A stretch of 64,000 bases of DNA from positions 1 to 64,000 of the forward strand of contig CANPIM010000004.1 in assembly GCA_947574135.1 (NCBI GenBank), in the 5' to 3' direction. How positions within the stretch are numbered: position 1 is the stretch's first letter; each line of letters begins with the position of its first letter. A program made the translations under genes and the position numbers. The notes beneath the pieces were generated by a model. It was not told the DNA's origin. It was given only the letters and a program-made list of their open reading frames with translations, and searched no databases. The stretch comes from an uncultured Lachnospiraceae bacterium (GTDB lineage Bacteria > Bacillota > Clostridia > Lachnospirales > Lachnospiraceae). Positions 1 to 64,000 of the stretch are shown piece after piece.

Positions 1-51
1 CTTGAAATGACGGAGTCAGAGTCCGTTGCCTTACCGTTTGGCGATAGCCCT
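1..51 (-). tRNA. tRNA-Gln (anticodon CUG), truncated by the window start
   Basis: Reverse complement reads AGGGCTA-TC-GCC-AAACGGTAA-GGC-A-ACGGA-CTCTGAC-TCCGT...; D stem GCC/GGC, anticodon stem ACGGA/TCCGT, loop CT-CTG-AC. The T arm and 3' acceptor lie outside the window. Confidence 0.88.
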
Positions 52-136
52 TCGTTTGTGTGTCAACAAATGGTATTATAAAGGATCTCCCATAAAAATG
101 CAAGTCTTTTTTTGAAAATTTTTATTTTTTTGAATT

Positions 137-1579
137 TTATCTTTTTTCCATCTTTTTCTGCCCATAGCGGGCAAAGGCTCTTCTTCGCATTATAAAGTAT
201 GCCGCCAGAACCATGGTCCCTGTAATCACCCAGCTGACCGGGTACACCACCATGAGCATCTCAAAACTTGCAAACTTTTGAAACACTGTGTACAACCACA
301 TAATCCGGAATCCGCAAGATCCGATGACTGTCAGAAGAGCCGGCAGCATAGAATAGCCTAGACCCCGAAGGGCTGCGCCGCTTACCTCATAAGTAACTGG
401 CAGACAGGCAAAAGCTTCCACGCAAAGTACCCGCGTCATGGCATAGGCAATCACCTCGTCCTCCACGGTATAAACACGAATAAATATCCGCCGGCCAAGG
501 ACAAAGACCATGCTCATGATTCCGGTTATAAGCAAAGCGCATCCCACAGTCAGTCCAAATATTCGCCGGCAGCGCTTAAGCTCTCCAGCCCCAAAATTCT
601 GGCTGGTAAAGGTCACGGCTGCCTGGCTAAAGGCACTGGTTACAAAATAAGTAAAGGACTCAAAGTTTAAGGCTGCAGCAGATCCGGCTACGGCATCCGA
701 GCCAAACCCGTTGATGGCCGTCTGAATGCATACATTAGAGAGGGAAAACACCATTCCCTGGATTCCTGCCGGGATCCCGATCTGAACCATCCGAAGCACA
801 TGCTCTCTTTTCAGTGATAAATTGTGTGGCTTTAGCTGAATGGTTCCCCTCTCATGGAGGAGAAAATATACAATGAGCCCTGCGCTCACCATATTGGCCA
901 GCACTGTGGCTATGGCTACACCCGCCACGCTTAACTTACACACCACCACAAAAAACAGATTCAGGCACACATTCACCACGCCGGAGAGCAGCAGGCAATA
1001 CAGAGGGCGCTTGGTGTCCCCCACACTGCGCAGGATTGCCGCCCCAAAATTATACAGCATCACAAAGGGCATTCCCAGAAAATAAATCCGCAGATATACC
1101 ACAGCCAGCTCCAATACATCCCCGGGGGTATTCATCAGGAGCAAAAGCGGCCGTGCGGCCAGGATTCCCACAAAAATCAAAAACACTCCGCTGATAAGAG
1201 CCATGGCAATGGCTGTATGGACGGCCTCCTGTGCCTTGTCCTCCCTTCCCTGGCCAATATAGCTGGCGATAAGCACATTGGTCCCCACAGACAGGCCCAC
1301 AAAAAGATTGATGAGAAGATTGACCACCGCGCCGTTTCCTCCCACAGCCGCCAGGGCCTGACTGCCTGAAAATCTTCCCACCACCGCCACATCTGCAGAA
1401 TTAAACAGCTGTTGCAAAATGCTGCTGGCCGCCAGGGGCAAGGCAAAAACCAAGATCTTATCCAGCAAAGAGCCCTTGAGCATATCCATCTGCCGGCCCG
1501 CCCCTGCTTTCGTCTCCATCTGCCGACCCGCCTCTGCTTTCATCTCTCCCTGCCGTTCTTCCTCCTGTGTCCTGTTCAT
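137..1579 (-). CDS. MATE family efflux transporter
   Basis: 12-TM MATE-like sequence (LPLAASSILQQLFNSADVAVVGRFSG); N-terminal extension contains a 10-aa repeat. Confidence 0.93.
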   Translation of the reverse strand: MNRTQEEERQGEMKAEAGRQMETKAGAGRQMDMLKGSLLDKILVFALPLAASSILQQLFNSADVAVVGRFSGSQALAAVGGNGAVVNLLINLFVGLSVGTNVLIASYIGQGREDKAQEAVHTAIAMALISGVFLIFVGILAARPLLLLMNTPGDVLELAVVYLRIYFLGMPFVMLYNFGAAILRSVGDTKRPLYCLLLSGVVNVCLNLFFVVVCKLSVAGVAIATVLANMVSAGLIVYFLLHERGTIQLKPHNLSLKREHVLRMVQIGIPAGIQGMVFSLSNVCIQTAINGFGSDAVAGSAAALNFESFTYFVTSAFSQAAVTFTSQNFGAGELKRCRRIFGLTVGCALLITGIMSMVFVLGRRIFIRVYTVEDEVIAYAMTRVLCVEAFACLPVTYEVSGAALRGLGYSMLPALLTVIGSCGFRIMWLYTVFQKFASFEMLMVVYPVSWVITGTMVLAAYFIMRRRAFARYGQKKMEKR

Positions 1580-1617
1580 TTCCGCTCCTCAGCCACATAA
1601 CTTTTCTCTGTGGTCAT
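1576..1617 (-). CDS. Possible mini-cistron 2, MTTEKSYVAEERK
   Basis: Same peptide with one synonymous change (AGC>AGT); its stop overlaps the MATE ATG. Confidence 0.35.
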   Translation of the reverse strand: MTTEKSYVAEERK

Positions 1618-1693
1618 TTCCGCTCCTCAGCCACATAGCTTTTCTCTGTGGTCATTTCCGCTCCTCAGCCACATAGCTTTTTTCTATGGTCAT
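1580..1693 (-). repeat. 38-bp tandem repeat, 3 copies, at the CDF stop / MATE start junction
   Basis: Unit (minus strand) ATGACCACAGAGAAAAGCTATGTGGCTGAGGAGCGGAA; the last copy ends at the MATE ATG. Confidence 0.95.
1614..1655 (-). CDS. Possible mini-cistron 1, MTTEKSYVAEERK
   Basis: ATG overlaps the CDF stop (ATGA), is preceded by GAGGAG, and ends in ATGA. Confidence 0.35.
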   Translation of the reverse strand: MTTEKSYVAEERK

Positions 1694-2836
1694 GACACAC
1701 TGGTATCGGGAATCCTCCCGACGAAGCTCCTCCATAATCTGTTGCTGCAGCTTGCGCTGCTCCTTCTCCTGGTAGGAAAAAGGCACCACCACATCAAAAA
1801 TCAGATTGATCTGCTCTCTTCCATCCACCATCCGGAAATCATGAATGGAAAGCCCCTCGTCAATGCGGTGGACCACCTGCTCCACCTGGGTTCGGACCTC
1901 ATTTACATGCGTGTCGTGGGTCTCCACCGGATCCATATGGATCACCAGAAAAATCCCCAGCCTTTTGGCCGCATCTCTCTCGATTCTATCAATAATCTCA
2001 TGGGATGCCTCGATATCCACGTCATTGGGCACCTCCGCATGAATCGAGGCCAGGCTTCTGGTAGGCCCATAATTGTGTACAATCAGATCATGGGTTCCCA
2101 CAATTCCCTCATAGCTCTCCACCAGCTCCGTCACTGCCTGGTAAACCTCCGGGGAGACCGCCTCCCCAATCAAAGGCTCCAAGGTGTCCCTTGCAATGCT
2201 CAGTCCAGCCCACATAACAATCAATGCCACCACAAGTCCCACATAGCCGTCAATATTCACCCCGGTAAAATGAAAAATGCAGATGGAGCCTATGGTGGCC
2301 GTGGTAGTACAAACGTCTCCCAGCGCATCCGTGGCTGTGGCCAGCATGACCTTGGAGCGAATGCGTTTTCCCAGCTTTCGGTTAAAATAAGCCATCCAAA
2401 GCTTCACAGCTATGGAAGCCAGAAGCACTGCCAGCGATACCATTTGAAAGGACAAATCCTCCGGATTCCGGATCTTTTCAACTGCATTTTTTAAGAAGGT
2501 AAAGCCCACCTCCATCACCAGAAACGACACAATCAGTGCCGCAATATATTCAATCCTTCCGTGTCCGAAGGGATGATTCTGATCTGCCGGCTTGCTGGCC
2601 ATTTTCACCCCGATAAATCCAATGACAGAGGATGCCGCATCCGAAAGATTATTAAAGGCATCTGCTGTTACAGAAATACTGTGCAGCAAAAGACCTGCCG
2701 TAAGCTTTCCGGCAAAAAGCAGCAGATTGCAAAAAATGCCGATGGTGCTGCCCAACACGCCATAAGCCGTGCGCACCCTGGCATTCTCTGTCTCCTCATA
2801 ATTTTTTACAAATCGATGTACCAAAAACTCAATCAT
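1652..2836 (-). CDS. Cation diffusion facilitator (CDF) family transporter
   Basis: SVTADAFNNLSDAASSVIGFIGVKMASKPADQNHPFGHGRIEYIAAL is a typical CDF core; C-terminal cytoplasmic domain present. Confidence 0.95.
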   Translation of the reverse strand: MIEFLVHRFVKNYEETENARVRTAYGVLGSTIGIFCNLLLFAGKLTAGLLLHSISVTADAFNNLSDAASSVIGFIGVKMASKPADQNHPFGHGRIEYIAALIVSFLVMEVGFTFLKNAVEKIRNPEDLSFQMVSLAVLLASIAVKLWMAYFNRKLGKRIRSKVMLATATDALGDVCTTTATIGSICIFHFTGVNIDGYVGLVVALIVMWAGLSIARDTLEPLIGEAVSPEVYQAVTELVESYEGIVGTHDLIVHNYGPTRSLASIHAEVPNDVDIEASHEIIDRIERDAAKRLGIFLVIHMDPVETHDTHVNEVRTQVEQVVHRIDEGLSIHDFRMVDGREQINLIFDVVVPFSYQEKEQRKLQQQIMEELRREDSRYQCVMTIEKSYVAEERK

Positions 2837-3113
2837 ACGACGGATGCCTTCTTCATTTTCATAATTTTATTCTGCCATCTGCATTTTCAGTCCAAAACTT
2901 TGTCAGACATCGAATCTCATGCCCAAGCTCCTGAAAAGCTTTTTGCAACAGGGGGATCCCCTTGTCAACTGAGAGTATCATATTTTCCTGAAAAAAGAAA
3001 GCGTAATCTTGCTATTTTTATTTAAATATGCTATTTTATTTAAAATTAGTGTGCCTGCTGGCCCCCGGAAAACGCCTGTCAGGAAGGTACAGAAAAAGGA
3101 GAGAGATACCCTT

Positions 3114-4568
3114 ATGAGTACAATGAATTTAACTCTGATGACCGATTTATATGAGCTGACCATGATGCAGGGATATTTTAAGAGTCAGTCCGATGAAACC
3201 GTGGTGTTCGACATGTTTTATCGGCGCAATCCCTGTGGAAACGGATTTGCCATTGCGGCCGGACTGGAACAGGTAATCGATTATATAAGCAATTTAACCT
3301 TCACGCCGGAGGATATTTCCTATCTTCGGAGCCTACGTCTCTTTGACGAGGATTTTCTGGCCTATCTGGAGGGCTTTCATTTTTCCGGCGACATCTATGC
3401 CATTCCCGAGGGAACGGTGGTGTTTCCCAGAGAGCCCCTTTTAAAGGTTATTGCCCCCATTATGGAGGCCCAGCTGGTTGAGACCGCCATTCTCACCATT
3501 ATCAACCACCAAAGCCTCATTGCCACCAAGACCTCCCGTGTGGTTCACGCGGCTAAGGGGGACGGCATTATGGAATTTGGCCTGCGGCGGGCCCAGGGAC
3601 CGGACGCAGGGATTTATGGCGCCCGGGCTGCCATGGTTGGCGGCTGTATCGGCACCTCCAACGTACTGGCAGGCCAGCTCTTTGACGTGCCGGTAAAGGG
3701 CACTCATGCCCACAGCTGGATTATGAGCTTCCCCGACGAATATACAGCCTTTAAAACCTATGCAGATCTGTATCCAAAGGCCTGTATTCTCCTGGTGGAC
3801 ACCTACGACACCCTGAAATCCGGCGTGCCAAATGCCATCCGGGTATTCCGGGAAATGCGGGATGCGGGAATCCCCTTAAATTTCTACGGCATACGCCTGG
3901 ACAGCGGCGATCTGGCTTACATGTCCAAGAAAGCCCGGAAAATGCTGGATGATGCCGGCTTCCCGGACGCCATTATCTCCGCCTCCAGCGATCTGGATGA
4001 ATATCTGATCACCAGCCTCAAGGGACAGGGAGCTCAGATCACCTCCTGGGGCGTTGGCACCAATATGATCACCTCCAGCGATTGTCCCGCCTTTGGGGGC
4101 GTCTATAAGCTGGCCGCCGTGCAGGATGGGGAGGGAGAATTTATTCCCAAGATCAAGCTGTCCGAGAACACGGAGAAAATTACCAATCCGGGCAATAAAA
4201 CCATTTTCCGGATTTACGAGAAGGAAACAGGAAAAATGAAGGCAGACCTGATTTGCCTGTCTGACGAAACCTTTGATACCTCCCAGGATCTCCTGATCTT
4301 TGATTCCATTGAGACCTGGAAAAAGACCAAGTTAAAGGGCGGAGAATACACCATGCGGGAGCTTTTGATTCCGGTCTTTGAAAAGGGTCGTCTGGTCTAC
4401 CAGTCTCCCTCTGTTATGGAAATTCGGGAATACTGCCAGAGAGAGCAGGAAACCCTCTGGGATGAGACCCGCCGCCTGACCAACCCGCACAAGGTGTATG
4501 TAGATCTCTCCGACAAGCTTTTCCGCATTAAGTCCGGACTTTTGGATCAGATGAATCAGACCCTATAG
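3114..4568 (+). CDS. pncB: Nicotinate phosphoribosyltransferase
   Basis: MSTMNLTLMTDLYELTMMQGYF...EFGLRRAQGPDAG; start chosen at 3114 after AGGAGAG. Confidence 0.93.
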   Translation: MSTMNLTLMTDLYELTMMQGYFKSQSDETVVFDMFYRRNPCGNGFAIAAGLEQVIDYISNLTFTPEDISYLRSLRLFDEDFLAYLEGFHFSGDIYAIPEGTVVFPREPLLKVIAPIMEAQLVETAILTIINHQSLIATKTSRVVHAAKGDGIMEFGLRRAQGPDAGIYGARAAMVGGCIGTSNVLAGQLFDVPVKGTHAHSWIMSFPDEYTAFKTYADLYPKACILLVDTYDTLKSGVPNAIRVFREMRDAGIPLNFYGIRLDSGDLAYMSKKARKMLDDAGFPDAIISASSDLDEYLITSLKGQGAQITSWGVGTNMITSSDCPAFGGVYKLAAVQDGEGEFIPKIKLSENTEKITNPGNKTIFRIYEKETGKMKADLICLSDETFDTSQDLLIFDSIETWKKTKLKGGEYTMRELLIPVFEKGRLVYQSPSVMEIREYCQREQETLWDETRRLTNPHKVYVDLSDKLFRIKSGLLDQMNQTL

Positions 4569-4608
4569 ACAAAAACAGCTCCAAACTGACAAAGATGCAG
4601 AAACATAC

Positions 4609-4660
4609 ATACTCCCCGGGCCTGTGTAAAAACCGGCAGGCCCGGGGAGTATTTTATTTT
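4609..4660 (+). terminator. Intrinsic terminator after pncB
   Basis: 16-bp stem ATACTCCCCGGGCCTG / CAGGCCCGGGGAGTAT followed by TTTATTTT. Confidence 0.88.
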
Positions 4661-7362
4661 ATCTGGGGATTTTTTCGGGAATATATCCGTCTGCGAAGTC
4701 CTGCCAGAATCATAGGCGCCAGAACACAGGCTGTGAGGATTCCCAGGGAGGCCAACAAAAGTCTGGTCTGATTCTGCCTCCAGTATTTCTGGAGAGGCGT
4801 AAACCAGTAAGCCCGGCTGGCTTTGGCCGAAGCGCTGCTCTCCTTCTCCTCAATCTCCATGGTTCCTGCCGTATATACGCCTCTGGAGGACCACCGGTAA
4901 TCCCCGGCCTCCATGTCATCCAGATTCACCCGGCCCTCTTCGTCCGTCTCTGCGGTAAATAAATATCCGTCCTCGTCATAGAAATCAATGCTGTCATTAG
5001 CCATATCTTCCCCAAACTTTACATTGACCCGGAAGCTCTCCTTTACCTCAATCTGTTCAATGGAATCCATAATAGCATCACTCACCTTCGATGCATCGCT
5101 GACCCCTGCATAGCTGCCGCCCGTTTCCTCCGAAATGCTGGCAAAAAAGTCCTCCGCATCGCTGCTGGCATCTGTGCCAATGGAAAACACATTGATAAGG
5201 CTCTCTCCCATGGCCTCAGCCACCCGCTTGTCCGACTTCTCATAATCCAGACTGATGTCCGCGTTAAACAAAGCCACCAAAACATCCTCATAGGTATATC
5301 CTGTCACAGGCTCCGGGCTCAAGGGCGCCGCATCCCCCAGGATAATGATAATCTTCTTTGCATGCAGTCTCCAGTCCAGCCTTACTGCCTCCATAAGGGC
5401 AGAATAGACGGTCTCCCTATCGTCTCCTCCGTCACCCAGATCCAGTCCGTTTACCGCGTTTGTTATCTCGGCATCATCATTGCTAAAGGGAAGCTGCACC
5501 CTGCTGGGATAATCCTCGGATTCTCCGGAGCGATCCGGAAAATCCCGGTAATCAATCAAAGCCACCCGATAATTCTCTGTTTTCTCCCGCAGGCTCTCCA
5601 GAATGTTTACCATATTTGCCTTGGCATTGTCAATATCGTCCGACATGGAGCCGGTAGTGTCCACCACAAAGCACAGATCCATTCCGTCGTTAACGGAAGT
5701 CTGAAGCACACGGCCCAGGGTCATATCCCTCGATTTCAAAGCGTTGACTGTGGCTTCCCCTGCATCCACCATGCCGCTGTGGCCGCCCTCATAATAATAC
5801 CGGCCTGTGGTGGATGCCAGGAGAATCTGCTTTACCTCCGGCCCGGTCAGCTCCGGGTTGCAGGCAAATATCAGCCCGGCCACACCGGTGACATGAGGCG
5901 TTGACATGGAGGTGCCGCTCATGCCCTCATAGCCGTTCGCCACACAGCTGTACACATCCACCCCAGGTCCTACAATATCCACTCTTGAACCAATATTGGA
6001 AAAATTCGCATAGGAGTAAAAGGTCTCATTGGCCGTGGAGCGCCCCTCATCAATCCCTACGGCTCCCACTACCACCACCCGATCCTGCACCTCCTGGGCG
6101 CTCATTAGATTCAGAAAATTGTTGTAAAGCGCCTGGGAGCCTCCCCTCTGGCCTCTCCAGCCAAAGAGATATTTCACGCTTTCCCAGCCCGTCATCTCCT
6201 CCCGATATCCATAGGTCTGACTTTCATCCGGGTAATAATAGCTGGAATTGCTGTTTCCAGCCGCCACACAGATTAAAAAGTCCGGTTTCCCTGCCTGCTC
6301 CCTGGCGGAAATAATTCGGGATAATCCGGCCTCTGTCATTCTGGCCTGCTGGGTAAGATACTGAATTGCATTCTGGTTTCCGTGACTGGCCGCAAATCCA
6401 ATGAGCCGCCGGGTATTCTGGCTGATATTGATCACCTGAACATCCTGATCGATGAGATTTTTCAGACATAAAAGATAGCTATATGCCGTTCCATATCTTG
6501 ATACATAATTGCTTCCCATATCATAATATGTATGACAATAATACAACTCACCCATTCCGCCCATAACTCCCGTAACTCCGGTGCCATTGTCCCATTCTCC
6601 GTCCATAATGCCGGAAACGTGACTGCCATGGTCATCCGAGGCCACACTGTAGGTATCGGCCTCTACTCTGCCGTTCTTTGGATTCACAAACAGACAGGTG
6701 GCATTGGCAAAGTCCAGATCCTCATGGGCAGTATTGGGCTTGCTGTCAATAAGCCCAATCTTCACTGTACGCATCTCATCCCGGTACCCCCAGGCATTGG
6801 GAGCATGGATGGCCTCCATTCCCCAGTTTTCTCCCCGTGGCACCTCCATATCCCAGTCATCCCCATTCCAGGAATCCGAAGGGTAGGCGGCATCCTTATA
6901 GGGAAAGTCATCCTCCTCCCCCTCCTCCTCGTCTGCCTCAAACTCAGAGACCACATTCAGGTAGGCATCCTCCACCGTATCCCGGGTCTTGATTTTTTTG
7001 ACCAGGCGCTCCAGCTCCTCATAGGTCATGGCGTCCTTAAGCATCAGCTTATACACCCCAATGTCCCCCATGGTCTCGTCCAGCTCTCCCCCATAGTCCT
7101 CCGCAAGCCGAACCATCTGCTCCGCGGTTGTAGAGGCTTTGGCAAAGATCACTACCTCATTGTTGATATACAGAACCCCGTTCTCCTGATTAAAATCAAT
7201 ATATTCCGATTCCTCCGCAATAAAGGGAGTCTCGTCAATCTCATTCCGGTTGAGATCAAAGAAATTGGGAAACAGAAAAAACACCCAAAGAGCCAGAAAA
7301 GCTCCAAAGGCCAGAATCAAAATCAATAATCCAATGAGAATGCGCTTACATATTTTTTTCAT
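4654..7362 (-). CDS. Membrane-anchored subtilisin-like (S8) serine protease with a vWA domain
   Basis: IGLIDSKPN, DDHGSHVSG and SGTSMSTPHVTG (S8 triad motifs); vWA MIDAS FVVDTTGSMSDD; N-terminal and C-terminal TM segments. Start set at MKKICKRIL, overlapping the upstream gene. Confidence 0.9.
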   Translation of the reverse strand: MKKICKRILIGLLILILAFGAFLALWVFFLFPNFFDLNRNEIDETPFIAEESEYIDFNQENGVLYINNEVVIFAKASTTAEQMVRLAEDYGGELDETMGDIGVYKLMLKDAMTYEELERLVKKIKTRDTVEDAYLNVVSEFEADEEEGEEDDFPYKDAAYPSDSWNGDDWDMEVPRGENWGMEAIHAPNAWGYRDEMRTVKIGLIDSKPNTAHEDLDFANATCLFVNPKNGRVEADTYSVASDDHGSHVSGIMDGEWDNGTGVTGVMGGMGELYYCHTYYDMGSNYVSRYGTAYSYLLCLKNLIDQDVQVINISQNTRRLIGFAASHGNQNAIQYLTQQARMTEAGLSRIISAREQAGKPDFLICVAAGNSNSSYYYPDESQTYGYREEMTGWESVKYLFGWRGQRGGSQALYNNFLNLMSAQEVQDRVVVVGAVGIDEGRSTANETFYSYANFSNIGSRVDIVGPGVDVYSCVANGYEGMSGTSMSTPHVTGVAGLIFACNPELTGPEVKQILLASTTGRYYYEGGHSGMVDAGEATVNALKSRDMTLGRVLQTSVNDGMDLCFVVDTTGSMSDDIDNAKANMVNILESLREKTENYRVALIDYRDFPDRSGESEDYPSRVQLPFSNDDAEITNAVNGLDLGDGGDDRETVYSALMEAVRLDWRLHAKKIIIILGDAAPLSPEPVTGYTYEDVLVALFNADISLDYEKSDKRVAEAMGESLINVFSIGTDASSDAEDFFASISEETGGSYAGVSDASKVSDAIMDSIEQIEVKESFRVNVKFGEDMANDSIDFYDEDGYLFTAETDEEGRVNLDDMEAGDYRWSSRGVYTAGTMEIEEKESSASAKASRAYWFTPLQKYWRQNQTRLLLASLGILTACVLAPMILAGLRRRIYSRKNPQIK

Positions 7363-8128
7363 ATTTTTTCCCTCTGCACACCATGATACAAGAATAAACG
7401 GAGAGCAAAACCGCTCCCAGCAGCATCCAAAGAAGGGCAAACATAAAGCTTACATCCTGAAAAGCCTCCATGGACGCCTTCAGAACACTCTGCAGCCCTC
7501 CGGACATGTTCTCCACCAGCGAAGGCCAGAAAAGGCCCAAAAGAAGGCTTATAAGCCCTGTCAAAAGACCGGATATCCCCAAAGAGAAAAAGAATCTTCT
7601 GATCCGCCGGATATTCAAAAAAACCATGCAAAACAGGGGAATCGCCACCAAAATTCCGCCCAAAAGCAACAAAAGCACAGACTCCAGAAGCTCTGTAAGC
7701 CTGTCTCCCGAGATTCCCCCCACAGACGGAAAATGCACATTGGCCGCCAGGCCGTGGAAAAAGGCTATGGCCGGCAGCATAGCAGCAAAAAGAATAAAAA
7801 ACAACGAAAAAAATCCTGTGGCAAGGCCGGAGGGAACTCCCCGGGATCTCTTCGGCCCGTCTTCCTCCTTACCGGATTCCTGGCCTCTCCATTCCTCTGG
7901 GATCCCTAGCTCCTCCCCGGCTCTTTCCTCCTGAAGCTCTTCCGTCTCCGGCTCAAAAGCTTCCCCTTTCCATTCGCTCCCCGAGGCAAAACTCTCTTCC
8001 TTGGGCCCCGGCTCTTCCTCCAGTCTGGCTCCGCATCCCGGGCAAAAGCTGCCTCCCGGGGATACCTCCTGGCCACATTCCGGGCAAAAACGCCTGCCCG
8101 GATTCTCCCTATCATACGCTGTACTCAT
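7346..8128 (-). CDS. Zinc-ribbon multi-pass membrane protein
   Basis: FCPECGQEVSPGGSFCPGCGARL zinc ribbon, acidic linker, about four TM segments. Confidence 0.75.
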   Translation of the reverse strand: MSTAYDRENPGRRFCPECGQEVSPGGSFCPGCGARLEEEPGPKEESFASGSEWKGEAFEPETEELQEERAGEELGIPEEWRGQESGKEEDGPKRSRGVPSGLATGFFSLFFILFAAMLPAIAFFHGLAANVHFPSVGGISGDRLTELLESVLLLLLGGILVAIPLFCMVFLNIRRIRRFFFSLGISGLLTGLISLLLGLFWPSLVENMSGGLQSVLKASMEAFQDVSFMFALLWMLLGAVLLSVYSCIMVCRGKKYEKNM

Positions 8129-8416
8129 TCAGCCCTCCTCATAAAAAGTTTTAGGAAACTCCCCCTTGATTCTTAAAAATTTTACATAATATCCCACCTT
8201 TTGTCAATGTTCTCTGGCAAGTCCTTTATGACAAATATCACTGTTTTGTCCATTTTACACAGGATGGCCCAAGGATGGCCCACAAAAACTCTTACCACTT
8301 GGTTACAACTTGTTACACTTTAGATACATTTTTGCAAATCCGGGGAAATATACCCCTGCTAAAATAAAATCATAAAAAGCAGTACAAAAAACAGTACAAA
8401 AAAGGAGAATCAGCTT

Positions 8417-10363
8417 ATGTGCGGAATTTGTGGATTTATAGAACAGACCAGAACCCCTCTCCATATCTCCCAGGAAGAAATCCTTCCTCCCTCCGGTTCT
8501 GCTTCCACCCAGGACCAGATTCTGGAGCATATGATGGCTACCCTGGTGCATCGGGGACCGGATCAGGGGCAGACCTGGACCTCCCGGCATGCGGCCCTGG
8601 GCTTTCGCCGGCTGAGCATTATTGATATTGAAAGCGGCATGCAGCCTCTCACCAATGAAACCGGGGATAAAGTGCTTGTTTTCAACGGAGAAATTTATAA
8701 TTATCAGGAGCTGCGCAGGGAGCTGACAGCTGCCGGACATCGCTTTTCCACCCAGGGAGATTCCGAGGTGCTTATCCATGGGTATGAGGAGTGGGGAGAG
8801 CATCTGACAAATCACCTCCGGGGCATGTTTGCCTTTGCCATCTGGGATGAGACCAGCCGGCAAATCTATGCCGCCCGGGATTTTTTTGGCATCAAGCCCT
8901 TCTACTATGCTCTAATCAACGGAACCTTTGTGTTTGCCTCGGAGATCAAAAGCATTTTAGCCTATCCCGGCTATGAAAAAAAGCTTAACGAGGAAGCCCT
9001 GGAGCAATATCTGTCCTTCCAATATTCCGTGCTGGATGAGACCTTCTTTCAGGGCATCTACCAGCTTCGGCCAGGACATTTCCTGAAATTCCGCCAGGAC
9101 ACCGTGGTTCTGGAGCTGCGCCGGTATTTTACGCCGGAGCTTACCCCCCAGCTTTCCCACGCGCCGGACAAAGACGCTGACGCCGAGTCCCTTTGTCGGG
9201 AGGCCTTAAAGGAGCAGCTGGACAATGCCATACAGGAATCTGTCCACACCCATATGATTGCTGATGTAGAGGTAGGCACCTTTCTCTCAGGAGGCGTGGA
9301 TTCCAGCCTTATCGCTGCAGAATTTACTGGCGACAAGTCCTTTACCGTAGGCTTCGGAAGTGATCCCTCCCGCTACAATGAGGTACCCCTGGCTCAGGAG
9401 CTCTCAGAGGAGCTGGGACTTGAGCACAACGGAAAACGAATCTCTGAACGGGAGTTCTGGGATGCTGTGCCAGAGGTTCTGTATTATATGGATGAGCCCT
9501 TTGGCGACCCTTCTGCCGTTGCCCTGTATTTTGTCTCCCGGGAGGCGGCCCGCAAGGTGCGGGTGGTGGTATCCGGGGAGGGCTCTGACGAGTTCTTTGG
9601 CGGCTACCGCATCTATTGTGAGCCCAATGCTCTTCGCGGCTATCAAAAGCTGCCCCTGTCTCTTCGAAAGGCTCTGGCCACCCTGGCCAGCCATCTGCCA
9701 AATATGAAGGGCCGAAGCTTCCTTATCCGGGGGAGCAAAACCGTGGAGGAGCGGTACATTGGCAATGTGAATCTGTTTACGGAAAAGGAGCGCAAGCGTC
9801 TTTTAAAAATCCGCACCCGTGCCCTCTCCCCCCAGAAGCTTCTGGAGGAGGATTACCGGGATTCCAGGCATCTGGACGATGCCAGCCGTATGCAATATAT
9901 TGATCTGCTTCACTGGCTGCCAGGAGATATTCTGCGCAAGGCGGACCGCATGAGCATGGCCCATTCCTTGGAGGTCCGGGTACCCTACCTGGATCGAAAG
10001 GTCTTTGAGGCCGCCAGAAGCCTTCCCTCCGTCTGTAAACAAAAAGGGCAGGTCTCCAAGGAGCTCTTCCGCCAGGTAGCCGCCAGGCATCTCCCCTGGG
10101 ATACCAGCCAGCGAAAAAAGCTGGGCTTTCCCGTGCCCCTGGGCGCCTTCTTAGGCTCTGCCATGGGAAAAGAAAAGCTTGCGGAGGCCTTTTCCTCTCC
10201 GGCCGCCAAAAAATACTTTCAGCCGGAGGCTCTAAAGGAGCTGCTAGACGGGAAGGGCTGCGGACAGGGGCGCACCAACTACAAAATCTGGACGATCTAC
10301 GCCTTTCTCACCTGGTACAAAATCTATTTTCCGGAGGACTTGAAGGCAGAGATATCCCTGTGA
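8417..10363 (+). CDS. asnB: Asparagine synthase (glutamine-hydrolysing)
   Basis: MCGICGF N-terminal Cys2; LSGGVDSSLIAA PP-loop; GSDEFFGGY. Confidence 0.96.
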   Translation: MCGICGFIEQTRTPLHISQEEILPPSGSASTQDQILEHMMATLVHRGPDQGQTWTSRHAALGFRRLSIIDIESGMQPLTNETGDKVLVFNGEIYNYQELRRELTAAGHRFSTQGDSEVLIHGYEEWGEHLTNHLRGMFAFAIWDETSRQIYAARDFFGIKPFYYALINGTFVFASEIKSILAYPGYEKKLNEEALEQYLSFQYSVLDETFFQGIYQLRPGHFLKFRQDTVVLELRRYFTPELTPQLSHAPDKDADAESLCREALKEQLDNAIQESVHTHMIADVEVGTFLSGGVDSSLIAAEFTGDKSFTVGFGSDPSRYNEVPLAQELSEELGLEHNGKRISEREFWDAVPEVLYYMDEPFGDPSAVALYFVSREAARKVRVVVSGEGSDEFFGGYRIYCEPNALRGYQKLPLSLRKALATLASHLPNMKGRSFLIRGSKTVEERYIGNVNLFTEKERKRLLKIRTRALSPQKLLEEDYRDSRHLDDASRMQYIDLLHWLPGDILRKADRMSMAHSLEVRVPYLDRKVFEAARSLPSVCKQKGQVSKELFRQVAARHLPWDTSQRKKLGFPVPLGAFLGSAMGKEKLAEAFSSPAAKKYFQPEALKELLDGKGCGQGRTNYKIWTIYAFLTWYKIYFPEDLKAEISL

Positions 10364-10390
10364 CAATGATCCCATTTTGCAATACAACCA

Positions 10391-10427
10391 AGGAGGAGGG
10401 AAAAGCCCTGTGCTTTTCCCTCCTCCT
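10391..10427. terminator. Long perfect hairpin between convergent genes, probable bidirectional terminator
   Basis: 15-bp stem AGGAGGAGGGAAAAG / CTTTTCCCTCCTCCT; weak U-tract. Confidence 0.6.
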
Positions 10428-10439
10428 ACTTGTCTTTCC

Positions 10440-11879
10440 CTATAACTCCAGTATCATACACTGGCGCTTTCCGTCATAAAGATTGTCCCCCTGCCAGGTT
10501 TCCAGCAAAATCCGCCGGCTCTGGGCATCGTACTCCATACGGATCAGGTTGTGCAAATCCTTGTAGAGAAGCTGTCCCTCCTGCTGTCCGGCAGGATACC
10601 AATACAGGCTCAGAGTCTCCGTCTGCATCAGCTCCTGCAACTTGGCCAGCCCTATGCCATGGCTATCCTGGTTCAGCTGTTTCCCTATCGCTTCCTCATT
10701 AGCCGGTTTTTCATTTGCCATAAAATAGCCAGAGCCCTGAATCGTCAGGAAGCTCCCGTCCTCCAGCCGGAGAAAATCTAAAAGCATCTCCTCCTTGTCG
10801 GAAAGTCTAAGGGCCGTCTCAGAGGTAAAATCGTCCATCCAAAGCCGCTCCACCTGGTCATAGCCTACGAGATAATAGAGAGCGCGCTCCTCCCAATTTA
10901 TCTGATAATCCAGATAGGGAAGGACATTTCCCAGCTTCCAGTACAGATAAAACTCTATATTTTCTGTGAGCTCCCAATCGGGCCCCTGTTCTCCTAACAC
11001 GGGATATCTTGCTATGACCCGAAGAATCTCCGAATCCGAGTCAAAGACAAAATTAAGAACTCCGGCCGCTCCCTCCCAGCAGTCAAAAAGCTCCTGGCAA
11101 AGAATCTCCGTCCCCAGCTCGTCCCTCTCTGTATTCTCCAGATATCTGTCCGGTCCATGAAGGCTCTCATTCTCCAATCCCAAAATTCCCTTTTTCTCTG
11201 TGAGCTCCCCCTCCTGCTCCCCTGTGGCCTCCCCAGGCTTTTTCTCCAGATCATACAGCTCAATAAGGGCTCCCTCCTTGATTCCCCTGATATCATAGCT
11301 CATCCACCGGCCGCTTGGGGACCAGGAGGGAATGCCTCCCTGGCTTAGCTCCCCGGCCGTCTCGCAGAGCAGCCGGCTGGACTGGGTTTCAAAATCGCAC
11401 AGCCATACCAGGGTATTCCCCCAGAAATCACTGCCCTCGTAAAACAAAGCCTCCCGTCCTGTGGGCGAAATCTTAATACTCCGGGGGATCAGATCCCCCA
11501 TAGCATCCGGATGCCAGAGACGCAGCTCCCCTTCCGAATCATAAAAGCCATACCGGTAATCTACCATCTGGCAGCTCAAAGTCCAGAAATCCCCGTATAC
11601 ATCCCCTTCGGTATCCCTGTACTGCGCCGTGATAATTTTCACCTCATGAGGACCACAGTCAGACAAAAAAGCGCTGGGCTCCTCCATAAGACCCGTCTCA
11701 TAATCATAGGTATAGATTCTCTTTACGGAAAAGCCTCCGGACGCATTCTCCTGCTCTACCTCCACCTCCTGGCTCTCCGGCAGACGTATGGTTTTCTGCC
11801 GGGGCGTACAGCCCATAAGAACAGCGGGCAATAACAGCAAAGCCAGCAGCCGCAAAGCCCGGTTTTTTTTCTTCCACAT
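10440..11879 (-). CDS. Putative lipoprotein with repeated beta-propeller-like segments, downstream of a two-component system
   Basis: Signal peptide with lipobox LLLLPAVLMGC; IKISPTGREALF and PSWSPSGRWMSYD resemble TolB/WD-type blades. Confidence 0.65.
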   Translation of the reverse strand: MWKKKNRALRLLALLLLPAVLMGCTPRQKTIRLPESQEVEVEQENASGGFSVKRIYTYDYETGLMEEPSAFLSDCGPHEVKIITAQYRDTEGDVYGDFWTLSCQMVDYRYGFYDSEGELRLWHPDAMGDLIPRSIKISPTGREALFYEGSDFWGNTLVWLCDFETQSSRLLCETAGELSQGGIPSWSPSGRWMSYDIRGIKEGALIELYDLEKKPGEATGEQEGELTEKKGILGLENESLHGPDRYLENTERDELGTEILCQELFDCWEGAAGVLNFVFDSDSEILRVIARYPVLGEQGPDWELTENIEFYLYWKLGNVLPYLDYQINWEERALYYLVGYDQVERLWMDDFTSETALRLSDKEEMLLDFLRLEDGSFLTIQGSGYFMANEKPANEEAIGKQLNQDSHGIGLAKLQELMQTETLSLYWYPAGQQEGQLLYKDLHNLIRMEYDAQSRRILLETWQGDNLYDGKRQCMILEL

Positions 11880-11940
11880 CGCTAATATCCTCCTGGCACC
11901 TCCATCCTAAAATTCTGCGTCTCCCCTTATGCCTGTGCCT

Positions 11941-13449
11941 TCAGGGCTTCTCTTCCTCCCGGGCCTCCCCCAGGCGGAAATAAAATATGGTTTGCTCTCC
12001 CGGCTCACTCTCCACTCCAATCACACCTCCATGCTCCTGAAGAATCTTTTTACAGATGGACAAGCCCAGGCCTGCGCTGCCCTGCTCCCGGGAGTAGGTC
12101 TTATCCGTGCGGTAAAAGGGCTCAAAAACCCGGGCTTTCTCCGCCGGCTTAAGCCCCTTCCCCTGGTTCCACACGGACAGAAGGACAAAGCCCTCCCGGC
12201 TCAGGCCCTGAATCCGAATGGGGGTGTGGCTCTCCCCATATTTAATGGCATTGTCCACCAGATTGATAATCACCTGGCGAAGCCGCTCCTCCAGCCCCAT
12301 AACCCAGAGCTCCCCCTGCAGCTGGGTCTCGATCTCCATGCCATACCGGTTGGCCTTGATAGCCATAGCCTTTGCCACACTTCGGGCTGTCTTTGCCAGG
12401 TCCAGCCTCTGCTTCTCCATATACATACTCTTATCAGACATTTCCAGGAGCTGGAGCACCATCTGATGAAGCCTCGTGCTCTCCTGGAGAATATGGTGCA
12501 AACCCTGATCCGTCAGCTGGGTATCCTGTCCCTTATCCGCCTCCATAAGCTGGGCATAGCCCTGAATGGTGGTGAGAGGGGTTTTCAATTCATGGGTCAC
12601 ATTATTATAGAATTCCTGCCTGCTGCCCAAAAGCTCTATGATCCGCTTCTGGTCATCCTGCATCTTGCGAAACTGGGTGCCAATGGTTTCCAGCATTACC
12701 CGAAAGTTCCGGGACAGCTCTCCCACCTCGTCCCTGCGTCGGGAATCTGCCAGCTCTGCCAGCATCTGCATCTCCACCTCCTCCCGGCTTAAATCCCGGG
12801 TGAGCTGTCTGGATACCTGGGTCAGCTTCTGGATGGGGCGAAGCATCTGCCCCAGCAATACCAGCAGCACCAGCAAAACAACCCCAAACACGGCAACCGC
12901 TGTCTGGCATACCAGCCATTCCGTCTCTTTTCCCTGGACATACAGCCAGGACTCGTCCACCTGATAGCGGATGATTCCCACGGTACGTCCCTCAATCTCC
13001 ACAGGCATGGAGAAATAAACCAGCAGCTGATCGGCCGAAGGGTAGGTCATGGTAAAGGCCGCCTCCCCGTCCAGGGCCAGATTGAGATCCTCCTTTGGCA
13101 GCTGATCCTGGGCTCTTAGGTTTCCGTCCAAATATTCTCCCCCCTGGTTCAACACACTGAGCCGCCGGCCCCCGGAGCTGTAGAGCTCCCGGGCAATATC
13201 TCCTGCAATCTGGCGATAGCTCTCCTCATCATTGTTGGCATTGTTCATAATCAAAAGCTGGCGCACATAGACCCGGGTATTCTCCCGAAGCTCCTGGAGC
13301 TCCTGCGAAATCTGATTTTCCTGGCTTCGGGCAATCTGGGTGTGAATACTCCAGTATAGAAACAGACCTCCGGCCAGAAACACGGCCAGCAATCCGGCTG
13401 CCATGCGCATCCGAATGCCAAACCGAATCTTTTCCTTCCTACGGAACAT
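11941..13449 (-). CDS. Sensor histidine kinase (HAMP, HisKA, HATPase)
   Basis: NNVTHELKTPLTTIQGYAQLME H-box; N, G1 and G2 motifs; start at MFRRKEKIRF overlaps the response regulator stop. Confidence 0.93.
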   Translation of the reverse strand: MFRRKEKIRFGIRMRMAAGLLAVFLAGGLFLYWSIHTQIARSQENQISQELQELRENTRVYVRQLLIMNNANNDEESYRQIAGDIARELYSSGGRRLSVLNQGGEYLDGNLRAQDQLPKEDLNLALDGEAAFTMTYPSADQLLVYFSMPVEIEGRTVGIIRYQVDESWLYVQGKETEWLVCQTAVAVFGVVLLVLLVLLGQMLRPIQKLTQVSRQLTRDLSREEVEMQMLAELADSRRRDEVGELSRNFRVMLETIGTQFRKMQDDQKRIIELLGSRQEFYNNVTHELKTPLTTIQGYAQLMEADKGQDTQLTDQGLHHILQESTRLHQMVLQLLEMSDKSMYMEKQRLDLAKTARSVAKAMAIKANRYGMEIETQLQGELWVMGLEERLRQVIINLVDNAIKYGESHTPIRIQGLSREGFVLLSVWNQGKGLKPAEKARVFEPFYRTDKTYSREQGSAGLGLSICKKILQEHGGVIGVESEPGEQTIFYFRLGEAREEEKP

Positions 13450-14143
13450 ATTTATACCCCACTCCGAAAATAGTGACCAGTGCCTCGTCAAGCCCGGCCT
13501 TTTTGCGGATGCGCTGCACATGGATATCCACCGTCCGGGTATCCCCTGCAAAATCGTATCCCCATATCCGGTCCAGAAGCACACTCCTGGTAAATACCTG
13601 GCGGGGATGCTTTAAAAAGAAGAGAAGCAGCTCATATTCCCTTGGGGTCAGATTTAAAAGCTCCCCCTGCCGGTATACACTGTGCTCCCGCTCCACCACA
13701 GTCAGATCCCCGCATTGCCAGCGATCCTCCTCCCCGTTGCCGTTAGCCCTGTCAAACCGTCGCAGAATGGTCCGCACGCGGGCTACCACCTCCCGCAGAT
13801 CAAAGGGCTTGGTAATATAGTCATCGGCTCCGGACTCCAGCCCGTAAAGCTTATCTTCCACATTTCCCCGGGCTGTCAGCATGACAATGGGCAGCTTATA
13901 CCGCTCTGTCAGCATCCGGCATACATCCACCCCGCTTAAATCCGGCAGCATCCAGTCCAGCAGCACCAGATCCGGAGGTTCCTGACAGGCCATGGCAAAG
14001 CCCTCTCCTCCGGTGTGGGCACACTCCACCAGAAAGCCCTCCTTCTCAAAGCCATATTTTAAAATATCCGCAATGGGTTTTTCATCCTCAATAATCAGAA
14101 TCCTGCGCTCATCCATTTCCTCTCCCACCCTTTCTGCTTCCAT
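13439..14143 (-). CDS. OmpR/PhoB-type response regulator
   Basis: Receiver DLVLLDWMLPDLSG; winged-helix C-terminus VDIHVQRIRKK...GVGYKYVP. Confidence 0.95.
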   Translation of the reverse strand: MEAERVGEEMDERRILIIEDEKPIADILKYGFEKEGFLVECAHTGGEGFAMACQEPPDLVLLDWMLPDLSGVDVCRMLTERYKLPIVMLTARGNVEDKLYGLESGADDYITKPFDLREVVARVRTILRRFDRANGNGEEDRWQCGDLTVVEREHSVYRQGELLNLTPREYELLLFFLKHPRQVFTRSVLLDRIWGYDFAGDTRTVDIHVQRIRKKAGLDEALVTIFGVGYKYVP

Positions 14144-14322
14144 TTTACCCCTTCAGTATAACTCTCATGTCTCTAAATTGTAAATATTCTGTATCCGAGG
14201 ATGCAAAAAACAGACAAAAATAGCATTCCGGCCTGCTTCCCATGCATAAATCACCAATTTTTACAAATAATAACTCCATCAGAGACCATAAAGAACAAGG
14301 AGACCACCAGGTTTCCTGGAAG

Positions 14323-14886
14323 ATGGAGGAAAAAGAATTGAAAGCGACTGGTATTGTAAGACGTATTGATGACCTGGGACGTGTGGTGATACCCAAGGAA
14401 ATCCGCAGAACGCTCCGGATTCGGGAGGGAGACCCCCTGGAAATATTTACTGATCGGGAAGGTGAGATCATTCTGAAAAAATATTCGCCCATTGGAGAGC
14501 TGGGTCTTTTTGCCCGGCAGTATGCGGAGAGCCTGGCCCAGACCACTGGCCTTATGGTGTGTGTGGCTGACCGGGATGCGGTGATCGCGGCTGCAGGCGG
14601 CGCCAAAAAGGATTACCTGGGAAAGCCTATCAGCAAGCAGCTGGAAGATATTATCCAGGAACGGGAAAGCCTCCAGGCCAATGCAGGCGAGCGCAAATAT
14701 GTACGTATTCTTAATGAGGAGATGGAGGATTGCTATGCAGAAACCATCAGCCCTGTCTTATGTGAGGGAGACGCCATCGGAGCCGTTATCCTGTTCAGCA
14801 AGGACCCCAAGGCAAAAATGGGAGAAACCGAGCAAAAGCTGGCTCTGTCCGCAGCCGGGTTTCTGGGACGCCAGATGGAGCAATAG
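14323..14886 (+). CDS. spoVT: Stage V sporulation protein T (AbrB-like regulator)
   Basis: MEEKELKATGIVRRIDDLGRVVIPKEIRRTLRIREGDPLEIFTDREGEIILKKYSPIGELG. Confidence 0.93.
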   Translation: MEEKELKATGIVRRIDDLGRVVIPKEIRRTLRIREGDPLEIFTDREGEIILKKYSPIGELGLFARQYAESLAQTTGLMVCVADRDAVIAAAGGAKKDYLGKPISKQLEDIIQERESLQANAGERKYVRILNEEMEDCYAETISPVLCEGDAIGAVILFSKDPKAKMGETEQKLALSAAGFLGRQMEQ

Positions 14887-14904
14887 AGAAAAAAGACTAT
14901 TTTA

Positions 14905-14945
14905 CAGGCCAGTGTTACCGCCCTTTGGAAACACTGGCCCATTCT
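14905..14945 (+). terminator. Intrinsic terminator after spoVT
   Basis: GGCCAGTGTT...AACACTGGCC stem followed by a T-rich tract. Confidence 0.7.
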
Positions 14946-14972
14946 TATTTTCCCTTATATGTTATTTTTCTA

Positions 14973-15656
14973 TCATCCCAGGCGTACCGTCTCCTCCAGC
15001 CCAATGGAGCAGAGAATGGCTCCCGCCTCGCTCTCTCTTCCATGCTTCATCTGAATGGTTTCCATAATCACGTTCCGCTTTTCCTTGGAGGCTACAATGG
15101 CAATAAGCTCCTTCTCCGCCTGGAGAGGAATCCCGTAAATGGAGGCTGCCTCCTCCTGACCAGCCCAGCGGGATCGAAGAATGGTGCCGCCTCTGGCTCC
15201 GGCTCCCCGGGCCGTGTTCATGACTTCCTCCGTGTGTCCCTGATTCACCACAATCAGAACCAGGCTGTTGTCCCGTTCCTGCTCCATATGTCCGTCTCCT
15301 CCGTTTCTGTGTTCCCCTGTTCCCTGCCGCAAAAGCTGCGCCCCCGGGATACTGCTGATGGCATTGAGCGGCATGAGAAAGGCGATCCCCTTTACCCGCA
15401 GGGCCTCCCCGCTCTCCCCCCGAAGCTGCCGCATCAGCCTGTCACAAAGGCTTCCCGCCGCCAGGCTGAATACCACGTCCCGCTCCGTGCCTCCAAGCCC
15501 CAATACATCCAGCAGGTCCGAGGAGGCGGTCCCCCGGCCCTTGCTCTGGTAATGCACCTGTACCTGATTTTTCTCATAAAACCGGATCACCGACTTTCCC
15601 TGCCCATGCTCCACAATGGACACCAGCAATTTCAGAATCTCTCTCTTTTGGCTCAA
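14973..15656 (-). CDS. P-II-like regulator protein, probably two ferredoxin-like halves, paired with DUF1538
   Basis: LIVVNQGHTEEVMNTARGAGARGGTILRSRW matches the P-II pattern; the first half has a degenerate version. Confidence 0.65.
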   Translation of the reverse strand: MSQKREILKLLVSIVEHGQGKSVIRFYEKNQVQVHYQSKGRGTASSDLLDVLGLGGTERDVVFSLAAGSLCDRLMRQLRGESGEALRVKGIAFLMPLNAISSIPGAQLLRQGTGEHRNGGDGHMEQERDNSLVLIVVNQGHTEEVMNTARGAGARGGTILRSRWAGQEEAASIYGIPLQAEKELIAIVASKEKRNVIMETIQMKHGRESEAGAILCSIGLEETVRLG

Positions 15657-15688
15657 TCTTTCCTCTCCTTCTGCAAAAAACCACCCTG

Positions 15689-17007
15689 TCAGTCAAAATA
15701 CAGGATGCCCTCCTCCACGGCCTCTGCTGTAAACACCGGCAGTCTCCGACGTCCGCTTCTCTGCCGCAGCTTTCCGTAAAGTCCCAACAGCTGAATGGTC
15801 ACCAGGGGCGTCATGGCCACCATAGCCACCATGCCAAAGGCATCCGTAAGAATATTTCCCCCTACCGCCACACAGGCTCCCTGCGCCAGAGGCAGAAGAA
15901 AGGTGGCTGTCATAGGCCCGCTGGCCACTCCGCCGGAGTCAAAGGCAATGCCTGTAAAAATCTGGGGCACAAAAAAGGTCATGAGAAGCGAAATCCCATA
16001 GCCCGGTATGAGAAACCAGAAAATGGATAGGCCTGTGAGAATCCGGAAAAGGGACAGTCCCACAGATACCGCCACTCCCAGGGACAGACTTACCTGAATG
16101 GAGTGCTGACTGATGGAGCCGTTGGAGATTTCCTCCACCTGCTTGGTGAGCACCTGAACCGCCGGCTCTGCTTTAACGATAAAGTATCCCATAAGCATTC
16201 CCGGCGGAATCAGCATCCAGGGGCGACTTCCACTGGCCATGGAAGAGCCGATAAGCTGGCCGCCGCATCCAGGGTGGTCTCCACCAGGGGAATTTGTGCC
16301 AGGCCCTGGGCCTCCTGCTCCGGCCGATACAGAATTCCCAGAAGCAGCACCGACAAAACCGGTCCAATGCTGCAAAGGGAAATCAGGCCAAAGCTGTCGC
16401 TCTCCGACCGGCTGTCGCTTCGCACGGAGGCCATGCCCACGTCCAGAGACATAATAAAGGGCACGGTAATGGGCCCCGTGGTCACTCCCCCGGAATCAAA
16501 GGAAACCGGCACAAAGGTCTCCGGCGTCAGGGCTGCCAGCAGAAATACCAGACCATAAAAAATCACCAGCAGATGGGACAAGGGAATTTTTAAGAGCATA
16601 CGCAGCTGGGAGAACATGAGAAAGGCTCCCACCCCCACGGCCACCGTCCATATCAAAACCTGGTTGGGAATGGAGGACACCTGATTGGCTAAGACCTGGA
16701 GATCCGGCTCCGCCATGGTGATCACCACCCCCAGCACAAAGCAGAATGCCAGAGGCGCCCATATATGCTTCCGCCGGCTGATAAACACTCCCATGCCCTC
16801 TCCCATGGGTATCATGGAAATCTCCACACCCAGGGTAAAAAAGCCCATGCCAAACACCAGGAGCAGGGCGCCAAATAAAAAAAGCACCAGCGCGCCCGGT
16901 GTCAAAGGCACCACCAGCACGCTCAATGCCAGCACAATTCCCGTAATAGGCAGCACAGCCGCCACAGATTCCTTCACCTTTTCCTTTAACAGCGCATTAT
17001 GTAACAA
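15689..17007 (-). pseudogene. DUF1538 membrane protein, disrupted: the two halves are in different frames with sequence missing at the joint
   Basis: ORF 16210-17007 ends ...VSFDSGGVTTGPIT...LDAAASLSALPWPVEVAPGC*; ORF 15689-16375 continues in another frame ...SGSRPWMLIPPGMLMGYFIVKAEP...IAFDSGGVASGPMT. Confidence 0.75.
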
Positions 17008-17270
17008 GCAGTTCCTCCTCTGTCCTGTCTTGCCTCACTTTAGAAGGCTCTTTCCTTATCTACTCTTATTGTAGCTTACCAGCCCCCCATTGCGCAATTA
17101 AAATTCTGTTAAGCTTTTTCCGCCTCATTTTCTTAGGAATTCCCTTCTCAATTTCTTGCGTCTTTCTACGCGATCCGTTATACTGAAAAAAAGGTTCAAA
17201 AACTCCTGCGGCAGCGGTTTTCCTCCACGGGACATTTCTCCGCAGAAATAAGAAAAAAGGAGCACAATTC

Positions 17271-18455
17271 ATGAAGGTTTTAGTTTGCAATGCAGGCAGC
17301 ACTTCCTTAAAATTCAAGCTTTTCCAGATGCCTGGGGATCAGGTTCTGGCCGAGGGCAAGGTGGAACGGGTGGGCAGCCATGACAGCGCCATCTACCACT
17401 TTAAAAAGCCGGACGGCTATAAAATTTACCGGGAGGGACTCTGCATTCCCACCTACACCCAGGGCATTCAGATGTTTCTGGACTGTCTTTTGGACCAGGA
17501 GAAGGGCGTTCTCAAAAGCTTAAATGAGCTGGAGCGGGTGGGCTTTAAGACCGTTCTCTCCAAGGGCCACTACGGCATCCATGAGCTGACCCCGGCGGTC
17601 TTAAAGGGTATGGAGGATTACCTGGTGGTGGCGCCGGCTCACAATATTCCCTATCTGGAGGCCATTCGCCAGTTCCAGGTCCTGACGCCTCAGGCCATGC
17701 TGGTAGGCGTCTTTGAGACTGCCTTCCACACCACCATTCCCCTGGAGCGGAAAATGTACGGCATTCCCTACGAATGGTATGAAAAGTATGGCATTGAGCG
17801 GCTGGGCTACCACGGAGCCTCCCACGGTTATGTGGCAGACACTCTGACAGAGATGTACGGAAGCACGGGAAAGGCTATCTCCTGCCATCTGGGAGGCAGC
17901 GGCTCTCTCTGCGCCATTGACAACGGAAAGAGTGTGGACACCAGCTTTGGCCTCTCCCTCCAGGCCGGCCTTATCCAGTCCAATCGAAACGGGGATATGG
18001 ATCCCTTTATCATTCCTTTCCTGGAAAAGGAAGGGCTGTCTCTGGATGAGATTCTGGAGGGCCTAAGCAAACGGGGCGGCCTTTTGGGCATTTCCGGGGT
18101 CAGCAATGACCTGCGGCTGGTGGAGGAGGCGGCGGACCAGGGAAATTCCCGGGCAGCTCTGGCCATTGACGTATTCTGCAACGGTATTATCCGCTATATC
18201 GGCTCCTACTATGCAGAGCTTGGAGGACTTGACCACCTGGTATTTACCGGCGGCATCGGGGAGCACAGCGCCACTGTCCGGCAAAAGGTTTGCGATTCCT
18301 TAAAGCATATGGGGATCTGGCTGGATCTGGCTAAGAATCTTTCTTACACGGAAAACGCCCTGATCTCTGTCCCGGACTCTCCTGTCGCCATTCATGTGAT
18401 TCCCGCCAATGAGGAGCTTGGCGTGGCACGGAAAACCTACGGATGTCAGGCATAA
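17271..18455 (+). CDS. Acetate/propionate kinase family protein
   Basis: MKVLVCNAGSTSLKFKLF; YHGASHGYV; CHLGGSGSLCAIDNGKSVDTS; FTGGIGEHSATVR. Confidence 0.92.
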   Translation: MKVLVCNAGSTSLKFKLFQMPGDQVLAEGKVERVGSHDSAIYHFKKPDGYKIYREGLCIPTYTQGIQMFLDCLLDQEKGVLKSLNELERVGFKTVLSKGHYGIHELTPAVLKGMEDYLVVAPAHNIPYLEAIRQFQVLTPQAMLVGVFETAFHTTIPLERKMYGIPYEWYEKYGIERLGYHGASHGYVADTLTEMYGSTGKAISCHLGGSGSLCAIDNGKSVDTSFGLSLQAGLIQSNRNGDMDPFIIPFLEKEGLSLDEILEGLSKRGGLLGISGVSNDLRLVEEAADQGNSRAALAIDVFCNGIIRYIGSYYAELGGLDHLVFTGGIGEHSATVRQKVCDSLKHMGIWLDLAKNLSYTENALISVPDSPVAIHVIPANEELGVARKTYGCQA

Positions 18456-18469
18456 AAAGGGTATAAAAA

Positions 18470-18520
18470 GGGCCAGCGCGTAAAGGATCCTTTTCCTGTA
18501 CGTTCTGGCCTTTTTTAACC
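18470..18520 (+). terminator. Intrinsic terminator
   Basis: GGGCCAG...CTGGCC stem then TTTTTT. Confidence 0.65.
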
Positions 18521-18537
18521 ATTCTTCCTGGAATTTT

Positions 18538-18867
18538 TTACAATCCTTCCCTGTGCTCCGCCTGCTCGTTCTTAATCTCCCAATGAATCAGGAAGGTTAG
18601 GGCGGCCCGCAGGGCAATGATGCTGGCCACAATCATGATCTCTGACATTTCCCGGACAATCACTGTACGCAGCACCTCGCTGCCCAGCTTAAACTCCAGC
18701 CCCATGGCCATGCCCTTGGCCAGATTCAGCCGGGTGAGAGGCTCATGGCGGATATAATCTATAATCCCCCGAATGCCGGAGGCAATGATCACCAGCACTC
18801 CCACAAACTCAAACAGCAAAATAGCTGCGTCCACCAGTATATTCAACCATTCATGAAACATCTCCAT
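18538..18867 (-). CDS. DUF1622 family membrane protein
   Basis: Sequence pattern LAKGMAMGLEFKLGSEVLRTVIVR...IIALRAALTFLIHWEI. Confidence 0.8.
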   Translation of the reverse strand: MEMFHEWLNILVDAAILLFEFVGVLVIIASGIRGIIDYIRHEPLTRLNLAKGMAMGLEFKLGSEVLRTVIVREMSEIMIVASIIALRAALTFLIHWEIKNEQAEHREGL

Positions 18868-18907
18868 GGCTCCTCTTACGCTCCCTTTCTCGCCTCTCCC
18901 TGGCTTT

Positions 18908-20146
18908 TTATCTCAGCTTCTCCCGAATCACATCCATGGCGGTCTGCAGCTGATTATCCTCCTCATGGGTAATCACAGCCTTCCCACGCAGCTCCTCCGC
19001 AAGCTCCACCTCCACATCCGGCGCAATGCCCACATCGTGGATATCGTTTCCGTTGGGCGTGTAATATTTGGATATGGTAAGCTTTATAGCTGTACCGTCC
19101 TTGAGCTGGAAGGGCTGCTGCACGATTCCCTTTCCATAGGTCTGGGTTCCCACAATGGTTCCCACCCCGTAATCCTTGATGGCGCCGGCAAAAATCTCCG
19201 AAGCGCTGGCGCTGTTTCCGTTTACCAGCACCACCAGAGGCTGATCAAAAGAATGCTCTGCATCCGAATAGACCTCGCTTCGGTTTCCGTGCTTATCCTC
19301 CGTGTAGACAATCAGGCCCTCCGGCAGCAAGAGATCCGCCATGGCTGTTACAGCCCGCACCACGCCGCCGCCATTGTTCCGCAGATCAATAATCAGGCCC
19401 TGCATACCCTGGCCCTTTAATTGCTCTATAGCCGCCTCAAACTGTCCGCTGGTCACAGTGTCAAACTCGCTGACGGCAATATAGCCGATCTGGTCATCCA
19501 GCATCTCGGCCTCCACCGTGGGCACCTCTATGGGACGGCGCTCCACATCCATCTCCAGATATTCCGGTTCTCCGTCCCGAACCATAGTCAAATGCACGGT
19601 GGTGCCCTCCGGCCCCTTGATCTCTGACACCAGCTTGGTAAGATCCTGACCTGTGGCCTCCACTCCCTCCACTGCATAGAGAAGGTCTCCGGGCCGCATC
19701 CCCGCTTCCATGGCTGGGAATCCCTCGTAAACCTTTACCACACTGATAATTCCCGTCTGCATGCTCTGGGAAAACATGGCTCCGATGCCGCAATAGCTGC
19801 CATTGCTGCTGTCCAGAAGGCTCTCAAACTCCTCGGCGGAATAGTACGCCGCGTAGGGATCCGACAAGCCGTAGATCAGACCTGTATACAGGTAGTTTTC
19901 CACATACTCCTGGTCCACCTCATCCAGAAAATTCTGGTTGATAATCTCCTCCATTTCCTCCAGCTTTTCATATACAGAGGCATTGGTCACGTCCAACTGC
20001 CCCTCCTCCTTTTTGCTAAGACCTGAAAACAGGCCCCCGTCCGGAAACAGCCACACCTGAAAGCCTAAAAACAAAACCAGTACCACGGCAAGCGTGGCAC
20101 CAATTCCGCAAAAAATACCCTTTCGAAATAAATTCTGCTCGTCCAT
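18908..20146 (-). CDS. S41 family C-terminal processing peptidase (CtpA-like) with PDZ domain
   Basis: GIGAMF, GMRPGDLLYAVEG (PDZ), GNSASASEIFAGAIKDYG (catalytic Ser), GKGIVQ (Lys). Confidence 0.95.
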   Translation of the reverse strand: MDEQNLFRKGIFCGIGATLAVVLVLFLGFQVWLFPDGGLFSGLSKKEEGQLDVTNASVYEKLEEMEEIINQNFLDEVDQEYVENYLYTGLIYGLSDPYAAYYSAEEFESLLDSSNGSYCGIGAMFSQSMQTGIISVVKVYEGFPAMEAGMRPGDLLYAVEGVEATGQDLTKLVSEIKGPEGTTVHLTMVRDGEPEYLEMDVERRPIEVPTVEAEMLDDQIGYIAVSEFDTVTSGQFEAAIEQLKGQGMQGLIIDLRNNGGGVVRAVTAMADLLLPEGLIVYTEDKHGNRSEVYSDAEHSFDQPLVVLVNGNSASASEIFAGAIKDYGVGTIVGTQTYGKGIVQQPFQLKDGTAIKLTISKYYTPNGNDIHDVGIAPDVEVELAEELRGKAVITHEEDNQLQTAMDVIREKLR

Positions 20147-20225
20147 AGATTCCTCTTCTTAGCTCCTTTTTATAAGCATACGCAATTTTCTTCTGTCCAA
20201 TACCTCCCATGTAGCCACCGGCCCG

Positions 20226-21665
20226 TTAACTCACGTAACCCTGGGGATTCACATAGGTGCCGTTTTTGATCACGCCAAAGTGGAGATGGGGTCCTGTAGA
20301 ATAGCCGGTGGAGCCCACGGCCCCGATGGTATCCCCCTTGTTCACCTGCTGACCCGCAGACACATACAGGGCGGAGCAGTGCATATACACCGTGGACAGA
20401 CCGCCTCCGTGGGAGATCACAATGTAATTTCCCGCAGAGTTGCTGTAAGCCGCCGTTGTCACCACCCCGGAGCTGGATGCCACAATAGCCGAACCCGAAG
20501 GAGCCCCAATATCAATCCCCTTGTGGTTAGTGGAGGCTCCCGCAATGGGCGCTTCCCGGTTTCCAAAGCCACAGGTAATCCGATGGCTGGCAGGGCAGGG
20601 CCAGATAAGGCCCGAGGCGCCTCCGTCGCCGTCATTGGCCCCTGCATTGGCCGCGGCTGCAGCCGCAATGGCGGCCTCCGCCTGCTCCAAAGCCTTTTCC
20701 TGCGCCAATAGCTGTTTTTCATAATCCTTGGCATCCGCCGAGGCCTCATTGATGAGATTTTGATAACTGGCAATCTCCTGGGTCTTAGTCTGGATCAGCA
20801 GATCCACGGCCGCCTTCTGCTCTGCCAGTCCCTCCGACAGAGTCTCCAGCTCCTCCTCCTGCTGCTCCAGCTCTACTTTATAGGCCGCCACACTGTCCTT
20901 GATGGCAATGTATTCATCCAGCATGTTTCTGTCATACTGATTCATCTGGGAAATATAATCAATTCTGCTGAGCATATCGGAAATGCTCTGGGAGGTCAAT
21001 ATGGTTTCCAGATAAGACATGCTTCCGTTTTCGTACATATATTGAATCCGGATCTTCATGTTTTCATATTGGGTGTCTGCCGTATTCTGGGCCTCTGTAA
21101 GCTCCAGCTGCGTGGCCTCAATGTCCTCCTTCTTTTGGCGGATCTCTTCTTCCACCTTCTCAATCTCTGCCCCCAGATTTTTGGCCTCCGCGTCAAGCTT
21201 GTTGATATAGCTCTGGAGATTGCTCTTGGACTGCTCCAGCTCCTCAATGCGATCCTTTACAGAGCCAATGCTGTCTTTAATGTTGTCAATCTTATCCAAC
21301 AGATCCTTGCGCCTCTGCTCCAGCTCGCTGGTGTCGATCTTGGGCCTGGCGGTACCCTTAGAGCCGCTTTCCCCACTGCCGGAGGAACCGCTGCCGCCTT
21401 CACTGCTGCCGGAAGAACCGCTGCCGCCACCTTCACTGCTGCCAAAGGAACCGCTGCCGCCTTCACTGCTGCCACCGGGAGAATCGCCTCCGCTGTCACC
21501 AGAAGTGCTTCCGCCCTCTTCCCCCGTACTGATAACGGCGCCTCCCTCTGTCTCTGTGGCCCACACCCGCAAGCCGGCCAGCAAAACCGGCAGCAGCAAA
21601 AGAGCCATGCCCCGGTAAAGCCCCGGCTTCCATCTCTTCAAAAACTGGTTTTTACCCATTTCCAT
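20226..21665 (-). CDS. Coiled-coil murein hydrolase activator / M23 peptidase (EnvC-like) with Gly/Ser-rich N-terminal linker
   Basis: Coiled coil plus HKGIDIGAPSGSAIVAS...GPHLHFGVIKNG (M23). Confidence 0.93.
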   Translation of the reverse strand: MEMGKNQFLKRWKPGLYRGMALLLLPVLLAGLRVWATETEGGAVISTGEEGGSTSGDSGGDSPGGSSEGGSGSFGSSEGGGSGSSGSSEGGSGSSGSGESGSKGTARPKIDTSELEQRRKDLLDKIDNIKDSIGSVKDRIEELEQSKSNLQSYINKLDAEAKNLGAEIEKVEEEIRQKKEDIEATQLELTEAQNTADTQYENMKIRIQYMYENGSMSYLETILTSQSISDMLSRIDYISQMNQYDRNMLDEYIAIKDSVAAYKVELEQQEEELETLSEGLAEQKAAVDLLIQTKTQEIASYQNLINEASADAKDYEKQLLAQEKALEQAEAAIAAAAAANAGANDGDGGASGLIWPCPASHRITCGFGNREAPIAGASTNHKGIDIGAPSGSAIVASSSGVVTTAAYSNSAGNYIVISHGGGLSTVYMHCSALYVSAGQQVNKGDTIGAVGSTGYSTGPHLHFGVIKNGTYVNPQGYVS

Positions 21666-21703
21666 CCTCTTTTGTCTCTTGCCTGCAAAGGTATCTCTGT
21701 TTT

Positions 21704-22612
21704 TTACACCCGCAGATGCTTGCGGATCGTGAAGAAGCTGCCGAAAAATCCGATTCCCACTCCCAGAAGCATGCCTGTGGGCAGCAAAATCTCAAACAGC
21801 TCATTCACCGGAAGGAATTTCATAAATCCGGTGAGAAGATTAAACTGTTCCTCCAAATACCCGGTAAGGGAATTGTAGAGATAATACAAAAGCCCCAGAG
21901 GCAAAGCAGCTCCAATGAGACCGATTAAAATACCCTCCACCACAAAGGGCGCCTTGATAAAGGAATTGGTGGCCCCGATAAGCCGCATAATGGCAATCTC
22001 TTCCTTGCGCACGGCGATTCCGATGGTGACCGTATTGCTGATAAGGAACACGGACACACACAGGAGCAGGAGAATCACTGCAATGGAAATATATCCCACC
22101 AGCAGGTTAAAGTTGGACAGAATATCCGCCACCTCCTGGGAGGCCCGCACCCGGCGCACGCCCTCCAGGGATTCAATATATGTCACCAGATCCGCCTGCA
22201 GAGACACATCATTCAGGTATACCTCATAGTGGGCGTAATCCACCAGGGGATTATCGTCTGCAAAGCCCTCCGCCAGCTCCGGCCGCTCTGCAAAGTAGAC
22301 CCCCTTAAAGGAATCCCAGGCCTGCTCCGGGGTCACAAACTGTACGCTGGCCACTCCGTCCCGGGTCTTGATCTCCTCTCCCACAGCATCCATGATCTCC
22401 TGGGAGGTCCCCTTCTCAAAATACACGATCATGGTCACGGCTTCCTCTGCTTCCCGCACAATGGACTGAAAATTCTGTACCACGGCAAAAAAGATCCCAA
22501 AGAGAAAGATACAGGCCGACATGGTGGCGATGGACGCCAGGGAAAACATCTTATTTCTCCAAATATTCTTAAGGCCCTGCTTCAGGCAGTAGCCAATGGT
22601 ACTAATCCGCAT
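21704..22612 (-). CDS. ftsX: Cell division protein FtsX
   Basis: FtsX-type 4-TM permease next to and overlapping FtsE; start at MRISTIGY. Confidence 0.93.
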   Translation of the reverse strand: MRISTIGYCLKQGLKNIWRNKMFSLASIATMSACIFLFGIFFAVVQNFQSIVREAEEAVTMIVYFEKGTSQEIMDAVGEEIKTRDGVASVQFVTPEQAWDSFKGVYFAERPELAEGFADDNPLVDYAHYEVYLNDVSLQADLVTYIESLEGVRRVRASQEVADILSNFNLLVGYISIAVILLLLCVSVFLISNTVTIGIAVRKEEIAIMRLIGATNSFIKAPFVVEGILIGLIGAALPLGLLYYLYNSLTGYLEEQFNLLTGFMKFLPVNELFEILLPTGMLLGVGIGFFGSFFTIRKHLRV

Positions 22613-23288
22613 ACGTATACCCAGCCTGTCGCTCGTCATGCACGATGACGCCTTTATCCAGCACAATGACCCGTTTCTTCATCTCGTCTACGATTTCCTG
22701 GTTGTGAGTTACCACCACCACCGTGGTTCCCCGCTCGTTAATAATCTCCAGAAGCCGCATAATCTCCTTGGAGTTCTTGGGATCCAGATTTCCCGTGGGC
22801 TCGTCAGCCAGAAGAATCTTGGGACTGTTTACCAGCGCCCGGGCTAAAGCCACCCGCTGCTGCTCTCCTCCGGAAAGCTGCCGGGGAAAGGACTTGTATT
22901 TCTCCGCCAGTCCCACCAGAGAAAGCATGGCCGGCACATTCTTCCGGATCTGCTTTGTGGGGGTGATTACCACCCGCTGGGCAAAGGCAATATTATCATA
23001 GACATTTCGATCCTTTAACAGCCGGAAGTCCTGAAACACCACCCCCAGCATGCGGCGATACTTGGGAATGGCCCGGTTCTTCATGCGCCCCAGGGTGATC
23101 CCGTTTACCTTAATGGTTCCCGAGGTGGGCTCCAGCTCCTTTAGCAGAAGCTTTATGAGCGTGGATTTTCCGGAACCGCTGCTTCCTGTGATAAAGACAA
23201 ACTCTCCCTTATCAATGTGCAGACTGATCCCGTTTAATGCGTGGGTACCCTTGGCATAGGCCTTTGTCACATTGTCCAAATCAATCAT
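22602..23288 (-). CDS. ftsE: Cell division ATP-binding protein FtsE
   Basis: ITGSSGSGKSTLIKLL Walker A; LSGGEQQRVALARAL; LLADEPTGNLDP. Confidence 0.95.
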   Translation of the reverse strand: MIDLDNVTKAYAKGTHALNGISLHIDKGEFVFITGSSGSGKSTLIKLLLKELEPTSGTIKVNGITLGRMKNRAIPKYRRMLGVVFQDFRLLKDRNVYDNIAFAQRVVITPTKQIRKNVPAMLSLVGLAEKYKSFPRQLSGGEQQRVALARALVNSPKILLADEPTGNLDPKNSKEIMRLLEIINERGTTVVVVTHNQEIVDEMKKRVIVLDKGVIVHDERQAGYTYAD

Positions 23289-23313
23289 TTCTTGTGCATT
23301 CCTCCTGATGTGC

Positions 23314-24402
23314 TTAGTAATCCAGAGTCTCCATATACTTCATGTATTTTACTACCATCAGGGCAATCTTAAAGGTAATGGCATCCTCAAACACCCGCAG
23401 ATCGAGACCCGTGCTCTTCTGCAGCTTATCCAGGCGGTATACCAGGGTATTCCGGTGAATGTACAGCTGCCGGGAGGTCTCCGAGACGTTCAGGCTGTTC
23501 TCAAAGAATTTGTTGATAGTAATCAGAGTCTCCTCGTCAAAGTCGTCGGGGGATTTTCCCTCAAAAATCTCCCGAATAAACATTTTACATAAGGGAATGG
23601 GCAGCTGATAGATCAGACGTCCTATCCCTAAAGCGCTATAGGCAATGATATCCCTGTCATCAAAGAAAATCTTGCCCACGTCCAGAGCCATCCGCGCCTC
23701 CTTGTAAGAGCGGGACACCTCTTTAATCTCATTCACAATGGTTCCATACGCAATATGTACGGACTCCTCTCCCTCCCCCAAAAGCAGATCCTTGATCACC
23801 TTTGCGGTTTTATGCAGATCCCCGTATCCCTCATTGGGACCCACCTCCCGGACCACAATAATATTTTTCTCATCCACTGCCGTGATAAAATCCTTGGACT
23901 TGGGCCCAAAAAGAGTGCGCACGCTCTCCAGGGCGTTGATGTCCTTGTCATGGCCGGTCTCAATGAGAAATACCCCCCGGCGCACATCCGTCTGGATATG
24001 CAGCTTCTTGGCCCGGTTGTAGATATCTACCAGCAGCAGATTATCCAGGAGCAGGTTCTTGATAAAGTTATCCTTGTCGAACCGCTCCTTGTAAGCCACC
24101 AGCAAATTCTGAATCTGAAATGCAGCAATTTTCCCCACCATATACACATCATCGCTGCCGCCGTTAGCCAGCAGGATATATTCCAGCTGATTTTCATCAA
24201 AAACCTTAAAAAACTGATAGCCCTGGATCACCTGACTATCCGCAGGAGAATCAATGAAAGCCAGCACGGAGCCTGTATAGGTCTCCGCCTCCGGAAAGGT
24301 TGATGCCAATACCTTCCCCTCCGTATCAATGACACACAGATCAATTCTCGTAATTCCCTTTAAGCCCTCAATGGTGTTTTGAAGTATCTGGTTTGAAATC
24401 AT
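23314..24402 (-). CDS. CdaR/PucR-type helix-turn-helix transcriptional regulator
   Basis: C-terminal FENSLNVSETSRQLYIHRNTLVYRLDKLQKSTGLDLR. Confidence 0.87.
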   Translation of the reverse strand: MISNQILQNTIEGLKGITRIDLCVIDTEGKVLASTFPEAETYTGSVLAFIDSPADSQVIQGYQFFKVFDENQLEYILLANGGSDDVYMVGKIAAFQIQNLLVAYKERFDKDNFIKNLLLDNLLLVDIYNRAKKLHIQTDVRRGVFLIETGHDKDINALESVRTLFGPKSKDFITAVDEKNIIVVREVGPNEGYGDLHKTAKVIKDLLLGEGEESVHIAYGTIVNEIKEVSRSYKEARMALDVGKIFFDDRDIIAYSALGIGRLIYQLPIPLCKMFIREIFEGKSPDDFDEETLITINKFFENSLNVSETSRQLYIHRNTLVYRLDKLQKSTGLDLRVFEDAITFKIALMVVKYMKYMETLDY

Positions 24403-24545
24403 AACTCTCCGCTCCTTTGCTCATATACCGTTGTGCATATCGCTGCATTTCCAAATCCTGCGTTTTAGAAATTTCACTAAAAAATATCCCCCATTTTTCA
24501 GCAAAACGAAAATACCTAACTTATATATTAATGCAAAACCACAAA

Positions 24546-24600
24546 AAAAGAAAGAGGAAATACAAATATTTTTATGCACTTCCTCTCTTTTTTGGGAATT
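24546..24600 (-). terminator. Probable terminator after the YitT-family gene
   Basis: AGAGGAA...TTCCTCT hairpin flanked by A-rich and T-rich tracts. Confidence 0.6.
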
Positions 24601-24639
24601 TCCGGAAATATTTTCTCTGTGCATTGTTCACATATATTT

Positions 24640-25509
24640 CTAAGGACAATATTCCTGGAAGCCCTCCCCCAAAACCTCCCTGGCATCCGTCACAATCACA
24701 AAGGCCTTGGGGTCCTCCCGAAGGACCAGTCCCTTTAGCGTCACAATCTCCCGCCGGGAAACCACGCAGTAGAGCATCTGCCGGGTCTGGCCGGAATACA
24801 TGCCTGTGGCGGCTATCCCTGTAACGCCCCGTCCCAAATGCTCCATAAGCACAGCGGCCACCCTGGGCGGGTCCTCCGTGACAATAAAGGCAGCCTTGGA
24901 GAATTTCCGGCCCTCAATAATGCCGTCGGAGATTTTGGAAACCAGATAGATGGCAATGATGGCGTACATGGCCACATGGATGCCAAAGAGGAAGGCGCCT
25001 CCTATGACCACCAGGGCGTCAACCACCTGCATAATGTCCGAGATGGTGTAATGGGGCATGTATTTCTGGATAATGGCAGCCACCAGATCCGTTCCCCCTG
25101 TGGTAGCCTGGGCCAAAAACACCAGCCCAATCCCCGCGCCGCTTATCACTCCGCCAAACAGGGCCGTCAGCACATAATCCCCCGGGGACAGAGGTACCAC
25201 CGGCAGCAGGGCCAGCCAGGCCGACAGAGCCAGGGTAGCCACCAGAGTCCTGGCAATATATCCCAGTCCCCGCTGCCTGGCCGCCACCACAAAAATGGGA
25301 ACATTTAACACCAGGTTGGTCAGACCCAGGGAAATGCCGCCCTCCACATAGGGGGCCGTCAGATCCTTGATAATAATGGCCAGACCGGATACCCCGCCGG
25401 TTACCATTCCCGCCGGGTCATAGATGGAGCTGATGGCAAAGGCCATAAGGCCTGTTCCGGCAAAAATCAGCATATAATCCAGAATCACCTGTTTTCCAAA
25501 TTGTTTCAT
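24640..25509 (-). CDS. YitT family membrane protein with DUF2179 domain
   Basis: IYDPAGMVTGGVSGLAIIIKDL; C-terminal REIVTLKGLVLREDPKAFVIVTDAREVLGEGF. Confidence 0.9.
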   Translation of the reverse strand: MKQFGKQVILDYMLIFAGTGLMAFAISSIYDPAGMVTGGVSGLAIIIKDLTAPYVEGGISLGLTNLVLNVPIFVVAARQRGLGYIARTLVATLALSAWLALLPVVPLSPGDYVLTALFGGVISGAGIGLVFLAQATTGGTDLVAAIIQKYMPHYTISDIMQVVDALVVIGGAFLFGIHVAMYAIIAIYLVSKISDGIIEGRKFSKAAFIVTEDPPRVAAVLMEHLGRGVTGIAATGMYSGQTRQMLYCVVSRREIVTLKGLVLREDPKAFVIVTDAREVLGEGFQEYCP

Positions 25510-25665
25510 AGCTTTTCTCCTACTTTAAAATCCCTGCGCCATAGCACAAAAGGGGAAAATCCCTTGGCGACTTTCCCATTATTTTTCACCTCTGCCCCTG
25601 CAATTATGCGGCATAAAGCCCTTTCCTTGCTCATACATTATAATAATCAATTTCAGGAGGCGTCT

Positions 25666-26205
25666 ATGAACTCCAAAACCAAAATCGTAGTCCTTCGCAT
25701 GAAGGAATTAATCTATACGGGCATCTTCGTACTGCTGGGAATCCTGCTGATTGTCCTGCTGGTCACCATGTTTGCTCCGGGAAGAAAGGGGAAAGAGCCT
25801 GCCTCACCCGTAGAGGTAAAGGAGGAACAAAGCCTGTACCGTCCCGGCCTGTACACGGCCTCCATTATGCTTGGGGGCAATTCCATTGATTTGGAAGTAA
25901 CCGTGGAAAAAGATTACATAGCCTCGATCCGCCTGGTAAACCTGGATGAGACCATTACCACCATGTATCCCCTGATGCAGCCGGCTCTGGAGAACCTGAC
26001 CACCCAGATTTACAGCTCCCAGTCTCTGGATAATATCACGTATCCGGAGGAAAATCAATATACCTCCATGGTAATTCTGGATGCCATAAAGACGGCTCTG
26101 GAAAAGGCAAAGCTAAAGGACGGGGAGGAGCCAGAGGAAAAAACCGGCGCCTCGGAAGGGAAAGACGCCGGAAACAACAGCACCAAAAAAGATACCACAG
26201 ATTAA
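25666..26205 (+). CDS. Single-pass membrane protein with FMN-binding-like extracytoplasmic region
   Basis: LYRPGLYTASIMLGGNSIDLEVTVEKDYIASIRLVNLDE; one TM; SD AGGAGG upstream of 25666. Confidence 0.55.
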   Translation: MNSKTKIVVLRMKELIYTGIFVLLGILLIVLLVTMFAPGRKGKEPASPVEVKEEQSLYRPGLYTASIMLGGNSIDLEVTVEKDYIASIRLVNLDETITTMYPLMQPALENLTTQIYSSQSLDNITYPEENQYTSMVILDAIKTALEKAKLKDGEEPEEKTGASEGKDAGNNSTKKDTTD

Positions 26206-26211
26206 GCACCC

Positions 26212-27186
26212 TTACTGGCTATGGGAAAAGCTTTTTCGAAACCGGGCAGGCGAGCAATGCATCTGATCACGGAATACCTTGCAAAAATGGCTGGGATTGG
26301 CAAATCACACAGCCAGCCCCACATCCAATATGGGGGCTCCCGTCTCCAGAAGCATCTTGCCTGCCATCTGTATGCGATACTGCCGCACATAGTCCATGGG
26401 GGACTGCTGGAGAAAGCTTCGAAAGCAGCGCTGGCACTCCCGCTCACAGACGCCGGCCGAAGCCGCCAGATGAGACACGGTAATTCCCGAGGCGTAATGG
26501 GTATGTATGTAGGCCAGCATTTTGCGGAGCCGGTCCATTTGAGGCTCTTCCTTCCCTCCCCCGGACAGACAAGCCCTGTTTTCCTCCAAAATCAGCAACA
26601 GAGCCTTGGCCAAATGATATCTCACATCATACTCATACCCCTGCCCTTCCTGCCGGCAGCTTTGGTGGGCCGCCCGCATATGTTCCAGAATTTTCACATG
26701 TCTGTTGTCTGACAAAACAAACACGGCTCCCGGAAAAGCCTTGGCGGAAACCAGAGGGTATATATATTTTTCATCGAAAACAGTTCCCGGTCCCCCGGAA
26801 ATCAGACGGGCATCAAAAACCAGAGAGTACACACAGCAGGGCTCCCCTTCCTTCATCCAGATCCGATGGAGAGCCCGGGTATTGCAAAAAAACCCCTCTC
26901 CCTCTCTCAGATCAGCCCTTTTCCCCCCAAACTGTACCTGAACATATCCCCTTACTACCATCATAAATTCCAGCTCCCGGTGCCAGTGCCAGGGAACCCC
27001 CTCCCTCTCCCCTTTGCGCCAGTCTGTGTAATAGGCGCTGCAGGGAAACTGCGGCTTTTCATGCTCCTGCCTTTTCTGCTGATCCGCCGCCAGCTGCATC
27101 CAGATTAATTCTGAAACCATTGCTTTCTCCCGTATTGTCGTTTTTAGAACATTTCTTGTCATGGATAAGGTAGAAGTTACTTTCAA
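26212..27186 (-). pseudogene. AraC-family regulator interrupted by an in-frame TGA (26305-26307)
   Basis: ...GAPILDVGLAV*FANPSHFCKVFRDQMHCSPARFRKSFSHSQ*; the same frame continues the canonical second HTH motif after the TGA. Confidence 0.78.
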
Positions 27187-27287
27187 AATCCATTATACTG
27201 CAATTATCAGGCAGATGCAAACTGCTTTCTGGAAATATGATTTGGCCGAATCAAAACAAAATAAACATCAAACAGGAGAGATTGGAA

Positions 27288-28274
27288 ATGGCAAATATCT
27301 ATTATGACAAGGATGCAGATTTAAATCTGGTAAAAGACAAATGTATCGCTATTCTGGGATACGGCAATCAGGGACGCTCTCAGGCGTTGAATATGCGAGA
27401 TTCCGGCGTAAAGCAGGTGATCGTGGGCAACCGGAAGGATGAATCCTACGATCAGGCCGTGGAGGACGGCTTTCCGGTATATACCATTGAGGAGGCCACA
27501 GCCAAGGCAGATATTATCTTTGTGCTTCTTCCGGACGAAGCCTGCCCGGAGATTTACAACACCCAGATGAAGCCTTATTTTAAGAAGGGCGTGCTTCTGA
27601 ATTTCGCCTCCGGCTATAACCTGACCTACCACAATATCGAGCTTCCCCAGGATTCGGATGTGGTAATGGCTGCTCCCAGAATGCTGGGACAGGGGGTTCG
27701 GGAGATGTATGTAAGCGGCGAGGGCTATCCGTCCTTTGTGGCTGTGGCTCAGGATGCCAGCGGAAAGGCCCTGGAGTACGGAAAGGCTCTCTGCAAGGCC
27801 ATTGGCGCAACCAAAAAGGGCGTTATCGAGGGCAATATCAATGATGAGACCTACCTGGATCTTATGACAGAGCTTGGCGTTCTGCCCCTTGTATACAAGG
27901 TGTTTGCGGAGGCTTTCCGCCTGGAGGTGGAGATGGGACATCCGGAGGAGGCTGTTCTGACAGAGGCCTACCTCTCCAAGGAGATGGCATTCCTTTGGGA
28001 GCAGGCGGCCGAGCGGGGACTGTTCCGCCAGCTCTGCCTCCACTCTCACACTGCCCAGTACGCCCAGCTGAAACGGTTTGGAGAAGCTGACAGCCAAATG
28101 ATCCGGGGCTTTTTGAAGGACGCTTACGAGTCCATTCGCTCCGGTGACTTTAACAGAGAATGGCAGGATGAGCAAAAGGTGCACAACCTGGAGCACTTGG
28201 ATGCCCTTCGGGCCCAGGCCCTGGATACGGACGTAACCAAGGCTGAGGACCGGTTAAAAAGCCGTTTGAAATAA
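27288..28274 (+). CDS. Ketol-acid reductoisomerase-like NAD(P)-dependent protein (divergent)
   Basis: Rossmann CIAILGYGNQGRSQALNMRDSGV; VIEGNINDETYLDLMTE aligns to KARI DLFGE; other catalytic motifs altered. Confidence 0.75.
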   Translation: MANIYYDKDADLNLVKDKCIAILGYGNQGRSQALNMRDSGVKQVIVGNRKDESYDQAVEDGFPVYTIEEATAKADIIFVLLPDEACPEIYNTQMKPYFKKGVLLNFASGYNLTYHNIELPQDSDVVMAAPRMLGQGVREMYVSGEGYPSFVAVAQDASGKALEYGKALCKAIGATKKGVIEGNINDETYLDLMTELGVLPLVYKVFAEAFRLEVEMGHPEEAVLTEAYLSKEMAFLWEQAAERGLFRQLCLHSHTAQYAQLKRFGEADSQMIRGFLKDAYESIRSGDFNREWQDEQKVHNLEHLDALRAQALDTDVTKAEDRLKSRLK

Positions 28275-28311
28275 GCTCAATAAAACAGAAAATCAACAAA
28301 ATTTAACAAAT

Positions 28312-28358
28312 TTGAGGGAAGCAATCTCCTGTTCGCTACAGGTCATTGCTTCCCTCAA
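28312..28358 (+). terminator. Intrinsic hairpin after the KARI-like gene
   Basis: TTGAGGGAAGCAAT...ATTGCTTCCCTCAA 14-bp stem. Confidence 0.7.
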
Positions 28359-28389
28359 GCTTATTCAAGCTTATACAAGTCCGTTCTCT

Positions 28390-30528
28390 CTAAAACTCAA
28401 ACACTGCCACTCCATAGGGCGGAAGCGGATAGGCAAAGGAATAGGCGAAGCCGTCGCATTCCTGCTTTGCTGCCTTGTAAATCTCCGGCTTCTCGGTTCC
28501 GGAGCCTCCAAACTCCGCCGCATCGCTGTCAAGCACCAACCTATACTGCTTTTTCTTGGGCACGCCCACCCGGTAATCCTCCCGGGCCATGGGAGTAAAG
28601 TTGCACACAAAGAGCAGATTCTTCCGCCCGGACTTTCCGCGGCGCACAAAGGAGAAGATGCTCCGGAAACAATCGTTGGGATTGATCCACTGGAAGCCCT
28701 CGGGCACACAATCCAGCTCATACAGGGCCGGACGCTTCCGATAAAGCTGTAACAGGGCCTTTACATAATTTTGCATCTGCTGATGCTTTTCCTCTCCCAG
28801 CAGGTACCAATCCAGCTCCCGGGCCTCGCTCCACTCCTGGAACTGGGCAAAATCCTGGCCCATAAACAGAAGCTTCTTTCCCGGATGCCCTATCATAAAG
28901 GAATAGGCCACCTTCAGGTTGGCAAACTTATCGTCGTAGAGCCCCGGCATCTTATTGATCATGGAGCATTTCAGATGCACCACCTCATCGTGGGACAGCA
29001 CCAGAACATAATTCTCGCTGTAGGCGTAGGTCATGGCAAAGGTCATAAGATTGTGGGCCCCTTTGCGGAACAGAGGATCCAGCTTCATGTACTCCAGGAA
29101 GTCGTTCATCCAGCCCATATTCCACTTAAAGGAGAATCCCAGGCCATCATTCTCCGGCTTATCCGTTACCTGTGGCCAGGCCGTGGATTCCTCCGCAATC
29201 ATCATGGCCCCCTGGTTCCGGCCCAAAAGCACGGAATTCAAATGCTTAAAGAACTCAATGGCCTCCAGGTTTTTATTTCCCCCGTAAATATTGGGCACCC
29301 ACTGACCGTCCTGCTTTCCGTAGTCCAGATACAGCATAGAGGCCACGGCATCCACCCGCAGGCCGTCCACATGGAATTGCTCCACCCAGTAGAGGGCATT
29401 GGCAATGAGGAAGTTCTTCACCTCACTCATCTCGTAGTTGAAAATCTTAGTGCCCCAGTCCGGGTGCTCTCCCTTCCGGGGATCCGGATACTCATACAAA
29501 GGCGCTCCGTCAAACCAGGATAATCCATGGGCATCCCTTGGAAAGTGGGCCGGCACCCAGTCCAGAATTACGCCGATTTTCTGCTTGTGTAGGTAATCCA
29601 CCAGGTACATAAAATCCTTGGGAGATCCATATCGGGAGGTGGGGGCATAGTAGCCCGTGACCTGGTAACCCCAGGAGCCGTCAAAGGGATGCTCCGCAAT
29701 GCCCATAAGCTCCACATGGGTGTAGCCCATCTCCTTCACATAGTCTGCCAGGCTGTGAGCCAGCTCCCGATAATTATAGAAGCCGTCCTCCTCCGGTCCA
29801 TGGGGATGCTTTTTCCAGGAGCCCGGATGCACCTCGTAGATAGCCATGGGCTGCTCCTTCATCTGGAATCCCTTGCGCTTTTCCATCCAGGCCTTGTCTC
29901 CCCAGGAATAATTCTCCAGATCTGCCACCTTGGAGGCATTTCCCGGCCGCATTTCCGAGGCATAGGCATAGGGGTCTGCCTTGTAATGCATGGCATGATC
30001 GGCTCCCTCGATCTGGTATTTATACAGCATTCCCTCCCAGGCTCCGGGCACAAAAATCTCATAGATGCCCAGGGGCTCCAGGCGCTTCATCTCATGCTCT
30101 TTTCCGTCCCAGCCATTGCATTCTCCAATAAGCATCACACGGAGAGCATGGGGGGCCCAAACCGCAAAGTGCACGCCCTTCTTTCCCTCCACCTCTGTGA
30201 GATGCGCTCCCAGCTTTCGGAAAATATCATAGTGATTTCCCTGTCCGAAGAGATACTGATCCAGATCCGATACAAAGCACTCCGGCAGCTTGGAAGCAGC
30301 CTTCCCTTTTCCCGTGCCCTTGACCGCTGTCTTGGCTCCAGTATTCCTGCCTGTGGTTTTTGTCTTGTCTGTGCTCCTGGCGGAGACTGCCTTGGCTTTG
30401 CCTGCTCCTTTGGCCGTCCCGGCTTTTCCTGCTGCCTTGGCTCTGCCTGCCTGCCTGGCGGACGCAGTCTTTTTCCCCTTTCCCATGTCCTCCATATCCT
30501 TTCTGCTCTTTTCTTCCATTTCCATCAC
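28390..30528 (-). CDS. glgB: 1,4-alpha-glucan branching enzyme with basic Lys/Ala/Gly-rich N-terminal tail
   Basis: GVHFAVWAPHALRVMLIGECNGWDG (CBM48); GLRVDAVASMLYLDY; LSHDEVVHLK. Confidence 0.95.
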   Translation of the reverse strand: MMEMEEKSRKDMEDMGKGKKTASARQAGRAKAAGKAGTAKGAGKAKAVSARSTDKTKTTGRNTGAKTAVKGTGKGKAASKLPECFVSDLDQYLFGQGNHYDIFRKLGAHLTEVEGKKGVHFAVWAPHALRVMLIGECNGWDGKEHEMKRLEPLGIYEIFVPGAWEGMLYKYQIEGADHAMHYKADPYAYASEMRPGNASKVADLENYSWGDKAWMEKRKGFQMKEQPMAIYEVHPGSWKKHPHGPEEDGFYNYRELAHSLADYVKEMGYTHVELMGIAEHPFDGSWGYQVTGYYAPTSRYGSPKDFMYLVDYLHKQKIGVILDWVPAHFPRDAHGLSWFDGAPLYEYPDPRKGEHPDWGTKIFNYEMSEVKNFLIANALYWVEQFHVDGLRVDAVASMLYLDYGKQDGQWVPNIYGGNKNLEAIEFFKHLNSVLLGRNQGAMMIAEESTAWPQVTDKPENDGLGFSFKWNMGWMNDFLEYMKLDPLFRKGAHNLMTFAMTYAYSENYVLVLSHDEVVHLKCSMINKMPGLYDDKFANLKVAYSFMIGHPGKKLLFMGQDFAQFQEWSEARELDWYLLGEEKHQQMQNYVKALLQLYRKRPALYELDCVPEGFQWINPNDCFRSIFSFVRRGKSGRKNLLFVCNFTPMAREDYRVGVPKKKQYRLVLDSDAAEFGGSGTEKPEIYKAAKQECDGFAYSFAYPLPPYGVAVFEF

Positions 30529-30659
30529 CTTTTATCTTATTTTGTATATTTCTTATTGTATTTAAAGTTCCGCTGCAGTCCATCCAAGCCCCCAGCATCT
30601 GGAAACATTTTCGTTTATTACACGTCCGAAAATGCTTCCGGGTCTTGCACGGACAGCAG

Positions 30660-32882
30660 CTAATTAAAAACAGAATATCCGGTTTTATCCGCCTCCGTGA
30701 TTTCCCGAATCACCCGGCAGGGTACCCCGGCTGCCATGACATTGGCCGGAATATCCTTTGTCACCACGCTTCCGGAACCAATGACAACGTTATCTCCAAT
30801 GGTCACGCCTGGATTGATATGCACGCCGGCCCCGATCCACACATGATTTCCTATGCGCACCGGCCTTGCATAGCAGGCGCCGGCCGCCCGCTCCCCGGCA
30901 TCCATGGCATGGTTGGAGGTATAAATCCCAACCCGGGGCCCAAACAGCACATGATCCCCGATGGTGATTCCCCCGGCATCCAGCATTATGCAGTCAAAGC
31001 TGGCATAAAAATCATTTCCAATGGAGATGTTGTAGCCAAACTCGCAGCGAAACACGGGCTCAAAATGCACATTTCTTCCCACAGACTGCAATAGCCTGGA
31101 AAGAAGCTCCCGGCGCTCCTCCTCTGGCCTGCCAAAGCTCTCATTATAGGCATTGGCAAGAAGCACCGCCTTTTCCCGGGCCGCTATAAGCTCCGGCGTC
31201 AGGTCATTGTACATGGAACCGCTCAGGGCCCGAAGCCGTTGCCGCTCCAGGCTTCCGGGAGATGCCTGCTTTTTCGTAAACTCCGGGGCCGGCGTCGGCT
31301 CCTCCTTGATCGGCTTCGATGATTGTGTCGGCTCCTCCCTGGCCGGCTCCAATGATTGCACTGGCTTCTCCTTGATCGGCTCCGGTGATTGCGCCGGCTT
31401 CTCCTCGGCCGGCCGTATCGGCTCTGTAGCCTGACACGTAGGCTCCCCCTGAGGTTCTGACAGGGTCTTTGCCTTATCAACCGTTTGTGTCTCTATGGCC
31501 TGGCGCATGGAGCTCTCCCTGGCTGCCCCGGCTCCTGCCACAAATACCACGCCCTCATTGGCTCCCAGGGAAACCCGCACCGTGCCGTTTTCTATGGAAA
31601 TCCCTTTTCCGGACAATACCTCTACAACGCTCTCCGTTCCCACCGGACAAGCAAACACCAGTTCTGCGCCCTGGTCGTCGCTGTTTACCGCCGTCACCAC
31701 TGCCGTGTCTCCCAGCACCCGGGCAAAGGCATACTGACGGTTCCGCAAAAGCAGCTCCCGGTAAGCCCCCTCTGTCAGGGCTGGCTGAGTCTTTTTCAGG
31801 GCCCCCAGCCTTTGAATCAGGGAAATAAGCTCCGGATGAGGCGCCTGCGCCTCCATATCCTCCAGCCGCAGGCAGGGGCGTAAGGGGTCGTCATTGCCCC
31901 CTTCCTTTTTTCCCAAAATCCCCCACTCGCTTCCATAGTAGATGGAAGGTATTCCGGGCAGGGTAAACATAAGGCTCCAGACCAGCTTTAAATGCTCCGG
32001 CTTATGCAGCTTGCTGGCCAGGCGGTCCACATCATGATTGTCCACAAAGGAATAGAGCCTTCTTCCCCGGTAGATTCCTCCGTTTTCGTCAAACTGCCGG
32101 CGAATGGTGTGGGCAATCTCAAAATAGTTATGGTCATTATGTCCTGAGTACAGCCCCTTGTGGAGCTCGTAGTTTGTCACAGAATGCAGCAGGCCGTTTT
32201 CCGTCCACCGGGCGTAATCCCCGTGGATCACCTCTCCCATAAGCCAGAAATCCTCCTTTTCCCGGGCCGTCATCTCCCGCATTTCCCGGAGGAACTGGAA
32301 ATCCAGACAGTCTGCACAGTCCAGCCGGATGCCGTCAATGTCAAATTCCCGGATCCAGAAGCGGATCACATCAAACAAGTATTGCCTCACGTCCCCATTC
32401 CACTGATTCAGGGCCGGCAGCTCAAAATAATTGTGCCAGGCGCTGTACCAGAAGCCGTCATGGTAGCCGGTGTCTCCCCCGAAATTTACATCCCGATACC
32501 AATCCCGGTAGGGAGAGGCCTCCCGGTTCCTCTTCAAATCCTGAAAGGCAAAAAATTCCCGTCCCGTGTGGTTGAAAACTCCGTCCACCACCACCCGCAC
32601 GCCGGCGTCATGGCATTCCTTTACAAACCGAATAAAATCCTCATTGCTTCCCAGTCTGCGGTCCACTCGCTTATAGTCCCGGGTATCGTATCCATGGCTG
32701 CTGGACTCAAACAGGGGCCCGATATAGACCGCCGTGCATCCCAGCTCAGCCATATGGGGAATCCACTTCTCCAGCTCCAAAAAACGGTGTACCGTCTCCT
32801 CGCTCTCCTGGTATTTGGGCGCTCCTGCAAGTCCTAAAGGGTACATATGGTAGAACACCGCTTCCTCATACCATTTACTCAT
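30660..32882 (-). CDS. GH13 alpha-glycosidase fused to a maltose/sugar O-acetyltransferase-like (left-handed beta-helix) domain
   Basis: N-terminal GH13 (VVVDGVFNHTG, GIRLDCADCLDF, GEVIHGDY, FVDNHDVDR); C-terminal YNDLTPELIAAREKAVLLANAYNES...SNHAMDAGERAAGACYARPVRIGNHVWIGAGVHINPGVTIGDNVVIGSGSVVTKDIPANVMAAGVPCRVIREI. Confidence 0.9.
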   Translation of the reverse strand: MSKWYEEAVFYHMYPLGLAGAPKYQESEETVHRFLELEKWIPHMAELGCTAVYIGPLFESSSHGYDTRDYKRVDRRLGSNEDFIRFVKECHDAGVRVVVDGVFNHTGREFFAFQDLKRNREASPYRDWYRDVNFGGDTGYHDGFWYSAWHNYFELPALNQWNGDVRQYLFDVIRFWIREFDIDGIRLDCADCLDFQFLREMREMTAREKEDFWLMGEVIHGDYARWTENGLLHSVTNYELHKGLYSGHNDHNYFEIAHTIRRQFDENGGIYRGRRLYSFVDNHDVDRLASKLHKPEHLKLVWSLMFTLPGIPSIYYGSEWGILGKKEGGNDDPLRPCLRLEDMEAQAPHPELISLIQRLGALKKTQPALTEGAYRELLLRNRQYAFARVLGDTAVVTAVNSDDQGAELVFACPVGTESVVEVLSGKGISIENGTVRVSLGANEGVVFVAGAGAARESSMRQAIETQTVDKAKTLSEPQGEPTCQATEPIRPAEEKPAQSPEPIKEKPVQSLEPAREEPTQSSKPIKEEPTPAPEFTKKQASPGSLERQRLRALSGSMYNDLTPELIAAREKAVLLANAYNESFGRPEEERRELLSRLLQSVGRNVHFEPVFRCEFGYNISIGNDFYASFDCIMLDAGGITIGDHVLFGPRVGIYTSNHAMDAGERAAGACYARPVRIGNHVWIGAGVHINPGVTIGDNVVIGSGSVVTKDIPANVMAAGVPCRVIREITEADKTGYSVFN
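31294..31413 (-). repeat. 33-bp (11-aa) tandem repeat in the GH13-acetyltransferase linker
   Basis: EKPAQSPEPIK / EKPVQSLEPAR / EEPTQSSKPIK / EEPTPAPEFTK. Confidence 0.85.
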
Positions 32883-32929
32883 CGTTCACTCTCCTTTTTC
32901 TCTATGTCTTTCTCCTAACACCCTTCCCA

Positions 32930-33508
32930 TCAGGAGTAAATTCCATGCATAAACTGATGTACCAGGGAATAAATTTCTTCATCGGAGACGCAAAGATTCT
33001 CCTCCCTGCCTTCCTCAAATTTCATTTCTATAAAATAATGAACCAGACCGCAAAAGCCCAGCCCAAACTGCCGCTGCCGGCCACGCATATTTCCCAGCTG
33101 AGCCGCTGCCGCCTCAAAAATATTCCGGATAAGCTGCTGCTGCCGCAATACATAGGGGCGGGCACAGCGATAGGGCTCACTCTCCCTGGGATAGTGAAAC
33201 AGGGAAAAAAGCAGGTCATAAAACCGGGGGGATCTTTTGGCAAAATCCATAAAAGCCCTGGCACAGGCGCACAAAGTCCCCCGCAAATCCCCCTCATAAG
33301 CAGTGGCCTGCTCCAGCCGCTCCAAAAAGGGGGCGCACCCCCGCTCCAATAGCTCCTGCAAAAGTCCGTATTTACTTTTAAAATAATAATACAGCGTGGG
33401 CTTTGTCACTCCGGCCCGCTCCGCGATCTCCTGAACTCCCACCGCATCATAGCCTCTGTCGCAAAACAGCTCCAGCGCATTCTCTAAAATCTCTTCTCGT
33501 TTTTCCAT
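32930..33508 (-). CDS. TetR-family transcriptional regulator
   Basis: ENALELFCDRGYDAVGVQEIAERAGVTKPTLYYYFKSKYGLLQELL. Confidence 0.94.
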   Translation of the reverse strand: MEKREEILENALELFCDRGYDAVGVQEIAERAGVTKPTLYYYFKSKYGLLQELLERGCAPFLERLEQATAYEGDLRGTLCACARAFMDFAKRSPRFYDLLFSLFHYPRESEPYRCARPYVLRQQQLIRNIFEAAAAQLGNMRGRQRQFGLGFCGLVHYFIEMKFEEGREENLCVSDEEIYSLVHQFMHGIYS

Positions 33509-33527
33509 CTTATTCCTCTGTACCTAT

Positions 33528-33547
33528 TATATACCGTTCGGTATATA
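33528..33547. promoter_or_regulatory. Inverted repeat, probable TetR operator
   Basis: TATATACCG-TT-CGGTATATA (9-2-9), 20 bp upstream of the TetR start codon. Confidence 0.75.
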
Positions 33548-33603
33548 GCGTCAAGTCTAAAGAGAAGAAGGGAATTTCTCCTTCGCGAATAAGGGCCTGC
33601 ACC

Positions 33604-34038
33604 TTAGATCACATAATTGCAGATTTCCTCCTGCCTGATTAAATCCGCCAGCGTAAACTGCTCCAAATACTGGGTGATCACCTGATCCAATCCCCTCCAG
33701 AGGGACAGGGTACGGCACTTTTCCATCCGGGGACATGTCTGTCCCCCTTCCAGACAGGCAACCGGAACCAGAGGGCCCTCCATCCATGCAAGAATCTCCC
33801 GAATGCTATATTCCTCCGGCGCCCGGCTCAAACGGTATCCGCCGCCTTTCCCCCGCAAAGCCGTAAGGAAGCCGCCCTTTATCAGCCCCTTTACAAGAAT
33901 CTCCAAATATTTCTCCGAGATCTCCTGCCTTTTTGCAACGTCCTTCAAGGGTACATAGCCTTCTGCCTGATTCTCTGCAATATCAATCAAAAATCGGAGG
34001 GCATATCTGCCCTTTGTGGAAATCATCATACCTATCAC
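33604..34038 (-). CDS. Rrf2-family transcriptional regulator (CymR/IscR-like)
   Basis: MISTKGRYALRFLIDIAENQAEGYVPLKDVAKRQEISEKYLEILVKGLIKGGFLTALRGKGGGYRLSR. Confidence 0.93.
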   Translation of the reverse strand: MIGMMISTKGRYALRFLIDIAENQAEGYVPLKDVAKRQEISEKYLEILVKGLIKGGFLTALRGKGGGYRLSRAPEEYSIREILAWMEGPLVPVACLEGGQTCPRMEKCRTLSLWRGLDQVITQYLEQFTLADLIRQEEICNYVI

Positions 34039-34052
34039 CTTCCTTTTTACCT

Positions 34053-34081
34053 ATTATACTACAGGGTAAGTAGGAATTCAA
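34053..34081 (-). promoter_or_regulatory. Predicted sigma-A promoter of the Rrf2 gene
   Basis: Minus strand TTGAAT-N17-TATAAT. Confidence 0.7.
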
Positions 34082-34095
34082 TGAAATTTCTAAAT

Positions 34096-34129
34096 ACCTA
34101 TTGACAAAGTAGGTTAATAGGTTTATACT
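34096..34129 (+). promoter_or_regulatory. Predicted sigma-A promoter of the metY-cysK unit with inverted repeat spanning the -35
   Basis: TTGACA-N17-TATACT (34101-34129); ACCTATT (34096-34102) / AATAGGT (34116-34122) dyad. Confidence 0.75.
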
Positions 34130-34161
34130 TCCAACAAGTTCAAGAAAGGGGGAATTTTTCC

Positions 34162-35451
34162 ATGAGTAACTATAAATTTGAAACTTTGCAGCTGCATGTG
34201 GGCCAGGAGGCGCCGGATCCTGCCTCCGATTCCAGAGCCGTGCCCATTTACCAGACAGCCTCCTATGTATTCCGGGATTCCGCACATGCGGCGGCCCGCT
34301 TTGGCCTGGCTGACGCCGGCAATATCTACGGCCGGTTAACAAACTCCACTCAGGATGTGCTGGAAAAGCGCATCGCTGCCCTGGAGGGAGGCGTAGCCGC
34401 GCTTGCCCTGTCCTCCGGAGCAGCCGCCATCACCTACGCCATCGAGGCCCTTGCCCCGGACGGCGGCCATATTGTGGCCCAGAAAACCATCTATGGAGGC
34501 AGCTATAACCTCCTGGCTCACACCCTGCCTCACTACGGCATTACCACCACCTTTGTGGATGCCCACAACCTGGAGGAGCTGGAGCATGCCATCCAGGACA
34601 ACACCCGGGCCATCTATCTGGAAACCCTGGGAAATCCCAACAGTGATATTCCGGACATTGACGCCATTGCAGAGATTGCCCACCGGCACGGACTGCCTCT
34701 GGTCATTGACAATACCTTTGGCACCCCTTATCTCATTCAGCCCATCAAGCATGGGGCCGACATTGTCGTTCACTCTGCCACCAAGTTTATCGGCGGCCAT
34801 GGTACCACCCTGGGAGGCATTCTTGTCGATTCCGGGAATTTTGACTGGAGGGCCGGGGACAAATATCCTGCCATTGCCCAGGCAAATCCCAGCTATCACG
34901 GCGTTTCCTTTGTGGATGCCGCAGGTCCGGCTGCCTTTGTCACCTATGTCCGCGCAATTCTCCTCCGGGATACCGGGGCCACAATTTCTCCCTTTAACGC
35001 TTTTCTGCTTTTACAGGGAGTGGAAACCTTGTCCCTTCGCCTGGAGCGCCATGCGGAAAATGCAAAGAAGGTGGTGAAATATCTGGCCTCCCATCCCCAG
35101 GTGGAAAGGGTCCATCACCCCAGCCTGCCGGAGCACCCGGATCATGCTCTGTATAAAAAATATTTTCCTAAGGGAGGCGCCTCCATCTTTACCTTTGACA
35201 TTCAGGGCGGTCAGGAAGAAGCCTTTAGATTTATCGATAATCTGAAAATCTTCTCCCTCCTGGCCAATGTGGCTGATGTGAAAAGTCTTGTCATTCACCC
35301 GGCTACCACCACCCATTCTCAGCTCACCGCCCAGGAGCTTGCGGAACAGGGCATCCGGCCCAATACCATCCGCCTCTCTGTGGGTACAGAACATATCGAC
35401 GATATCCTGGCGGATCTGGCCCAGGGCTTTGCCGCGGTTGCACAAAGATAA
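34162..35451 (+). CDS. metY: O-acetylhomoserine sulfhydrylase (PLP Cys/Met metabolism family)
   Basis: [53 protein letters not shown]. Confidence 0.93.
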
Positions 35452-35467
35452 AAAGGAGGAACTTATC

Positions 35468-36400
35468 ATGGCAAATATTTATACATCTGCTGATCAGCTA
35501 ATCGGAAGAACGCCTCTGCTGGAGCTTTCACACATAGAACAGGAGGAGCATCTAAAGGCCCGGCTTCTGGCAAAGCTTGAGTATTTCAATCCTGCCGGAT
35601 CGGTAAAGGATCGCATTGCCAGAGCCATGCTTGACGCGGGAGAAGCCAGCGGCCAGCTCACGCCTCAGTCTGTGATTATCGAACCCACTTCTGGCAATAC
35701 CGGTATTGGCCTGGCCTCTGTGGCCGCAGCCAGAGGCTATCGCATTATCATCGTTATGCCCGAAACCATGAGCCAGGAACGGCGGCAGCTTATGCGGGCC
35801 TATGGCGCCGAGCTGGTATTAACGGAGGGAGCCAAAGGCATGAAGGGCGCCATAGCCAGGGCCGAAGAGCTGGCCCGGGAGCTGCCCCATAGCTTTATTC
35901 CCGGTCAGTTTGCGAATCTTGCCAATCCCGCTGCCCACAAAGCTTCCACTGGCCCGGAAATCTGGGCAGACACCGACGGAAGGGTAGATATCTTTGTGGC
36001 CGGCGTGGGCACCGGCGGCACAATCACCGGTGTGGGCCAATACCTAAAGGAACAAAATCCCGCCGTAAAGATCGTGGCCGTGGAGCCAAAAGACTCTCCC
36101 GTGCTCAGCCAGGGCCGGGCCGGCTCCCACAAAATTCAGGGAATCGGGGCCGGCTTTGTCCCGGATGTGCTGGATACCCATGTCTATGACCAGGTTTTCC
36201 CCGTGTCCAACGAAGATGCCTTTGCCACAGGAAAACGCATTGGACGGAAGGAAGGCGTATTGGTGGGAATTTCCTCCGGTGCAGCAGTCTATGCGGCAAT
36301 CGCCCTGGCCAAACAGCCGGAAAATGCAGACAAAACCATTGTAGCCCTGCTTCCGGATACGGGTGATCGGTATCTGTCCACTGCGCTTTTTGCCGATTGA
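35468..36400 (+). CDS. cysK: Cysteine synthase A
   Basis: [46 protein letters not shown]; start at 35468 after AGGAGG. Confidence 0.95.
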
Positions 36401-36531
36401 ATTTCGTAGCCCCACAATGAATTATCATACATTCGCCTTTGCATACACTTTACACACGGAAATCCTCTCAGAGAAAATCTGGACAATCCTATGCCAGACT
36501 GATAAAATAGGGGCAAAGGAGAGTGAACATT

Positions 36532-37782
36532 ATGGCAGCTGTTTTGAGCAATGAAGTAAAGCAGGCCCTTGAAGACATTTACTACAAGGAGCGCACCGGC
36601 CGCGGAAAGGAAGCCCTGGCCCTGCTGGAGAGAGCCTCAGCCAAGGGAGATGGGGATGCCAGCTGCATCCTGGCCCGGTGCTACTGCGGCCGGCAATATG
36701 TGTGGGCAGGCCATGGTTTTCTGGAGGACGACGACAAGGCGATCCACTTTCTTCACAAATCTGTGGAGCAGGGAAGCGCTCTTGGAGTTCTGGTGGCCCT
36801 GCGCAGCGGGGAGTTATCTCCTTCCATGGAGGAGAAAATGCCCTTTGCCAGCCTCCAGGAGGCCCTTCTGCAGGCAGAGGCGCTGGCCCAGAGTGGCGAT
36901 GCCTTTTCCCAGTATGTGGTGGGAAATGTGTATTTTTGGTGGGATTTTCTGCGAATCTACAAGAAGGACCGGAATTCCTTCCCCAGCCACGAGGCCTTCA
37001 AAGCCTATTTAAAAGAAAATATTTCCAAATGTGAGGACTGGTTCTGGAAAGCCTTCCGGGGCGGTATGTATTTTGCCGCCAACAATCTCAACCAATACTA
37101 TGAAAAGGGTGACGAGGATATTATCCCTCCCCAGCCGGAAAAGGCCCGGGATCTGTGGCGCATAGGCGCGGAGTACGGCCACCCCATTGATCAGGCCATC
37201 TACGCCGACGAGCTCACCAAGGCAGGGCGGAAGGAGGAGGCCCTTCAGTGGTATAAAAAGGCCGCCGAGGGAGGCCATCCCGGCGCATGGTACGACGTGG
37301 GACGCTGCTATTTTTCCGGGGAGGGCACAGTCAAGGACGCCTCCTACGCAGTTTCCTGCTTTGAGCGGGAGCTGGCACGGGATCCCATTTATACCGGGGC
37401 CTGCAACCTGCTGGGAAAGGCATACTTTTTAGGGGACGGTGTGCCCCAGGACTATGCCAAAGCCTATGAATATCTGTCCACCGCCTTCTACAGGCAGGAC
37501 AGCAAATGGGGCGCCTTCTACCTGGCTAAGTGCTGCTTCAACGGATGGGGCACTCCCCAGGATTACAGGCAGGCTTTTCAGTTTCTCAGTTATGTGAATC
37601 GGAGCAATGAGGAAGCGGATTACATGCGGGGTGTTATCTATGCCCGGGGCCTGGGCGGCGTGGCAGAGGATATCCCCACAGGCGTGACCTACCTGCAAAA
37701 GGCGGGAAATTTCCCCAAAGCCAAGGAAGAGCTGCGCAACTACAAGAGGACCCTGTTTGGCAAATGGGTTCGGCGTGGATAA
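36532..37782 (+). CDS. Sel1-like/TPR repeat protein
   Basis: Repeated Sel1-type units (GAWYDVGRCYFSGEGTVKDASYAVSCF; ACNLLGKAYFLGDGVPQDYAKAYEYL). Confidence 0.85.
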   Translation: MAAVLSNEVKQALEDIYYKERTGRGKEALALLERASAKGDGDASCILARCYCGRQYVWAGHGFLEDDDKAIHFLHKSVEQGSALGVLVALRSGELSPSMEEKMPFASLQEALLQAEALAQSGDAFSQYVVGNVYFWWDFLRIYKKDRNSFPSHEAFKAYLKENISKCEDWFWKAFRGGMYFAANNLNQYYEKGDEDIIPPQPEKARDLWRIGAEYGHPIDQAIYADELTKAGRKEEALQWYKKAAEGGHPGAWYDVGRCYFSGEGTVKDASYAVSCFERELARDPIYTGACNLLGKAYFLGDGVPQDYAKAYEYLSTAFYRQDSKWGAFYLAKCCFNGWGTPQDYRQAFQFLSYVNRSNEEADYMRGVIYARGLGGVAEDIPTGVTYLQKAGNFPKAKEELRNYKRTLFGKWVRRG

Positions 37783-37863
37783 CGCTTTCCCGTTTCTGCA
37801 AAGGCATCCTCTCTTCCCAAGGGCGCGCACCGGCGAGAGAGGGCATCCCCACAGGAGGTCCCC

Positions 37864-38793
37864 ATGATTGTAACTGTCACCCTAAACCCATGTATTGACA
37901 AAACCATTTATCTTTCAAAGCTTTCCATTGGAGCCTACAACCGGGTAAAAAGCACCCGGAGCGACTTGTCGGGAAAGGGTATCAATGTAAGCACTGTGCT
38001 CTCCCGTTTACAGGTCCAGACCCGTTGTATGGGACTGAATTTTCGGGGAAATGCCCAAATGCTGGATCAGGTGCTAAACCGGCGGGGACTTTCCCAGGAT
38101 TTCGTTCTCACGGACGGAGAAATCCGCACCAATGTAAAGCTTTTTGACGAATCCTGCCAGGTTATGACCGAGATCAACGAGGCGGGACCCACCGTACCGG
38201 CCAGGGCCGTGGACATTCTCCTGGACAAGGTGGAGGCTGTTCTGGATGAGGCCTATCTCCTGGTCCTAAGCGGCAGCATTCCACCCGGCGTTCCAGCGGA
38301 TATCTATCAAAGGCTTATCCGCATGGCTCACCGGAAGGATGTAAAAACCATCCTGGACGCTTCCGGAGAGCCCTTTCTGCTGGCCCTGGAGGAAAAGCCC
38401 TATCTCATTAAGCCCAATGCCTTTGAGTTTGAGCAGGCCTTCCAAAAAGAGATTCGGGCAGGCAAGAGCCCCCTGGAGGTTGCCCAAAACCTGGTGGACA
38501 GCGGAATCTCCTACATCTGTATTTCCATGGGCAGTGACGGCGCTCTGCTGGTAGATAAGGATCACGCCTACCGGGCCGCTCCTCTTCCCCTGGAGGCCAA
38601 GGGCCTTACCGGCGCCGGGGATTCCATGGTGGCTGGTATGTGCTACGCTATCCGGCGCCGGCTGGGACCGGAGGCCATGCTTCGTTATGCCATGGCGGCC
38701 GCCGGCGGATCTGTCCGCCTGGAGGGGACACTTTTGACCTCCAGGGAGGATCTGGAGGAGCTGCTGCCACAGGTGGAGATCACCACGCTGTAA
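37864..38793 (+). CDS. fruK: 1-phosphofructokinase family hexose kinase (PfkB)
   Basis: MIVTVTLNPCIDKTIYL; LKGLTGAGDSMVAGM-type motif (AKGLTGAGDSMVAG). Confidence 0.88.
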   Translation: MIVTVTLNPCIDKTIYLSKLSIGAYNRVKSTRSDLSGKGINVSTVLSRLQVQTRCMGLNFRGNAQMLDQVLNRRGLSQDFVLTDGEIRTNVKLFDESCQVMTEINEAGPTVPARAVDILLDKVEAVLDEAYLLVLSGSIPPGVPADIYQRLIRMAHRKDVKTILDASGEPFLLALEEKPYLIKPNAFEFEQAFQKEIRAGKSPLEVAQNLVDSGISYICISMGSDGALLVDKDHAYRAAPLPLEAKGLTGAGDSMVAGMCYAIRRRLGPEAMLRYAMAAAGGSVRLEGTLLTSREDLEELLPQVEITTL

Positions 38794-38838
38794 GGAGGAC
38801 GCCTCTTTCCGTTTTTCCATATGACAAGGTCCGGTAAA

Positions 38839-38897
38839 AAAGAGCCCCGGCTGCACAGACCATGCCTGTGCCATGCCAAGGGGCTCTTTCTCTTTTA
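38839..38897 (+). terminator. Intrinsic terminator between convergent genes
   Basis: AAAGAGCCCC...GGGGCTCTTT then TCTCTTTTA. Confidence 0.8.
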
Positions 38898-38965
38898 TAT
38901 TCTGTTTCCTTTGGATCCAACAGCCTTCCCAAAATCGCCTCTGCCGGTCCCTGCCAGTTTAAGCA

Positions 38966-39754
38966 TCAGTGAAGGATCAATCCTCCTGTTACATTGATGC
39001 CCTGGCCTGTCATATTGTCCGCAAAATCCGAGGACAGATACACAAACATTCTGGCAATATCCTCCGGAGTCTGGGGACGCTTTAGGGGAATGGCGGAAAT
39101 CCGCTCCTCCCAGTAGGCCTCCGCATCGCCGCCCTGCTCCCGGGTCTGAGACAGAAATCCCTCCCAAATCTGGGTCCGGACAATGCCCGGGCAGACCGCA
39201 TTCACATTGATATTGTAGGGCGCTGCGTATTTGGCAACTGCCTGGGTAATGCCTGTCACCGCAAACTTAGAGGCCGAATAAGCCACATTGGTGGCATAGC
39301 CTTCCTTCCCCGACATGGAGGACATGTTCACAATCTTCCCCTTTTTGTTGGGTATCATCACCCGCAGGACAGCCTGGTCCACAAAGAAGGTTCCCTTGGT
39401 GTTTATATCCATGACAAAATCATAGAGCTCCTCTGTCATATCCATAAAATCCACCTTTTTGGATACTCCCGCAATATGATTCAGAATATCAATGACGCCC
39501 ATGGCCTTTACGGCTTCCTCCACCATGGCATCCACCTCTGCCTTTACCGCCACATTGCACTTGCAGCAATATGCCTGCACACCAGCCCCCGCCCGAATCT
39601 CCTCGGCGGTTTTCTCTGCATTTTCCAGATTCAGATCCGCGATAAACACGTTGGCTCCGGCCTGAGCCAACAGCTTTGCCGTCACTTTTCCGATTCCGTC
39701 GCCACCCCCGGTAACAATGGCGTTTTTCCCGGAAAGATCAATCGCAATACTCAT
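38966..39754 (-). CDS. Short-chain dehydrogenase/reductase
   Basis: NAIVTGGGDGIGKVTAKLL; YSASKFAVTGITQAVAKYAAPYNINVNAVCPG. Confidence 0.93.
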   Translation of the reverse strand: MSIAIDLSGKNAIVTGGGDGIGKVTAKLLAQAGANVFIADLNLENAEKTAEEIRAGAGVQAYCCKCNVAVKAEVDAMVEEAVKAMGVIDILNHIAGVSKKVDFMDMTEELYDFVMDINTKGTFFVDQAVLRVMIPNKKGKIVNMSSMSGKEGYATNVAYSASKFAVTGITQAVAKYAAPYNINVNAVCPGIVRTQIWEGFLSQTREQGGDAEAYWEERISAIPLKRPQTPEDIARMFVYLSSDFADNMTGQGINVTGGLILH

Positions 39755-39869
39755 AATATAGGGTTTCCTTTCTCTCACAATATAAAGCGCCTGCCGCTGC
39801 ACTGTCCGAAAATCAGGCAATGCAGGGCAGGCGCCACCATTCTTTTAAGTCTTAAATCCTTTTTAAGTC

Positions 39870-41294
39870 TTAAATAATTCCTACCAGAAGCAGCAGGGAT
39901 GCCACAACCAAGCAAACCACACCACAGACAGATCCAAGAAGCGTTATGTATTTCAAGCCTTGCTTGGTATCCAGGTTAAACAGAGAAGTTCCTACCCAGA
40001 ATCCACTGTCGCTTACGTGAGAACCAATCATGGTGCCACAGCCAATCAGCAGAGTCACGGCCACTGCAGACAGTCCCAGCTGTCCCATCATGGGCAGGCA
40101 GATAGCAGCAGCGGTCATACCAGCGGTGGTTCTGGAACCAACGGCAATCATCATAACCGCGCCAATCAGGAAGGGAACCAGAAGCATGGGAAGGCCTGAG
40201 CTTGCAACCGCTGTACCAAGAGCTGTATTGAAGCCCTCATGTACGCTGTCGTAGTTTTTGATGATCTGGCTGAAGCCACCGCCCATACCGGTTACCAGCA
40301 ACGGAATCAATGCCACGTTCAGAGCCTCGCCAACCCACTCATTGGTCATAATCCTTAACAGGCTCTTCTCATCTTTTCCGGTAAACTTCTTAAAGTTCTC
40401 AAATACCTTTTCTTTTCCTACAATACCATTCAAGAAGGTGATCAGCACACCGATAAACAGAGCTACGTTTCTGTTACCAAGAGCCTGCATCACTACGTTA
40501 AAGGTATTGTCAGCTGCCATATACATACCGCAGAAGGATGCAACAGCAATCAGGATAGCCGGTACAAGAATGGGAGCCATAGCAGCCAGTACATTGGGAA
40601 GGCCCTCTTCCTTAATCATCAGCTCATGATAATCGTCGCTGGATACCTCTTCCACACCTACAATAAAGTCCTCACGGGGATCGATCCACTCTTTGGCAAC
40701 TATCTTTTTGCCCAAAGCCCAGACAATCAGGAAGGCAACCAGGGAGATCACAATACCCCATAAAATAACGAATCCCAAATCAGCCTCGAGCAAAATAGCC
40801 ACGGCCAAGATTCCCGGTGTAGGCGGAACGATTGAGTGGGTCAGGGACGCAGTCAGCATGGTAAAGCCGCCCATTACAGACATGGATATCTTCTTTCTCT
40901 TTGACAGCAGAGCAGCAATGGGAGAAAGCAATACCTGGGTAATATCTCCGAATACGGGGATAGACATGATAAATGCCGCCAGAGCCGTGGACAGCTCCAG
41001 GCATTTGCCCTTAAACAGAGAAATGAAAAAGTTTACCATGGATTTCACGCCGCTGGTATCACGAATTCCCTGGGCAATGATAGAACCAAAGATAATCGTA
41101 CAGGCGATACTGGCCATGGTATTACCAAAGCCGGTGGTAAATACATTAACTGTCATTCCAATGTCGTAGCCAAAGCCAAGACCTGCAAGAACACCGCTGA
41201 CAAACAGGGCAAGCACGGGATGGATTCCCAGTTTTACAATCATAAACACCAGGATTATGACTGCAAGCAACAACACGATTAAAAATCTAGCCAT
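39870..41294 (-). CDS. GntP-family gluconate/organic acid permease
   Basis: GntP-type multi-TM sequence (FGSIIAQGIRDTSGVKSMVNFF; LTHSIVPPTPGILAVA). Confidence 0.9.
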   Translation of the reverse strand: MARFLIVLLLAVIILVFMIVKLGIHPVLALFVSGVLAGLGFGYDIGMTVNVFTTGFGNTMASIACTIIFGSIIAQGIRDTSGVKSMVNFFISLFKGKCLELSTALAAFIMSIPVFGDITQVLLSPIAALLSKRKKISMSVMGGFTMLTASLTHSIVPPTPGILAVAILLEADLGFVILWGIVISLVAFLIVWALGKKIVAKEWIDPREDFIVGVEEVSSDDYHELMIKEEGLPNVLAAMAPILVPAILIAVASFCGMYMAADNTFNVVMQALGNRNVALFIGVLITFLNGIVGKEKVFENFKKFTGKDEKSLLRIMTNEWVGEALNVALIPLLVTGMGGGFSQIIKNYDSVHEGFNTALGTAVASSGLPMLLVPFLIGAVMMIAVGSRTTAGMTAAAICLPMMGQLGLSAVAVTLLIGCGTMIGSHVSDSGFWVGTSLFNLDTKQGLKYITLLGSVCGVVCLVVASLLLLVGII

Positions 41295-41520
41295 ATTTTT
41301 TCTCCTTCATTTGTTGATTTTTACCGGTAAAATCATTCGTAGTTCTATCTTATCCCATTAGACATCATACGTCTATAGCAACCTTTGCCCACCTTATTTC
41401 TATTTCCATCATTCAATTTCTCCGAAACTCTCCCCGTTTTTCCCTACGTTTTTGTCTAGTTTGTATAATTCCATTCTCTAATTTTGTCATATTTTTCTAA
41501 TTGACAAAATTATTTATATT

Positions 41521-42408
41521 TCATATTTTATCATTTATATTTCCTATCTTCTGATTTCTGTACTCCTCCGGGCCAATTCCCATGGACTTGCGAAACATTT
41601 TGTAGAAGTTACTATAGTTGTGAAACCCACATTTTTTGGCAATTTCCACAATAGGAGCGTTTCCATAGAGTAACTGTCTGGCTAAACTGATGCGCTTTTC
41701 AATAATATAGCTGGTGAGGGTATTTCCTGTCACGCCCCGGAACAGGCGGCAGATATGAGACACACTGTAATTAAATTCTCTGGCAATGTGCTCCAGGGTC
41801 AGCTCCTGCTCCAAATTCTTTTCCACAAATTCCAGGATCTCAGAAACCTTTTCTATGCGTCCATCGTCTCCCTGCCCCAGCTGCCGCCCTCTGCAGCTGT
41901 CCCGAAACAAAAAGCCCAAGGTCTGAATCACCAGCCCCCGCTCCAAAATCTTTTTCTCCGGTCCGGTGCAGGCCTGAAGCCTGGCAAAATGCTCCGCGAT
42001 TTTCAGATAATCATAAAAGGCCTCCAGTTCCAGATGGAGAATGGGATAACCGGGATTTTTCTTGGAAAATATCTGAAACAGATTTGCCTCCCGTGTGGAC
42101 AGCTGCCCCAGAATTTTGGGATCTATGCCCAGACTGATCCGCTGATGCCCCTCATTTTCCCGGCATAAAAGCATATGATTCTCAAACATCCGACACAAAA
42201 TCACGTCTCCCCGGCGTATGAGATATTCCCTGTCCTCCAAAAGGTAGGTCACGTCCCCTCCCATGTAGATAATCACCTCATAGAAGTCATGGTAATGCAT
42301 AAAATAGGAGGAATTTTCCCCTCCGCTGTATTTAATGATATGATAATCGTTTTCCATCATATCCAGGCTCATCTTAGAGACCAGGTAGCTGCCCCCCCTG
42401 CTTTCCAT
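41521..42408 (-). CDS. AraC-family transcriptional regulator (cupin + HTH)
   Basis: LTLEHIAREFNYSVSHICRLFRGVTGNTLTSYIIEKRISLARQLLYGNAPIVEIAKKCGFHNYSNFYKMFRKSMG. Confidence 0.94.
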   Translation of the reverse strand: MESRGGSYLVSKMSLDMMENDYHIIKYSGGENSSYFMHYHDFYEVIIYMGGDVTYLLEDREYLIRRGDVILCRMFENHMLLCRENEGHQRISLGIDPKILGQLSTREANLFQIFSKKNPGYPILHLELEAFYDYLKIAEHFARLQACTGPEKKILERGLVIQTLGFLFRDSCRGRQLGQGDDGRIEKVSEILEFVEKNLEQELTLEHIAREFNYSVSHICRLFRGVTGNTLTSYIIEKRISLARQLLYGNAPIVEIAKKCGFHNYSNFYKMFRKSMGIGPEEYRNQKIGNINDKI

Positions 42409-42577
42409 CTTCTATTCCTCCTGTCACAAACAATAAGGCCGGACACCCTCATTTCCACCGGCTATAAAAAACGCCGCGGTCAAACTCAGATTTCCTGCTG
42501 CCACGGCGCCTTTTACTTCCTTTTCCCGCTCTTGACAAGGGCGCATACGCCTTGCCAAGAGCAGGGATTACATTCTC

Positions 42578-45500
42578 TTACAATTCAAAATCCTTTTCCA
42601 TCAACACATAATTGCCGAATTCATCCTGACGCCGTTTGGAAAACAGCCTTTTGATGCCTCTTCGGCTGGAGCTGATAATGGCGTCGTCGATCATATCCTT
42701 CACCTCCGCCACATTGACCAGATGATCGCTGGTCTGGTTGTTTCCAATCCGGTTGTAGAGAGCCAGCACAGCCATCTCGTCCAGCACATAGCCCTGCTCC
42801 TGACCGTAGGATTTTCCAAAGGCCACCAGCTCATGGTTGGTAAATACGGGAATCTCAATGGTCCGCTCAAATTTCGCCCCCAGGCTCTCGCAGCGGGTAA
42901 AAAGCTTTTTCACCTCCGCCGGCTCATCCTCCAGCACTACAAACAGGTTTCCCGTCTGCCGAAGCATGGCTCCGGAAAGCTTAGCCGCTGTTTCCGCCGT
43001 CATGCCCCCGGCCCGCTCAATCACCAGCGCACCTCCGTTCAGCTTGCGTACCACGGCCGCCACGTCTCTCTGATTCATGGAATCTCCCGTGACCCTGGCC
43101 ATTTTGCTTCCCGTCACTCCCCGAAGCTTTTGAATGGCTTTTACCAGATCCACCGCCAGGGTGGTTTTGCCGCTTCCGCTCACCCCGGTGACTACAATAT
43201 TTCCCGCCACAGAGGTGCCGTCCAGCTGGCGGTTTTCCTCGTCCTCCAAAAACTGGGACAGCTGCTGATTCATGCCATGGACAGAGGTAAAATAGGCAAA
43301 CAGCTTCTCCTGCTCGTCACTGAGCCTTTTACCGCTCACATGCTTTAGCTCATCCTCCAGCACCTTTTCCAGATCCCACATCATCTCCGAAGCTTTTCTC
43401 TTCTTTCCCGATGGGGCGTCCTGAGCTTCCTTCTGCCGGCTTTCCTGCGCTTCCTTTTTCTTTTCTTTTTTTGCCGCTCCCTTTCCGGCTGTCTCTTCCT
43501 CCTGAAGCTGGTCCTCTCCCTCCTGGGACGCTTCTTCCTGGTATGGATCCTCCTCTTCCCTGTATTCCTCTTCCTGGTACGGATCCTCTTCTTCCCTGTA
43601 TTCCTCCTGGTACGGATCCTCTTCTTCCCCGTATTCCTCCTCTGTCAGCCTGGAAGTTTCCGTTTCCGGAAACAGATCTCCGCCGGCCTCCATTTCTTCC
43701 CGAATAGCCTCTCTGAGAATTTCCTCTATCTCATCCTCCTGGGGATACTCCTCATTCTCCTGGGGATACTCCTCATCCTCTTCATCCTCGGCTTCCCCGT
43801 AATTGTCGCCCGCCTCATAGACCTCAGGATCTCCATCATCTCCGTAAGACTCTTCTGCAGACTCCTCCGGCCAGAGGTCAGCTTCCTCATAAGAGGTACC
43901 CTCTCCCTCTGAAGCTTGGCCATATCCCTGCGTATCCTGGGTATCCATCCAGGCAGCCTCTTCACAATCCTTATAAGAGCCAATCCCTGTATCAGGGCTC
44001 TCCTCCTGGTCATACTCCTCATACTCCTGGAACTCCTCATATTCTTCCTGACCGGCACCCCCGTCCTCATAGACGGCCTCTTCTTCCATGCCAGCCTCAT
44101 TCTCATAAAGGCCCTCGTCCTCATAGACAGCCTCTTCTTCCATGCCAGCCTCATTCTCATAGAGGCCCTCATCCTCATAGACAGCCTCTTCTTCCATGCC
44201 AGCCTCGTCCCCATAGACAGGCTCATCCTCATTGCGGCCCTCGTCCTGAAGGAAGCCTGGATCCTCCCGCTCAATAGGCTCTACAATAATTTTTACCGGA
44301 AGCTTGCCCTCGATCTCATCCAGCAGCTCCTGCACATCCGGCGGAATCAGACCACTCTGAAAATCCACTGCCTCCAATCTCCGGCGCAATGCCTCCTCTT
44401 TACGCTCCTGTTCCTCCTTGGCTATGCGATCCAGCTCTGCACCCATTTTCTGTTTCTTGACTTCCCACTCTGCCAAAATGTCCTCTATACGCATCTGGCC
44501 GGTGATCTGTCTGTCCAAAACATTTTCTTTATCATCGAAGGTCAGCTGGCCATCCTCCGTCTGTCCCAGATATAGCTTCCGGGCCTTGTCGGACTCTTCG
44601 GTGGCAGCATCCTCCCCTTCCTTCTCCACATCAGCCTCATTGACGCCATCTACATCATCGCCTTCTCCGTAGAGCTCCTCTTCGTAGCCGCCTTCCCCAT
44701 AGAGCTCCCCTTCGTAGCCGCCTTCCCCATAGAATTCCTCTCCATTACCGGCTTCCTCATAACTGCCGTCCCCATAGACAGGCTCCCCATAGCCTTCGTC
44801 CTCGGCTTCTCCATAGGTCTCACCATCATAAACAGCTTCCTCGTCTCCGGCTTCTCCATAGGTCTCACCATCATAAACGGCTTCCTCGTCTCCGGCTTCT
44901 CCATAGGTCTCACCATTATAAACGGCTTCCTCGTCCCCATAACAGCCTTCTTCTAAATAGCCCTCTGTCTCATAACCCCCGTCCTCGTAAGCAGGCTCCC
45001 CGTAGCCTCCGTCCTCGTAGACAGGCTCTCCATAGCCTTCGTCCCCATAGACAGGCTCCACATAACCTTCGTCCTCATAGACAGGTTCTTCATAAACAGG
45101 CTCTCCATAACCTTCGTCCTCATAGACGGGCTCTCCATAGGCAGGCTCCACATAACCTTCGTCCTCATAAACAGGCTCCCCATAGCCTCCGTCCTCGTAG
45201 ACAGGCTCTCCATAGCCTTCGTCCTCGTAAACAGGCTCCCCATAGCCTCCGTCCTCGTAGACAGGCTCTCCATAGCCTTCGTCCTCATAAACAGGCTCTC
45301 CATAGGCAGGCTCCGCATAACCTTCATCCTCATAAACAGGCTCCCCATAGGCCTCCTCTTCATAGCCGTTCTCAGGATATTCCTCTTGGGCATAGCCGGC
45401 ATCTGTATAGCCATCTCCGGCATAGGTCTGACTGGCCAGGGCTTCCTCTCCAAACAGATCCCGAAGGCCGGCGGCCACCTCGGCCTGCAGATTTACGGTG

Positions 45501-46246
45501 TTGTACCGCTCCTCCGGGTCAACGGTGCGAATCTCTATTTCCGGCTCCTCCGAATCTCCCAGATAGACATCTTCCGGAGAAACATCCTCCATCCCATTCG
45601 CAGACAAAGCAAGTTCATCCTCCGTGTGGACATAGCTCCGATATTTCTGCTCCTGAGAGCTGGTCAGGGGCTGAAGCTTCATTTTTAACTCCATGGCCCG
45701 ACGAACGTATTCTCCCTCGCTAAACCACAGAATCAGATCGTCGCACTCCTCCACGCACTTTTGGGTCATTCCCTCCTGATAATACAATAGCGCCAGCTCA
45801 TAGGCCCATTTCTCATGGTACTCCCGGCCCTTAAACTCCTCCAGAATGGCAATGAGATCCTCTGCCGGCGCGCCCTTGGCCTGGTAAAGCTTGTATTTCA
45901 AAATATAGCGACTCAAATCATGAGGCGCGATCTTTACAAATTCCTTGTAAAGCTCCGTCGCCTCGTCAAACTCTCCCATAAGTGTGGCCAGCTCCGCCAT
46001 TTTATACACAATCATACGGCCAATAGGAGCCCTGTCATAGGCCATATTCAAAAGCTCGTAGCTGTCCTCGTATCGTTTCAGCTTCTCATAAGCTTCGCTC
46101 ACCTGCATCAAAAGCTCTACATTTTTTACCCGCTTCCACTCTATTCCATCCGCAATCTTTACCGCCATGCGATAATCCTTGCGCTCAATAAGCTTCTGAA
46201 TCTGCTCTGCTTTTATCCTAAATTCATACTTGTCCAAAAGTTTCAC
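42578..46246 (-). CDS. Large TPR / acidic tandem-repeat / P-loop ATPase protein
   Basis: N-terminal TPR-like helices; long Glu/Tyr-rich repeats; C-terminal Walker A VTGVSGSGKTTLAVDLVKAIQ and AAA-like region. Confidence 0.85.
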   Translation of the reverse strand: MKLLDKYEFRIKAEQIQKLIERKDYRMAVKIADGIEWKRVKNVELLMQVSEAYEKLKRYEDSYELLNMAYDRAPIGRMIVYKMAELATLMGEFDEATELYKEFVKIAPHDLSRYILKYKLYQAKGAPAEDLIAILEEFKGREYHEKWAYELALLYYQEGMTQKCVEECDDLILWFSEGEYVRRAMELKMKLQPLTSSQEQKYRSYVHTEDELALSANGMEDVSPEDVYLGDSEEPEIEIRTVDPEERYNTVNLQAEVAAGLRDLFGEEALASQTYAGDGYTDAGYAQEEYPENGYEEEAYGEPVYEDEGYAEPAYGEPVYEDEGYGEPVYEDGGYGEPVYEDEGYGEPVYEDGGYGEPVYEDEGYVEPAYGEPVYEDEGYGEPVYEEPVYEDEGYVEPVYGDEGYGEPVYEDGGYGEPAYEDGGYETEGYLEEGCYGDEEAVYNGETYGEAGDEEAVYDGETYGEAGDEEAVYDGETYGEAEDEGYGEPVYGDGSYEEAGNGEEFYGEGGYEGELYGEGGYEEELYGEGDDVDGVNEADVEKEGEDAATEESDKARKLYLGQTEDGQLTFDDKENVLDRQITGQMRIEDILAEWEVKKQKMGAELDRIAKEEQERKEEALRRRLEAVDFQSGLIPPDVQELLDEIEGKLPVKIIVEPIEREDPGFLQDEGRNEDEPVYGDEAGMEEEAVYEDEGLYENEAGMEEEAVYEDEGLYENEAGMEEEAVYEDGGAGQEEYEEFQEYEEYDQEESPDTGIGSYKDCEEAAWMDTQDTQGYGQASEGEGTSYEEADLWPEESAEESYGDDGDPEVYEAGDNYGEAEDEEDEEYPQENEEYPQEDEIEEILREAIREEMEAGGDLFPETETSRLTEEEYGEEEDPYQEEYREEEDPYQEEEYREEEDPYQEEASQEGEDQLQEEETAGKGAAKKEKKKEAQESRQKEAQDAPSGKKRKASEMMWDLEKVLEDELKHVSGKRLSDEQEKLFAYFTSVHGMNQQLSQFLEDEENRQLDGTSVAGNIVVTGVSGSGKTTLAVDLVKAIQKLRGVTGSKMARVTGDSMNQRDVAAVVRKLNGGALVIERAGGMTAETAAKLSGAMLRQTGNLFVVLEDEPAEVKKLFTRCESLGAKFERTIEIPVFTNHELVAFGKSYGQEQGYVLDEMAVLALYNRIGNNQTSDHLVNVAEVKDMIDDAIISSSRRGIKRLFSKRRQDEFGNYVLMEKDFEL
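43540..43640 (-). repeat. 33/36-bp tandem repeat (EEYREEEDPYQ)
   Basis: Three consecutive near-identical units in frame. Confidence 0.8.
44068..44232 (-). repeat. 54-bp (18-aa) tandem repeat, three copies
   Basis: Units of YENEAGMEEEAVYEDEGL. Confidence 0.88.
44810..44945 (-). repeat. 45-bp (15-aa) tandem repeat, three copies
   Basis: EEAVYDGETYGEAGD units. Confidence 0.88.
44960..45390 (-). repeat. 30-bp (10-aa) tandem repeat array with higher-order structure
   Basis: Many GEPVYED(E/G)GY units alternating E/G, with occasional AEPAY/VEPAY variants. Confidence 0.9.
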
Positions 46247-46457
46247 CCCAGTGCATAAGAAATGCTATCATTTGCTACCTAAACCATGCCCTCCGCTGAC
46301 AGAGGACATTTGTACGCTTGCCAGCAAAGGGGATTACTCCACAATAAAAACAGTGTATCACAGGCCCGAGGCCTTGTCAAAACGTTATTCCCAATTCCTT
46401 CCCCATATATGGCCGGAAATCAGCCATTTGATTGATTTTTCCAAATTTTCCCATCCC

Positions 46458-47222
46458 TTAGGAATCCCTCCCGGTTTTCCGTTCCCTTGCCCTGCTGGAC
46501 AGCCAATAAAGAATGGCAGCGAAAAAAAGCCCGAGACTGATCCACTGGGAGGTAGAGAAGCCTCCAAAGGCTCCCCGGCTGTCATTACGAAAATATTCCA
46601 GGGCAAAGCGTACAGGGGTGTACAGAAGAAGATATATACACAGACTGTTTTTCTTCCTTGTCCTTCGGGTATCAATATAGAATAAAAGAATTGCCGCGAT
46701 CATCAGATTGGCCAGGGCTTCTGTGCGCTGTACCGGAAACAGGGGCACATGATTGGGGGCAAAAAGGGAATTTTCATATACCTGCGCCAGGGGCCCCTCA
46801 TAGCAACAGCCCACAAGACTACAGCCAATCCGGCCAAAGCCATGAACAATGGGAATACAGGGCATGCACACATGCACATAGCGCAGCACAGGAAGCTTCC
46901 CTATGCGGGCGCACAGAAGCAGGCTGAGAAGTCCCCCCATCAGTCCTCCATAAAAAACAAAGCCTCCCACCATGATGCTGTTGAGATACTCCCACTCCAG
47001 CAGGCGGGAAACGTCAATCTGCCTCCAGGACACAATAAGATAAAGAAGCTTGGCGCCCACAACGCCTCCCAATCCCACCAGGGAGGCGATAATGGTAAAA
47101 TCATTCACATCCAGATGAAACAGCTTCACCTGCACATAACCGCAAAGAGCCGCCATACAAACCCCCAGGGCAATAAAAAACCCATAATAGGGAATCAAAA
47201 AGGAACCCACATAAAATCCCAT
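46458..47222 (-). CDS. lgt: Prolipoprotein diacylglyceryl transferase
   Basis: VHGFGRIGCSLVGCCYEG; VGGFVFYGGLMGG; start MGFYVGSFLIPYYGFF. Confidence 0.9.
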   Translation of the reverse strand: MGFYVGSFLIPYYGFFIALGVCMAALCGYVQVKLFHLDVNDFTIIASLVGLGGVVGAKLLYLIVSWRQIDVSRLLEWEYLNSIMVGGFVFYGGLMGGLLSLLLCARIGKLPVLRYVHVCMPCIPIVHGFGRIGCSLVGCCYEGPLAQVYENSLFAPNHVPLFPVQRTEALANLMIAAILLFYIDTRRTRKKNSLCIYLLLYTPVRFALEYFRNDSRGAFGGFSTSQWISLGLFFAAILYWLSSRARERKTGRDS

Positions 47223-47331
47223 ATATATCCTCTCTTTAAAAAACAAAATCAGATTCCTGGGCTAACAAAAAAGATAGGAATGCATCCGCACTCCTATCCA
47301 TTTGCACCACATGTAACAACTCTCTTTTTCC

Positions 47332-47583
47332 TTATGACAGCGCTCCTACACTTGCTGCGCAGGCTACACATGCAATAAAGACCAGCAGACTTAAAACAGT
47401 ACCAATAATGGAACAAACCATACCTGCTGTCGCCATGCCGCTGTTCTCAGGATTGGCCTTCTTAGCCAGCGCTCCCAAAACAATACCTACGATACCGATA
47501 AGCGCACTAACCCATGTACCTCCGAAAAGACTCAGCACGATGGAAATAATTCCTAACACTAATGATGCAACGCCCATTCTACA
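47332..47583 (-). CDS. Small DUF4190-like membrane protein
   Basis: MGVASLVLGIISIVLSLFGG...IVGIVLGALAKKANPENSGMATAGMVCSIIG. Confidence 0.7.
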   Translation of the reverse strand, partial: CRMGVASLVLGIISIVLSLFGGTWVSALIGIVGIVLGALAKKANPENSGMATAGMVCSIIGTVLSLLVFIACVACAASVGALS

Positions 47584-47719
47584 AGCTCCCCCTTCAATTT
47601 TATACGTGGACTTTTTCCAATATCTTGTCACACTTTAATTCTTTATATCATATTTTTTAGAAAAAAGCAATACTTTATATTTTTTCTTTTATTTTTTCTT
47701 AATACTTTTTTTATATAAT

Positions 47720-49765
47720 TTAGATTCTGGTTAGAAATAATCCTGCCTGATATACCGCCACAGCCACCACCCAGGCCACTGCCAGCTGAAAGCCTGCCCC
47801 AAACAGGGTCCATTTCCAGGATCCGGTTTCCCGTTTAATGGTGGCAATGGCTGCCATACAGGGGGTGTACAAAAGGCAGAAGGTCATAAGCGCATAGGCA
47901 TTCACGGTGGTAAAGCCAACGCCTGCCAGGGCTGCGGCCATGGCGGACATTCCTGCCTGTCCCGCCGCGTTGGATACCCCAAAGAGAACACTCATGCTGG
48001 ACACTACCACTTCCTTGGCCGCCAGCCCGGAGATCAGCGCCACCACAATCTGCCAGTACCCCAACCCGGCCGGACCCATAACCGGCACCAGCTGCCGTCC
48101 CAGCATGGCCCCAAAGCTTTCCGACATGTCTGTCACCATACCGCCGATCCCAAAATTCAACAGCACCCAAATGAGAATTGAGGCGGCAAAAATAGTGGTT
48201 CCGGCCTTTTTCAGGTAATCCTCCACCTTTTCCCAGGTGTAAATGGCAATGCTGTGAAGGTTGGGGGTCTTGTACTCCGGCAGCTCCATAAGAAGGGTAT
48301 TGATTCCCTTTCGCTTGGTAAACTGATTCATTACCAGAGCTACCAAAATAGCCACCAGAATTCCCAGCACATACATGGAGTAGGCAGCCAGCAGGGCGTA
48401 CCTTCCAAAAAACATCTGGGAAAACAGCACATAAATGGGCAGACGGGCGCTGCAGGACATAAAGGGGGTAACCAGTATGGTCTTTAGCCTGTCCCTGGGA
48501 TCCTCCAGGGCTCTGGAGGCCATGACGGCGGGCACCGTACAGCCAAAGCCCAGGAGCATGGGGATAAAGGCCCGGCCGGACAGACCGATCTTTCCCATAA
48601 TTCCGTCCATCACATAGGCCACCCGGGCCATATAACCGCTGTCCTCCAAAAAGGCCAGGGCCAGAAACAGAATAAAGATGTTGGGCAGAAAGGTGAGAAT
48701 CCCTCCCACACCGGCCAAAATCCCGTCCACCACCAGAGAACGGACCAGGTCTCCCACCCCCAGGGCCACAAGTCCATTGGTAATCAGGCCGGAAATCCCC
48801 TCAATTCCCTGCTCCATATAGCCTTTCAGCCAATCCCCCACCGCAAAGGTCAGGAAAAACACCAGCGCCATAATTCCCAGGAAAATGGGCACTCCCCAGA
48901 TACGATTGGTCAGCCATCGGTCAATCCTGTCCGTAAACTGCGCCTTCTCGCTCTTTCCCACCAGACATTCCTGGATAATCTCCTCTATAAAATCATATTT
49001 CTCATTGATAATATCTGTCTCATAGCTGCGATCCACCACATCCCCAAGATCCAGGGGATGATTTTTCAGGATCTCCTCATCCTGCTCCAGATATTTGATG
49101 GCATGCCAGCGCACATTGTTCACCGGGCCGTATTTTTCCTCCATCCGCTCCGAGATCATATCGATCTTGTCCTCGATCTCATCCCGGTACACCATAACAA
49201 TATCCTTGTGGTGGTCATGGCGATGCTTGCTCTCATAGGGATGATCGTGCTCCAGCACATCCAGATCCTTATCCTTGTGGTGCAACACCGCATGCATCAA
49301 AATCTCCAGCCCCCGCTTCTGCCGGGCGCTCACGGGAATACAGGGAATCCCCAGCATTTCCGGCAGCCGGTGGAGATCAATGGCCATGCCCCGCTCCTCC
49401 ACAATATCCATCATATTTAAGGCCAACACCACAGGCTTACCCATCTCAATAAGCTGTAACGTTAAATATAAATTCCGCTCCAGGGATGAGGCATCCGCCA
49501 CATCTATGACCACCTGGACCTCGTCCCCCATAAGATAGCTTCGGGAAACCTTTTCCTCCATGGTGTAGGAGGTGAGACTGTAAATTCCCGGCAAGTCCAC
49601 CAGACGAATCTGCTCTCCCTGATAGGAAAAGAAGCCCTCCTTTTTTTCCACCGTTACCCCCGGCCAGTTGGCCACCTTAAGCCTCGCCCCCGTGTAAGCA
49701 TTAAACAGGGTCGTTTTTCCGCAGTTGGGATTTCCGATAAATGCCACATGAATAGGCGTATTCAT
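47720..49765 (-). CDS. feoB: Ferrous iron transport protein B
   Basis: IGNPNCGKTTLFNAYTG; NWPGVTVEKKEG; LVDLPGIYSL; FeoB gate/core TM segments. Confidence 0.97.
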   Translation of the reverse strand: MNTPIHVAFIGNPNCGKTTLFNAYTGARLKVANWPGVTVEKKEGFFSYQGEQIRLVDLPGIYSLTSYTMEEKVSRSYLMGDEVQVVIDVADASSLERNLYLTLQLIEMGKPVVLALNMMDIVEERGMAIDLHRLPEMLGIPCIPVSARQKRGLEILMHAVLHHKDKDLDVLEHDHPYESKHRHDHHKDIVMVYRDEIEDKIDMISERMEEKYGPVNNVRWHAIKYLEQDEEILKNHPLDLGDVVDRSYETDIINEKYDFIEEIIQECLVGKSEKAQFTDRIDRWLTNRIWGVPIFLGIMALVFFLTFAVGDWLKGYMEQGIEGISGLITNGLVALGVGDLVRSLVVDGILAGVGGILTFLPNIFILFLALAFLEDSGYMARVAYVMDGIMGKIGLSGRAFIPMLLGFGCTVPAVMASRALEDPRDRLKTILVTPFMSCSARLPIYVLFSQMFFGRYALLAAYSMYVLGILVAILVALVMNQFTKRKGINTLLMELPEYKTPNLHSIAIYTWEKVEDYLKKAGTTIFAASILIWVLLNFGIGGMVTDMSESFGAMLGRQLVPVMGPAGLGYWQIVVALISGLAAKEVVVSSMSVLFGVSNAAGQAGMSAMAAALAGVGFTTVNAYALMTFCLLYTPCMAAIATIKRETGSWKWTLFGAGFQLAVAWVVAVAVYQAGLFLTRI

Positions 49766-50049
49766 GCACTCACCTCCCTCTGATCTGACCGGGAAATTCT
49801 GGTATCCGGTTCCCGAACCTCAATTCCCTCGGCCACCTCCCGGCCCACGGCAAAACGGGTGCCTCTCACCTTTATAATAGTGGTTCCACTCTTCTTTCGA
49901 TTCAGGATTTCCACCCGGGTGCCCCTGGTCAGGCCTAAAATCTGGAGCCTTCGCCTGATTTTATCCTCCAGCCGGATTTCCTCCACCAAATATCCTTCTT
50001 TTAGCTTTCCTTCCCGCAGCATCATGCTTTTTTCCTCCCTGCAAAGCAA
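49762..50049 (-). CDS. feoA: Ferrous iron transport protein A
   Basis: Small SH3-like protein overlapping feoB; RRRLQILGLTRGTRVEILNRKKSGTTIIKVRGTRFAVGREVAEGI. Confidence 0.9.
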   Translation of the reverse strand: MLCREEKSMMLREGKLKEGYLVEEIRLEDKIRRRLQILGLTRGTRVEILNRKKSGTTIIKVRGTRFAVGREVAEGIEVREPDTRISRSDQREVSA

Positions 50050-50117
50050 ATTTACAGAATCATACGGGAAAATACGGGAAAATTTCCTCGAATTTTCACA
50101 CTTTTTGCCTTTCCTTC

Positions 50118-50146
50118 ATGATAGCACCTGGGAAAAACAGCGTCAA
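50118..50146 (-). promoter_or_regulatory. Predicted feoAB promoter
   Basis: Minus strand TTGACG-N17-TATCAT. Confidence 0.65.
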
Positions 50147-50151
50147 GCGTT

Positions 50152-50172
50152 ATTGATAATAATTATCATTAA
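50152..50172. promoter_or_regulatory. Fur-box-like palindrome
   Basis: TGATAATAATTATCA, perfect 7-1-7. Confidence 0.75.
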
Positions 50173-50207
50173 TTGTTAGCCCATTTTTTGTACATTCTGC
50201 CAGTTCC

Positions 50208-50236
50208 TTGACTTTGCACTCCAAACCAGCTAGAAT
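50208..50236 (+). promoter_or_regulatory. Predicted promoter of the ABC transporter operon
   Basis: TTGACT-N17-TAGAAT. Confidence 0.65.
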
Positions 50237-50304
50237 GGGTGTGTTACATGGTCAAGACCTGTAGAAAAAACGTTGGAAAAACATGTTAGAAAAGAGGGAT
50301 CTTT

Positions 50305-51279
50305 ATGAAAAAATTTATGCCCTATGTGCTTTGCCTGCTGGTTGCCCTGCTGCTTTTGGGCTGCTCTGGCAAAACGGAGGAGCCAAAGGAGGAGCCCACC
50401 GCCCAGGCTCCGGAGGAAACTGTAGAAACCAATGAGGCAGGGAACTCCCACACTACGATTTCAGTCACCGATATGAGCGGCCGGGAGATCACACTCACGG
50501 AGCCGGTCACCCGGATTGTGGCTCTTACTGCCTCTGACTGTGAAATCCTCTACGCCCTGGGCGCCGGGGATGCCCTGGTGGGACGGGGAGAATACTGCGA
50601 CTGGCCCAAGGAGGTGACGGAGGTCCCCTCTGTACAGTCGGGAGCTGACACCAATATTGAACAGATTATCGCTCTCAATCCCCAGGTTCTCCTTATGAGT
50701 ACCATGGCTCAGACAGAGGAACAGATTGCCGCTCTGGAAAACGCAGGCATTCGGGTGGTAGTCAGCGATGCCCAGGATATAGAAGGCGTCTATGAAGCCA
50801 TCTCCCTTATAGGCGCTCTCATGGGAAGGTCCACGGAGGCTGAGGCTCTGGTTTCGGAAATGCAGTCTACCTTTACAGAAATCCAGTCCGCCTCCGGCGA
50901 CAGCAAAACCGTCTATTTTGAGGTTTCTCCCCTGGAATATGGCTTGTGGGCTGCCGGAAGCAATACCTTTATGGATGAGATCGCACAGATGCTCCATCTC
51001 ACCAATATCTTTGCCGATGTAAGCGGCTGGGGAGAGGTGTCGGAGGAACAGGTGATTCAGCGCGCACCGGATTATATTGTCACCATTGCCATGTATTTTG
51101 GCGAAGGCCCCACACCGGAGGAGGAGATTGCCTCCCGTTCCGGTTGGGAAAATATCCCGGCTATACAGGAGGGGCGGATTTTGAATCTCCAGAATAACGA
51201 GCTTTCCCGCCCCGGTCCCCGCCTGGCCGAGGGCGCGCAGATGCTCTTTGACTTTGTTTACGGGGAGGATGCCGTCTAA
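50305..51279 (+). CDS. ABC transporter substrate-binding lipoprotein (BtuF/FecB-like)
   Basis: Lipobox LLLLGCSG; ISVTDMSGREITLTEPVTRIVAL...DWPKEVTEVPSVQSGADTNIEQIIALNPQVLL. Confidence 0.9.
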   Translation: MKKFMPYVLCLLVALLLLGCSGKTEEPKEEPTAQAPEETVETNEAGNSHTTISVTDMSGREITLTEPVTRIVALTASDCEILYALGAGDALVGRGEYCDWPKEVTEVPSVQSGADTNIEQIIALNPQVLLMSTMAQTEEQIAALENAGIRVVVSDAQDIEGVYEAISLIGALMGRSTEAEALVSEMQSTFTEIQSASGDSKTVYFEVSPLEYGLWAAGSNTFMDEIAQMLHLTNIFADVSGWGEVSEEQVIQRAPDYIVTIAMYFGEGPTPEEEIASRSGWENIPAIQEGRILNLQNNELSRPGPRLAEGAQMLFDFVYGEDAV

Positions 51280-51329
51280 GCTATCACTGCTTTTATCCAG
51301 ACAGAGGGCCAAAGCCCGGGAGGATTTTC

Positions 51330-52361
51330 ATGAAAAAAAGAACCGAGGGCTTTGGCCCTGTGGAATATGCACTGTTTACAGCCGTCACTCTGGCCGTTCT
51401 GCTGCTCTGTATCTGCGTGGGCAGCGTAATGCTTCCTCTAAAGGAAACCGTGGCCGTGCTTTGGAATGCCTTAACCGGCGCAGACAATGAGGCTTATGCA
51501 CTGGCCGCCAATATTCTGCTGCCTGTGCGCCTTCCCCGGGTTCTCTGTGTGGCCCTGGTGGGCGCCTGCCTGTCTCTCTGTGGCGCCGCCATGCAGGGGC
51601 TCCTTAAAAATCCTCTGGCTGACGGCACTACCCTGGGTGTATCCTCCGGGGCTTCCCTGGGAGCTGTCCTGGCCATTGCCTTTGGATTTTCTCTGCCAGG
51701 CTTTCCCCTGGGCGGAACCATGGTGCTGGCCATCTCTTTTGCCTTTGTGTCTCTTCTATTGATTCTGTCTCTGGCCTATCGGCTGGATTCCTCCCTGTCC
51801 ACCAATACCATCATTCTCATTGGCGTGATTTTCTCCATGTTTGCCAGCAGTATTTCCAGTCTGGTAATTACCTTTGCCGGGGACAAGGTCAAGACCATCA
51901 CCTTCTGGACCATGGGCTCCCTCCAGGGCAGCAGCTATGAAAACGCACTGCTCCTTTTGGGCGCTCTGACACTTTTCGGAGGCATTCTTCTGTGGCATGC
52001 TCGGGAGCTCAACGCCTTTGCCGTAGGGGAGGACAATGCCCGGAGCATAGGGGTGGATGTGCGAAGAGTGAAGCTTACGGTTCTCATTGCCATATCCGTA
52101 TTAATCGGCGTCTGCGTGTCCGTAAGCGGCACCATCGGCTTTGTGGGGCTGGTAACCCCTCATATGCTGCGCAGCATTACCGGTCCCAACCACAGGCGCT
52201 TGCTGCCTGCCGCCCTCTTTGGCGGAGCCTGCTTTCTCCTCCTGTCTGATCTCCTGGCCCGGACCCTTTTAGGTCCCCGGGAGCTGCCTTTGGGGGTTAT
52301 CACCTCCTTTGTGGGCTCCCTGGTCTTTATCTACATTTTCTGCAAGGCGCGGACACGCTAA
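51330..52361 (+). CDS. FecCD/BtuC-family ABC transporter permease
   Basis: RLPRVLCVALVGACLSLCGAAMQGLLKNPLADGTTLGVSSGASLGA. Confidence 0.95.
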   Translation: MKKRTEGFGPVEYALFTAVTLAVLLLCICVGSVMLPLKETVAVLWNALTGADNEAYALAANILLPVRLPRVLCVALVGACLSLCGAAMQGLLKNPLADGTTLGVSSGASLGAVLAIAFGFSLPGFPLGGTMVLAISFAFVSLLLILSLAYRLDSSLSTNTIILIGVIFSMFASSISSLVITFAGDKVKTITFWTMGSLQGSSYENALLLLGALTLFGGILLWHARELNAFAVGEDNARSIGVDVRRVKLTVLIAISVLIGVCVSVSGTIGFVGLVTPHMLRSITGPNHRRLLPAALFGGACFLLLSDLLARTLLGPRELPLGVITSFVGSLVFIYIFCKARTR

Positions 52362-52447
52362 ACCCTGGGGCTCCTCTTAAGCCGGCAAGCACTGCAAGCT
52401 GACAGAGAAAATACTTTCACACAGAAATAAGAAAGGGGACATCACAC

Positions 52448-53227
52448 ATGCTGGAAGTTCAAAATCTTACCGTCCGCTTTGGCTCTCTCACCATTGTGGA
52501 CAATATCAGCTTTTCCCTTGCCCCCGGCCAGTGGCTCATGGTGGTGGGACCCAACGGAGCCGGTAAAACCACCATTATCAGCGCCATCTCCCGTGCAGTT
52601 CCCTACACGGGACAGGTATTATTTGAGGGCCGGGACATCCGGCACCAGAAAACACGGGAGCTGGCCCAATGTATGGGCGTTCTCTCCCAAAACCACTATG
52701 TGGGCTATGGGTTTACCGTGGAGGAGGTGATCCGGCTGGGACGCTATGCCCACGCACCCGGACTGTTGGGAGGCAAACAACATGCAGGGGAGGCTCTGGT
52801 GGCCCAGGCCATTGCCAAGACAGGCATGGAGCCCTACTTAAAGCAGTCTGTGCTGACCCTCTCCGGAGGGGAGCTACAAAGAACCTTTCTGGCCCAGCTC
52901 TTTGCCCAGGATCCCAGGCTTCTCATTCTGGATGAGCCTACCAATCACCTGGATCTGGTCTACCAAAAGCAGGTATTTCAGCTGGTTCAGGAATGGCTGC
53001 GCCAGCCGGGCCGGGCCGTAATCTCTGTGGTGCACGACCTGAGCCTGGCCCGGGCCTACGGCACCCATGCCATTCTTATGCAGAAAGGCCGCATTGTATC
53101 TGCAGGCGCCACCCAGGAGGTAATGACACCGGACAACCTAAATGCCGTGTATGCCATGGATGTTTTTGACTGGATGCAAAGGCTTTATGGGCAATGGGCG
53201 CCCGGGGAAGGGGAGGGAACATTATGA
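52448..53227 (+). CDS. ABC transporter ATP-binding protein (BtuD/FecE-like)
   Basis: VVGPNGAGKTTIISAIS; LSGGELQRTFLAQLFAQ; LLILDEPTNHLD. Confidence 0.95.
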   Translation: MLEVQNLTVRFGSLTIVDNISFSLAPGQWLMVVGPNGAGKTTIISAISRAVPYTGQVLFEGRDIRHQKTRELAQCMGVLSQNHYVGYGFTVEEVIRLGRYAHAPGLLGGKQHAGEALVAQAIAKTGMEPYLKQSVLTLSGGELQRTFLAQLFAQDPRLLILDEPTNHLDLVYQKQVFQLVQEWLRQPGRAVISVVHDLSLARAYGTHAILMQKGRIVSAGATQEVMTPDNLNAVYAMDVFDWMQRLYGQWAPGEGEGTL

Positions 53228-54138
53228 AACTTCTGCTGACTGGCGGATCAGCCAACGGAAAGAGCACTCTGGCGGAAAAAATGGCCCTGGAGCTACCGGG
53301 GCCCCACTATTATCTGGCAGCTATGGAGCCCTACGGCCCGGAAGGCCTTGCGCGAATTGCCAGACACCGGGCCTCCCACGACCGGAAGGGCTTTCTCACC
53401 ATAGAGCGGTATCGGGATCTGGATACTCTTATCCTTCCCCGGCGGGGAACGGTTTTACTGGAATGCCTCTGCAATCTCCTGGACAATGAGCTTTTCCCCC
53501 AGGCAGGCGCCCCCGTGGTCTCCGGTGCAGTGGAAAAAATCTTAAAAGGATTGGAAAATATTTCCAATCAGTGTGAGCACCTCCTTGTGGTGACTAACGA
53601 GGTGGGCAGCGACTGGCCCGGCTATTCTTTGGACATCCTTGCCTATAGAAATGCCCTTGGCCACCTAAATATACTGACAGAGACCGCCATGGATGCTGTG
53701 GTGGAGGTGGTAGCCGGCGTCCCTGTGCTGCGCAGGGGAGCCCTTCCCCCGTCTCTCTTAAAATATCTGGAAATCTCCGGAAAAGGAGCTGAGGGTATGA
53801 TTCTGGTTATGGGAGGAGAAGCCTCCGGAAAGCGAACGTATGTAAGAGAATTGGGATATGGGGACAGGGATATGTCCCCGCTCCTGTCTGATGTCCGTCC
53901 GGTTTTAACGGACCTCCACTTACTGGTAGCCCAGGATCCGGTTCATTGTGTGGATCTCCTTCCGGAAATCCTTTTGAAAAAGGTGGTTATCTGCAACGAG
54001 GTGGGCAGCGGCATTATTCCTGCCACCAAAGAGAGCCGCCTTTGCCGGGAACAGACTGGACGACTGTGCGTTCTTCTGGCCCAACAGGCGGCCCGTGTGA
54101 TACGGATGGTCTGCGGAATTCCTACTATATTAAAATAA
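53224..54138 (+). CDS. CobU-like adenosylcobinamide kinase/guanylyltransferase with second CobU-like half
   Basis: LLLTGGSANGKSTLAEKMA, RHRASHD, NEVGSD; second copy ILVMGGEASGKRTYVREL ... NEVGSGIIPATKESRLCREQTGRL. Confidence 0.8.
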   Translation: MKLLLTGGSANGKSTLAEKMALELPGPHYYLAAMEPYGPEGLARIARHRASHDRKGFLTIERYRDLDTLILPRRGTVLLECLCNLLDNELFPQAGAPVVSGAVEKILKGLENISNQCEHLLVVTNEVGSDWPGYSLDILAYRNALGHLNILTETAMDAVVEVVAGVPVLRRGALPPSLLKYLEISGKGAEGMILVMGGEASGKRTYVRELGYGDRDMSPLLSDVRPVLTDLHLLVAQDPVHCVDLLPEILLKKVVICNEVGSGIIPATKESRLCREQTGRLCVLLAQQAARVIRMVCGIPTILK

Positions 54139-54146
54139 GATGCACC

Positions 54147-55016
54147 TTATCCTGCATGGATCTGGGTGGCGGCAATGGCCAGGGCCCCGTCTCCTATGTG
54201 GCAGGATACGCTCAAGGAAAGGGGATCCACATATCCCACCTGAAAGCCGGGAAAGGCAGCCTCTATCTCAGCCTTAAATTTCTCGGCCTCCTCATAGTTG
54301 TTGGTGTGGGCCACATCCAGATAGACCCTGTGGGCATCTATTCCCCCAAACCGGCTCTCCATATCATTGCGGATGGCATCCAGCATGGTAGTCTTGGCCT
54401 GGTTCAGGGTACGGGCCTTGGAGAAGGCATCCAGCTTTTCCCCCTGAATCTGCAGCACCGGCTTTAGGCGAAGCATGGTTCCGATGGCTGCCGCTGCCGG
54501 AGTAATCCGCCCGCCCTTTTTCAAATATTTCAGGGTAGTGAGCGTGATGTAGATGCTGGACTCCATTTTTTCCTGCTCTAGCTGCTTCCGAATCTCTGCG
54601 GCGCTTTTTCCCTGCTCCGCCAGGGCAATGGCATCCATAACGGAACGGCGCTGGGTAATGGATATCCGCTGGTTATTTACCACCTCCACCCTTCCGTCAA
54701 AATCCTGAGAAAGGGCAACAGCCGTCTCACAGGAGCCGGAAAGGCCGCTGGACATGGGGATATGTACCAGCTCCTCATATTCCTGCAAAGCTTCCTTCCA
54801 GAGATTCATGACAGACTCCGGCGAGGGCTGAGATGTGGCAATATCCGCATCCTGCAAAAGCCTTTCGTAAAATTCTTCCTGAGAAAGGGTAATCCCCTCA
54901 AAATATTCTTTTCCATCAATGGTAAACGGCATGGGCAGCACATAGATTCCAAGCTGCTTCCCCATTTCCTGAGTAATACCGCTGTTGCTGTCTGTTACAA
55001 TGGCAACCTTTCGCAA
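54147..55016 (-). CDS. DegV family protein
   Basis: VAIVTDSNSGITQEMGKQLGIYVLPMPFTIDGKEYFEG; TSQPSPESV; SSGLSGSCETA. Confidence 0.94.
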   Translation of the reverse strand: MRKVAIVTDSNSGITQEMGKQLGIYVLPMPFTIDGKEYFEGITLSQEEFYERLLQDADIATSQPSPESVMNLWKEALQEYEELVHIPMSSGLSGSCETAVALSQDFDGRVEVVNNQRISITQRRSVMDAIALAEQGKSAAEIRKQLEQEKMESSIYITLTTLKYLKKGGRITPAAAAIGTMLRLKPVLQIQGEKLDAFSKARTLNQAKTTMLDAIRNDMESRFGGIDAHRVYLDVAHTNNYEEAEKFKAEIEAAFPGFQVGYVDPLSLSVSCHIGDGALAIAATQIHAG

Positions 55017-55106
55017 GACAATTCCTCCTCTTCTGACAGCTTCCTACGCTTACAACTGTCTCCGGAAACCAGTATAACAGGTCTATCTGGAAAAAACAAT
55101 GCCTGT

Positions 55107-55463
55107 TTATTTTTTCATTTTTGGCTGAAACAGCAGGCTGGCCAGATAAGCAAACACTAAAGCGGCGGAGACTCCCACAGCGCTGGCCGTAAAGCCCCCT
55201 TTAAAAATTCCCAGAAATCCGTCTGTGTCCACCGCCTCTTTGATTCCCTTCCAGAGCACATTTCCAAAGCCCAGAAGAGGCACGCTGGCCCCTGCTCCGG
55301 CGTACTCCTGAAAAGGTTCATAGATCCCAATGGCTCCCAGCACGGCCCCTGTACAGACCAAAAGCACCATAATTCTTCCCGGCATCATTTTCGTCTTTTC
55401 CATAAGGATCTGCACCAGAGCACAGATAAGGCCGCCTACCCAAAACGCGTTGATATAGTCCAT
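55107..55463 (-). CDS. spoVAE: Stage V sporulation protein AE
   Basis: Small TM protein YINAFWVGGLICALVQILMEKTKMMPGRIMVLLVCTGAVLGAIGIYEP. Confidence 0.9.
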   Translation of the reverse strand: MDYINAFWVGGLICALVQILMEKTKMMPGRIMVLLVCTGAVLGAIGIYEPFQEYAGAGASVPLLGFGNVLWKGIKEAVDTDGFLGIFKGGFTASAVGVSAALVFAYLASLLFQPKMKK

Positions 55464-55502
55464 GTTGTCTCACCTTCCTGTTTTGTAATTGTGTTTATGC
55501 CT

Positions 55503-56516
55503 TTAGCCGCAGTGCTCAATGACCACGCCATGGGCGATTCCCGGCACAGCCTGTCCCTCATTATAGCTCACTGTGGACAAAAGAGCGCCTGTGGGCACAA
55601 AGAGAATCCGCTTCCACTGCCCCTTTTCCAGCATGGGCAGAAGCTTTGCTGCCAGGGTCACTGCCGAGCAGGCGCAGCCGCTGCCTCCTGCATGGGTGTC
55701 CTGGGTATTTCCGTCAAAGATCAGCATACCACAGTCCAAATGCTGCCTGGAAATGTCAAAGCCCTTTTTCTCCATGAGATCCAGCAGAATGGTCTGCCCC
55801 ACACTGCCCAGATCTCCTGTGACGATAGCGTCATAATCCCCCGGCTGCCGCCCAAAGTCCACCAGATGCTGATAAATGGTATCGCAGGCAGCCGGCGCCA
55901 TGCAGGCTCCCATATTTAAGGAATCCTTCAGGCCGTAATCCACCACCCGTCCCGGGGTCACACCCGATATGCGGGCCTTTCCTCCCTTGGGGGCAAGGAC
56001 AAAGGCTCCGCTTCCCGTAACGGTCCAGGTAGCTGCAAGGGGCCGCTGTCCTCCATACTCCAGGGGAAAGCGAAACTGCTTCTCCGCACTGGCAAAGTGA
56101 CTGGAGGTCAGGGCCAGCACGGCATCTGCGTATCCACCCTGAATGGTCATGGCTCCCAGGGTCAGGGCCTCTCCAATGGTGGAGCAGGCTCCGTAAAGGC
56201 CAAACAGGGGAAGCTGTAGATCCATCACCCCAAAGGAGGTGGCAATCAGCTGTCCCAGCAGGTCTCCTGCAAACAGATACCGAACCTCCTTTCCAGCTGC
56301 CCCGGCCTTTTCCAGGGCCTTTTGGGCTGCCCGCTTTTGCAGGGCGCTCTCCGCCTCCTCCCAGGAGCTCTGTCCGGCCATGGGATCCTCCTGGATCTCA
56401 TCGAACAGCGGCCCCAGAGGGCCTTCCCCCTCCTTTTTTCCCACAACAGAAGCCCCACAGAGTATGTGGGGCGCTTTTTCAAACTGGATGCTTTGCTTTC
56501 CAAGTATTTGCGTCAT
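55503..56516 (-). CDS. spoVAD: Stage V sporulation protein AD
   Basis: Thiolase-fold LFAGDLLGQLIATSFGVMDLQLPLFGLYGACSTIGEAL; start at MTQILGKQ. Confidence 0.94.
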   Translation of the reverse strand: MTQILGKQSIQFEKAPHILCGASVVGKKEGEGPLGPLFDEIQEDPMAGQSSWEEAESALQKRAAQKALEKAGAAGKEVRYLFAGDLLGQLIATSFGVMDLQLPLFGLYGACSTIGEALTLGAMTIQGGYADAVLALTSSHFASAEKQFRFPLEYGGQRPLAATWTVTGSGAFVLAPKGGKARISGVTPGRVVDYGLKDSLNMGACMAPAACDTIYQHLVDFGRQPGDYDAIVTGDLGSVGQTILLDLMEKKGFDISRQHLDCGMLIFDGNTQDTHAGGSGCACSAVTLAAKLLPMLEKGQWKRILFVPTGALLSTVSYNEGQAVPGIAHGVVIEHCG

Positions 56517-56632
56517 TGCTCCGATCCCTCGCTCTCTCTTCATCGATCTTGGGATCAGTTTTTCCGGGACGAAAAGCTTTTATGCAAATATTTTTTTCGT
56601 ATGATTCCTATTTTTTGTAAGCCAAGCCCGGC

Positions 56633-57007
56633 TCAACCTTCCTTTTCCTCATGGAGAGAAGCAGCTTCCCCGGCTTCCCGGGCCTCCTCTTCCCCGGCCT
56701 CCGCCTCTGCTCTTTCCTCCCTGACTTCCGCCTCTGTCCTTTCCTCCCCAGCCTCCGCCTCTGCTCTTTCCTCCCTGGCCTCCGCCTCTGTCCTTTCCTC
56801 CCCGGCCTCCTGAGCCTGTGCCATTCCCTTACGGATTCCCCAGACAACCAGGCCCACGCCGGCTACCGCAAATACCACCATAAAAGCTCCTACCAGAAGC
56901 TTCTCTCCACCGGTCACGGTTCCTAAATCCTGGCTCAAACCATAGGCCAGGTATCCCAGATAAATGCCGGCCACCGTATACAACACGGTTCTTGTCTTAT
57001 CTCTCCC
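56633..57007 (-). CDS. Small two-TM protein with charged EER/AEAG repeat tail
   Basis: MGRDKTRTVLYTVAGIYLGYLAY... followed by EERTEAEAR/EERAEAEAG repeats. Confidence 0.6.
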   Translation of the reverse strand, partial: GRDKTRTVLYTVAGIYLGYLAYGLSQDLGTVTGGEKLLVGAFMVVFAVAGVGLVVWGIRKGMAQAQEAGEERTEAEAREERAEAEAGEERTEAEVREERAEAEAGEEEAREAGEAASLHEEKEG

Positions 57008-57848
57008 CATTGGTTCCTCCCCTCTTAAATGTTCCAATCATCTCCCGGGTCAGGCTGACCCCGTCATCCTCCAAGGGAATCTCCTCCCGCTCAAACCATT
57101 CTCCCACAGCCAGCTCCCGCTTATCCAGGGTAATGGCTGTGTCTCCGTCCACCTCACAGAAGAAGCCGCAGAGCAGGGTGGAGCTAAAGGACCAGGGCTG
57201 ACTTTTGTAGTAACGGATATTTTTCACCCGCAGGCCCACCTCCTCCATCACCTCCCGCTCCACCGTCTCCTCCAAAGTTTCCCCGATCTCCGTAAAGCCG
57301 GCCACCAGGGCATAGTTGACGGCGCCGGGACGGTTGGCGTATTTGGTCAGAAGCAGACGATTGCCGTTGGTCACAGCCACAATGACTCCCGGGCAGATCT
57401 TGGGATAAACCAGATTTCCGCAATCCTCGCAGCGCATCATCCGCTCCACATGGTCCATACGCATGGGATGACCGCACCGGCCACAAAACCGGTTTGCCTT
57501 ATACCAACTGTACAGTTGCTGTCCGGTTATCCCGGCAAAGCCCAGATAGCGGGGGCGGGCACTTCGAAAAACCGGAGCGCTTTCCCAGCCATATCCCGGC
57601 AAGTCTCCCTTTAGCTCTCCCCACAATAAAAAGAAACGCTCCCCGCTGATGGTAAAGAGATAGATGGTCTCTCCCTGCTTCGGCGCAAGCTCTCCTACGG
57701 TGGGATAGACGATGCGCTCTTCCTCAAAGCGGCACAGCACCTTTCCCTCCCCATAAATCATCAGCCAATCCTCCGGCCTTGGGGTCTGCTCCTCATAATG
57801 ATTGTCGTATTTCTTTGGTGCAATATCCTGTATCATACTTCTTCCCAT
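56997..57848 (-). CDS. nudC: NAD(+) diphosphatase (NUDIX, NudC-like)
   Basis: FCGRCGHPMRMDHVERMMRCEDCG zinc ribbon; GFTEIGETLEETVEREVMEEVGL Nudix box; SQPWSF motif. Confidence 0.95.
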   Translation of the reverse strand: MGRSMIQDIAPKKYDNHYEEQTPRPEDWLMIYGEGKVLCRFEEERIVYPTVGELAPKQGETIYLFTISGERFFLLWGELKGDLPGYGWESAPVFRSARPRYLGFAGITGQQLYSWYKANRFCGRCGHPMRMDHVERMMRCEDCGNLVYPKICPGVIVAVTNGNRLLLTKYANRPGAVNYALVAGFTEIGETLEETVEREVMEEVGLRVKNIRYYKSQPWSFSSTLLCGFFCEVDGDTAITLDKRELAVGEWFEREEIPLEDDGVSLTREMIGTFKRGGTNGER

Positions 57849-58054
57849 GCTCCTCGTCTTATGTATTTCCTTTTCCTATTTATTATACCTCCATGTCAGC
57901 CATGCTTCAATATGATATTTATAGCAGCGCCTCCCATTTATAGCAGTGCCCGCCATTCCCAGTTACAAGGGATGTCTGCCTGGTTTTATATAGAAAAAAA
58001 TAATCGCTCCATCCCAAAGACGAAGCGATTATCCCTGTTTTATTCTTATGAATC

Positions 58055-58321
58055 TTAGTCCTGAACGTAAGGCATCAAAGCGATATGGCGGGCCCTCTTG
58101 ATGGCAACGGTCAGAGCTCTCTGATGCTTTGCGCAGTTTCCGGTGATTCTTCTGGGAAGAATCTTGCCTCTCTCAGACACATATCTCTTTAATTTATTTA
58201 CATCCTTGTAATCAATCTCATTATTCTCTTTTCCACAGAACACGCAGACTTTCTTTCTTCTGCGGCCCATGGGACGTCTCTTCATAGGAGCATCGCCTTT
58301 GTCGGATTTTGTGTAAGCCAT
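58055..58321 (-). CDS. rpsR: 30S ribosomal protein S18
   Basis: [62 protein letters not shown]. Confidence 0.98.
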
Positions 58322-58366
58322 TTCCTCTACCTCCTCAAATATTTCTCTATCTGTTCCGATTGTTAG

Positions 58367-58825
58367 TTAGTTAAATGGTAACTCCTCGTCGATCCCATCC
58401 GGAATATTCATAAAGCCGTCAGCCGCTGCGGAAGGCACAGGCGCCGCCGACGGACGGAATCCGCCGTTGTCTCCACCGCCTCCATTACCGCTGGCATTCT
58501 TGCTCTCTGCAAATTCCACCTCTTCCACTACCACATCGGTGGTGTAAACCTTCTGGCCATCCCGATTGGTATAGCTGCCTGTCTGAATCCGGCCACACAT
58601 GGTCATGCGCATTCCCTGACGGAAATACCGCTCCACAAACTCCGCCGTCTTTCCAAAGGCAACACAGCCGATAAAATCTGCAGTCTGCTCTCCGTTCCCA
58701 TCTCTTCTGACAAATCTGCGGTCCACAGCCAGCGTAAATCTGGCCACTGCCGTAGTATTTTCTCCCTGGGAATAGCGAACATCCGGATCTCTGGCTAAAC
58801 GTCCCATTAAAATAACTTTATTCAT
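58367..58825 (-). CDS. ssb: Single-stranded DNA-binding protein
   Basis: MNKVILMGRLARDPDVRYSQGENTTAVARFTLAVDRRF...; acidic C-terminus IDEELPFN. Confidence 0.97.
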   Translation of the reverse strand: MNKVILMGRLARDPDVRYSQGENTTAVARFTLAVDRRFVRRDGNGEQTADFIGCVAFGKTAEFVERYFRQGMRMTMCGRIQTGSYTNRDGQKVYTTDVVVEEVEFAESKNASGNGGGGDNGGFRPSAAPVPSAAADGFMNIPDGIDEELPFN

Positions 58826-58844
58826 ACTAACAATCCTCTACTTT

Positions 58845-59135
58845 CTATTTTGCATCTTTGCGAATGCACAGATAACGGATAACGTTGTCCATGATGCGAA
58901 TGCGCTTTTCTACCTCAGCAGGACATGTGCTGTCAGCATCAAACTGAATAAAGTAGTAGAACCCTTCTTTCATGTGCTGGATCTCATAGGCAAGTCTCTT
59001 CTTACCCCAATCCTCCACTTCCGTCACAACTCCGCCGAAACGGGTTACCAGGTCTTTGGCCTTCTCAACGGTAGCGGTTCTCACATCATCTTCTACCTTT
59101 GCACTCACAACTACTGCTAATTCATATTTGTTCAT
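58845..59135 (-). CDS. rpsF: 30S ribosomal protein S6
   Basis: MNKYELAVVVSAKVEDDVRTATVEKAKDLVTRFGGVVTEVEDWGKKRLAYEIQ; start at 59135. Confidence 0.97.
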   Translation of the reverse strand: MNKYELAVVVSAKVEDDVRTATVEKAKDLVTRFGGVVTEVEDWGKKRLAYEIQHMKEGFYYFIQFDADSTCPAEVEKRIRIMDNVIRYLCIRKDAK

Positions 59136-59252
59136 GCGTCTTTCCCTCCTTTTGGTCTCTGGCCTCCCCCTGAAAGAGGAAGCAAGGAATTTGTTAAAAT
59201 GGTCTATACCACGGACCATTAGTTTACCACATTTTCCGACCAAATACAAGCA

Positions 59253-59972
59253 TTATTTTCTCCTGAATTTCACGATTTTCCCAAGCTTTCCCAGCCCTCC
59301 TGTTTTCTCCTTTTCCTGCTTCTCTTCCCCGTCTTTTCTCTCCCTGTAATCCTCCTGGATCTTATCACTCCAGCCTGCCCCAATGGGAGCAGAAGCCCGC
59401 ATCTGGCTCACGGTTTCCGCCACAGTCTCATAGAGAACCCGGGTCCCCTGGCTGTCCGCCCGGTAATTGGCCGCCCGATCGGCCCCAATGCCAAACTGCG
59501 CAGCTGTCCCAACCGCATCTATATTGGCCCCCAGAAACAGAAACTCCCAGCCCTGCTCCTTCTTTTCCTCTATCATCTTCTTTACCATGTCAATGTCAAA
59601 CTGATGGCTTGCATTTTCTATCCCGTCTGTGGTAATCACAAACATGGTGTGCTCTGGCACATCCTCCGGGCGGGCGTATTTATGGATGTTGGCAATATGC
59701 TTTATGGCGCCTCCCACTGCGTCCAGAAGGGCCGTACATCCCCGAACCGTGTAATCCTTCTCCGTCATGGGACCGATATGTGCAAGCTTAACACGGTCGT
59801 GGAGAACCTCACAGATATTGTCGAAAAGCACGGTGGAGACAAGGCATTCCCCCTCCTGCTTTTTTTGCTTTTCAATCAGGGCGTTAAACCCGCCAATGGT
59901 ATCACTCTCAAGGCCAGCCATGGAACCGCTGCGGTCCAGAATAAACACAAGCTCCGTAATATTGTTTTTCAT
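59253..59972 (-). CDS. vWA domain protein
   Basis: LVFILDRSGSMAGLESDTIGGFNALIEKQK MIDAS motif; FVITTDGIENAS. Confidence 0.92.
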   Translation of the reverse strand: MKNNITELVFILDRSGSMAGLESDTIGGFNALIEKQKKQEGECLVSTVLFDNICEVLHDRVKLAHIGPMTEKDYTVRGCTALLDAVGGAIKHIANIHKYARPEDVPEHTMFVITTDGIENASHQFDIDMVKKMIEEKKEQGWEFLFLGANIDAVGTAAQFGIGADRAANYRADSQGTRVLYETVAETVSQMRASAPIGAGWSDKIQEDYRERKDGEEKQEKEKTGGLGKLGKIVKFRRK

Positions 59973-60079
59973 AGGGAAACCTCCTTGTCCTTTCAATCCT
60001 GCATCTGTGCTGCTGTTCTTTACAGGCAACAGTATAGGAGATTTATTTGCCCCTGTGGTCGCATGGGAGGCGACATTTT

Positions 60080-61441
60080 CTATCTGGTCCCTAAAAGGCT
60101 CTGATCAAAGGCATACAGTGCTTCGTTGATCTGCAGAATATCATAAATGCGGTTTTGGATAAAATATTCCATGATAATATCAAACTTGCTGGAGTGAGAC
60201 AGGGCAAATCCTGCCTTCTGAAGCAATTCCCCCGTCTCCTCCAGGGACAGCTCCAAGGCAATGGCAAAGGCAAGCGCCGTGGATTTGCTGGGTTTATACT
60301 GTACATCGCTTCGTATTTTTGAAAAAAGCTTTCTATCTATATGGGCCTTTTTGTAGCACTCTGCATCCGTCATTCCCTTTTCCGTGATTTTTCGGAGGAG
60401 AGCCTGGGAAAAGCTCTCATCCATCTGCCTTAGCATATCAGCCAGGCTAGGCGCAGCCGGAGCACCCTGGGCCTGGGGCATAGATTGGGGACAGCCACGA
60501 GACAGCCAGGATCCCCGGATGCGGCCGGATGATTTGGACACTGGGGTCTCGGCTCGGCCGATGGGTTTGGACGTAGGGGCCTCGGCCCGGCCGGTGGGTT
60601 TGGACGTAGGGGCCTCGCCACGGCCGGGAGCCTTGGACGCTGGGGCCTCGGCTCGGCCGGGAGTCTTGGACGCTGGAGCCTCGGCTCGGCCGGGAGCCTT
60701 GGACGCTGGGGTCTCGGCCCGGCCGGTGGGTTTGGACGATGGGGTCTTGGCCCGGTCAGGAGCCTCGGACGCTGGGGTCTCGGCTCGGCCGGTGGGTTTG
60801 GACGATGGAGCCTCGGCCCGGTCGGGCGGACACGGCGGGGCGGCCGATGGGAAGGACGGCGAAGCTTGCGGCAGCGGGAAGGGCGGGGAGGGGGAAAAGG
60901 CAGCCGGGTCAAAGGTGATAAAAGTGGCGCTGTCCTCCATCACACTCACCTGGGCAAGCCTGCTCTCCATATATTCCCTGATATCCTCCATGCGGTCCCT
61001 GTCCCCATATTTGACCATGGCCCTTATGAGCTCTTTCTTGATAGGAACATATTCCTTTTCAGGGATAACCAAATATACCAGCAGATCACTCGCATCTAAA
61101 AATCTGCCGATTTCCTCAACAGCCACCAGAAGAGCCTGCTCTCTGGCGGCCGCAGAACCTCCCACAGAAAAGAGCGGAATGGCAACATCCTGGCAGGCGT
61201 ATTCTTTTGCAAGCTCCAGGGCCTCTCCATAGCAGGCTCTCAGCCTTTCCCATTTCTGCTGCTTTCCCTGATACCAGCGGGGAGCATGGGTGTGGATCAC
61301 AAATTTACAGGACAATCCCTCTGCCCTGGTAATTGGGGGCGCGTCTGCCTGTAAAGCTTTGGGCAGACGAAAGCCTGCGGCGGTGACAATGACGTCGCAG
61401 GCCAGATCGGTAATATCTCTCTGTACAATTTTAAGTGGCAT
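60080..61441 (-). CDS. Macro-domain protein (degenerate loop 1) with 11-aa repeat linker and C-terminal HTH-like domain
   Basis: MPLKIVQRDITDLACDVIV...KFVIHTHAPRW...ACYGEALELAKEYACQDVAIPLFSVGG; C-terminal DESFSQALLRKITEKGMTDAECYKKAHIDRKLFSKIRSDVQYKPSKSTALAFAIALELSLEETGELLQKAG. Confidence 0.82.
   Translation of the reverse strand: MPLKIVQRDITDLACDVIVTAAGFRLPKALQADAPPITRAEGLSCKFVIHTHAPRWYQGKQQKWERLRACYGEALELAKEYACQDVAIPLFSVGGSAAAREQALLVAVEEIGRFLDASDLLVYLVIPEKEYVPIKKELIRAMVKYGDRDRMEDIREYMESRLAQVSVMEDSATFITFDPAAFSPSPPFPLPQASPSFPSAAPPCPPDRAEAPSSKPTGRAETPASEAPDRAKTPSSKPTGRAETPASKAPGRAEAPASKTPGRAEAPASKAPGRGEAPTSKPTGRAEAPTSKPIGRAETPVSKSSGRIRGSWLSRGCPQSMPQAQGAPAAPSLADMLRQMDESFSQALLRKITEKGMTDAECYKKAHIDRKLFSKIRSDVQYKPSKSTALAFAIALELSLEETGELLQKAGFALSHSSKFDIIMEYFIQNRIYDILQINEALYAFDQSLLGTR
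60533..60826 (-). repeat. 33-bp (11-aa) tandem repeat in macro-domain protein linker, about nine units
   Basis: GRAEAPASKAP-type units (GRAETPASKAP / GRAEAPASKTP / GRGEAPTSKPT ...). Confidence 0.9.
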
Positions 61442-61462
61442 GGAGCCTCCTTTGTATCCAAG

Positions 61463-61642
61463 CTAAGGGGTGCGAAGTCCCCGGGTATTTTTTTCCACCA
61501 GCTTTCTGGAAATCATAATCTGATGCCCGCATCCCATGCATTTCAGACGGAAATCCGCCCCCACCCGAAGAATCTCCCATTCCTGGCTTCCGCAGGGATG
61601 CTTCTTTTTTAGCTTTACAATATTTCCCACCTGATATTCCAT
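61463..61642 (-). CDS. DUF951 family protein
   Basis: MEYQVGNIVKLKKKHPCGSQEWEILRVGADFRLKCMGCGHQIMISRKLVEK. Confidence 0.88.
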   Translation of the reverse strand: MEYQVGNIVKLKKKHPCGSQEWEILRVGADFRLKCMGCGHQIMISRKLVEKNTRGLRTP

Positions 61643-61670
61643 TTCTCTACCTCCGCCGGCACCTCCCTCG

Positions 61671-62384
61671 CTACAGCTCTGACAGCGCCTGGCCAATGCT
61701 TCCCTGGATCAATAGATCCGCCTGGGAATCCCGGGGCGTGGGCGCCTTATTGATGACCACCAGCGCACTGCCGGTAAAATAGTCAATCAGTCCGGCTGCC
61801 GGATATACGGCCAGAGACGTCCCCCCGATAATCAATAGATCCGCCTGGGAGATGGCTCGTATGGCTCCCTGAACCACCCTATCATCCAGCCCTTCCTCAT
61901 AGAGAACCACGTCCGGCTTTATGACGCCGCCGCAGATACAATGGGGCACTCCCTCCGATTTCCGGATGAATTCCGCGTCATAAAACTTCCCGCATCTGGT
62001 ACAATAATTCCGCAGCACGCTCCCGTGAAGCTCGAACACACGTTTGCTTCCCGCTGCCTGATGAAGGCCGTCAATATTTTGGGTAACCACAGCCAAAAGC
62101 TTTCCTTTCGCCTCCAGCTTTGCCAGCTTTTCATGGGCAGCATTGGGCCTGGCCCCCGGTATCAACATTTTTTCTCTGTAAAACCGGTAGAATTCCTCTG
62201 TATTGCGCACGTAAAAGGAATGGCTCAATATGGTCTCCGGCGGATATTTCCATTGCTGATGATACAGACCGTCCGTACTGCGAAAATCCGGTATACCACT
62301 CTGGGTAGAAACGCCGGCGCCTCCGAAAAACACAATCCTCTCACTCTTTTCCACCAGCTCCTTAAGCTTTGTCACCTTGTCCAT
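61671..62384 (-). CDS. cobB: NAD-dependent protein deacylase (Sir2 family)
   Basis: GGAGVSTQSGIPDFRSTDGLY; TQNIDGLHQAAGSKRVFELHGS; zinc Cys pairs. Confidence 0.96.
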   Translation of the reverse strand: MDKVTKLKELVEKSERIVFFGGAGVSTQSGIPDFRSTDGLYHQQWKYPPETILSHSFYVRNTEEFYRFYREKMLIPGARPNAAHEKLAKLEAKGKLLAVVTQNIDGLHQAAGSKRVFELHGSVLRNYCTRCGKFYDAEFIRKSEGVPHCICGGVIKPDVVLYEEGLDDRVVQGAIRAISQADLLIIGGTSLAVYPAAGLIDYFTGSALVVINKAPTPRDSQADLLIQGSIGQALSEL

Positions 62385-62438
62385 GGCTTCCTTCCCCCTT
62401 TATTTGCTGCCTTCCCAACGCTCTATTCTTCCCTGTCT

Positions 62439-63290
62439 CTATATCCGCTTGGCGTGAACCACAAAGCGGGAGGTCTTTCCGCTCTTTTCACAGGTGGACA
62501 GGGTCAGGATCTGATTCTCCACGCTTACCTCCACCCCGGTGTCATACAGGGAGTTTCCCTTGATCATCTCCAGATATTCCCCATAGACCTCATCCGGGGC
62601 AAATCCAATGGTATAGCTCTCGCTTCCCACCTGGGTCACATAGCAGGAAAAAATCTCATACTGCAGGATTCCCTCCTCCACGCTCACATAAATATAGGGG
62701 TGGGCCACCAGATAGGTGGGCGATTTATATTCCGACAGACTTCCGAACATGGAGCCGTTTTTCATATTATGTCCATAGAGGATGGTATGGTAATCCGTAA
62801 AATCGCTGGCATTCAGGGTCTCCATAAAAATGCTTCCCGCCCCGTTGACCTGATCCCGGAAGGTATGATTCAGATAATAGGCATTGTCGCTTCCCTGCAT
62901 AATGGGATAGCTGATCTGGGTGTCGGGAATTTCAATCCAGGCAATAATATTCTCATTGATGGCTTTCAGCTCGTCAAAGCTTACGTGCTGCAAAGGCGGC
63001 TCCTCCGCCCCCTCCTCTGTATCCTCCAGCTCTCCCTCCTCTGTGTCCGCAATTTCCGGCACCTCAGAGATCACATACTGCTGCAGATCGTCGTACTCGT
63101 CCGTACCGGCCTTATACTCCAGCACAATGCTCAACAGCTGGTAGCCTGAGAAGCACAGGACGCAGGCACAGGCAAGAATCATGACCAGCCAGATCTTTCC
63201 CCCCTGCCCTTTTTTCTTTTTTCGGGCCCGGACCTTTCCTTCCGTCTCCTCCGGCTGAAGGTCCATCTTTTCTTCTGTCAAATCTTCCAT
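62439..63290 (-). CDS. srtB: Class B sortase
   Basis: ILYGHNMKNGSMFGSL; LTLSTCEKSGKTSRFVVHAKRI; N-terminal TM; start at MEDLTEEK. Confidence 0.92.
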   Translation of the reverse strand: MEDLTEEKMDLQPEETEGKVRARKKKKGQGGKIWLVMILACACVLCFSGYQLLSIVLEYKAGTDEYDDLQQYVISEVPEIADTEEGELEDTEEGAEEPPLQHVSFDELKAINENIIAWIEIPDTQISYPIMQGSDNAYYLNHTFRDQVNGAGSIFMETLNASDFTDYHTILYGHNMKNGSMFGSLSEYKSPTYLVAHPYIYVSVEEGILQYEIFSCYVTQVGSESYTIGFAPDEVYGEYLEMIKGNSLYDTGVEVSVENQILTLSTCEKSGKTSRFVVHAKRI

Positions 63291-63478
63291 AAAGCTCCTT
63301 CCTTTTCCTTTCCCCGGGCCTCTTTTTGCGCATATTCCCGGCCCTGTCTTACCTTGGGTATATTCTATCAAAAAAACGAAAAAAACACCAGTAAAATTTA
63401 GCGCTTTCATTTGACATCCGGCCCCGCTTCCATTACAATATAGGGCATCAAATACAATATGAGGGGATAAAACACGCC

Positions 63479-64000
63479 ATGGAAATCACAATCCAATTAC
63501 TGCTGATTGTCTGCCCCCTGGTCTTTCTGGCCGGGCTGGTGGACTCCATTGCCGGAGGAGGCGGTTTGATCTCCCTGCCCGCATTTTTGCTGGCCGGACT
63601 TCCCCCTCACACGGCTATTGCCACCAACAAGCTGTCCTCCACACTGGGCACCACCATCTCCGCCGCCCGGCTTATCCGCTACGTGGATCTGCCCCTGGCC
63701 AGTGTGTCTGTGATTTTCGCCCTCCTGGGCTCTTCCCTGGGATCCCGGCTGGCCCTTCTGGCCGATGAAAAGCTGATTCAGCACATGCTTCTCCCTATTC
63801 TGGTGGTGGTGGCCTACTATGTACTGCGCAAAAAGGATCTGGGGGAATCCTCCCGGGAGCAGTCCTCTCTGCCCCGCAAACACATGTACCTTTTATCCAT
63901 GCTGATTTCTCTGGTGGTGGGCTGTTATGACGGCTTTTACGGCCCCGGCACAGGAACCTTTCTCCTTTTGCTCTTTACAGGGCTCACAAAGCTTGACGTT
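63479..64000 (+). CDS. TauE/SafE (TSUP) family permease, truncated by window end; not in the supplied ORF track
   Basis: Translation from 63479: MEITIQLLLIVCPLVFLAGLVDSIAGGGGLISLPAFLLAGLPPHTAIATNKLSSTLGTTISAARL... Confidence 0.88.
   Translation, partial: MEITIQLLLIVCPLVFLAGLVDSIAGGGGLISLPAFLLAGLPPHTAIATNKLSSTLGTTISAARLIRYVDLPLASVSVIFALLGSSLGSRLALLADEKLIQHMLLPILVVVAYYVLRKKDLGESSREQSSLPRKHMYLLSMLISLVVGCYDGFYGPGTGTFLLLLFTGLTKLDV

Follow-up and report, generated by a model that had tools for sequence, protein, structure and literature searches.

The locus lies at the start of the window, i.e., the whole stretch of 64,000 nucleotides of an uncultured Lachnospiraceae bacterium that was analyzed. 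It carries two transporter genes on the minus strand with a tandem array at their junction, and its features are as follows.

1..50 (-): tRNA-Gln fragment, truncated by the contig end; identity taken from the same sequence in the related locus L068, called tRNA-Gln(CTG) by ARAGORN
137..1579 (-): frame of a MATE-family efflux transporter, 480 aa (TIGR00797, E 1.5e-64; PF01554)
1481..1555 (-): second tandem array, period 30 (10 codons), 2.2-2.5 copies, in frame in the MATE N-terminal extension
1576..1579 (-): closing ATGA, which is the stop of mini-ORF 2 and the ATG (M1) of the open MATE frame, and equals the 4-bp microhomology
1580..1617 (-): copy 3 of the 38-bp unit; mini-ORF 2 at 1617-1576
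1585..1590 (-): SD-like GAGGAG, 5 nt before the ATG of the MATE frame; anti-SD duplex -8.8 kcal/mol
1618..1655 (-): copy 2 of the unit; mini-ORF 1 at 1655-1614, 13 codons plus stop, with an ATGA overlap at both ends
1656..1693 (-): copy 1 of the unit, within the CDF frame, reading MTIEKSYVAEERK
1652..2836 (-): ORF of a CDF-family cation efflux transporter gene (TIGR01297, E 3.4e-59; PF01545, PF16916)

The 118 bp from 1693 to 1576 on the minus strand consist of three 38-bp units and the closing ATGA (118 = 3 x 38 + 4) and read ATGACCATAGAAAAAAGCTATGTGGCTGAGGAGCGGAA / ATGACCACAGAGAAAAGCTATGTGGCTGAGGAGCGGAA / ATGACCACAGAGAAAAGTTATGTGGCTGAGGAGCGGAA / ATGA(ACAGG). The source of the repeat is the final 38 nt of the CDF gene before the overlap. 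TRF reported the array at 1576-1693 with a period of 38, 3.1 copies, 96% matches and a score of 215, and the triplication that the earlier note had described from the letters is therefore a real repeat. The near-identical copies stand head to tail, as in minisatellites; copies 1 and 2 differ by two bases and copies 2 and 3 by one synonymous base (AGC/AGT), and both mini-ORFs encode the same peptide, MTTEKSYVAEERK. GAGGAG recurs at 1623-1628 and 1661-1666 and thus precedes the ATGA after every copy by 5 nt, and stop/start overlaps of -4 nt (ATGA) are found at 1652-1655, 1614-1617 and 1576-1579. The note's account of two extra copies chained by ATGA, each with GAGGAG and differing by one synonymous change, is borne out in these respects.

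The conserved part of MATE begins at about M31 (MDMLKGSLL), and the period-30 array at 1481-1555, with several in-frame ATGs, lies about 20 bp beyond the 38-bp array. ARAGORN made no call on the truncated tRNA copy at 1..50. A scan over 1-3200 found no sigma-70-like promoter by the consensus used, which is weak evidence, and no slippery heptamer (X XXY YYZ) for a programmed -1 frameshift was seen by eye at CGGAAATGA. Further into the window, an ORF at 4654-7440 has a subtilisin-like protease stretch and, after it, one resembling von Willebrand A (by eye).

In the nearest relative (L068/L003), whose CDF protein is 92% identical and whose CDF gene differs by 14% in DNA as far as the repeat, the unit is present in a single copy, GAGGAGAGAAAATGAACAGG (ATGACTATGGAGAAGAGCTATGTGGCGGAGGAGAGAAAATGAACAGG), without MATE and with tRNA-Gln within about 150 bp. 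One copy is likewise present in L032 (CDF 86% identical) and in L033 (77%), with other stops and without MATE. The single copy in L068, L032 and L033 is the ancestral state expected of a minisatellite. In the window, the MATE gene separates the CDF end from this tRNA-Gln, which directly follows CDF in the relatives; MATE at 137-1579 was not seen at that place in the sampled congeners, and CDF and tRNA-Gln (1-50) are adjacent in the close relatives. A MATE homolog beside CDF (tblastn, E ≤ 1e-20) was found at none of the 109 loci from other genomes whose flanks were examined, a few of which represent the same genome twice. The best MATE homolog among 397 family genomes is 62% identical, the best matches of the congeners reach 45-49% identity, and a search for a plasmid match to the array or the CDF-MATE junction returned none.

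Loss of MATE from L068 was considered and rejected, as the 60 bp after ATGAACAGG match MATE no better than shuffles (59/300 reach the score). Given that no MATE remnant was found in L068, gain of MATE in this lineage is preferred over loss, and the simplest history would place this gain at the CDF/tRNA-Gln spot. The SD-like GAGGAG and ATGA are older than the MATE neighbor, because the single-copy locus of L068/L003 already has GAGGAG…AAATGAACAGG without MATE. With GAGGAG and ATGAACAGG present before MATE, neither was built for it.

The four extra bases of the array are the ATGA common to both breakpoints, GTC-ATGA-CC and GAA-ATGA-AC. The breakpoint identity is exactly 4 bp and qualifies as microhomology, which by itself could be chance. 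Slippage between two ATGA tetramers at a distance of 38 bp, or recombination at such short homologies, should leave this signature, and we infer that one of them produced the array. When the differences were polarized by relatives, T8C was derived and common to copies 2 and 3, C18T was derived and restricted to copy 3, and A12G was ambiguous; copy 1 is nearest to the outgroup L032, from which it differs at 1 of 28 nt. The pattern of T8C and C18T therefore calls for at least two sequential duplications, and the simplest order would be duplication, substitution, a second duplication of the changed unit and further substitution. The copies differ from one another at 1-3 of 38 positions vs. 7-8 for each copy against L068, very small counts that are consistent with an origin of the array after the split from L068. 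A recent slippage event was one of the two options of the earlier note. The slippage is supported by the exact ATGA microhomology, the single copy in relatives and the array-rich genome; the single event is not, since at least two duplications took place.

Tandem arrays with a period of 12 or more occur at 9.3 per 100 kb in 464 kb of sampled stretches of the same genome and at 3.5 (G001), 10.9 (G002) and 3.0 (G003) per 100 kb in congeners, a rough comparison because the part from the window is rich in repeats and most of the samples come from contig starts. Other arrays in the window include various in-frame tandem arrays (periods 15-90 bp) across 43512-45364 within a 1222-codon ORF at 42578-46246, and nine in-frame 33-bp repeats at 60522-60826 in a 453-codon ORF, the start of which is macrodomain-like by eye. 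Near-perfect arrays whose periods are not multiples of three are also found elsewhere in the genome at L159 11403-11641 (109 x 2.2), L150 59-197 (23 x 6) and L156 3795-3893 (49 x 2).

The repeat itself is real, but nothing about its chained mini-ORF layout is remarkable. Starting from the single-copy sequence, we simulated all duplications 20-100 bp long that include the ATGA overlap. Every duplication with a unit length of 2 mod 3 (1512/1512, 33% of all) yielded a mini-ORF closed at the next ATGA, while none of the 3105 duplications of other unit lengths gave chained mini-ORFs; the prior for 38 = 39-1 is therefore one third. If the breakpoints lay in these two ATGA tetramers, chaining was certain. 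The flanking proteins are unchanged by any duplication that contains the overlap, which is therefore tolerated. Other ATGA-chained tandem arrays were not found in about 2 Mb of sequence, nor was the same array found elsewhere when 61 genomes were searched for the unit, which is single in two congeners.

Overlaps of -4 nt are the commonest layout for translational coupling, for which the final 15 nt of an upstream gene are enough (PMC10666635). In reporter pairs of E. coli and H. volcanii, a stop-to-start distance of about 20-38 nt abolished most or all of the coupling, and in E. coli it was largely lost at a distance of 38 nt (PMC10666635). A 76-nt insert should thus break coupling between CDF and MATE unless the mini-ORFs pass ribosomes on. 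Each copy contains the parts needed for such a hand-on, and passive coupling via the mini-ORFs would be mechanistically plausible. RNA structure that masks the MATE start in a copy-dependent manner was rejected as having a small effect only: the predicted opening energy at the MATE start goes from 7.8 kcal/mol with one copy to 6.5 with two and 6.2 with three, and therefore indicates no strong copy-dependent structure.

Our preferred reading, which we hold with good though not full confidence, is a lineage-specific tandem duplication in two steps that was tolerated, that may act as a passive relay if MATE starts at the ATGA and that has no tuning role. The terminal 38 bp of the CDF gene would have been duplicated twice by template slippage or recombination between the ATGA tetramers. 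With the -4 nt overlap inside the unit, the CDF and MATE proteins would both have remained unaltered and the duplication would have been tolerated; with a unit of 2 mod 3, every copy would have become a closed mini-ORF carrying its own GAGGAG. If ribosomes begin MATE at the ATGA, the mini-ORFs would pass them on as passive relays and so sustain termination-reinitiation over 76 nt that would otherwise interrupt coupling, and no tuning role would have evolved. Weak selection could also explain the retention of three copies with both mini-ORFs intact, a matter on which three substitutions have no power; the analysis covered one genome of the species, a draft assembly.

The start of MATE bears on the alternative that survives best. 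The final ATGA does open the MATE frame, as the earlier note had proposed for the start, but in several MATE homologs about 10-20 residues precede the conserved MDML, which puts their starts near M13 or M21 of this frame. M1 may therefore be a captured start or go unused. Translation of MATE could then begin at M13 or a later ATG from a leader that the gene brought with it, with the array as irrelevant CDF 3' sequence. The starts of homologs at 53-62% identity fall near M13/M21 (in L213, for example, GGAGAAGAGATG...), the residues preceding M13, 12 in number, are without counterpart in homologs, and ATGAACAGG is the CDF 3' flank in L068. The site at M13 (AGGAGG 17 nt and AGGGAG only 2 nt away) is, however, poorer than the GAGGAG-5 nt-ATG at M1, and the frame is open from M1. 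An inert spacer of this kind is unlikely.

The other option of the earlier note was a relay tuned by copy number, in which the array was selected because the supply of ribosomes to MATE, relative to CDF, depends on how many ATGA-linked mini-cistrons there are. The SD-like GAGGAG at 5 nt in every copy, with its anti-SD duplex, and the -4 nt overlaps would suit such a relay. The age of GAGGAG and ATGA, both present in a relative without MATE, stands against it, and so do the chaining expected in one third of junction-spanning duplications, the lack of an independent case in the sequence and genomes searched, and an opening cost at the MATE start that barely depends on copy number. We consider this tuned relay improbable. 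Still more doubtful is the extended version, in which a copy-number-variable relay of mini-cistrons from the CDF tail placed the newly arrived MATE under the translational control of the older gene, tuned by slippage; a literature search on copy-number-dependent coupling by tandem mini-ORFs returned nothing relevant. An assembler stutter on a single or double copy is also very improbable: the draft has 123 contigs and one contig end is 1.6 kb away from the array, but the copies carry distinct substitutions, two of them polarized by relatives, which makes stutter less likely, and 118 bp are within the span of ordinary 150-base reads.

A tolerated duplication of this kind has implications beyond the locus. 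A tandem duplication that spans a -4 nt gene overlap buffers itself: both proteins stay whole whenever the overlap lies within the unit, and one in three unit lengths yields closed, potentially coupled mini-ORFs for which selection is unnecessary. Caution is therefore advised before such arrays are read as evolved regulators. The array also provides a natural test case for the decay of coupling along serial short cistrons.

The mycobacterial interspersed repetitive unit (MIRU) is the closest candidate for a functional analog of the array. As described in PMC12548453, citing Supply et al. (1997), the internal ORF of a MIRU is coupled to the downstream gene at -4 nt, which is thought to permit insertion with little effect on expression. 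Both are short repeats between co-directed genes with an internal ORF linked by a -4 nt stop/start overlap. MIRUs, however, are apparently mobile and occupy many sites, whereas the 38-bp unit was copied locally from the 3' end of a single gene and is found at one place only in a Lachnospiraceae-like genome. The array is not a MIRU, because its unit is not dispersed.

The predicted mini-ORFs also resemble the leaders of bicistronic designs and natural coupled uORFs (PMC12548453), such as the two-codon minigene of axe-txe (PMC8708949), in that a short ORF lies near or overlaps the next start, to which it would bring ribosomes. Those ORFs are translated and consist of one leader cistron, whereas here there are two serial copies born from the tail of the upstream gene. 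With tandem duplications at microhomology and VNTR minisatellites, the array shares the head-to-tail arrangement, short breakpoint identity, stepwise growth and lineage specificity. It differs from ordinary VNTR minisatellites in that the stop/start overlap is spanned and the copies are read as closed mini-ORFs. As a sequence feature, the array is most likely an ordinary lineage-specific tandem duplication.
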